Shown here one piece after another: positions 1-41,728 of a stretch of 41,728 nucleotides of DNA. The translations under genes and the position numbers were made by a program. Numbering within the stretch: the stretch's first letter is position 1; each line of letters opens with the position of its first letter. Location of the stretch: the NCBI GenBank assembly GCA_016741895.1, contig JACVCT010000005.1:1-41728 (forward strand), given 5' to 3'. Under the pieces are notes generated by a model that did no database searches, had not been told where the DNA came from, and worked only from the letters and a program-made list of their open reading frames with translations. The stretch comes from Gemmatimonadaceae bacterium (GTDB taxonomy: Bacteria > Gemmatimonadota > Gemmatimonadetes > Gemmatimonadales > Gemmatimonadaceae).

Positions 1-1
1 G

Positions 2-268
2 ACGGTGACCATGCGGTATGTGGAGCCTGCATTGGACACGCTGCCGTGGATTCAGCAGAACAGGCGGATCTTCTTTCTGGGCAGCTGGCTGGCTGCGGTG
101 ATGGGCAGTCAGCGCTCGCCCGAGGCGCTGCGTGTGGTGGACGCGTGGCTGGCGGCGCAGCCCGGTTTGGCGCCGGACCTTCGGCAAAAGCTGTTGCAGG
201 CGCGGGACGAGCTGGAACGCACGGTCCGAATACTTGGCAGCGAGTGGAATATCTCAACAGCGAGATGA
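2..268 (+). CDS. C-terminal end of an M1-family (ERAP1-C-like) aminopeptidase, 5' truncated
   Basis: The open frame runs in from the left edge and stops at 268, so only the last 88 or so residues are present. The pattern LPWIQQNRRIFFLGSWLAA, then a helix with SPEALRVVDAWL, then PDLRQKLLQARDELERTVRI resembles the helical C-terminal tail of bacterial M1 zinc aminopeptidases. The catalytic HEXXH region would lie upstream, outside the window. In-frame GTG (5) and ATG (11) codons exist, but no Shine-Dalgarno sequence precedes them and the family resemblance begins immediately, so I treat this as a fragment and not a short gene. The susC gene starts 333 bp downstream on the same strand. The family call is from memory of the tail sequence and is moderately sure. 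Confidence 0.6.
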   Translation, partial: TVTMRYVEPALDTLPWIQQNRRIFFLGSWLAAVMGSQRSPEALRVVDAWLAAQPGLAPDLRQKLLQARDELERTVRILGSEWNISTAR

Positions 269-601
269 ATACGCGCTCGACGGTGCGTCGCGTCCCGTCG
301 AACGGACCGGGCCGCAAGAATGGTGCGTGTGCCAGCGAACGTCACGGCGCGAATGCGACTGGTCACCGCAAATCGCACGCGGACCGGTTCATTCTCTTCC
401 TGTCACGTTAAAACCGCGCGCGTCCCTCTGGCACAGGGACAAACAGTGCATATGTTGGGTGCCATCGCTTCGGATGTACCGCGCGCGTCACGTTCCGGTG
501 ACGCGTCCCGCCTTTGCGGTATTGCCGTCCGATCGGTATTGCTGCCCCGCGTCGCGTCGACCGGATGCAGTCCCCCCCAAATACCCATCATCGGAGAATC
601 C
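269..601. other. Intergenic leader region upstream of susC
   Basis: I see no convincing gene in these 333 bp. The open frame continuing upstream from susC (to 320) lacks a Shine-Dalgarno sequence and codes for nothing recognisable. Two hairpins are visible: GTCCCT/AGGGAC with a 7-nt loop at 422-440, and CGCGTCAC/GTGACGCG with a 6-nt loop at 484-505. They could mark the end of the upstream peptidase transcript, an operator, or structure in the susC leader. I could not identify a confident promoter. Confidence 0.5.
484..505. promoter_or_regulatory. Perfect 8-bp inverted repeat in the susC leader
   Basis: CGCGTCAC and GTGACGCG are separated by GTTCCG. The element sits about 96 bp before the susC start codon. 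There is no T-tract, so it is not a standard terminator. It could be an operator for a dimeric regulator or an mRNA hairpin. Function is inferred from symmetry only. Confidence 0.3.
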
Positions 602-3600
602 ATGGGTAGGTTCCTCAGAGTCGCGACTGTGCTGGCTGCCGTCGCCTTGCTGCCGTTCCGTGCGGACGCGCAGACCCGTGACATCACGGGCAAGGTGACG
701 ATGGTCGGCACTGGTCAACCAATCGCAGATGTCACGGTCAGTGTGGTCGGCACCCAGCTGGGTGTGCGCACCAATGAGCGAGGCGAGTATCGCCTGCGGG
801 TGCCGGCGGGCGAGGTGTCCATTCTGGCCCGCCAGCTCGGGTACAAGCGCGCCACGGTGCGCCTTGGCCCCAACGAGAGCGTGGCCAACTTCGAGCTGGA
901 AAAGGACGTGCTGCAGCTGGAAGGCGTGACCGTGACGGGTCAGGCGACGACGGTGGACCGCCGCGTGGCGGCCACGGCCGTGGCGAGTGTCAATGCCGCC
1001 GAGCTCAACCGTGTGCCGGCGCGTTCGGTGGAAGGCAACCTGGCCGGCAAGGTGGCCGGTGCGCGCATCTTCGACAACAGCGGCGCGCCGGGCGGTGGTG
1101 CGCAGGTGCAGATCCGCGGTGCCACGTCGGTGCTGGGTCAGGGTGACCCGCTCTATGTGGTGGACGGCGTCATCATTTCCAACGCCGGTGTGTCGTCGGG
1201 TGCTTCGGCCATCACGCGCGCGAGCGGCACGATGGGCTCCAGTCAGGACCAGGTGGTGAATCGTCTGGCCGACCTCAACCCGAACGACATCGAGAGCATT
1301 GAGGTGCTCAAGTCGGCGGCGGCGACGGCCATCTATGGTTCGCGCGCCACGAACGGCGTGGTGGTGATCACGACCAAGAAGGGTTCGGCGGGCCAGACGC
1401 GCTGGAACATCACGCAGCGTGTGGGCACACAGCAGCTCATGCGGCCGCTGGGCCATCGCCAGTACGCCACGCTGGACGACGTGCTGCCTTTTGTTGGCGG
1501 CCCGGTGGGTGAGGCGGCGGCACGCGCGGCCTGCAACCCGAACTGCACGAACTACGATTGGGAAGGCGACCTCTACGGCCGAACCGACCCGTCGTACGAA
1601 ACGCTGCTGTCGGCCTCGGGCGGTGCGGGCAACACGCGCTACTTCGCGTCCATCAACGACCGCCAGGAGTCGGGCATCCAGATCAACACGGGCGCCCGCC
1701 GCACGGGTGGCCGCATCAATCTGGACCAGACGCTGACCAGCAAGCTGACGGCCAGCATGGGCATCGACGTGACGCGCAACTTCCTGCAGCGCGGTATCGG
1801 CAACAACAACAATGCCGGTGTGAGCCCCACGTACACCTTCGGCTATACGCCGGCCATCGTGGACCTCAACACCAAGCTGGAGAACGGCCGTTATCCGCTG
1901 ATGCCGTTTGACGGTGGTGGGTCGGGCACGGCCAACCCGTTCGAAGTGCTGCGCGCCATCGAGAGCAACGAAACGGTGTTCCGTCAGGCGGGCAACCTGC
2001 GCCTCAACTATGCGGCCGTGAGCACGGCCCGTCACAGCGTGCAGGTGTCCACGCTGTTCGGTTTCGACCGCTTCCAGCAGGAGGGCGTGCAGTACTCGCC
2101 CAACTATCTGCAGTTCGAGCCCGCCGACGGCTTCCTGGGCACGGCCGGTCAGAACAATGTGTCGAGCCTGCAGACCAACAACGGCGTGAACGCCGTGTGG
2201 ACCTGGACGCCGGCCACGAGCTGGGTGACCTCGTTTACCACCTCTGTGGGTGGCACCTACGAGCGCCAGAAGCAGGAGATCTACCGCATTCGCGGCCGTG
2301 GTCTGTTGCCCACGCGCAAGACAGCGGCCGGCGCGGCCGACATTGCCACGGAAGACACACGCACCGAGTTCCGCGACCAGTCGTACTACCTGAACGAGCA
2401 GGTGCTGCTGTTCGACGAGCGCCTGGCCCTCAACGCCGGCTTCCGCGCCGACCGTTCGAGCGCGAATGGTGACCGCGAAAAGTACTACATGTTCCCGAAG
2501 TACTCGGGCTCCTACCGCTTCGTGAAGCCGATCACGGACAAGATCGATGAGATCAAGCTGCGCGGCGCCTGGGGTCAGTCGGGCAACCGTCCGCGCTGGG
2601 CCGACCGCGATGTGTTGTATGCTGACGGCGGCATCATCGCCGGTCAGGGCTCGCTGGTGTCGGCCGGTCTGTTGGGCAACCCGAACATCCGCCCGGAAGT
2701 CATGAACGAGCTCGAGTTCGGTGCCGACGCGGCCTTCCTGAACTCACGCCTGGCCTTCGAGTTCACGCGCTACCAGCGCAAGATCACCGACCTGCTGCTC
2801 ACCTTCCCGCTGCCGCCTTCGTCGGGTCTGGGCAACCAGATCATCAACGGTGGTCAGCTGTCGGTGCTGGGCACGGAAGCGGTGCTGTCCTTCGTGCCAG
2901 TCAAGAGCAACAAGTTCGAGTGGGCCAGCCGCATCATCTACAACTCGAACATCCAGTACACGAACGACATCCCGGTTCCGGCCTTCCCGGTGCCCGGCTC
3001 GTTCGGCGCGGCCTACGGCCGCAACCGTATCACGGCCAATACGCGCTCATCGTACATCTGGTCGAATGCGCCGCTTGGCGCCAACGGTGCCGTGCGTGAC
3101 ACCATCACCTACGACTCCAACCCCATCCACACGACCACGTGGAACAACGACTTCACGATCGGTCGCTTCACGGTGTCGGCCCTGCTCGACTGGCGCGCGG
3201 GTGGCGCGGTGTCGAACATGACCAACAATCTGTGGGATGAAGGTGGCCAGTCGCGGGACTACGATGACGCGGCCCCGGCCAACATCATCCCCGCCAGCGG
3301 CAACCAGCCGGCATCGGCCGCCTGCGGCAACCGCACGCTGGGTGACTGCCGCTACTTCACGTTCAACGGCGGCGACACGCGCGTGTACATGCAGAACGGC
3401 TCGTACGTGAAGCTGCGTGAAATCACGGTGAACTACCAGGCGCCGGATTCGTGGGCGCAGAAGCTGCCGGGCGCCAAGTCCCTGCGCTTCAACCTCAGCG
3501 GCCGCAACCTGGCCCTCTGGTCGGACTACTGGGGCTACGACCCCGAGTTCAACAACTTCGGCAACACGAACTTCAACCGGTTCATCGACCTGGCGCCGTT

Positions 3601-3646
3601 CCCGCCCAGCCGCCAGTTCTTCTTCACGGTCGACGTGGGGTTCTAA
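602..3646 (+). CDS. SusC/RagA-family TonB-linked outer-membrane transporter
   Basis: Predicted 1014-residue outer-membrane transporter that would import a large ligand, opened by TonB energy, with its SusD partner as lid. I chose ATG 602 because GGAGA lies at 593-597 and a classical signal peptide follows (MGRFLRV, hydrophobic core, RADA|Q at 23/24). Next comes a carboxypeptidase-regulatory-like beta-sandwich (about 25-105; DITGKVTMVGTGQPIADVTV), then a TonB plug (about 110-240) with VQIRGATSVLGQGDPLYVVDG and IEVLKSAAATAIYGSRA, the plug signature of the family, then a barrel rich in alternating aromatic strands ending in the expected terminal aromatic residue (VDVGF). Length is normal for SusC. 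The susD gene follows after 3 bp. No polysaccharide-degrading enzyme is nearby; an M1 aminopeptidase tail is upstream, so peptide uptake is possible but unproven. Confidence 0.95.
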   Translation: MGRFLRVATVLAAVALLPFRADAQTRDITGKVTMVGTGQPIADVTVSVVGTQLGVRTNERGEYRLRVPAGEVSILARQLGYKRATVRLGPNESVANFELEKDVLQLEGVTVTGQATTVDRRVAATAVASVNAAELNRVPARSVEGNLAGKVAGARIFDNSGAPGGGAQVQIRGATSVLGQGDPLYVVDGVIISNAGVSSGASAITRASGTMGSSQDQVVNRLADLNPNDIESIEVLKSAAATAIYGSRATNGVVVITTKKGSAGQTRWNITQRVGTQQLMRPLGHRQYATLDDVLPFVGGPVGEAAARAACNPNCTNYDWEGDLYGRTDPSYETLLSASGGAGNTRYFASINDRQESGIQINTGARRTGGRINLDQTLTSKLTASMGIDVTRNFLQRGIGNNNNAGVSPTYTFGYTPAIVDLNTKLENGRYPLMPFDGGGSGTANPFEVLRAIESNETVFRQAGNLRLNYAAVSTARHSVQVSTLFGFDRFQQEGVQYSPNYLQFEPADGFLGTAGQNNVSSLQTNNGVNAVWTWTPATSWVTSFTTSVGGTYERQKQEIYRIRGRGLLPTRKTAAGAADIATEDTRTEFRDQSYYLNEQVLLFDERLALNAGFRADRSSANGDREKYYMFPKYSGSYRFVKPITDKIDEIKLRGAWGQSGNRPRWADRDVLYADGGIIAGQGSLVSAGLLGNPNIRPEVMNELEFGADAAFLNSRLAFEFTRYQRKITDLLLTFPLPPSSGLGNQIINGGQLSVLGTEAVLSFVPVKSNKFEWASRIIYNSNIQYTNDIPVPAFPVPGSFGAAYGRNRITANTRSSYIWSNAPLGANGAVRDTITYDSNPIHTTTWNNDFTIGRFTVSALLDWRAGGAVSNMTNNLWDEGGQSRDYDDAAPANIIPASGNQPASAACGNRTLGDCRYFTFNGGDTRVYMQNGSYVKLREITVNYQAPDSWAQKLPGAKSLRFNLSGRNLALWSDYWGYDPEFNNFGNTNFNRFIDLAPFPPSRQFFFTVDVGF

Positions 3647-3649
3647 GAC

Positions 3650-5110
3650 ATGACGACCAACCAACTTTCGGGCGCCTCGCGCATGAGTTCAGCTACGCTG
3701 CGCACTGTGGGTGCGCTGTCCCTCGCGTCCCTTTCGCTGGCGGCCTGCAGCAAGGACACGCTCAACGTCACCAACCCCAACACGCCCTCGGTGGCGGGCG
3801 CCAGCGGCGACCCGCAGGCCTTGCAGCTGCTGGCCACGGGACTATTGCGGCAGAATCGCAACGGGCGCGGCGGCTTCATCACCGAGACGGGCCGTTTCGG
3901 GCGTGAGGCCTACGTGTACACGCCGCAGGAAGGGCGCAACACATCGGCCTACCTCATCGGAATCTCGGGGCAGAACCGCCTCGACCCGGCGGGCTTTGCG
4001 GTGGGCAGCTGGGGTGGCCCCTACGGCAATCTGCGTGACGTGTTCAACTTCAAGAACACGGTCAACTCTTCGTCGCTCACGGCCGAGCAGAAGCGCGCGG
4101 CGCTGGGCTTTGCCAAGACCATCGAGGGCATGGAACTGCTCACGGTGATCGCCACGCGCGACACCATTGGTGCCGTGGTGCAGATCAACCAGGATGCCAC
4201 GCAGCTGGCGCCCTTCGTGAGCCGCGACTCGACGTACCGGTACATCCTGAACACGCTGGACGAAGCGGCGGCTGACCTCGCGGCTGGCGGTTCGGCGTTC
4301 CCGTTTGCCCTCAACTCGGGGTTCACGGGCTTCAACACGCCGGCCACTTTCCGTCAGTTCAACCGGGCCATGGCGGCGCGTGCTGCGGCGTACTACGCCA
4401 CGGCGGGCGGCGGTTCAGCGGCATGGACGCGGGCGCGTCAGGCGCTCGATGCCTCGTTTGTCAACATCAACGCCACCACGGCGGCGCAGTACAACGTGGG
4501 CGTGTACCATCCCTATGCCGGTTCGCCGGACGCCCCGAATCCGCTCGCGCAGGCGACGAACACGGATCTGTATGCGCACATGTCCATTGAAACCGACGCG
4601 CCGCTCAAGGCCGACGGCAGCAAGGACAACCGCTATGTGTCCAAGATCGGCAGCCGGCCCACGCGCAACGCGCCACAGGGGCTTGGTGTGCCGTCGTCGC
4701 TGGGCTTCAATATCTACCCGGCCATCACCACGCCCATCCCGATCATCCGCAACGAGGAGCTCATCCTTCTCCGCGCCGAGATCCTGCTGGCCACGGGTGA
4801 CAAGGCTGGCGCGATCGCGATGATCAACAACATCCGCGTGAACTCGGGTGGGCTGGCGCCCACGACGCTGACCGCCGCCTCGCCGGATGCGGACATCGTC
4901 ACGGAAATCCTCGTGCAGAAGCGCTACTCGCTGCTGCTCGAGGGGCACCGCTGGATCGACATGCGGCGCTACGGGCGGCTCAACCAGCTGCCGCGTGACA
5001 TCACGACGGGTGTGAACGCGCACTTCGTGGCGCGGGTGCAGCCGCTGCCGCAGGCCGAGTGTCTGCAGCGCGTCGGCCGTCAGGCGCCGCTGGCGGGCCC
5101 GGGCTGCTGA
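3650..5110 (+). CDS. SusD/RagB-family substrate-binding outer-membrane lipoprotein
   Basis: Predicted 486-residue surface lipoprotein that caps the SusC transporter. The N-terminus has a hydrophobic stretch ending LAAC-S, a lipobox with Cys33 as lipidation site. The LNVTNPNTPS segment just after it, the helical TPR-like middle and the C-terminal run EELILLRAEILLATGDKAGAIAMINNIR followed by RYSLLLEGHRWIDMRRYGRL are characteristic of SusD/RagB proteins. ATG 3650 is 3 bp after the susC stop. ATG 3683 (MSSATL...) is an alternative that would shorten the pre-lipobox region to a more usual 22 residues. Transcription should end at the hairpin at 5131. The ligand cannot be told from the sequence. Confidence 0.93.
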   Translation: MTTNQLSGASRMSSATLRTVGALSLASLSLAACSKDTLNVTNPNTPSVAGASGDPQALQLLATGLLRQNRNGRGGFITETGRFGREAYVYTPQEGRNTSAYLIGISGQNRLDPAGFAVGSWGGPYGNLRDVFNFKNTVNSSSLTAEQKRAALGFAKTIEGMELLTVIATRDTIGAVVQINQDATQLAPFVSRDSTYRYILNTLDEAAADLAAGGSAFPFALNSGFTGFNTPATFRQFNRAMAARAAAYYATAGGGSAAWTRARQALDASFVNINATTAAQYNVGVYHPYAGSPDAPNPLAQATNTDLYAHMSIETDAPLKADGSKDNRYVSKIGSRPTRNAPQGLGVPSSLGFNIYPAITTPIPIIRNEELILLRAEILLATGDKAGAIAMINNIRVNSGGLAPTTLTAASPDADIVTEILVQKRYSLLLEGHRWIDMRRYGRLNQLPRDITTGVNAHFVARVQPLPQAECLQRVGRQAPLAGPGC

Positions 5111-5130
5111 GCCTGAGTCCTTGATGGGTC

Positions 5131-5166
5131 AAACGCCCCGATCGCCGAAAGGCGGTCGGGGCGTTT
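5131..5166 (+). terminator. Strong hairpin terminator after susCD
   Basis: AAACGCCCCGATCGCC pairs with GGCGGTCGGGGCGTTT across a GAAA tetraloop: a 16-bp stem with one T-G wobble. The 3' side ends in TTTGCTTTGG. It lies 20 bp past the susD stop and is the best intrinsic terminator in the window. Confidence 0.9.
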
Positions 5167-5201
5167 GCTTTGGTGCTGTGGACTCCGAACTCACGAACCT
5201 G

Positions 5202-5253
5202 AACTCAAAGCTCAGAGCTCACCGAAAGTCCGGTCAGCTCTGAGCTTTGAGTT
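5202..5253. repeat. 18-bp perfect inverted repeat (AACTCAAAGC hairpin) between susD and the convergent plug gene
   Basis: The 18-nt arms at 5202-5219 and 5236-5253 (AACTCAAAGCTCAGAGCT and its complement) are perfectly complementary. After one C-C mismatch the stem continues as ACCG/CGGT with loop AAAGTC. It sits past the susCD terminator, so it is not needed to end that transcript. It is built from the same AACTC/GAGTT words as the palindromes at 5277 and 24893, suggesting one repeat family. Confidence 0.8.
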
Positions 5254-5276
5254 GACGTATTGAGTTGGGAGTGGCA

Positions 5277-5340
5277 CCAACTCAAAACTCGAAACCCGAA
5301 CACAGAACCCGAAACTGATCAGTTCCGGGTCTTGAGTTGG
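5277..5340. repeat. Palindromic intergenic repeat, copy A (AACTGATCAGTT core)
   Basis: The outer 9-bp arms CCAACTCAA/TTGAGTTGG (5277-5285, 5332-5340) enclose an inner palindrome at 5307-5330: ACCCG, one mismatch, AACTGATCAGTT, CGGGT. The 20 nt at 5311-5330 recur exactly at 24924-24943, and the flanks are again made of ACTCGAAACCC-like words. Further GAGTT words run to about 5360, next to the stop codon of the convergent gene at 5370. Likely a REP/BIME-like element that may act as a two-way terminator or mRNA end. Confidence 0.8.
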
Positions 5341-5369
5341 AGTTCCGAGTTGTGGGTTCGATGCTTCGC

Positions 5370-6218
5370 TCAGTACCCGTCGCGGGTCCAGACCGCCACA
5401 ACACCGCAGCGCCTGTCGACACCGCCGAACTGCGGGGGGACCGTGGCCGAGCCCGAGTACACTTCGATGCCGGCGATCTGCTTGGGTGGTGGCAGCAGGT
5501 CGAGATTGAAGTAGCGGGGCAGAATGATGCCATCGAGCAGCACCTGCATGGGGCAGTAGTTCTGCTGCTGATTGCCGTCGAAGCCACCGCCCTCACGGCG
5601 GCTGTACACCTGCGTGCCGCCAAAGGCCTGCGTGGTGTTCACCGACACCTGCACGCCGCGCATGTAGCGCAGAAAGTCGGAGGTCTGAATGGAGCCGCGA
5701 CGTTCGATTTCTTCTTGGGTGATGAACTGCCCGATGCCCTGCTGCCGGCGCTGCTCGAAGTCGAGCATGCGCATGGTGACGCGGCGGCCCTGCGTGCGCA
5801 CGGTGTCGAGCAGGTAGTTGCTGCGCACCAGCGTGTACGACAGACGCAGCGTGTCCTTCTCCGGCACATCGATGATGCCCGACGTGGGCGCAAATCCCAC
5901 GCGACGCACCACCAGCAGGTACTGGCCAGGCGGCACCTGCATCATGCGGAAGCGACCATTTTCGCCCGTCACCACGCGCGCGCCGGTGCCCACCACCGAC
6001 ACGTCGGCGGAGCCAAGCGGGTTGAGCAGCGTATCGGTGACGAGACCGTCGATGACCGAGAAGCGGTCGGCCTCACGCGCCGCGTTCTGCGCCTGCTCCT
6101 GGCGCGCGCGGTCCTGCACGGAAGTGCGCTGCTGTGCGGCCAGAGCAGATGGCAGGCCCAGCATCAGGGCGGCCACCCAGGCCACAGCGGCAGCGCGGAA
6201 ATGTCCTTGCGGGTTCAT
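5370..6218 (-). CDS. Secreted carboxypeptidase-regulatory-like plus TonB-plug-like protein without a barrel
   Basis: 282 residues. Signal peptide (about 1-28, ending ALAA|QQ), then a carboxypeptidase-regulatory-like beta-sandwich (about 55-130: VIDGLVTDTLLNPLGSADVSV, then GRFRMMQVPPGQYLLVVRRVGF), then a region resembling a TonB receptor plug (about 150-282: FITQEEIERRGSIQTSDFLR, QVLLDGIILP, IAGIEVYSGSATVPPQFGG, GVVAVWTR). It stops where a receptor's barrel should start. The last codons are clean and followed by the repeat region, so I see no sign that it is a frameshifted receptor. Two late cysteines (NYCPM and RRCGV) could form a disulfide. Start ATG 6218 has no clear Shine-Dalgarno sequence. 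Possible roles include a partner of a TonB system or a periplasmic signalling module; neither is shown. Confidence 0.75.
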   Translation of the reverse strand: MNPQGHFRAAAVAWVAALMLGLPSALAAQQRTSVQDRARQEQAQNAAREADRFSVIDGLVTDTLLNPLGSADVSVVGTGARVVTGENGRFRMMQVPPGQYLLVVRRVGFAPTSGIIDVPEKDTLRLSYTLVRSNYLLDTVRTQGRRVTMRMLDFEQRRQQGIGQFITQEEIERRGSIQTSDFLRYMRGVQVSVNTTQAFGGTQVYSRREGGGFDGNQQQNYCPMQVLLDGIILPRYFNLDLLPPPKQIAGIEVYSGSATVPPQFGGVDRRCGVVAVWTRDGY

Positions 6219-6240
6219 ACGGGAAAGATACTCGTCAGGC

Positions 6241-6260
6241 CCCAGGGAAAGATCCCTGGG
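6241..6260 (-). terminator. Hairpin between the SOD-like gene and the plug gene
   Basis: CCCAGGGA and TCCCTGGG form a perfect 8-bp stem with an AAGA loop (read on the plus strand). It lies just below the SOD-like stop codon, which itself overlaps a small GCGCT/AGCGC hairpin at 6264-6276. There is no T-tract, so termination is probable but may be partial. Confidence 0.5.
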
Positions 6261-6269
6261 AACGCGCTC

Positions 6270-6716
6270 TTAGCGCTTCGTCAGGTCCCCGCAGGCCACG
6301 ATGATGCTCATGGCCGCGGCGGCATCGTGGATGTTCACGTAGTAGGTGCTGGTGTCGGCAAAGACGGCCGGCACGGTGGCCTTGGCCGACCCGTTGCCCT
6401 TGGCGTCAATGGCGATGGGTGTGTAGGCCCGGCCGCCACCAAACACGCCGCCCGACTTGGCGCAGCTTCCCACATGCACGTGCCATGGCCGGGTGGCGCC
6501 GGGCGTATCGCCGGTGAGCTGCACGCTCACCTCAACGCCCTTGCCGTCGGCCGTGGGCACGGCGGTGGCGGTCCCGGCCACCTTTCGTCCCTCGCGGCCA
6601 GTCAGGGTGGCGGTCCAGTCACGGAGGCGCGGACTGGCCGAGAGGCTGGCGGCGCAGACGGTTGCGAGACTGAGGGCCGCAAGAGCCAGTGCGGAACGCC
6701 GCAGGTGGCGAGTCAT
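6270..6716 (-). CDS. Secreted Cu/Zn-superoxide-dismutase-fold protein, probably not a full enzyme
   Basis: 148 residues. ATG 6716 is preceded by GGAG at a good distance. A signal peptide covers about 1-28. The rest follows the SodC fold: WHVHVGSC (His79, His81, Cys85) matches the copper ligands and first disulfide cysteine, YYVNIHD (His130) matches the late copper ligand, and IIVACGD (Cys142) matches the conserved C-terminal disulfide cysteine. The long metal loop that normally carries the bridging histidine and the zinc ligands is replaced by GGVFGGGRAYTPIAID, with no histidine or suitable aspartate cluster. The protein may therefore bind copper, if at all, without zinc. Dismutase activity is doubtful. 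A periplasmic location is inferred. Confidence 0.65.
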   Translation of the reverse strand: MTRHLRRSALALAALSLATVCAASLSASPRLRDWTATLTGREGRKVAGTATAVPTADGKGVEVSVQLTGDTPGATRPWHVHVGSCAKSGGVFGGGRAYTPIAIDAKGNGSAKATVPAVFADTSTYYVNIHDAAAAMSIIVACGDLTKR

Positions 6717-6788
6717 GGGAGCTCCGAATGTTGGAAGGCGGGGAGAAACAAGGCGGGGTGCGCGGCGACACGCGTGGACACCAGCGCG

Positions 6789-7079
6789 TCAGCGGCGGCG
6801 GCGTGCGGGCACCAGAAGAAAAATAGCCAGCGCCAGCACGAGGACCACGGCCAGGATGGCCAGCATGACCAGTCCGCGCGTGCGTCGCTCGGGCAGGAGC
6901 CAGCTGGCGGCCAGCAGTGGCAGCGCCAGCAATGCGAGGCGCAGGAACAGGCGATCCGCCCGCTGTGGCACGATGCGTGTGCTGCGGGGCGCGAGACCCG
7001 TGCGATACTCTGCCTCGGCGGCCAGCGCAAAGATGCGGTCTTCGATGCGCTGCCACTGCTGCCCCAGACGCCAGGCCAC
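6789..7079 (-). CDS. Small membrane protein of unknown function
   Basis: 96 residues from a GTG at 7079, only 3 bp after the tyrA stop, so probably translated from the same transcript. The N-terminal half is charged and helical (QQWQRIEDRIFALAAEAEY). Two hydrophobic segments follow (about 45-62 and 68-89), then a polybasic end (PARRRR). That suggests a hairpin inner-membrane protein with both ends in the cytoplasm. I do not recognise a family. The tight spacing and clean membrane topology support it being real. Confidence 0.5.
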   Translation of the reverse strand: MAWRLGQQWQRIEDRIFALAAEAEYRTGLAPRSTRIVPQRADRLFLRLALLALPLLAASWLLPERRTRGLVMLAILAVVLVLALAIFLLVPARRRR

Positions 7080-7082
7080 GGC

Positions 7083-8231
7083 TCAGCTGCGCTCCACGAT
7101 GCGATCGATGAGGAAGCTGGATTGCACCAGGGCCTCGGCGGTGAAGTCGCCGAAGAACTGCCGCACCTCCTGGAACAGCGAGGCGAAGGCCGCCTGATCC
7201 GCACTTGCGATGACCGAGGCCAATTCCTGTGTGGCCGCACCAAACGCCGCCGTGACTTCACCCGTGCGCGGATTGCGCATCTCGATGGGGCCGTAGAGCG
7301 CCGGGTCCTGCGCGAAGTGCCGCGCGGCCACGTAGAGCTCGAGCAGATAGGCCGGCGAGGTGAAGGGCATGGTTTCCGACGGCGGCACGCCGAGTCGCGC
7401 GAGCGTGAGACCCAGCACCTGTGTCTGGAAATGCGTGAGCACCTGCACGATGGCCATGGCGCGGTCGTGCTGCTCCGGGGTGGCCTCGGTGGTGACGAGA
7501 CCACGCGCCGTGAAGGTGTGATGCACCCAGTCGAACCAGGCGTCGCCCCTGCCCCGGCACAGCACCACGCGCTGGCCCTGCAGGGTATGCACACTGGGGC
7601 CGAACATGGGGTGCGTGCCCACGACGGAGGCCGTCGAGTGCGCGAGCATGGCGGCCATGGGCTCGGCCTTGATGCTGGTGACGTCCATGAGCAGCGCGTC
7701 GCTCCGCAGGTGCGGGCCGACCTCCTGAATGACGGCCACCGTGTGCTCGATGGGCACACTCACCACCACGACGTCGGCCGCGGCGGCCGCCTCGGCCGCA
7801 CGCAGGGTGGTGTCGGTATCCACCACAAGCAGCTGATGCCCCAAGTCGCCGAAAAGGCGAAGGAAGAGCCGCCCGATCTTGCCGTGTCCACCAATGACCG
7901 CCACGGTGCGTGGCGCCTCGGTGAGCGGAATCTCGGCGCGCAGCGCGGCCTGATGATCGCGGCTCGAGCGCAGCAGCACGCGGAAGATGGACTCGATTTC
8001 GCCGGCGGGCAGTCCGAGTTCGAGTGCGCGCTCGTGCCGGTCGCGCAGCACGTCCTGCTCACGCTGCGCGTCGCGAATGCGAACGCCGTGCGCGCGCTTG
8101 TAGGCGGCCACCTCGGCCACGAGCGCCATGCGCCGCGCGAGTATCTGCAGCAGGTCGCGATCGAGCGCGTCTATCATGGCACGCAGTACCGAGAGGGTAC
8201 GCGGCGGCGCGCTGCCGGACTCGGTACTCAC
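7083..8231 (-). CDS. tyrA: Bifunctional chorismate mutase / prephenate dehydrogenase (T-protein)
   Basis: 382 residues. Converts chorismate to prephenate and then oxidatively decarboxylates it to 4-hydroxyphenylpyruvate, the tyrosine precursor, in the cytoplasm. Residues about 13-95 form an AroQ-type chorismate mutase (LRAMIDALDRDLLQILARRM, VAAYKRAHGV, REQDVL). Residues from about 108 are the dehydrogenase: NAD-binding GGHGKIG (114-120) and THPMFGP with the catalytic His207. The C-terminal half (SPAYLLELYVAARHFAQDP, FFGDF) follows the enterobacterial TyrA closely. No ACT domain is present. The start is GTG 8231, 4 bp past the YVTN gene's stop; it gives just enough sequence for the mutase helix. 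In this phylum a fused E. coli-like TyrA is unexpected to me. Confidence 0.93.
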   Translation of the reverse strand: MSTESGSAPPRTLSVLRAMIDALDRDLLQILARRMALVAEVAAYKRAHGVRIRDAQREQDVLRDRHERALELGLPAGEIESIFRVLLRSSRDHQAALRAEIPLTEAPRTVAVIGGHGKIGRLFLRLFGDLGHQLLVVDTDTTLRAAEAAAAADVVVVSVPIEHTVAVIQEVGPHLRSDALLMDVTSIKAEPMAAMLAHSTASVVGTHPMFGPSVHTLQGQRVVLCRGRGDAWFDWVHHTFTARGLVTTEATPEQHDRAMAIVQVLTHFQTQVLGLTLARLGVPPSETMPFTSPAYLLELYVAARHFAQDPALYGPIEMRNPRTGEVTAAFGAATQELASVIASADQAAFASLFQEVRQFFGDFTAEALVQSSFLIDRIVERS

Positions 8232-8235
8232 GCGT

Positions 8236-9498
8236 TCAGGGCGTCTGCTTCCAGAAGGCGATGCCGCTGGCCTGCTGGCCCACGTCGGCGCTGCCCACCT
8301 TGGCACGCGCGGCGATGTCGATGACGTCCACCTTGCCGGGCTGCGCGCCCACGCCTTCGCTGGACACGAAGGCGTAGCGCGAGTCGGTGGACACGGCGAC
8401 ACCGTGCGCGAGGCGGTTGGACGTGGGCACGACGCCGACACTCTTGCCGGTCGCGACATCGAAGATCTCGACGGCGTGGCCCTGCTTGAGGGTGGCCACG
8501 AGGTACTTGCCGTCAGCCGTGGCGGCGAGATTGTAGACGCCACGTCCGGTCTTGAAGCGGCGCTGCAGCGCCCAGGTCTTGCGATCGATTTCGAGAATCT
8601 CGTCGGCCTTGTTGCAGGCCACGTAGATGCGGTCGCCCTTTGCCGAAGGCTGCGCCCAGGTGGGCGAGCAGGACGCGGGCGTCATGTCATGCTTTTCGAG
8701 ACCGAGACCGGCGCGTCCCACCTGCGCCGGATCGACGACGGGGCCTGCGGGCTTGGCTGCCGGCGCTGCAGCATTGTGCGCGGCGTGCGCGTCATGCCCG
8801 GTGTGATTCATCGCGGCCAACGTGCCCGCCGTGAGTGGCAGCGGGCCTTCCTTGCCCTTGGCCAGCGAAAAGCGGCGCGACACCTCGAAGCTGCGTGTGT
8901 CCACCTCCACCAGCTGGTCATCCATCATGCAGGTGCTGTACTGGTGCAGGCCATCGGCCGTGATGCGACTGCCGTGGGGCATGGTGCAGGTCACGATGCG
9001 CGCGACTTCGGTGTTGGTGGGTGTGTACACCACCGACACGGAGCTTGGCACCATGTCGCCGTGCAGATTGAAATTGACCGAGAGCGTGTAGAGCCCGTCG
9101 GGCGTGACGTCGATGGACGCGGGGAAGTTGCCGAGCAGGGTGCCGTTGCCGACGAGCGTGTCGGGGCCGAGCTCGTACTTCCAGTACTTGCCATCGGGAA
9201 AGCCATGCCCGGTGGTCATGTACAGGTACTTGCCGTCGGCAGAGATGACGAGGCCGTGCGGGCCTTCCATTTCGGCAGCGAGTTCGCCGATGCCAATGCT
9301 GCGCTCGACGGTGGTGCCCGCGGGGCCGAAGCGTATGCGATGGATGAGGTCGGCCGACTCGGCCCCGACATACACCCAGTAATCCCGGGTTGGCTTGGCT
9401 GGCTGCTGCTGGGCGTCAGCAGCGGTCGCGGTGAGCGTGGTGGCGATGCCGACCGCCGTGATCCACCGCAGGAATTGGGAGCCGGATGCGTGTCGCAT
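8236..9498 (-). CDS. Secreted YVTN-type beta-propeller protein with a His-rich loop
   Basis: 420 residues. ATG 9498 (AAGG upstream) begins directly at a signal peptide ending TAADA|QQQ; an upstream ATG at 9531 would add 11 residues before it. Repeated blade motifs of the YVTN/lactonase-like propeller are visible: GPHGLVISADGKYLYMTTG, ASIDVTPDGLYTLSVN, GVYNLAATADGKYLVATL, HGVAVSTDSRYAFVSSE. A low-complexity insertion between blades carries MNHTGHDAHAAHN and then AAAPAAKPA; the histidines could bind metal. It also has several cysteines. It is divergent from another secreted propeller gene at 9600. The tyrA start is 4 bp downstream, implying co-transcription. Substrate or enzyme activity cannot be assigned. 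Confidence 0.8.
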   Translation of the reverse strand: MRHASGSQFLRWITAVGIATTLTATAADAQQQPAKPTRDYWVYVGAESADLIHRIRFGPAGTTVERSIGIGELAAEMEGPHGLVISADGKYLYMTTGHGFPDGKYWKYELGPDTLVGNGTLLGNFPASIDVTPDGLYTLSVNFNLHGDMVPSSVSVVYTPTNTEVARIVTCTMPHGSRITADGLHQYSTCMMDDQLVEVDTRSFEVSRRFSLAKGKEGPLPLTAGTLAAMNHTGHDAHAAHNAAAPAAKPAGPVVDPAQVGRAGLGLEKHDMTPASCSPTWAQPSAKGDRIYVACNKADEILEIDRKTWALQRRFKTGRGVYNLAATADGKYLVATLKQGHAVEIFDVATGKSVGVVPTSNRLAHGVAVSTDSRYAFVSSEGVGAQPGKVDVIDIAARAKVGSADVGQQASGIAFWKQTP

Positions 9499-9599
9499 GT
9501 CTGCCTTGCGTGGGGGAAGTTCGGGACGCATGATGGCCAGGTGTCCCGCGCCCGTATGGCGCGCCAGGGCACTGCCTTCATCCCCTCGGAGACCTCCCC

Positions 9600-11636
9600 A
9601 TGAACGTAGCGCGCCGCCTGCGTTTCGTCACGATCGCTGCCGCCGTGGCGGCGGTCGGTCCGCTGCTTCCCGTGTCCCTGCAGGCCCAGGCGGCTCCCGC
9701 AGCCGCCACGGTAGCCCGACTGGTGGCCGAACCGGCGCGCGTGACGCTTCGCGCCGGTGAATCGACGCCGGTGAAAGTCACCGCCTACGACGCCAACGGC
9801 CGCGTGCTGAGTGATGCCACGGTGCGCGTGACGGGTCCGCGACAGGCCATGCGCTACAGCAACGGCAAGCTGGAAGCGTTTCGCGCGGGCTCGGACACCG
9901 CCACCGCCACGGCCATGGGCGCGCAGGGGCCCATCACGCTGGACATTCCGGTCATTGTGAGCTGGCCCGCGTTGGCCAAGCTCACCATGACGGCCGATTC
10001 CGGTCGTCTGTACACCGGCGTGGCGCTTGGCCACAAGATCGAAGGTTTGCACGCCGACGGCAGCCCGCGCTACGGCCTCGTGGCCACGTGGCGCAGCAGC
10101 AACGCGGCCGTGGCCGAAGTGGATCGCTTCGGCACGGTGACAGCGCTCAAGCCCGGTGCGGTGACCATCACCGCCGAGGCGGAAGGCGTGACGGCGAGCA
10201 AGGCATACACGGTGGTGGCCAACCCGGTGGCGAGCATCGCGCTCGACATTCCCGAGGACGTGATTCTCACGGGACAGGTGGTGCGACTCAAGGCCACGGC
10301 GCGCAACGCGAGTGGGACCCCGGTGAGCGACGCGCCCATCACCTGGAGCTACACCTACACGCCGGTTGACACGACGGTCGCGCCGGGTGGCCCGGGCATC
10401 GTGGACTGGGGCCGCTTCACGGCCAACCATCCCGGCCGCTTCACGCTGCTCGCGCAGAGCGGCGGCGTGGTGGCGCGCAAGGTGCTGGAAGCCAAGCCGC
10501 GTGATGTGGTGCGCCGCATCTCGGTGACGGGCCGCGGCACCATCAACACCACCGCCACCAGCGACCTGTGGCCGTGGACGGGCAAGGATGGCCGCGACTA
10601 CGTGCTGGTTGGCACCTGGGGCGGCGACGGCTACGGCATGGTGTTCGACATCACGGACATGAACAACATCGTGAAGACGGACTCCATCAAGATCGACGCG
10701 CGCACCATCAACGACGTGACGGTCTCACCCGACGGCCGCTACGGCGTGCTGGCGCGCGAGGGCGCGTCGAACCGCATCAACGGCGTGGTGATCCTGGACC
10801 TGGCCAATCCGGCGCATCCCAAGATTGCCTCCACCTTCGAGCAGGAACTGACGGGCGGCGTGCACAACATGTTCGCCACCAACGATCACCTGTTCGCGAT
10901 TTCCGGTGGCCAGAAGTACGTCATCATCGACGTGAAGGACATCTACAAGCCGAAGTACGTGAGCGAGTACCAGCATCCCAACGCGCGCATTCACGACCTC
11001 TGGGTGCGTGACGGCATTGCCTACTCGGCACAGGGTGGAGTGGGCACGGTCATCGTGGACGTGGGCAACGGCAAGTGGGGCGGCACGATCGAGAAGCCCA
11101 AGCTCATCAACGTGTTCCCCATCAACTCGGGCCACGAGATCTATCCGTACTTCCAGAAGTCCACGGGCCGCACCTACCTGTTCATCGGCGACGAGGAGAT
11201 GAACCGCGCCGGCCGCGTGTGGGAAGGCACGAACTACCGCAACACGCTGGGCCAGAAGGGTGGCATCGCGCAGACCTCGGGCGGCTATGTGCACATCGTG
11301 GACGCCACGGACCCGATGAACATGCGCAAGGTGGGCCGTTATCACCTCGAGGACTACGGCGCGCACGACATCATCGTGGAAGACGATGTGCTGTATCAGG
11401 CCTACTACGACGGCGGCGTGCGCATCGTGGACGTGAGCGGCGAGCTGATGGGCAACCTGGCCGAGCAGCGGCGCGAGATTGCCGTGTTCAAGCCGTATGA
11501 CCCGCAGGGGCACACGGCCAACGCGCCGTTCGTGATGAACGCCATGCCGTGGAAGGGACAGATCCTCTTCACGGACTTCAACACGGGACTGTGGGCGGCG
11601 AAGCTGGAGCCCAAACAGAAAGCCATTACGCCGTAA
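9600..11636 (+). CDS. Secreted protein with BIG2 Ig-like domains and LVIVD repeats
   Basis: 678 residues. ATG 9600 with GGAGA about 7 nt upstream. Signal peptide about 1-29 (LQA|QAAPAAA). Residues about 38-320 hold Ig-like modules, including a BIG2-type domain (ATWRSSNAAVAEVDRFGTVT, PGAVTITAEAEGV). Residues about 340-670 form a propeller of LVIVD-like repeats: VVILDLANPAHPKIAST, YVIIDVKDIYKPKYVSEY, VHIVDATDPMNMRKVGRYH, GGVRIVDVSGELMGN. A periplasmic or cell-surface adhesion or binding role is plausible, but no catalytic motif is visible. It shares a roughly 100-bp divergent control region with the YVTN propeller gene and ends at a long palindrome. Confidence 0.82.
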   Translation: MNVARRLRFVTIAAAVAAVGPLLPVSLQAQAAPAAATVARLVAEPARVTLRAGESTPVKVTAYDANGRVLSDATVRVTGPRQAMRYSNGKLEAFRAGSDTATATAMGAQGPITLDIPVIVSWPALAKLTMTADSGRLYTGVALGHKIEGLHADGSPRYGLVATWRSSNAAVAEVDRFGTVTALKPGAVTITAEAEGVTASKAYTVVANPVASIALDIPEDVILTGQVVRLKATARNASGTPVSDAPITWSYTYTPVDTTVAPGGPGIVDWGRFTANHPGRFTLLAQSGGVVARKVLEAKPRDVVRRISVTGRGTINTTATSDLWPWTGKDGRDYVLVGTWGGDGYGMVFDITDMNNIVKTDSIKIDARTINDVTVSPDGRYGVLAREGASNRINGVVILDLANPAHPKIASTFEQELTGGVHNMFATNDHLFAISGGQKYVIIDVKDIYKPKYVSEYQHPNARIHDLWVRDGIAYSAQGGVGTVIVDVGNGKWGGTIEKPKLINVFPINSGHEIYPYFQKSTGRTYLFIGDEEMNRAGRVWEGTNYRNTLGQKGGIAQTSGGYVHIVDATDPMNMRKVGRYHLEDYGAHDIIVEDDVLYQAYYDGGVRIVDVSGELMGNLAEQRREIAVFKPYDPQGHTANAPFVMNAMPWKGQILFTDFNTGLWAAKLEPKQKAITP

Positions 11637-11646
11637 GGGTAGCAGG

Positions 11647-11788
11647 AACAGCAAACTGCGATAGCCTTTGCGCCGGAAGCCTTTACGCCAGAAGCCGTAT
11701 GTCGGGAGCACGATGCGCGACGGCGTGTGCTCCTGACCTACGGCTTCTGATCTTCAGGCTTCCGGAGTGCGGCTATCGCTGTTTGCTG

Positions 11789-11790
<2 letters not shown>
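11647..11790. repeat. Roughly 144-bp imperfect palindrome at a convergent gene junction
   Basis: The left arm (11647-11711) and right arm (11727-11790) are complementary in blocks: AACAGCAAAC.GCGATAGCC (19 of 20), GGAAGCCT, AGAAGCCGTA, and GTC(G/A)GGAGCAC, with a 15-nt loop. The left arm also contains a 15-nt near-direct repeat, GCCTTTGCGCCGGAA then GCCTTTACGCCAGAA (11664-11693). The element fills the gap between two convergent genes and touches the mcmA stop codon (11789-11791). It could form a large cruciform or RNA hairpin and probably ends both transcripts. It could also be a decayed miniature mobile element; no target-site duplication was seen. Confidence 0.8.
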
Positions 11791-13381
<1,591 letters not shown>

Positions 13382-13391
13382 GCCGCAATCT

Positions 13392-13430
13392 AACAGCCGG
13401 TCGACCGCATTCCGCGACCGACCGGCTGTT
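13392..13430 (-). terminator. Hairpin terminator between fbp and mcmA
   Basis: AACAGCCGGTCG (13392-13403) pairs with CGACCGGCTGTT (ending at 13430), a 12-bp stem enclosing a 15-nt GC-rich loop that can pair further. It sits 28 bp past the fbp stop and just before the mcmA start codon, so it could also lie in the mcmA leader. No long T-tract follows on the minus strand. Confidence 0.6.
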
Positions 13431-13458
13431 CACCCATGCGTACTGAAGACCCGACGCG

Positions 13459-14538
13459 TCAGCTGGCCGACACCGGCGTGGGTGCAGGACGCGCGGCGCC
13501 ACGGCGCTCGGGAATGCCGGGCGCCACGTACTTGGGCAGCGGGAACTCACTCACCAGTTCCACCTCGGCCTTGCTGCCGAGATAGAGTGGCGTGCGCTGA
13601 TGCAGTTCGGTGGGCTCGACATCGAGAATGCTGCCGTAGCCATCGGTGGCGGCACCGCCGGCCTGCTCGGCAATGAACGCGAGCGGATTGGCTTCGTAGA
13701 GCAGGCGCAGCTTGCCGCGCGGCGACTTCTCGTTGGCCGGATAGCAGAACACGCCGCCGCCGAGCAGGTTGCGATGGAAGTCGGCCACGAGTGAGCCCAC
13801 GTATCGCACGTTCAGCGCCTTGCGCTGTCCGTCCAGTCCCCGATAGCGGCGCATGAGCGCGCGCGTGGGTTCGGGCCAGTCCTGCTCGTAGGCGTCGTTG
13901 ACCGAGAGATAGCGCGCCCGCTCGGGGATGCGAATGTTGGGATGCGAGAGCAGGAACTCGCCGATGGACGGGTCGAGCGTGAAGCCGTGCGCCCCCTGCC
14001 CCGTGGTGTACACCATCATCGTGCTCGAGCCGTACAGGATGTAGCCCGCCGCCACCTGGCGACGCCCCGGCTGCAGCAGGTCTTCCATCTCGCCGCGCGT
14101 GCCGCGCGTGATCTTGCGGAAGACCGAGAAGATCGTGCCCACCGGCACGTTGACATCGATGTTGGACGAACCGTCGAGCGGATCGAACAGCAGCACATAC
14201 TTGCCGCTGCGGAAGCCCTCGGGGATCTGGATGATGTCGGGCTCTTCTTCCGAGGCCATGGCGCAGAGCCGGCCGCCGTGATCGAAAGCCTTGACGACAA
14301 TTTCGTTGGCGATGACGTCGAGCTTCTGCTGGACCTCGCCCTGCACGTTTTCGTTGGTGGTGGCGCCGAGGATGTCGGCGAGGCCGGCACTGCGCACCTT
14401 GTTGGCGATCATCTTGCCGGCGAGCGCCATGTCGTAGAGGATGCCGGACAGTTCACCGGTGGCCTCCGGGAACATGCGCTCCTGTTCGATGATGAAACGC
14501 TCGATGGTGACGACCGATGTCGCGGTGTGCTTGACCAC
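13459..14538 (-). CDS. fbp: Fructose-1,6-bisphosphatase, class I
   Basis: About 359 residues. Hydrolyses fructose 1,6-bisphosphate to fructose 6-phosphate in gluconeogenesis. Clear class I signatures: [38 protein letters not shown], metal-binding ASEEEPDII, and the hallmark [20 protein letters not shown] (about 117-136). [25 protein letters not shown] and EQAGG-ATDG complete the active site. I prefer GTG 14538 because AGGGAG lies 8 nt upstream; ATG 14571 is possible and adds 11 residues without a good Shine-Dalgarno sequence. The C-terminus extends beyond the usual end with [17 protein letters not shown]. Last gene of the alr-to-fbp run, ended by the hairpin at 13392. Confidence 0.95.
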
Positions 14539-14614
14539 GGCGGGACTCCCTGCAGGGGAAAGGGACGGCATGGAATACGGGGAAGCTCGCAAGGTCGAGG
14601 CCCCCCAGCAAGCG

Positions 14615-17278
14615 TTACGGGGGCGCGACTGTGGCTTCATGGGAATGAAACACATGTAACAAGCGCGGGGGAACGTGCCATCGTTCCCCACGTGATTCGA
14701 CCTCCAGTGTGTGCCCGTCAGAACGGACCACCATGCTGCCTTCGAGGTCGGTGCGCAACAGGGGCACGCCGCGCACGAAGAAGGCCTCGAGCGTTTCAAG
14801 CGCCGGGTGCCCGTAGCGGTTGCCCGCCCCCAGCGAAGCGAGCGCCACACGCGGCGCCACCGCGTCGAGCAGGGCCGGTGAGGAGCTGGTGCGACTGCCG
14901 TGGTGGCCCACCTTGAGCACATCGGCCCGCAGCTCCTCTGGCGGGTACCGCGAGAGCAGCCAGGCTTCTTCCTCGCCCTCGGCATCGCCGGTGAGCAGCA
15001 GGCGGTGGGCGCCGAAGCGGACCCGCAGCACCACCGAGGTTTCGTTGGCATCGTGCTGCGCGGCTGTCCACGAGGAGTCGGGGGCCAGCACGTCGAAGTG
15101 CACCCCGTCGAGCGTGAGGGACTGCCCGGGCCGCACCCGCTGCCAACGGAGGCCGTGGCGGCGCAGCTGCGCCAGAGCGTCGCGATACCCGGGGCTGGTG
15201 CCCACCCAGGCGGACTCCCACCAGAGCCGCGGCCGGAGGGCCTGTACGACGCTGGCCGCGCCGCCGGCGTGGTCATCGTGCGCGTGCGACAGCACAAAGA
15301 GCGCCACCTCCCCTCCACGTCGCCGCACGTGGGGCACGACCGCGCGTCGCCCGGCGTCGCCGCCCTGCCAGCGTGGCCCGGCGTCTACCAAGACCCAGCG
15401 ACCGCGCGGCGTGCGAAGGGCCACGGCATCGCCCTGGCCCACGTCGAGCACGTGCATTTCGAGCACATGGCGCGCGCCGTGCAGCCAGCCCAAACGGGCC
15501 GTGAGCCCCTGCGCATCGGCGGCTGCCCACCACAGCGTGACGGTGGCGCACAGCGCCGCAGCGACCCGCCAGCGCGTGGCGTCGCGGGTGCCGGGCCGAG
15601 AGGCGGTGCCGCGCACGAGCAGCGCCATGGTGATGCCCGCACCAAGCGCCGTGGCGAGGCTTGGTGCCAGCGGCCACACGGCGAACGGCAGACGCGCGGC
15701 CCAGGTGGCCAGGGCATCGAGGGCGGCCATGAAGGGCTGGGTGGCATCGGGCAGCCAGATGGCCAGCGCGGGCCAGGCCGAAAGCAGCATGGCCCAGGCC
15801 AGTGCCAGAAAGAGGGCGGGCTGCAGCAGGCCCACAATGGGGGCGGCCGCGAGGTTGGTGAGCGGGGCGACGACACTGACCCGTCCAAAGGTCCAGGCAA
15901 TGAGTGGCGCCGTCACGACGGTGGCCACGAGGCCAGTGAGACACTCCGCCACCAGCCAGCCCCTGATGCCGCGCCACTGGGCCATGCGCAGGCCGGCGCC
16001 GTGCAGCCAATGGTGCCACCGCTGCCCGGTGCCCGCCGACCGAGAGCGTCGCGACAAGGCGCGGTGGCGCTCAAGGACCTGCTCACGCGCCCAGTGCCGC
16101 CAGCGACGCCGCGCCGCTCGCGCGGCAACCAGTGCTGCCATCCCCGACACGCTCAATTGGTAGCCGAGGTCGGAGACCACGAGCGGGTTGTATGTGGGCA
16201 CCAGCGCACCGAGCGCGAGCGCCGTCCACTCATGCACGGGCCGCTGCCAGCGCGCGGAGAGTGTGACCACCGCCAGCATGATGGCGCTGCGCACGGCCGG
16301 GGCGGGCGCCCCCAGCAGCAGCACGTAGGCGCACACCAGCGACAGCGCGGCCGGTTCGAGCCAGCGGCGCGGCACGCGCAGCATGCCCCCCAATGTGAGC
16401 AGCGCGGAAGCGATGATGGCCACGTGCATGCCGGACACCGACAGCATGTGCACCAGTCCGGCGTCGGCGTAGCGATCACGCAGCGAGACATCGATGCCGT
16501 CCTGATCGGCAATGAGCAGGGCACGCACCAGCGGGGCCCGTGAGCGGAAGTTGGCATCGATGGCTGCGCCAAGCTTTCCACGCCAGCTGCGCAGCAGATC
16601 GCGCGTAGGCGCTGAGCCTGCGTGTGGCTCGCGAGTGTGTGCGCCGTGGTGCTTGTTGCGTTGCCCGTCGCGTTGTTCGAGGCGCTGCTCGATACGTTGC
16701 TCAATACGCAGCCCGCGCGCGGTACTCGTCACCACCCCCGGGGCCGGCAGCTGCTGACCGGGCCGAGGCAGTGGGCCAAACCAGCGCAGTGTGGCGGGCA
16801 CGGCGCAGGCGCGAAGCGACGGGCGTGACGGGAGCTGGGCCACGCCGCGGACAAAGCTGCCGCGTTGCCCACGACCGGCCGCCACATCGTCCACCAGGAC
16901 CTGCAGCGTGTCGCCCGCCTGCGCGGCCGCGACGAGCTGCGCGCGGCAGCTCTGCTGCTCGAGGCGCGCCGCCTGAGCCACCAGCGCACCAGCCACGGCA
17001 AACAGCGGCGCGCCAACCACCCTGGTGTCGCGCCACCAGACCGGCTGCATTCGCAGCGACCCGGCTGAATGATGGTGCGAGTGGCGCGCGCGCCCGAGTC
17101 TTCGCACGAGCGCCACAAACAGCGCTGCCACCAGCAGCAGGGGCATGACGTCCTCCACCTCCGCAGCGGCGTGGCCCATGCGGTCACCCTGCACCGTCTG
17201 CGCATGGGGCGTGGCGGCGCGCCCCCCGACGGCCAGGCCCAGCAACCACCAGCACACCATATGCACAAGAAGCGGCAT
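14615..17278 (-). CDS. comEC: ComEC/Rec2-family DNA uptake channel protein
   Basis: 887 residues. Inner-membrane channel that carries single-stranded DNA into the cytoplasm during transformation. The N-terminal membrane part and an OB-like periplasmic domain are followed by the Competence domain (about 230-560), with [20 protein letters not shown], the family signature, and many membrane helices. A metallo-beta-lactamase domain occupies about 610-860: [52 protein letters not shown]. The MBL metal motif HXHXDH is intact. A short EQR tandem repeat ([16 protein letters not shown]) interrupts the periplasmic domain. No other competence genes are present nearby. The start at 17278 is the first plausible one; the miaB stop lies 81 bp upstream of it. 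Confidence 0.92.
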
Positions 17279-17359
17279 GCGGGCACCATGGCACCGCCAC
17301 CGCTTCCGTGTTGCATCAATTCCTTGCGCGTGGGGTCACGCGCACGCGTGGAGACTGGC

Positions 17360-18712
<1,353 letters not shown>

Positions 18713-18719
18713 GGTTGAA

Positions 18720-19889
18720 TCAGGGCCGGATCTGCAGACCGATACCGAACAGCCACGCCGACTCCGACGCCGCCTGTCCGCTCGCCGAGCGTGATGCACG
18801 CTGCAGCGACAGGTCGATGGACGCCGCTTCGCGGGCCACCGGAAGACCGAGGCCCGTGGACCAGCGTGTCTCGCGCACCTGCGCTCCGCCCGTGGTGGCA
18901 AAGGGCAACTGATTGCGCGCATACCCCGCGCGCACCAGCACCGGCACACCGCGGAGCCGCGGGCCGGCCACTTCTGCACCGGCAAACAGATTCTGCGCGT
19001 CGTAGGCCTGCACGCGCTCCGATCCCATGCTGCCCATGTCGGACCAGGACACCTGCTCCATGCCGACGGCAAACGTGGAACCGGCAATGCCGTCGTAGCG
19101 CAGGGCGAGCCCCAGGCGATTGGGGACGCCACCGGTGGCGCGCACGGTATCGCGAATGCGCGAATCGAAATCGTTGCCCATGCGATAGGACGCGTGCGCC
19201 GACAGGTTGGGCAGCACACGCAGCTCACCGCCCACCGACAGCGCCGTACCGAAGTAGGTGGCGCGCGAGGAATCGATGACACCACCGAAGCGCAGGGTGT
19301 CGGCGAAGGTGCGTTCGCGCGCCCCCACGTGCTCACCGGTCATGACGTGACCAGCCACCCCCACACGCAGGCGACTGTTGGCCTGCCAGCCAATGGCCGC
19401 GCGCAGGTCGCCGATGGCGCCCCGCATGTCGAGCCGGTCGGTGGTGGGCACGGTGACGCCGTTCAGATTCGCCGAGCCGGTGGTGATGGTGGTGAAGGAG
19501 CGATCGAGCAGGCTGCTGGCGGCCAGCGAGACCGCCAGCCCCCTGCCGGCGGGCACCGCCACGGTGAGCAGCGGAATGCGCTGCACGGTGGTGCGCTCGC
19601 TGCGGCCGTTGATGCTGAGACGACGATACTCGGGCTCCGCCTGCGCGCTCAGCACAGTGCGTGGCAGTCCACCGATGGAGGCGGGGTTGATGGGCGAGAG
19701 GGCATCGAACTCACCGAACGCGCCGGCGGTGCCGGCGGCGCGGGTGCTGAGACTACCCACGGGATAGCCGAATCCCAGCCCGCTCAGCGTACCCTGCGCT
19801 TGAACGACGCCCGCCGTGCCCAGCAGGAGCGCGGCGCAGGCGGCCGCCACAACACGGCGCGATCCAGGGAAAGTGCTCAATGACGTCAT
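18720..19889 (-). CDS. Predicted outer-membrane beta-barrel protein
   Basis: 389 residues. Signal peptide ending VVQA|QGTLSGLGFGYPVG (about 1-31). The rest is rich in Gly, Ala and Ser with alternating hydrophobic strands and ends with LFGIGLQIRP. Features such as GEFDALSPINPASIGG near the N-terminus and many strands of the type LRVGVAGHVMTGEHV resemble FadL/PorV-like barrels. It starts 4 bp inside the end of the lipoprotein gene (ATGA overlap at 19886-19889), so translation of the two is probably coupled, and miaB follows 7 bp later. I cannot assign a transported substrate. An outer-membrane assembly or secretion role alongside the lipoprotein is a guess. Confidence 0.7.
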   Translation of the reverse strand: MTSLSTFPGSRRVVAAACAALLLGTAGVVQAQGTLSGLGFGYPVGSLSTRAAGTAGAFGEFDALSPINPASIGGLPRTVLSAQAEPEYRRLSINGRSERTTVQRIPLLTVAVPAGRGLAVSLAASSLLDRSFTTITTGSANLNGVTVPTTDRLDMRGAIGDLRAAIGWQANSRLRVGVAGHVMTGEHVGARERTFADTLRFGGVIDSSRATYFGTALSVGGELRVLPNLSAHASYRMGNDFDSRIRDTVRATGGVPNRLGLALRYDGIAGSTFAVGMEQVSWSDMGSMGSERVQAYDAQNLFAGAEVAGPRLRGVPVLVRAGYARNQLPFATTGGAQVRETRWSTGLGLPVAREAASIDLSLQRASRSASGQAASESAWLFGIGLQIRP

Positions 19890-21178
19890 GGCAGCACGAA
19901 GTCCGCGCGCGGGAGATAGGTGATGCGAAGACGCGGGCGAAGCCCCGCGGCGGCTTCACTGCTGAAGAAGCGCAACTCCGCCGGCTGGGCGCCTTCGAGG
20001 CCGATGCGGAAGGCCACGGCGCGCGGCACGTTGAGCGGCAGCGTGCGCCAGGTGCGCGCGAGAGCCAGCACGTTGAGCGTGCGCAGGCCACTGTCGGAGG
20101 GCACGAGAGCCGCCGTGTCCACCGACGCAAAGGCACCCTCCGCCGCGAGATCGAGCACACGCCGCAGGTTGCTGATTGAATCGGTGGTGGTGGGCACCAG
20201 CGGAATGAGCGCCACCGAGTCGTTGGCGTTGCCGAAGCGCGACCGCGTTTGCGTGAGCAGCAGCTCGGCGCGCACGATGGTGCTCGAGTCGGTGATGCGC
20301 AGCGGCACATTGAAGCGCAGGTAGCTGCGATGCGCCGGGTAGCCACCCACCACCAGGGTACCCGGCGTGACACCGGCCGAACCGAGTTCCGTCAGCGCAT
20401 ACACCTGATAGGACAGCAGCACGTCCGTGGTGGTGTTGCTGATGCTGGTGTTGGTGCCGAGGATGATGGGGCGATACAGCGTATCGGTGCGCGGATCGTA
20501 GCGCAGCGTGGGCGCACCGGCGCCGAGCTGGAAGGCGCGCACGCGCAACTGTCCGCTGCCGCCGCTGATCTGCAGGCCCACGCGGAAGCGCGAGCGGCTG
20601 GCGATCTTGCCCTCCAGCACCGCACGGGCAACGGGGATGCGCAGCGAGTCGCCGGTGGCGGTCGGTGTCAGCGTGAGCGAGCCGATGCGGCGATCACTCC
20701 TGAAGAGCGACCGCACCACCGAGGCCACGGAATCGGAGGCCGTGGTGTCCACGTCGAAGAGTTCGAGCGTGACCGGCGTGCTGCCCCGACGACCCGTGGT
20801 ATCGAGTGGCAGCACGATGTACACCGAGTCCACCGTGGTGATGGAGTCTAGCGCGCCGGTGCCGTTGGGCTGATAGGACGTGGCCAGCTGGTCGAAGCGC
20901 AGCACCGCGCGCGTGACCAGCGTGTCGGGCCGATTGGCCAGCAGCAGCGTGGACGAAAGCCCCAGTGTGGGATAGCCGGCCAGCGACGTGTCGAGCACGA
21001 CGGCGTCGAAGGTGGTATCGCGGAAGGGCTCGTCCTGCGAGGGACAGAGACTGGGGCAGGCCACGCCGCCATCGAGGTTCTCGGTGCAGGCCGCGGCCGC
21101 CACCGAAAGCAGGATGGCCGCAGTAGCGACCAGCGGGGCACGCCACCGTGCCCAGGACCAGCGGGACTGCTCAGACAT
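19886..21178 (-). CDS. Outer-membrane lipoprotein with two DNRLRE-like modules
   Basis: 430 residues. ATG 21178. The N-terminal membrane segment ends SVAAAAC, a lipobox, followed by a Cys-rich linker ([17 protein letters not shown]). Two similar halves follow. The first has [27 protein letters not shown] and then [10 protein letters not shown]. The second has LGTNTSIS..., [16 protein letters not shown] and [10 protein letters not shown]. The pattern of a resistant strand, R..LRF(D/N), and I..A.L.L resembles DNRLRE-type carbohydrate- or surface-associated beta-sandwich modules; this is my comparison by eye. It overlaps cdd by 8 bp upstream and the barrel gene by 4 bp downstream. A surface-anchored partner of the barrel protein is likely, function unknown. 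Confidence 0.65.
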
Positions 21179-21590
21179 TCTCGAGCGATGCAGGCGTGAA
21201 TGGTGCCGGCAGCAACTCGGCCAGCGACCAGCGAGCCGTGCGCCCATCGGGCGCGACGGCAAAGACTTCGAGCGCGGGGGCGAATTCCACCAGCGCCTGA
21301 CGACAGATGCCACAGGGCGGCGTGGGGTGCGCCGCCTCCGAGGTGATGACCACACGCGTGAACCGTCGCACTCCGGCCGCGACCGCCATGCCGAGCGCGA
21401 CGCGCTCCGCACAGGTCCCCGCCGGATAGGACGCATTCTCCACGTTGCAACCGGCAAAGACGCGACCGTCCTCCGCCTCGAGCGCCGCGCCCACCGGGAA
21501 GCGCGAGTAGGGCGCATAGGCGTTGGCGCGCGCCGCGTCGGCCGCGGCACGCAATGACGCCGGGGCCACGAGCTCAGGCCCGGAGCTCAT
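21171..21590 (-). CDS. cdd: Cytidine deaminase
   Basis: 139 residues. Deaminates cytidine and deoxycytidine in pyrimidine salvage. The small tetrameric-type enzyme is shown by [32 protein letters not shown] with zinc ligand Cys60 and proton-shuttling Glu62, and [10 protein letters not shown] with zinc ligands Cys93 and Cys96. Start ATG 21590 overlaps the deoB stop by 4 bp (ATGA). Its own stop lies 8 bp inside the following lipoprotein gene. The deoB-cdd pair is a nucleoside-salvage unit that feeds ribose 1-phosphate and deoxyribose 1-phosphate to the pentose pathway. Nothing odd in the protein itself. Confidence 0.95.
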
Positions 21591-22789
21591 GCGTGCACAA
21601 CCTGCGACAGAAACGACTGCCCACGCCCCGTCCACGGGACACCGAACCACTCGGCCACCGTCGCGCCCACGTCTGAAAACGTGTCGCGCGTGCCGAGGGC
21701 ACCGCCGCGTACGCGCGCCCCGGTCACCAGCAGGGGCACCCGCTCCCGCGCGTGATCGGTGGAAGCGGTGGTCGGGTCGTTGCCGTGATCGGCGGTGATG
21801 AGCAGCAGGTCGTCCTCCCGCAGGGCAGAAAGCAGCACGGGGAGCGCCCGATCGAACGCCTCGAGCGCCCCCTGGAATCCGCGGACATCGTTGCGATGCC
21901 CGAACAGCTGGTCGAAATCTACCAGATTGGCGAAGCAGAACCCACGCGGGGCCGTCTCCAGCCAGTGCTGGAGGGCAGCGAGGCCCTCCGTGTTGTCGGC
22001 CGTGTGCTGCGAAACAATGCCGCGGCCGGCAAAGAGATCGTCCACCTTGCCCACGCCGTGGCGCGGGATGCCGGCGCGCTCGAGCAGGTCGAGCAGCGTG
22101 TCGCCCGGCGGCTGGATGGAGTAGTCGCGGCGATTGGCGGTGCGACGCCACGCGCCCGCGTCGCCCACAAACGGACGCGCGATGACGCGTGACACGTCAT
22201 GCGGCGCCACCAGCAGGGCACGCGCGGTTTCGCAGGCCCGGTACAGCTCCTCGAGCGGAATCCAGTCTTCGTGCGCCGCCACCTGAAAGACCGAGTCGGC
22301 ACTGGTGTACACAATCCAGGCCCCCGTCTCCCGCTGCTGTTCGGCGTATTCGGCAATGACGGCGGTGCCGCTGGCCACGGTATTGGCCACGACGGGTCGC
22401 CCGGTGGCCGCCACGAAGGCGTCGATGACCTCGGGCGGAAACCCCTGCGGATAGGTGGGAAAGGGGCGCTCGAGATGCAGGCCGGCCAGCTCCCAGTGTC
22501 CGGTGGTGGAGTCCTTGCCCGCCGAGCGTGGCAGCAGCACGCCATGGGCGCCGACGGGATGGGCCACGGGCGGAACCCCGGCCACCGTGGTGGCATTGCC
22601 GAGCCCCAGGCGCTGCAGATTGGGCAGATCGAGGCCCCCAACGGCGCGCGCCACATTGCCCAGCGTATCGCTGCCCGTGTCGCCATAGGCGGCGGTATCG
22701 GGCGCCTCACCGCAGCCCACGCCGTCGAGCACGAGCAGCAGCGCGCGGCGGGCCTCAGCGTGGACAGATGTGGATTCGGGAGACGGCAT
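21587..22789 (-). CDS. deoB: Phosphopentomutase
   Basis: 400 residues. Interconverts ribose 1-phosphate and ribose 5-phosphate (and the deoxy forms), linking nucleoside breakdown to the pentose phosphate pathway. The alkaline-phosphatase-superfamily metal sites are visible: [15 protein letters not shown] near the start, [12 protein letters not shown] (41-48, around the active-site Thr), [12 protein letters not shown] and [13 protein letters not shown], with PLLVTG near the C-terminus. The insert between them carries HWELAG and [15 protein letters not shown] 22789 (MPSPES) was chosen; upstream in-frame sequence lies in the alr gene. It follows alr by 22 bp and overlaps cdd by 4 bp. Confidence 0.96.
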
Positions 22790-22811
22790 CACGGAATGTT
22801 CGGGGACCAGC

Positions 22812-24005
22812 TCAGGCGCGCTGGCGCAAGCCAGTGCAGCGGACAACCGGGACCCGCAGGGCGAGCCCCACCAGCAGTTCGTACGGAGACACGCCACCAC
22901 GGGCCGCCACCCACTCGGTGCTGAGCAGGTCGTGGCCGTCGGCGCCCAGCAACGTGGCCACGTCGCCGACTGCACAGGGCCGGTCGGTGACGTCCACCAT
23001 GGTCATGTCCATGGTGACGCGCCCCACCACCGGGCAGCGCGTTCCGTGGATAAGTACCACCCCGGCGTTGGAAAGATGCCGGCGATATCCATCGGCGTAT
23101 CCGGCGGCCAGCGTGGCTATGGTTCGCCGCGAGGGCGCCGTCCATGTAGCCCCGTAAGATACCGACTCGCCAGCCTCGACGTGACGGAGATCGACAATCC
23201 GGGCGCGCAGATGCGGGACCTGCCGGAGCCCCAGCTCGTCGGCGAACATGCCGGCGTAGAGGGCGATGCCCGGCCTGGCGAGCTGGCCGGGGGAGCCCGT
23301 GGTCCGGCTCACGATGCCGCCGCTGTTGTCGCGGTGCGTGAGGCAGCCGGCGGGCAGCACGTCCATGAGGGCGGCCAGGGCCTCGTCAAAGCGGACGTCC
23401 TGCTGCTCGCGTGAGACCAAGGACTCGTCGGCCGAATGGAAATGGGTGAAGACCCCTTCGGGCGGATGGGCCGCGAGGATGCGGCGCAGCGGGGTAACCC
23501 CGTCCCAGCGCACACCGGCGCGGGCCATGCCGGTGTCGATGGCCAGGTGCCAGGGGCGGAGCGCGCCGGCGGGGCTGAGCGCGGACCAAGCGGCGATGTC
23601 GGCTTCGCGGTGCAAGGTTGGGCGCAAATCCAGCGCCGCGGCGCGCGCGAGCTCCTCGGCGCGGAGCGGCGTGCTGCAGACGAGCCGCGCCGTGCAGCCG
23701 GCGGCGCGCAGTTCCTCGGCCTCATCGAGCGAGGCAATGCCGGCGCCCCAGGGGCGGTCTGCCGCGCTGACATGGGCCTGGTCCTGGTTCTGGCCCTCGT
23801 CCTGATCAGCAAAGGGAAGCCCGAGAGCGCGTGCGCTGTCCACGGCCCCCAGGCCGTAGGCATTGGCCTTGATCATGACCAGCAGCGGCACGCCCGCCCG
23901 TGCCCGCAGGACACGCGCATTGTGACGCAGCGCGTCGTCGTCCACTTCGAGCCAGGCGCGGTCGAGGTCGGTGGAACGGGCCGGGTATATTGGCGGAGCG
24001 GACAT
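22812..24005 (-). CDS. alr: Alanine racemase
   Basis: 397 residues. PLP-dependent racemase making D-alanine for peptidoglycan. The PLP lysine is Lys46 in LLVMIKANAYGLGA, and the second catalytic base is Tyr284 in SVSYGATW. HLAIDTGMARAGVRW, FTHFHSADE and AGYADGYRR also match. A short Gln/Asp-rich insert, FADQDEGQNQDQAHVSAADR, lies in the N-terminal barrel where other racemases go straight to the GIASLDEAEELR strand. ATG 24005 (AGGA 9 nt upstream) was chosen; ATG 24041 with GGAGA at 5 nt is a real alternative and adds 12 residues. It is divergent from mazG and heads the long operon that runs to fbp. Confidence 0.95.
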   Translation of the reverse strand: MSAPPIYPARSTDLDRAWLEVDDDALRHNARVLRARAGVPLLVMIKANAYGLGAVDSARALGLPFADQDEGQNQDQAHVSAADRPWGAGIASLDEAEELRAAGCTARLVCSTPLRAEELARAAALDLRPTLHREADIAAWSALSPAGALRPWHLAIDTGMARAGVRWDGVTPLRRILAAHPPEGVFTHFHSADESLVSREQQDVRFDEALAALMDVLPAGCLTHRDNSGGIVSRTTGSPGQLARPGIALYAGMFADELGLRQVPHLRARIVDLRHVEAGESVSYGATWTAPSRRTIATLAAGYADGYRRHLSNAGVVLIHGTRCPVVGRVTMDMTMVDVTDRPCAVGDVATLLGADGHDLLSTEWVAARGGVSPYELLVGLALRVPVVRCTGLRQRA

Positions 24006-24062
24006 CCCGGCAATCCTAAGGGGTCCGCGCGCAGTTTTCATCGGTTCTCCGTCTGCCCAGCC

Positions 24063-24893
24063 ATGCCCAGCACACCGGAAACACCCGGCGCCTCCCTGCC
24101 CGCGGGTTCAAGTCCCGCCGGCGCCCCTGCCCCCCGCTCGCTCGACGACGCGCTGGCCCTCATGAAGGACCTGCGCGCGCGCTGCGACTGGGACCGGGTG
24201 CAGACGCATCAGTCGCTGCGTCCCTATCTCATCGAGGAGGCGCACGAGGTGGACGACGCCATTGCCGGCGGCGACGATGCCACGCTGCGCGACGAGCTGG
24301 GCGACCTCTTCCTGCAGGTGCTGTTTCACTCGGTGGTGGCGGAAGAGCGCGGCGCCTTCAGCATGCAGGATGTGGCGGGGGCGCTGGTGGCCAAGATGCA
24401 CGCGCGGCATCCGCACCTCTACGGCGACGGCATCAAGCGGCCGTGGGAAAGCATGAAGGCGGCCAAGGCCACGCGCTCCACACTGGAGCAAGGACTGCCG
24501 GCGGGTCTGCCCTCGCTGCACCGGGCGCACCGGCTGCAGGACCGCGCGGCGGGCGTGGGCTTCGACTGGAACAACGCACTGGGCCCGCTGGCCAAGGTGC
24601 GCGAAGAGGTCGAGGAAGTCGCGCGGCTCATTGATCCCGCCACCGGCGCCGTGTCGGACGGCGATGCGCTCGAGGCCGAGCTGGGCGACCTGCTGTTTGC
24701 GGTGGTGAACCTCTGCCGCAAGACGGGCGTGCACGGGGCGCTGGCGCTGGACCGGACGAACGCGAAGTTCGTGCGACGCTACGCGGCGATGGAGCGACTG
24801 GCGAATGCCGACGGGAAGACGCTGACGGCGTTGTCGCTGGAGGAGCAGGATGAGTACTGGGATGCGGTGAAGCGGGAGGAGCATTCCGAATGA
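24063..24893 (+). CDS. mazG: Nucleoside triphosphate pyrophosphohydrolase
   Basis: 276 residues. Hydrolyses NTPs to NMP and pyrophosphate, clearing abnormal nucleotides and lowering (p)ppGpp-related stress signals in E. coli. Two tandem MazG domains are present: the first with LRARCDWDRVQTHQSLRPYLIEEAHEV and DELGDLFLQVLFH, the second with KVREEVEEVARLI and ELGDLLFAVVNLCRK. The linker LYGDGIKRPWESMK also matches. A Pro/Ala/Gly-rich stretch precedes the first domain (residues 1-25). ATG 24063; Shine-Dalgarno weak. The gene sits alone between a divergent alr and a convergent asnS; its stop codon forms the edge of the palindromic repeat. Confidence 0.95.
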   Translation: MPSTPETPGASLPAGSSPAGAPAPRSLDDALALMKDLRARCDWDRVQTHQSLRPYLIEEAHEVDDAIAGGDDATLRDELGDLFLQVLFHSVVAEERGAFSMQDVAGALVAKMHARHPHLYGDGIKRPWESMKAAKATRSTLEQGLPAGLPSLHRAHRLQDRAAGVGFDWNNALGPLAKVREEVEEVARLIDPATGAVSDGDALEAELGDLLFAVVNLCRKTGVHGALALDRTNAKFVRRYAAMERLANADGKTLTALSLEEQDEYWDAVKREEHSE

Positions 24894-24970
24894 CTTACAA
24901 CTCGAAACCCTCACTCAAGACTCGAAACTGATCAGTTCCGGGTTGTGAGTAAGGGTTTCGGGTTGTGAGT
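24893..24970. repeat. Palindromic intergenic repeat, copy B, between mazG and asnS
   Basis: The arms at 24893-24917 and 24946-24970 pair over 25 bp with one mismatch and two wobbles (ACTTACAACTCGAAACCC... against GGGTTTCGGGTTGTGAGT). The middle carries AACTGATCAGTT (24926-24937). The 20 nt at 24924-24943 are identical to copy A (5311-5330). The left arm begins on the last base of the mazG stop codon, and the asnS stop is 26 bp past the right arm. It would fold into a very stable RNA hairpin in either direction, so a bidirectional terminator is a good guess. Confidence 0.85.
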
Positions 24971-24996
24971 TGCGGCCTGCTGACTGCTTCCCCGCC

Positions 24997-26319
24997 TTAC
25001 GGCGCCAGCCTTCCCATCATCCGCGGGAACGGAATGCACTCGCGGATGTGCTCGATGCCGCAGATCCAGGCAATGGTGCGCTCGAGGCCGAGCCCGAAGC
25101 CCGAGTGCGTGAAGGTGCCGTACTTGCGCAGGTCGAGGTACCAGCCGTAGGCCTCCACCGGCAGGCCCTCGTGCACGAGGCGCGCGAGGATCTTGTCGTA
25201 GTCGTCCTCACGCTGCGAGCCGCCGATGATTTCGCCGCGGCCCTCGGGCGCCAGCAGGTCGGCGCAGCGCACGGTGCGCGGATCGGCCGGGTTCTCCTTC
25301 ATGTAGAACGCCTTGGCTTCCTTCGGATAATTCACCACGAAGACGGGCCGCTGGTACTCGTCCACGATCATGGCCTCGTCGGGCGCGCCCAGATCGTCAC
25401 CCCACACGATGTCGCTGCCCTTGGACTGCGCGAGCTTGACCGCCTCGCCGTAGTCGAGCCGCACGAAGGGCTGCGACACACAATCGAGCTTGCTCGTATC
25501 GCGCTCGAGCACCTTGAGTTCTTCCTGACGACGTTCGAGCACGCGCTCCACCAGATAGCGCACAAACGCTTCCTGGAGATCCATGTTGTCGTCCTGATCG
25601 TACCAGGCCATCTCCGGTTCGATCATCCAGAACTCGGTGAGATGACGGCGCGTCTTGCTCTTCTCGGCGCGGAAGGTGGGGCCGAAGGTGTAGATGCGAC
25701 CCAGCGCCGCCGCGAGCGCCTCGCCATAGAGCTGGCCGGTCTGCGCGAGGTAGGCCGTGCCTTCCTCGAAGTACTCGGTGCTGAAGAGTCCCGCGCGCTC
25801 ACCGATGGCGGCGGTGAGAATGGGCGTGTCGCAGCGCACGAAGTCGCGCGCATAGAAAAAGTCATGCACGGCCTGCTCGAGTTCATGGCGCACGCGCATG
25901 ATGGCCACCTGGCGCGGGCTGCGCAGCCAGAACGTGCGATTGTCGAGCAGGAAGTCGATGCCGTGCTCCTTGGGCTGGATGGGATAGTCCAGCGGACTCG
26001 AGCCGACAATCGACAGCGAGCTGACACCCATTTCGTAACCGCCCGGCGCCCGGGCATCGGCGCGCACGCTGCCCGTGACGGCCACGCTGCACTCCTGCGT
26101 CAGCTGCCCGAAGGCCTCCCAGTCCGCCTCACTGACCTCGGCCTTCACCACCACAGCCTGCATGATGCCCGTGCCATCACGCAGCACGGCAAAACCCAGC
26201 TTGCCCTTGCTGCGCAGGTGGGTGACCCAGGCGCGCACGGTCACGGTGGCGCCATCATGGTGCTTGAGATCGGCAATACGGACGGTGGTCTGATTCACGG
26301 GACCGACGGGCTGAGACAC
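24997..26319 (-). CDS. asnS: Asparaginyl-tRNA synthetase
   Basis: 440 residues. Class II enzyme that charges tRNA-Asn. An N-terminal OB-fold anticodon-binding domain (VRIADLKHHDGATVTVRAWVTH) precedes the catalytic core. Motif 2 is FRAEKSKTRRHLTEFWMIEPE-like, around residue 223, and motif 3 is GFGLGLERT, around 410. The asparaginyl-specific reading over the aspartyl enzyme rests on RAEKSKTRRHLTEFWM and on the C-terminal IPFPRMMGRLAP. The start is GTG 26319 without a clear Shine-Dalgarno sequence; no better start lies nearby. A GGCAG..CCCGA/TCGGG..CTGCC imperfect hairpin lies in the roughly 80-bp gap to the upstream hybrid kinase. No T-box features were found. Confidence 0.96.
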   Translation of the reverse strand: MSQPVGPVNQTTVRIADLKHHDGATVTVRAWVTHLRSKGKLGFAVLRDGTGIMQAVVVKAEVSEADWEAFGQLTQECSVAVTGSVRADARAPGGYEMGVSSLSIVGSSPLDYPIQPKEHGIDFLLDNRTFWLRSPRQVAIMRVRHELEQAVHDFFYARDFVRCDTPILTAAIGERAGLFSTEYFEEGTAYLAQTGQLYGEALAAALGRIYTFGPTFRAEKSKTRRHLTEFWMIEPEMAWYDQDDNMDLQEAFVRYLVERVLERRQEELKVLERDTSKLDCVSQPFVRLDYGEAVKLAQSKGSDIVWGDDLGAPDEAMIVDEYQRPVFVVNYPKEAKAFYMKENPADPRTVRCADLLAPEGRGEIIGGSQREDDYDKILARLVHEGLPVEAYGWYLDLRKYGTFTHSGFGLGLERTIAWICGIEHIRECIPFPRMMGRLAP

Positions 26320-26400
26320 GAGGTGGCCGGCGGGCCATGGAGCCAGAGGGCCGGCAGGAAGCCCGAATAATGCACCATCGGGACCTGCCTGCGCAGTGGG

Positions 26401-28533
<2,133 letters not shown>

Positions 28534-28550
28534 CGATTGGGTTCCCGCGC

Positions 28551-28573
28551 AGTCCCAGCGACGTCGCGGGACT
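28551..28573 (-). terminator. Hairpin between recG and the hybrid kinase gene
   Basis: AGTCCC/GGGACT encloses GCGAC/GTCGC with one bulged A; the tip would open to form a small loop. It lies about 63 bp past the recG stop and 18 bp before the kinase start. Without a T-tract, it may instead affect the kinase leader. Confidence 0.4.
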
Positions 28574-28635
28574 CCTGCATAACATGACCTTTGGGACGTG
28601 TTTTCGTCACTCCTGCCGCCCGGATTGCGACATGG

Positions 28636-30765
28636 CTACCCCACCCGGAACAGGTCGAGCGCCCGCGCATAGCCCACCGTAAGCAAATGCCGCAGACCGG
28701 CGTGGTCAGGACCCACCAGCAGCGGGTCATTTCGCAGGATCTGGTCCGCCATTCGGCGGGCCGTGTCGTTCAGGGCCTCGTCGCGCAGCAGATCGGCCAC
28801 CTTGAAGGCCGGCAGGCCATGCTGCTTCGCGCCAAACAGATCGCCCATACCGCGAAGGCGGAGATCGGCTCGCGCGATCTCGAAGCCGTCTTCGGTGGAC
28901 GCGAACATGCCCAGCCGCTCGGCCGCCTCGGCGCCCACGTCGCCCAGCAGCACGCAGAAACTCTGCGCGGCGCCGCGCCCCACCCGACCGCGCAGCTGAT
29001 GCAGCTGCGAGAGACCAAAGCGCTCGGGGTGTTCGATGATCATGACGGTGGCGTTGCCGACATCGATGCCCACTTCGATGACCGTGGTGGCCACCAACAC
29101 GTCGAGCGCCCCGTCGCGAAAGCGGCGCATGATGTCGTCGCGCTCGTCGGCCGGCAACTTGCCATGCAGCAGCGCCACACGCCGCGCGCTGAAGGGCCCG
29201 GCCACGAGTTGTTCGTACATGACGGTGGCCGCCTTGAGGTCGATCTTCTCGCTCGTCTCGATGAGCGGATAGACGACATACACCTGCCGCCCCTCGTCGA
29301 GCTGCGTATTGGCAAACTCGAACACCTTGGCACGGGCGGCCTCGCTGCGCAGCACGGTGGTGACGGGTTGCCGACCGGGCGGGCGCTCGTCGAGCACACT
29401 CACGTCGAGGTCACCGTAGAGCGTGAGGGCCAGTGAACGCGGAATGGGTGTGGCACTCATGAGCAGCACGTCGGGTGCCTCGCCCTTGGCCCCCAGCTGC
29501 GCGCGCTGCTCCACGCCGAAGCGATGCTGCTCGTCGATGATGACGAGGCCAAGGTCGGCGAAGTGCACGGCCTCCTGCACGAGCGCGTGTGTGCCGATGG
29601 CGAACACCGGACCCGCTTCCGCCAGACGCGAGAGGGCGGCGCGGCGCTCGCGCGCTCCCAACCGGCCGGTGAGCAGCACCGGCGTGATGCCCAGTGGCGC
29701 GAGCAGTTGGCCCACACTGCGGGCGTGCTGCTCCGCCAGCAGTTCGGTGGGCGCCATCAGCGCCACCTGCGAGCCGTTCTCCATGGCCAGCAGTGCGCTG
29801 AACACGGCCACGACCGTCTTGCCGGCGCCCACATCGCCCTGCAGCAGACGATGCATGCGCCGCGGACTCTCCATGTCGTGCACGATTTCGCGAATGGCGC
29901 GCACCTGCGCATGCGTGAGCGTGTACGGCAGCGCGGCGCGCAACTGACTGGTGAGTTCGCGGCGGTTGACGAAGGCGCGGCCACCGCGGGCCTCGCGCGC
30001 AATCTGATTGGCGCGGCGCTGAAGGAGTTGCACGCAGAGCAGCTCTTCGAAGGCCAGACGTGCGCGCCCCCGCGCCGCTTCGGCCAGCGACTCCGGTCGG
30101 TGCACCATGCGCAGCGCGTCAGGCAGCGCCGGCACATCGGCTTCGCGCAGAATGGCATCCGACAGCGGCTCCTCGACCAGTGGCAGCAGCGCGTCGAGAT
30201 GCTGCTCGACGAGCCCGCGCAGCAGCCGCACCGACAGGCCTTCGGTGCTCGGGTACACCGCCAATACGCGCCCGCCGGCTGTGCCCTCCTCCTGCGGCCC
30301 CAGATTGACAAACTCGCGCGGCTGCAGGCGCTTGCCGTGGAAGAAGCGCACCGGGCCGCTGCACAGCAGCCAATCGCCCTGGTTGATGCTGCGATCGAGG
30401 AAGGGCTGACCGGGCCAGGCCAGTTCGAGCATGCCGGTGCTGTCCTGCACCACCGCCTGAAACACCCGCAGGCCCTTGCGCGTGGGCAGCACACCCTTGG
30501 CAATCACCTTGCCCAGCACGGTGACGTCGTTGCCCACCGCCGCCTGCACGATGGGCGTGACGGTGCTGGCATCCTCGTAGCGATGCGGAATGTGCCGCAG
30601 CAGATCGCCGGCCACCGTGATGCCGAGCCGCGCGAGATGGGTGGCGCGCGCAGGGCCGACGCCCTTGAGATAGGTGACCGGCGTGTCGAGCGCGAGACGC
30701 GGGGCCGGGCGGACGCCGACACGCCGGCGCCGCTCTTCTGCCTCCGAGCTCTCGCGCCAGCTCAC
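28636..30765 (-). CDS. recG: ATP-dependent DNA helicase RecG
   Basis: 709 residues. Branch-migrates stalled forks and Holliday junctions. An N-terminal wedge/OB-fold domain (LKGVGPARATHLARLGI, LLRHIPHRYED, DVTVLGKVIAKG) precedes two RecA-like helicase domains: Walker A GDVGAGKT (about 308-316), the DEQH box (about 408-411: IIDEQHRFGVEQR), SATPIPRSLALTLYGDLDVS, and HGKLPADERDDIM. Motif VI is HQLRGRVGRGAAQSFC. The start is GTG 30765, which follows the ftsY stop by 4 bp; later codons offer no better start. Direct ftsY-recG coupling implies one transcript. Confidence 0.95.
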   Translation of the reverse strand: MSWRESSEAEERRRRVGVRPAPRLALDTPVTYLKGVGPARATHLARLGITVAGDLLRHIPHRYEDASTVTPIVQAAVGNDVTVLGKVIAKGVLPTRKGLRVFQAVVQDSTGMLELAWPGQPFLDRSINQGDWLLCSGPVRFFHGKRLQPREFVNLGPQEEGTAGGRVLAVYPSTEGLSVRLLRGLVEQHLDALLPLVEEPLSDAILREADVPALPDALRMVHRPESLAEAARGRARLAFEELLCVQLLQRRANQIAREARGGRAFVNRRELTSQLRAALPYTLTHAQVRAIREIVHDMESPRRMHRLLQGDVGAGKTVVAVFSALLAMENGSQVALMAPTELLAEQHARSVGQLLAPLGITPVLLTGRLGARERRAALSRLAEAGPVFAIGTHALVQEAVHFADLGLVIIDEQHRFGVEQRAQLGAKGEAPDVLLMSATPIPRSLALTLYGDLDVSVLDERPPGRQPVTTVLRSEAARAKVFEFANTQLDEGRQVYVVYPLIETSEKIDLKAATVMYEQLVAGPFSARRVALLHGKLPADERDDIMRRFRDGALDVLVATTVIEVGIDVGNATVMIIEHPERFGLSQLHQLRGRVGRGAAQSFCVLLGDVGAEAAERLGMFASTEDGFEIARADLRLRGMGDLFGAKQHGLPAFKVADLLRDEALNDTARRMADQILRNDPLLVGPDHAGLRHLLTVGYARALDLFRVG

Positions 30766-30769
30766 AGCG

Positions 30770-31699
30770 TCAGGCCTCGACCAGTTCCCGCGCGTAGTCG
30801 CCCGCGTCGAAGGGCGCGAGGTCGCCCACCTGCTCGCCCAGGCCCACAAACTTGATGGGCACATTGAGCGCCTCGTGCACGGCCACCACGATGCCGCCCT
30901 TGGCGGTGCCATCGAGCTTGGTGACCACCACGCCGGTCACGGGCACGGCTGCCGAGAAGGTGCGGGCCTGCGAGAGCGCGTTCTGCCCGATGGTGCCGTC
31001 GAGCACCAGCAGCACCTCGTGCGGTGCGTCGGGGAGTCGCTTCGTGATCACGCGGTGAACCTCGCGCAGCTCGGTCATCAGGTCGTCCCGGGTGTGCAGA
31101 CGACCCGCCGTGTCAACGATGACAACATCGGCGCCGCGGGTGATGCCGGCATCCACGGCATCGAAGGCCACCGAGGCCGGATCGGAGCCGGCCGCCCCAC
31201 CGACAAAGTCCACCTTCGCACGCTCGGCCCACACTCGCAGCTGATCGATGGCGCCGGCACGGAAGGTGTCGGCGGCGCCGAGCAGCACGCGCTTGCCCTC
31301 GCGCTGCAACTGCGCCGACAGCTTGCCGATGAAAGTGGTCTTGCCCGCACCATTGACGCCGATGACGAGCAGCACGGTGGGGCCAGTGGCGGCAAAGTGC
31401 AGCGCGGGATCGGCGTTGCCCGCACGCAGCGCGGCCTCGACACCCTCGGCCAGCGCCTCGCGGAACTGCGTCTCGGTCTTCACCTCACCGCGCTTGTGGC
31501 GACGCTCCACCTCCGCCACCAGCGCCAGTGAGGTGGGCACGCCGAAGTCACTTTCGATGAGCAGGGTTTCCAGCGCTTCCAGCGAACCTTCGTCGACACC
31601 CTTGAACAGCACACCAAGGTCGGTGCGCACCACGTCCTTGAAGCGCTGCCACAGCGAGCGCTTGGGGACGTCATCCTTGGAACGAAACAGTCGGGACAT
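30770..31699 (-). CDS. ftsY: Signal recognition particle receptor FtsY
   Basis: 309 residues. GTPase that docks SRP-bound ribosomes at the inner membrane for co-translational insertion. ATG 31699 (MSRLFRSKDD). A short basic N-terminal segment replaces the long acidic A-domain of E. coli FtsY. NG domain: helical bundle (about 20-100), P-loop GVNGAGKT (114-121), GAADTFRAGA, DTAGR (196-200), TKLDG (260-264) and the closing GLGEQVGDLAPFDA. All GTPase motifs are intact. A CATCGCC/GGCGATG hairpin lies at 31710-31728, just upstream of the start, and might mask translation initiation. The gene is followed by recG after 4 bp. Confidence 0.95.
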   Translation of the reverse strand: MSRLFRSKDDVPKRSLWQRFKDVVRTDLGVLFKGVDEGSLEALETLLIESDFGVPTSLALVAEVERRHKRGEVKTETQFREALAEGVEAALRAGNADPALHFAATGPTVLLVIGVNGAGKTTFIGKLSAQLQREGKRVLLGAADTFRAGAIDQLRVWAERAKVDFVGGAAGSDPASVAFDAVDAGITRGADVVIVDTAGRLHTRDDLMTELREVHRVITKRLPDAPHEVLLVLDGTIGQNALSQARTFSAAVPVTGVVVTKLDGTAKGGIVVAVHEALNVPIKFVGLGEQVGDLAPFDAGDYARELVEA

Positions 31700-31795
31700 G
31701 CGAGTTATCCATCGCCCGGTTGGCGATGACGCCACCGGGACTCAAGTCAACGGGAATCAGAGCGCTTCGCCATCGCTGACCGCTGGCGCTGAGCG

Positions 31796-33736
31796 CTAAC
31801 GCTGGCCGCTGGCGCGTCGCAGCAGCCACTCGGCACAGAGCAACAACAGCGCGGCCACGAAGGGCCAGCTCCTGTCGGCGAGACGCGGGGCATCGCTGCC
31901 GGCCACACCGCGCGCGAGTGGACCGGCCTGCACCGCCGGCGCACGCGGCACCCACTCGCGCGATGCGTTCACCACCAGCACACTGCGCCCGCCGGTCGTC
32001 TCCACGTCATACACGCCAGCGGGCAGCGCGGGTGACTGCGTTTCGAACTCCGTGCCGGAAAAGCGCAGCGTGAGCGAGTCGTTGCCTGCCGGCGCCGCGG
32101 AAGCCGCCGAGGCAGCAGCCGAGGCACCAGCCGCCGAAGCACCAGCCGCCCGGCGCGCCAGGCGTACCGTGACCACGGTGTCTGCCCCGCCCCGGCGCCA
32201 GGCCACGGGTTCGCCCGCACGCAGCACCCCGCCCACCGGCCGCGCCGCGCGCACGTCGCCACGTCCCGCCGACAGCCAGTCGAATATAGCGCCCCACAGG
32301 GCGGCAAAGGCTTCGCGGCTGCGCCCCGCACGCAGGGACCACCCGGCCCAGCCGGAGCCCGACACGAGCACGCTGCGCTGTCCGGCGCTTTCGCGAATGG
32401 CCACCGCCGCCGCGGCCTCGCCGCGCTTGCCCAGCTGCGCGGTGAGCACGGGGGTGCCTTGCCGAACGGGGCCCGCCAGTGTCACGGGTGGCAGCGAATC
32501 GAAGGGCAGCGCGGCGAGCGCCGCCATGAGCGGCGAGTCCGGCGCCCCCGAGACATACCACTCGGGCGTGCGCGTGATCTCGCCGGCGCGGGCCAGCACC
32601 GTGGGCGGCGCCGGAACCCAGAGCGCGCGGGCCAAGGGTGACGCGGAGCCCGCGGCCGCCGGCTTCCACGTGGTGTCGCCATGCACAATGAGCATGCCGG
32701 CCGACGCCGCGCGCGCGCGCACCTCGGCCTCGCTGATGGGTGCCAATGTGCCTTCCACACGCCAGACACCGGGCGCCACACGCAGGTAGGCGCGCGTGGG
32801 CACGTCGAGTGCGCCACGCAGCACCGTCAGCACTTCACGTACATCCAGGTCGGGCGCGGTGGAGACGAACACCGCGCTCGGCCGATCTCCCACGTCCACC
32901 GCGACCGACAGCGTATCGTTGCGCGGCTCCACGTCGCCCGACACGGACACGGCCGCCTGCAGGAGCGCCACGCCCTCACTCGACGACGGGGCGACCACAG
33001 GCAGCGACACACGGGCACTGGCGTGGGGTGCAAGCGCCGGCACGGCCGCATTGCCATAGGGGCGACCATCCACGAGCAGCACCAGGGTGCCGCCGCCAGT
33101 GGCCAGCGGACCGGCCGTCAGCGTGATGCGCACTTCGCTCGAGTCGCCGGTGGTCCAGGCTGTCGGGCCCGAAAACTCAGCCACCGCCACATCCGGACGC
33201 GGTGTACTGGGCCAGCGCACGGCGCGCGAACCCGGAGGCGCCTCGGCCAGGGCCTCGGCGTCGTCCACCTCGCCGTCGGTGAACAGCACGAGGCTGCGTC
33301 CCAGCGCGGCGGCGCGGTCCACCGCGGGCCGCACGCGGGAGGCCGCATCATCGGGCAACCAGCCGCCAACCTCGTCGGCGGTGGCATCACGCAGCGAATC
33401 CCCGATGGCCACGAGCGGCGCGTCGGAGGGGAAGCGCGCGAGCGAGTCCTGCAGCAGCGTGCGCCAGGCGCGCGCCATGCTGCTGTCGTCGCCGGCCGCG
33501 CGACGGGCCGACGCCGAGCGGTCGATGGCGATGAGGGGCTGACGCGGCGTAGCGCGACCGGCGGCGGCCCCGAAGAGCATGGCCGCCACGAGCGTGACGG
33601 CAGCAGCGCGCAGGGCGGCCAGCAGCCAGCGCCGCAGTCCCGCCGCTTCACCCGAAGGCGATGGGCCACGACCGTACGCCAGCCAAGCGGCCAGGGCACC
33701 CAGTGCCAGCGCCGCCGCCCAGGGAATCAACAGCAC
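31796..33736 (-). CDS. von Willebrand A-like membrane protein of unknown function
   Basis: 646 residues. Two N-terminal hydrophobic segments (about 1-20 and 38-60), then a vWA-like domain. The metal-site signature DXSXS is seen as DRSAS (72-76) and the TDGE motif at 153-156. The central part looks like Ig-like and glutamine-amidotransferase-like folds (DVAVAEFSGPTAW..., GNAAVPALAPHASARVSLPV). A low-complexity Ala/Ser stretch (ASAAGASAAASAASAA) precedes a C-terminal strand-rich piece and a last membrane helix (about 625-640). It resembles BatA/aerotolerance-type or other membrane vWA proteins, but the exact family is unsure. The start is GTG 33736 without a clear Shine-Dalgarno sequence. ftsY lies 97 bp downstream. 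Confidence 0.65.
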   Translation of the reverse strand: MLLIPWAAALALGALAAWLAYGRGPSPSGEAAGLRRWLLAALRAAAVTLVAAMLFGAAAGRATPRQPLIAIDRSASARRAAGDDSSMARAWRTLLQDSLARFPSDAPLVAIGDSLRDATADEVGGWLPDDAASRVRPAVDRAAALGRSLVLFTDGEVDDAEALAEAPPGSRAVRWPSTPRPDVAVAEFSGPTAWTTGDSSEVRITLTAGPLATGGGTLVLLVDGRPYGNAAVPALAPHASARVSLPVVAPSSSEGVALLQAAVSVSGDVEPRNDTLSVAVDVGDRPSAVFVSTAPDLDVREVLTVLRGALDVPTRAYLRVAPGVWRVEGTLAPISEAEVRARAASAGMLIVHGDTTWKPAAAGSASPLARALWVPAPPTVLARAGEITRTPEWYVSGAPDSPLMAALAALPFDSLPPVTLAGPVRQGTPVLTAQLGKRGEAAAAVAIRESAGQRSVLVSGSGWAGWSLRAGRSREAFAALWGAIFDWLSAGRGDVRAARPVGGVLRAGEPVAWRRGGADTVVTVRLARRAAGASAAGASAAASAASAAPAGNDSLTLRFSGTEFETQSPALPAGVYDVETTGGRSVLVVNASREWVPRAPAVQAGPLARGVAGSDAPRLADRSWPFVAALLLLCAEWLLRRASGQR

Positions 33737-33769
33737 ATGCGTCTCAGGTTCGGTTCAGGGAGAAACGGG

Positions 33770-33803
33770 GACGGGGCAGAAGAACGAATTCTCCTGCCCC
33801 GTC
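33770..33803 (-). terminator. Hairpin after the M23 gene
   Basis: GACGGGGCAG pairs with CTGCCCCGTC (10 bp), then one mismatch, then AGAA/TTCT around a CGAA loop. It is in the 130-bp gap between the M23 stop and the vWA start, probably ending the ftsZ-M23 transcript. Confidence 0.6.
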
Positions 33804-33866
33804 ATTCCGGTGCGCGGGCGCGAGATCGCGCTCACGCCACGATTACGCAGCACGGGCGGGCGACGC

Positions 33867-35135
33867 TCAATCGCCTCCGATGCGCACGGGCACGGGGCGG
33901 TCGGCCACGAGGCCCAGCGGCGCGTCGAGCTGCGCAAAGATGCGCGACTTGAGGGCGGCGAACGCCGAGCGGTGTTTGGCCTCGAGCGGCTCACCGGCCA
34001 CGTTGCGCAGGGCAACGCGCGGGTCGCGGTGCACGCCGTTGACCAGCACCTCGAAGTGCAGATGCGGCGCGGTGGACAGTCCGGTTGAGCCCACCTTGCC
34101 GATGGTCTGCGCGATATTGACGGTGCTGCCCGACCTCACGTTGATGGCATCGAGATGGCCATAGCGCGTGACCATGCCGTTGGCGTGGCGGATTTCGATG
34201 GTCTTGCCATAGCCACCCTTCCATCCGGCGAAGATGACACGGCCATTGCCGAGGGCCCGCACGGGGGTGCCACGGGACGCGGCGTAATCCATGCCGGAAT
34301 GCCGACGCAGGGTGCCGAGAATGGGATGACGCCGCATGCCAAACACGGAGCTGATGCGACGGAACTCGAGCGGCGCGCGCAGGAAGGCGGCGCGCATGGA
34401 CTTGCCCTCGCCGTCGAAGTAGGACACGCGTGTGCCCTGGGCAAAGCGCAGCGTTTCGACGGGCTTGCCCGATATGGTGAGGCGGGCGGCGATGATCGCG
34501 CCGGGACGCACGAGGCCGTTGGGGGCCCGCTGCCGTTCGACCAGCACCCGCACGGAGTCGCCCTTCTGCAGGTCGCGGCTCAGATCGACGCGGTACTCGA
34601 GTACGTCAGCCAGCGCGTAGGCCAGCTCGGTGCGCTGGCGTTCGGGAAAATCCTGCGCGCCGGCGGCAATGGCTCCGGTGAGCGTGGACTGCACTTCGCC
34701 ACCCACCACCACCGTGTCGGTGGTCCAGGGCAGCAGCTCCTCGCGTTCCACCCAGGTCTGGGCGGAGCGCGTGAAGCGGATGACGCGGTCAATGGCCAGC
34801 TGGAGCGTGAACTCGGACGCGCCGGAGTCGGGACTGACCTTGGCGGTAATGGGCGTGCCGGCACGCACGCGACGCGGATCGAGGGCCGACGCCACACGGA
34901 GGGCTTCGGCGGCCTCCTCGGGATCGAGGCCGGCGCGGGTGAGCGCCACGGTGAGCGGTTCGCCCTTCCGGATGGTGTCCACGTGGGTGCGCCAACGCGG
35001 GGCCGCGGAAAGGCGAGGCCCTGCTTCCAGCACGCTGGCAGCAGGGCGCTCCTTCACCGGACGACCAATCGCGACGGCGGCTGCTCCGATGCCCAGGCAA
35101 CCAGCAGCGACGAGCAGCGCGCGCGAGGTGGTCAA
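33867..35135 (-). CDS. M23-family (LytM-type) peptidoglycan endopeptidase, coupled to ftsZ
   Basis: 422 residues. An N-terminal hydrophobic segment (about 3-24) suggests a signal anchor or signal peptide into the periplasm. The middle (about 50-250) includes LysM/OapA-like regions: [17 protein letters not shown]... and [13 protein letters not shown]. The catalytic M23 domain has [20 protein letters not shown] with zinc ligands His279 and Asp283, and HLHFEV with His358 and His360. All are intact, so an active endopeptidase is expected. The start is TTG 35135, overlapping the ftsZ stop by 4 bp (TTGA). GGAGA lies 8 nt upstream, inside ftsZ. A TTG start this close to ftsZ suggests low, coupled translation. 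Confidence 0.92.
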
Positions 35136-36385
35136 TCCATCTGTCTCCGAATGAACGTGGGGATCTCCATGTCGTCCAGTTCAGCACTGGCGGACGTGGT
35201 CGAAGGCGGGACACGCGGAGGCCGCGGCGGCTCGCCCGTAAACTGGGGACGAGCAGAGGTGACCGGAGGTCTCGGAGCCGTCCGGTTTGGCGCCGGGAAC
35301 GGCAGCACCGAGCCCTGACGGGCCGCAGCGACCTGAGCTTCGGAAGATGCGGCCTGGGTGCTGCGGGGGGAAGGGGCAAAGGGCGAAGTGGCCGTCGCCT
35401 GGGCCGAGGCGCTTCCCTGCTGGACGTAGCGATCGAAGCCGGTGGCGATGACCGTGACCCGGATTTCGCCCATCATGGCGGGCTCATGCACAGCGCCGAA
35501 GATGATTTCGGCCTCGTCGCCCACGGCATCGTGCACGATGTCGTTGATCTGGTGCACTTCGCCGAGCGTGAGGTCCTCGCCACCGGTGATGTTGACCAGC
35601 ACGCCGGTGGCGCCGGAGATGGACACGTTGTCGAGCAGCGGCGAGGCGATGGCCTGCTGGGCCGCCTCGGAGGCGCGGTTCTCACCGCGGCCAATGCCCG
35701 TGCCCATGAGGGCCGAGCCGCCGTTCTGCATGACCGTGCGCACGTCGGCAAAGTCGACGTTGACGAGACCCGTCTCGGAGATGAGCACGGAGATGCCCTG
35801 CGTGGCGTGCAGCAGCACTTCGTCGGCCTTCTTGAGGGCCTCGTGGAAGGGAATGCCCTTGCCCACCACCGCGAGCAGTCGCTCGTTGGGCACGATGATC
35901 ATCGTGTCCACGTGCTTGCGCATCTCGTTGATGCCTTCCTCGGCCTGACGCATGCGCTTGCGGCCTTCGAAGAGGAAGGGCCGGGTGACGATGCCCACGG
36001 TGAGCGCGCCGGCTTCACGCGCCAGCTGACAGATGACCGGGGCGGCGCCGGTGCCGGTGCCGCCACCCATGCCGCAGGTGACGAACACGAGGTCGGCGTT
36101 GCCGAGCACGCGCTTGGTGTCTTCGCGGTTTTCTTCGATGGCCTGCCGCCCGATTTCAGGGCGGGCGCCGGCACCAAGACCGCGGGTGAGCTTCTTGCCG
36201 ATCTGGATCTTGACGTCGGCCTTGGAGTTCATGAGCGCCTGCGCGTCGGTGTTCACCGAAATGAACTCGACGCCCTCGAGGTGTTCCTCGATCATGCGGT
36301 TGACGGCGTTGCCGCCACCGCCACCCACACCCACGACCTTCATGCGGGCGTTCTGGGCGGCGCTCTCTTCGAACTCGAAGGTCAT
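35132..36385 (-). CDS. ftsZ: Cell division protein FtsZ
   Basis: 417 residues from ATG 36385, chosen because GGAG lies 9 nt upstream; ATG 36400 would add five residues without a Shine-Dalgarno sequence. Tubulin-like GTPase that forms the division ring. GTP-binding features: [23 protein letters not shown] and the G-box GGGTGTG (107-113). The T7 loop is NVDFAD (209-214). The proline-rich linker (about 325-400) leads to the conserved tail [13 protein letters not shown], which binds FtsA/ZipA-type partners. No ftsA, ftsQ or mur genes are adjacent; the upstream neighbour is an unrelated M14 peptidase. The downstream M23 gene overlaps by 4 bp. Confidence 0.97.
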
Positions 36386-36690
36386 GCGGGGGAGCTCCAT
36401 ACGGGGCTATTCGGGGCACAGGGTGGAGGGGCCGCGCGTGGGGGGCGATGTCACGCGTGGTTGTCGGCATGCGGCGAGCTCCCCCGGCATTGGGGGACCG
36501 CGCTTGTCGACGATGTGCAAATGTGGACGGAGCTGCGGGGACATCCGATTCTCCCCTAGAATACACATCCGGCGAGTTCGCGCAACCCGTGATTTTTTCA
36601 CAACTTGGGGCGCGTCAGCAGGGCTGCGCGGAGGGCTCGTGTTATCCACATCGGACCGCAGCTGCGCGGGTTCGTGATACCGCTCAAGCG
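36386..36690 (-). other. Long leader and control region of ftsZ
   Basis: No gene is seen here. From the ftsZ start outward it holds GGAG, a hairpin of TCCCCC/GGGGGA with a 6-nt loop (36480-36497), a possible promoter (36558-36585) and GTGA-TTTTT-TCAC, a small AT-rich inverted repeat (about 36589-36602). The leader would be about 170 nt if that promoter is used. Sequence alone does not show how it is regulated. Confidence 0.45.
36558..36585 (-). promoter_or_regulatory. ftsZ: Possible sigma70-type promoter for ftsZ
   Basis: On the minus strand, TTGCGC (-35-like, 36580-36585) is followed after 16 bp by TATTCT (-10-like, 36558-36563). Both hexamers deviate from consensus and the spacing is slightly short. 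It lies in an AT-richer patch and points at ftsZ. Confidence 0.3.
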
Positions 36691-36728
36691 AGAACCCACG
36701 ACCGCCATGTTGGCTGGTCGTGGGTTCT
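36691..36728 (-). terminator. Hairpin terminator after the M14 peptidase gene
   Basis: AGAACCCACGACC (36691-36703) and GGTCGTGGGTTCT (36716-36728) form a perfect 13-bp stem; GCCA/TGGC extend it inside with one bulged T and a 3-nt loop. It lies 36 bp past the M14 stop codon. No clear T-tract, but the stem is long. Confidence 0.75.
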
Positions 36729-36764
36729 GGAGCCGGTCCGGTGGACCGTGGGACCTGCAGGACC

Positions 36765-39629
36765 TCAGTCCATCGCCGTCGCTGGCTTCTTGGGCTGCGG
36801 GGCCACCACGTCGTTCCAGTTCACCAGGCTGTTGAAGACCATGTTGAACTCGCCGTGGTTCTGCCAGCGGTAAATGGGATTGTTGGCGAACAGAATCACG
36901 CGGCCCCTGCCCTTCACCGCCTCCGGCACGTCCACCACGAAAGGCCGGTTCCTGAGCGAGTCGGCGCCCGTCATGAGCCCCGAGAGCACCGCCTTGTCGC
37001 CGCCCACGTAACGCGCCACCACGTTGCCTTCGTCGGCAATGCCCACCTTGAACGGCGTGCCGCCCACGTACTTCACGGGAATGGTGGTCTTGCCGTAGCC
37101 ATACATGGCCGGGTGCTCCGGACGCACGATCTCCGCTTCCACCAGCGGACGCTGCGCCGTGAGGCCCGGCACCGGCGTCTTGTCCACCGTGCGCACCCAG
37201 CCGAACTCGATGGGCATGCGCGCGCTCTCGCCAATGGCGATGAGCGTGCCGCCCTGCTCGATGAAGCTCTGGAACGCGTCCACGCCTTCCTGACCGAAGC
37301 CGCCCGTGATGTCCTCGGTCTCACCATACATGCCGAGGAACTTGTACTTGGGATCCTTCTTGTAGGGCACCGGACGCGACGCGGGCTTGGCCATGATGGT
37401 GGCCTTGCTCAGGTTCTGCTCGGCCACGAGGATGACGTCGTAGTCGCGGCGCAGATTGCCCTTGACCAGACGCTCCTTGTAAATGAGGTCGAAGGGCACC
37501 TTGAACTCGTCGAACGTGAGGCGATACCAGCCCAGGCTCTGCGTACCCGACCACTGCGAGTAGATGGCGATGCGCGGCACGTCGGCATTGTGCGTGGCCA
37601 CCTTGGGCGTGGCCGGCAGCATGGCCGCCGTGAGGCCGAGCGAGTCCACCAGCTTGCGCACGGCGTTGGCGTGCTTGCCGTCGATGATGAACGAGCCCGC
37701 GGGATACGTGGTGTCGCCCGCCTGGAAGCTGGCCTCGGCCACCTGCATGGGCACGTTGCGCAGCAGATAGCGCAGCGTGACCATGTGGTTGCTGCCAAGG
37801 TGCGCCACGGCAATGGCCGCGCTGCCCGTGCCCGTCACCTTGCCCTTGGGCACAACCTTGTCCACCAGCGTGGTGGGCGCCTTGAGCAGCGTGGAGTCCG
37901 CCACTTCCACCACGTCCACGCCGAAGGCGTAGCCCATGCTCCAGCCGCTGTCGTCGTAGGTGGAGAGACGCGCGTCGGGATACTGCTGCTTCTCCAGCAG
38001 GTTCTTGGCGAGTCGGCCGTAGGGCTGATCGCGCTTGATGACGTAGGAGCCCGCGGGATAGGTGACGTTGCCGACCTTGACCGGCGCGTTGGCCACCCCC
38101 ACTTCGATGCGCTGAATGCGCAGCACGTTCACCAGCTCCGCCACCTTGGTCATGTCACGCTGCAGCGGAATGACGTAGCCGTACGGCGCAGTGGTTTTGC
38201 CATGCTCGATGCTGTTGCGCGTCTTCATGTAGAAGTTTTCGAGCACGGTCTTGGGGAACATGCTCGCGAGCTGCAGCGCCGACAGCACACCGGTCTGCAT
38301 GTAGTTGGCGTTGGAACGACGCGTGAACGTGGCGACGTCGTTGAAGCCAATGGGATTGCCGCGATACCACTCACGATCCTGCGCACCGCCGCGGCCCGTG
38401 GGTACGTTGCCGCCGCGTCCGCCGCCACCACCGCCACCGGCGGCGGCTGCCGTGGTGGGACCCGGACGCTGCGCCGCGGCCATGGCCGCGCTGTCGAGAT
38501 CACGACCCGACTGCGTCTCGTACATCTTCATGAGGCCGTTGTGGTTGTACGCCACCGAGCCCAGGTAGCCGGGGCTCCAGCCGTCCATGAAGGCGTGCGT
38601 GTACACACCGGGCATGCCCCACTTGGTCATCTGCGCCATTTCCCAGTTGCCAAACCACGGCAGCTCGGCAAACAGAATGGGATCGAGATTGGGATTCTGC
38701 GGCGGGCCACCCGTGTAGGTGTAGAGCAGCGGCAGCGACTCATGCAGGTCGTGCATGATGGGCGGGAAGGCCGTGAAATACCAATCGATGATCGCGCGCA
38801 TCTGCATCAGCTTGATGTTGATGTCGCGATTGTTGTCGTGGTACACGTACTTGCCCCAGTAGGGCACGGCGCCCGCGGGCGCACGTCCCGCCGCCGAGGT
38901 GGTATCGCCCGGACGGGCGGCAAAGAGCTCCTGGTTGCGCAGGAACCAGTCCACGTTGCGGTCACGCCCATCGGCGTCGGCTGCCGGCGTGATGGACACA
39001 TAGAGCTGGTCGCGGATCTGGCTCACGATCGGCGACGTTTCCGTGGCCAGGCGGTAGGCCAGCTCCATCAGCATTTCCGACGGGCCCGTTTCACCGCTGT
39101 GCAGACCACCCATGAGGTGGTAGTGCGGCTTCGTGTCGGCCAGCAGCGCCTTGACCTCGGCCTCGCTCAGGCCACGCGGGTCGGCGATCCTGGCGAGGTT
39201 CTTCTTGTTCTGCTCGAGACGCGCGAAGTTGGCTTCACTGGCGATCCACACCACCACCAGCTCACGGCCTTCGTCGGAGCGACCAATGGTCTCCACGCGC
39301 ACCCGCGGGGTGGCCGCCGCCAGAGCGCGATAGTAGCCCAGCTGCTTCTCGTAGTACGTGAGAATTCGCGGTGCGCCCACGTGATAGCCCAGGAAATCGC
39401 GCGGCGTGGGAATGCCGGGCACGACGGGCAGGTGATCGACGAGGGGGCTGATGTGCTTCCTGTTGGCCAGCCACTCCTTCTGCGCCTGCTCGAAGGTGGG
39501 ATCCTGCTTCTGATTGGGATCGCGGGTATCGAGCGAGGTCTGCTGGGCCGAAAGCCCCAGCGGCAGGGCCAACAGCGGGGCACAGAGCAGCGCCGAGAGG
39601 GAACGGCGAATGCGTCCGACGTGAGACAC
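36765..39629 (-). CDS. Secreted M14-family zinc carboxypeptidase with an extra C-terminal domain
   Basis: About 954 residues. I prefer GTG 39629: GGAG is 6 nt upstream and it opens directly onto a signal peptide (VGRIRRS, hydrophobic core, LGLSAQQ). ATG 39659 adds ten residues. The M14 domain (about 80-430) shows HLMGGLHSGETGPSEM with zinc ligands His177 and Glu180, DRNVDWFLRNQE, YHDNNRDINIK and PPIMHDLHESLPLLYTYTG. A Gly-rich insert (AAAAGGGGGGGRGGN) follows. A later region (IAIYSQWSGTQSLGWYRLTFDEF, YDVILVAEQ, QEGVDAFQSFIEQGGTLIAIGESARMP) looks like a class I glutamine-amidotransferase-type fold. Likely digests extracellular or periplasmic peptides; substrate unknown. Confidence 0.88.
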   Translation of the reverse strand: MSHVGRIRRSLSALLCAPLLALPLGLSAQQTSLDTRDPNQKQDPTFEQAQKEWLANRKHISPLVDHLPVVPGIPTPRDFLGYHVGAPRILTYYEKQLGYYRALAAATPRVRVETIGRSDEGRELVVVWIASEANFARLEQNKKNLARIADPRGLSEAEVKALLADTKPHYHLMGGLHSGETGPSEMLMELAYRLATETSPIVSQIRDQLYVSITPAADADGRDRNVDWFLRNQELFAARPGDTTSAAGRAPAGAVPYWGKYVYHDNNRDINIKLMQMRAIIDWYFTAFPPIMHDLHESLPLLYTYTGGPPQNPNLDPILFAELPWFGNWEMAQMTKWGMPGVYTHAFMDGWSPGYLGSVAYNHNGLMKMYETQSGRDLDSAAMAAAQRPGPTTAAAAGGGGGGGRGGNVPTGRGGAQDREWYRGNPIGFNDVATFTRRSNANYMQTGVLSALQLASMFPKTVLENFYMKTRNSIEHGKTTAPYGYVIPLQRDMTKVAELVNVLRIQRIEVGVANAPVKVGNVTYPAGSYVIKRDQPYGRLAKNLLEKQQYPDARLSTYDDSGWSMGYAFGVDVVEVADSTLLKAPTTLVDKVVPKGKVTGTGSAAIAVAHLGSNHMVTLRYLLRNVPMQVAEASFQAGDTTYPAGSFIIDGKHANAVRKLVDSLGLTAAMLPATPKVATHNADVPRIAIYSQWSGTQSLGWYRLTFDEFKVPFDLIYKERLVKGNLRRDYDVILVAEQNLSKATIMAKPASRPVPYKKDPKYKFLGMYGETEDITGGFGQEGVDAFQSFIEQGGTLIAIGESARMPIEFGWVRTVDKTPVPGLTAQRPLVEAEIVRPEHPAMYGYGKTTIPVKYVGGTPFKVGIADEGNVVARYVGGDKAVLSGLMTGADSLRNRPFVVDVPEAVKGRGRVILFANNPIYRWQNHGEFNMVFNSLVNWNDVVAPQPKKPATAMD

Positions 39630-39820
39630 GAAGCACTCCGGGGAGCAGCGGGGAGACATGCGGGAACCTGTCGATTCTACGCAGTGGTCGGTGCCGTCGT
39701 TAGGTGGCTCTGGTCCCACCTGGCTGCCGGTGGCCACGCGCTGGCGCGCATGCCGGCAGTTTGCAGGACTCTGACATTCGGACCTCCCGACTTCTGGCAT
39801 CTCGCCCCCAATTTGTCCGG

Positions 39821-39850
39821 AGACCTGCCGGCCTGATCGACGGCAGGTCT
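39821..39850. promoter_or_regulatory. Perfect 10-bp inverted repeat before the sensor kinase gene
   Basis: AGACCTGCCG and CGGCAGGTCT flank a 10-nt spacer (GCCTGATCGA). It ends 20 bp before the kinase start codon, just upstream of GGAGA. It could be an operator for the two-component pair or a leader hairpin. No T-tract, so a standard terminator is unlikely. Confidence 0.4.
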
Positions 39851-39870
39851 GTCACTCACCGGAGACCGCG

Positions 39871-41094
39871 ATGCTCGTCCCTGCCCCGCGTGTGGGTCGC
39901 TCCCCCACCTCGGACTTCACCGTGCTGCTCAGTCTCGTGGGCGGCCTGCTGCTCTGGCTGGTGCTGGCGTCGTACAGTCTTGGACGGGCGCAACAGAAAG
40001 CGGGACTTCGGCTGCAGCGCGAGGTGGCCCTGTATGTGGCGGCCACGGCCCGTCCCTCCGTCGAGGCCCGCGCGACACTGGACGCGCTGCAGCGCCTGCT
40101 CGACAGCACCGGCCTGGCGCTGATGCCTGGGGAAAGCGCAGGAGCGGCGACCCTGGATGCCAGCAGCGAGGCAGGCAGGCCGCTGGCGGAGATTGTCCCG
40201 GCCACCGGCACGCGGCAGGCCCTGGTGCGCCGGAGTGACACACCGGGACTGCCCATGGCCCCGGGCATGTCACAGGCGCTGCAGCTGTTCGTGAGTGTGG
40301 GACTCGCCCTCACCTGCGTGCTGGGCGCGTGGGTGCTGCTTCGCCTGCAGCGCGAACACCTGTCCACCACGCAACGCTCCAACTTTGTGCGCGTGGTGTC
40401 GCACGAGCTGCGCACACCGCTCGCGCAGATCCTGCTGTTTGCCGAAACCCTGCGTCTCGGGCGCACCCGCAACGACGCCGAACGGGACCTCGCCATCCGC
40501 GCCATCGATCAGGAGGCGCGCCGGCTCTCGCGGCTGGTGGAGAACGTGCTGCGTTTCACGCGCATCGAGCACGGCACGCACGCCCTCAGCCTCGAAGCGG
40601 TGGACGTTCAGCGTGTGGTGGCCCAGGTGGCCACGCAGTTCGCGCCGCTGGTATCCGATGTGCGCATCGAGACGCATCTCCCCGCTGCGTCGGTGCGCGC
40701 ACTCGCTGATGCCGACGCGTTGCGGCAGGTGCTGCTCAACCTGCTGGACAATGCCGTCAAGTATGGCCCGCCGTCACAGGTCGTTCGTGTGGCGCTGCGT
40801 GGCACCGGTTCCCAGGTCGAAATCAGTGTGGATGACGAAGGGCCGGGTGTTGCCGATGCCGACCGCGAACGGCTGTGGCATGCCTTCGAGCGCGGTCCGC
40901 AGCGCGCGGCCACCGAAGGCGCGCTGCGTCGGCCAGACGCGGGCACGGGACTTGGTCTCACCATCGTGCGCACCCTGGTGGAGGGCATGGACGGGCACGT
41001 GACGTGTACCGCGAGACCCGATGGGGCGCGTGGCGCGCGCTTTCTGGTGACGCTGCGCAGCGCCGAGGCGCTGCGCGTGGCAAGTGCCGCATGA
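39871..41094 (+). CDS. Two-component sensor histidine kinase
   Basis: 407 residues. ATG 39871 with GGAGA 5 nt upstream. Two membrane helices (about 15-40 and 133-155) border a small periplasmic segment of about 90 residues with no recognised fold. A short linker leads to the DHp domain, phospho-acceptor His178 in VVSHELRTPLAQILLFAETL, then the ATPase domain: N-box LLNLLDNAVKYGPP, G1 VDDEGPGV, F-box-like LWHAFERG and G2 GTGLGLTIVRTLVEG. Complete and of normal length. Its partner regulator starts 19 bp downstream. The signal it senses is unknown. Confidence 0.94.
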   Translation: MLVPAPRVGRSPTSDFTVLLSLVGGLLLWLVLASYSLGRAQQKAGLRLQREVALYVAATARPSVEARATLDALQRLLDSTGLALMPGESAGAATLDASSEAGRPLAEIVPATGTRQALVRRSDTPGLPMAPGMSQALQLFVSVGLALTCVLGAWVLLRLQREHLSTTQRSNFVRVVSHELRTPLAQILLFAETLRLGRTRNDAERDLAIRAIDQEARRLSRLVENVLRFTRIEHGTHALSLEAVDVQRVVAQVATQFAPLVSDVRIETHLPAASVRALADADALRQVLLNLLDNAVKYGPPSQVVRVALRGTGSQVEISVDDEGPGVADADRERLWHAFERGPQRAATEGALRRPDAGTGLGLTIVRTLVEGMDGHVTCTARPDGARGARFLVTLRSAEALRVASAA

Positions 41095-41113
41095 CGATGG
41101 CGAGCATCATGTC

Positions 41114-41728
41114 ATGAATGTGCCGCCCACGATTCTGCTGGTCGAAGACAACGCACTGCTGGCAGCCGGCGTGCGCAGCAACCTCGAGTTCGAGGGCTAT
41201 GAGGTGCTGGTGTGTGATACCGGGCGTGAAGGATTGCGCCTGGCCTACGAGACCTGCCCGGCGCTGATCATTCTCGACGTGCTGCTGCCCGACACCGACG
41301 GATTTCGTGTGCTGCGGGAGCTGCGCGATCATGGCATCAGTACGCCGGTGCTGATGCTCACGGCCCTCGGTGAGGAAGCCGACAAGGTGCGGGGGTTTCG
41401 CTTTGGTGCCGATGACTACGTCACCAAACCCTTCGGGCTGATGGAGCTGATGGCGCGTGTGGCGGCCCTGCTGCGTCGGGCGCAGGGCAATTCCGTGCCA
41501 CCCGCGCTGCCCGACACGGCAGGGGCCGGTGAGCCGAGTGCCTCCGTGCAGTTCGGCCCGATTGCGGTGGATGTGGCCACGCGCACCGTAACTCGCGACG
41601 GGACCGTGGTGCCGCTGCGTCCGCGCGAATTCGACTTGTTGTTGGCCCTGCTCCGCCGCGACGGGCGGCTCGTGTCGCGCGAAACCCTGTTGCGCGAAGT
41701 GTGGGGATACGGCGATCAGGTGCAGAGC
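41114..41728 (+). CDS. OmpR/PhoB-type response regulator, 3' truncated by the window
   Basis: 205 residues are visible before the right edge. Start ATG 41114, 19 bp after the kinase stop. Receiver domain: acidic pocket VEDN, phospho-acceptor Asp55 (LIILDVLLPDTDGF), Thr/Ser near MLTALGEE, Lys105 (DDYVTKPFG). A Pro/Ala-rich linker (about 125-140) leads to a winged-helix DNA-binding domain (FGPIAVDVATRTVTRDG, LRPREFDLLLALLRRDGRLVSRETLLREVWGY), which is cut just before the recognition helix and wing. A DNA-binding transcription regulator partnered with the adjacent kinase. No frameshift seen. Confidence 0.95.
   Translation, partial: MNVPPTILLVEDNALLAAGVRSNLEFEGYEVLVCDTGREGLRLAYETCPALIILDVLLPDTDGFRVLRELRDHGISTPVLMLTALGEEADKVRGFRFGADDYVTKPFGLMELMARVAALLRRAQGNSVPPALPDTAGAGEPSASVQFGPIAVDVATRTVTRDGTVVPLRPREFDLLLALLRRDGRLVSRETLLREVWGYGDQVQS

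Follow-up and report, generated by a model that had tools for sequence, protein, structure and literature searches.

REP-like repeats and heptamer repeats have been known for decades, and we know of no agreed reason for where they are placed or for the number seven. For REPs, a bias toward convergent and tandem gene pairs next to stop codons has been described (PMC3733652). Repeats with a 7-base unit are known as tandem repeats, namely the cyanobacterial STRRs and TAACTGA of the Beggiatoaceae (PMC4679880) as well as GGGAATC of Xanthomonas and Nostoc (PMC4692102), and in many bacteria no class of longer simple repeats is commoner than the heptamers (PMC4679880, PMC4692102). Insertion sequences that use REPs as targets have also been described, among them ISRm22 of the IS4 family (PMC1525189).

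The hairpin family described here, called alpha, was found in a window of 41,728 nucleotides (the whole stretch of DNA that was analysed, contig 12 of the assembly) from a Gemmatimonadaceae bacterium, whose genome (G000) is a fragmented, 91% complete MAG of 4.24 Mb and of Gemmatimonas type. The unit is an 80-bp hairpin in which seven-base words of degenerate spelling (AACYCRR), about five in number, lead to a fixed palindromic core, behind which they return reversed. Like the GTAG- and CGTC-tagged REPs and BIMEs it is a high-copy extragenic palindrome with convergent and tandem bias that lies near stop codons, forms composites and serves as an IS target, but it is 80 bp long instead of 20-40, carries no GTAG or CGTC end and has no linked RAYT (PMC3733652, PMC2817692); a further difference lies in the arms of 7-base words, whose vocabulary varies between species at one and the same site. 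With the heptamer repeats alpha shares the intergenic position, the 7-base period, degenerate units and lineage-specific words (PMC4679880, PMC4692102), whereas these have been described as direct repeats, in the case of TAACTGA mostly upstream of starts, and alpha forms long fixed-core palindromes behind stops. A literature search, with subscription journals mostly outside its scope, returned no paper on such repeats in Gemmatimonas.

Word structure and placement of the alpha family

Two copies of alpha lie in the window (Table 1). As the first-pass annotation had reported, they have 20 identical bases in common, and this 20-mer, GAAACTGATCAGTTCCGGGT, occurs with up to three mismatches at just these two places of the window, each on both strands, and not at all in shuffled sequences. 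The copies align over 79-80 bp with 80% identity. The hairpin between mazG and asnS is real, since the RNA of copy B folds with -52.8 kcal/mol (none of 200 shuffles was as good) and the DNA with a z-score of -6.0. Its stem does begin on the mazG stop codon, with the GA of TGA, but the 25-bp arms originally assigned to it turned out to be about 35 pairs broken by single-base interruptions. The gene names hold by Pfam, which returned MazG, class-II tRNA synthetase, SusD and TonB Plug domains. Rfam gave no match to a known RNA family at gathering score in the whole window.

Table 1. Positions of the alpha copies, the accompanying hairpins and the neighbouring genes in the window.
Feature	Position	Strand	Basis
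Copy B of alpha, an 80-bp palindrome of heptads, mazG-asnS gap	24892..24971		R1 covariance-model match, 87 bits (copy B itself was used to build the model); RNA fold z -8.2; alignment
Arms of copy B	left 24892-24925, right 24938-24971		
Palindromic core AACTGATCAGTT of copy B	24926..24937		45 genome places, reversed control 0
20-mer identical to 5311-5330	24924..24943	+	exact match
Copy A of alpha, behind susD	5279..5358		alignment, R1 match; orthologue at the same place in G001
Core of copy A	5313..5324		exact core match
Beta, the second type of hairpin (AACTCAAAGCTCAGAGCTCACCG / CGGTCAGCTCTGAGCTTTGAGTT)	5197..5258		inverted repeat; usual fixed distance from alpha
Ordinary GC hairpin (CAAACGCCCCGATCGCC-GAAA-GGCGGTCGGGGCGTTTG) directly after susD, ahead of beta and alpha	5130..5167	+	read from sequence
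mazG, upstream neighbour of copy B, stop codon overlapping the stem	23436..24893	+	Pfam MazG, E 3.7e-37
asnS, converging neighbour of copy B	24997..26319	-	Pfam tRNA-synt_2, E 5.7e-68

The first-pass annotation had suggested a genome-wide family from these two copies, and the 12-bp core is indeed dispersed through G000, with no place inside a gene. Thirty-seven whole copies align without gaps and consist of invariant AAC/CNC words alternating with C/T positions in one arm and A/G positions in the other. The arm reads AACYCAR-NACYCGR-AACYYG-AACYCAR-AACYCGR-core, in which one unit has six bases and the other four have seven. Identity at lag 7 is 0.54 in the arms compared with 0.30 after shuffling, and the autocorrelation peaks at 7, 13 and 20, the latter two being echoes of the 6-base middle unit; a generic lag-7 scan at 0.60 was too strict and returned 8 places in the G000 stretches. 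The core is nearly invariant, a conservation biased upwards by picking the copies by their core, and the arms vary mostly by transitions. The consensus contains no GTAG or CGTC tag, the aligned copies mostly starting with AAC or GAC and ending with GTT or GTC. Nor do the units form head-to-tail, near-identical direct repeats as in STRRs, as they are degenerate, one has 6 bases and the arms are inverted around the core. The second hairpin type, beta, occurs at about 20 places in the genome, mostly about 71 bp from an alpha core and on either side of it, and alpha is also found in tandem pairs. The earlier comparison with BIMEs thus stands as far as these regularly spaced mosaics of different palindromes and the REP-like layout are concerned, and it fails for a REP/RAYT (REPIN) system.

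The copies are strongly biased toward gene ends instead of being scattered at random. With genes called by a simple codon-usage finder trained on the window, the 115 whole copies of eight genomes are distributed over 56 convergent junctions, 48 tandem ones (behind one gene of a pair with the same direction), 7 divergent ones and 4 contig edges, and none is intragenic. In G000 the junctions with alpha are convergent, tandem and divergent in 19, 15 and 1 cases, compared with 8, 53 and 24 for those without (Fisher test, 4e-7 for convergent enrichment and 0.001 for divergent depletion). The sister species G001 gives the same picture (3e-5), and in the smaller samples of G028 and G022 convergent enrichment reaches 0.04 and 0.03, with non-significant divergent depletion. 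In G000 the centre of the core lies at a median of 65 bp from the stop codon, which puts the onset of the arm about 25 bp behind the stop.

Orthologous gene ends and the evolution of the copies

At the mazG|asnS junction alpha is present in G000 and, with other arms, in G022; G001, the sister of G000, has beta there and G028 has AACTGAN words. ACTCCCT words are found there in G011, G015 and G024, GAGTGGT words in G014, G020, G023 and G026, and a CCCCCGG hairpin with heptads in G005 and G016; the remaining species have little or nothing. Lag 7 was best in all 12 palindromes of different words tested at this junction. In the asnS tree G014 and G015 as well as G000 and G001 are sisters with high support, despite their differing palindrome types. 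Either an exchange in place or the import of a segment from another species is needed. The ACTCCCT/AGTAGGG palindromes (L138, L148 and L150 of G011, G015 and G024) are purine-rich on one strand per arm, and they could also adopt other non-B structures.

Other-word heptad palindromes were read at three junctions, the other two being the ends of prfC and of an E1-type dehydrogenase gene, both named by reading of the sequences. Alpha-like units occupy the prfC end in nine species and the E1-type end in six; elsewhere these ends carry heptad palindromes of other words or unrelated ordinary strong hairpins, among which lag 7 does not consistently come out best. When the three sites are pooled, 56 of 80 gene ends fold with a z-score below -3, compared with none of 30 control windows. 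The exception is mazG|asnS, where species without a heptad palindrome usually have no hairpin; about half of the species are hairpin-free at this site, so that the hairpin is dispensable there. Judging from these comparisons, place and shape last, and the spelling is rewritten between related species. At the prfC end of G018 and G009 (L229, L231 and L042, L051) alpha is enclosed by another inverted repeat, made up of the outer flanks GCGGTTCAACC ... GGTTGAACCGC, and in G016 and G005 (L230, L234) the same end holds a long structured intergenic stretch of CGGCAGACGGCAGACGACAGG words, with a 7-base period and another vocabulary.

For most checkable G000 copies the corresponding place in G001 also holds an alpha (29 spanning alignments, 23 of them clean), in a sample biased by the fact that the G001 stretches were fetched around alpha matches. 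The arms have diverged by 8.7%, with 87 transitions and 49 transversions. Double-sided changes exceed independence (20 vs. 9.9), and changes from one Watson-Crick pair to another are weakly above expectation (5 vs. 2.4, p 0.08). Clustered replacement fits this pattern better than step-by-step compensation. Covariation beyond column composition is weak, slightly above shuffles. At one site (L087/L188) the outer arms are the same in both species, but they enclose an alpha core in G000 and in G001 a beta-like one. In G022, copies from three different sites are 0.85-0.90 identical to each other and 0.49-0.64 identical to the same-site copies of the other compared genomes; the mean identity (without gaps) is 0.80 within this genome and 0.53-0.58 to any other. 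This is the mark of concerted evolution, and the identities indicate homogenisation in at least one species, which is less clear in the others.

Taxonomic spread, transposases and an IS4-family element

Alpha is abundant in the genus Gemmatimonas only. Among the matches listed for model R1 (up to 76 scored, both strands) it is present in 23 of 30 genus members; seven other genera of the family gave no match, and two genomes of another family gave weak ones. Matches to the degenerate core throughout GTDB are nearly all from Gemmatimonadaceae, and the few others are chance-like.

A selfish or neutral non-autonomous element of the MITE or REPIN type, copied by some transposase and confined to gene ends by purging elsewhere, would be expected to look dispersed, many-copied and composite, and its near absence between diverging genes would be explained as well. 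The RAYT domain for which the first-pass annotation had proposed a search (Y1 transposase, Y1_Tnp, PF01797) is found in 8 of the 30 genus members, and all eight carry alpha. We nevertheless regard such an element as unlikely. The domain is absent from the richest carriers, that is G000 (91% complete), G001, G004, G022 and G028, and no convincing alpha lies within about 2 kb of any of the eight Y1_Tnp loci (best E 0.81), one of which has its own unrelated palindrome. Thus, RAYT/REPIN mobilisation finds no support in the genome of the window, across the genus or at the Y1 flanks, a situation that resembles the CGTC REPs, which likewise lack a linked transposase. Furthermore, alpha has no GTAG end, its copies are retained at orthologous positions, and relatives have different types at one and the same site. 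The unrelated palindrome, TTCAAGGGGTCAGAGTCGTTGAA, is perfect and lies near the Y1 transposase gene of G023 (L160:2668-2718 and 3574-3722); possibly this is a genuine RAYT-REP pair in another species.

A different mobile element makes use of the repeat. In G000 an IS with 13-bp inverted repeats (CAGGCGTGTCCGG) has ten ends (L095-L104), and all ten lie directly next to ACYCGRAACT or the complementary AGTTYCGRGT, in one case with a mismatch; this target is part of the alpha core together with its flank. As the interior of the IS is missing from the G000 assembly, an intact copy was taken from the sister G001, where it is 1314 bp long (L176:1501-2814, G001:C11:25103-26416), encodes an IS4-family transposase and is flanked by a 10-bp direct repeat, ACTCAAGACT, which is the target duplication. 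In other species CAGGCGTGTCCGG has many matches that lack IS ends and are due to chance. ISRm22 also belongs to the IS4 family and has every genomic copy in a palindromic repeat, but its host repeat is another one, the target here being ACYCGRAACT (PMC1525189). The first-pass annotation had missed this landing in the repeat and the homogenisation of copies within one species, as well as the arms of 7-base words around a fixed palindromic core and the differing word sets at orthologous gene ends of sister species.

Possible role and mode of spread

Alpha is most likely a genus-level, RAYT-less family of REP-like gene-end hairpins that is homogenised by recombination. It would supply a strong 3'-end hairpin common to two converging genes, and the effect may be a bidirectional attenuation of read-through and/or a 3' protection of the transcripts, with termination, an exonuclease barrier or topology as the conceivable molecular step. 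At the same gene ends of alpha-free species, an unrelated hairpin would stand in its place. We assume a job at transcript 3' ends because of the placement, the near absence between diverging genes and the fact that a hairpin is kept at two of the three gene ends whatever its sequence. Spread and rewriting of the copies would have come about mainly through recombination or gene conversion, acting between short stretches of similar sequence, and through slippage of heptads, rather than by transposing every copy; the missing RAYT, the core swaps and the homogenisation argue for recombination instead of a dedicated transposase. The alpha core doubles as landing site of the IS4-family element. We consider this explanation as a whole reasonably probable.

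A role at the RNA level, by termination or 3' protection, is plausible. A consensus scan for intrinsic terminators (GC hairpin and T-run) found no site at copy B, which has no U-tract, and none at copy A; the GC hairpin after susD was not flagged either. Copy A already lies behind this ordinary hairpin, which counts against a simple terminator. A count of terminators with and without alpha was discarded because the T-run rule can respond to GGGTTTT words within alpha itself. Alpha resembles bidirectional intrinsic terminators in that one hairpin is common to two converging genes, but it has no U-tract, its stem is much longer and it belongs to a repeated family. Sense-strand G-U pairs are not preferred over A-C in tandem copies (162 vs. 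146, p 0.39), which gives no signal of selection on the transcript fold.

This lack of RNA-sense bias in the mismatches would also suit a double-stranded DNA site, in which a dimeric protein related to nucleoid or topology recognises AACTGATCAGTT and the arms serve as supercoil-relieving spacers between converging genes. The nearly invariant core between arms that vary mostly by transitions and the convergent bias are in line with such a site. However, part of the core conservation stems from the core-based choice of copies, other word sets occupy the same sites without the AACTGATCAGTT core and no protein has been linked to it, and we consider this reading quite improbable. Equally improbable is a functionless by-product of replication, made by heptad slippage and hairpin template switching wherever the sequence is free, which would explain how sister species come to share the 7-base period of a site while differing in its words, and agrees with the prevalence of heptamers in many bacteria (PMC4679880, PMC4692102), but neither the strong 3'-end bias away from diverging gaps nor the unrelated hairpins at the same ends of heptad-free species.

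Going beyond the preferred explanation of RAYT-less gene-end hairpins spread by recombination, it is a tentative possibility, in our view rather doubtful, that the gene-end hairpins of Gemmatimonas are rewritten in place by a process that draws on a 7-base vocabulary specific to the genome and needs no dedicated transposase, so that position, fold and period would be kept and the sequence replaced and then homogenised. If true, short regulatory hairpins would here undergo concerted evolution in a way that is undescribed for REPs and STRRs in the literature searched. A gene end at which close relatives carry alpha, beta, other heptads or an ordinary hairpin amounts to a natural experiment, in which position and fold, both kept, can be told apart from the sequence, which is replaced. 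Because sister species have swapped types, the origin and the role of the heptads can be tested directly.
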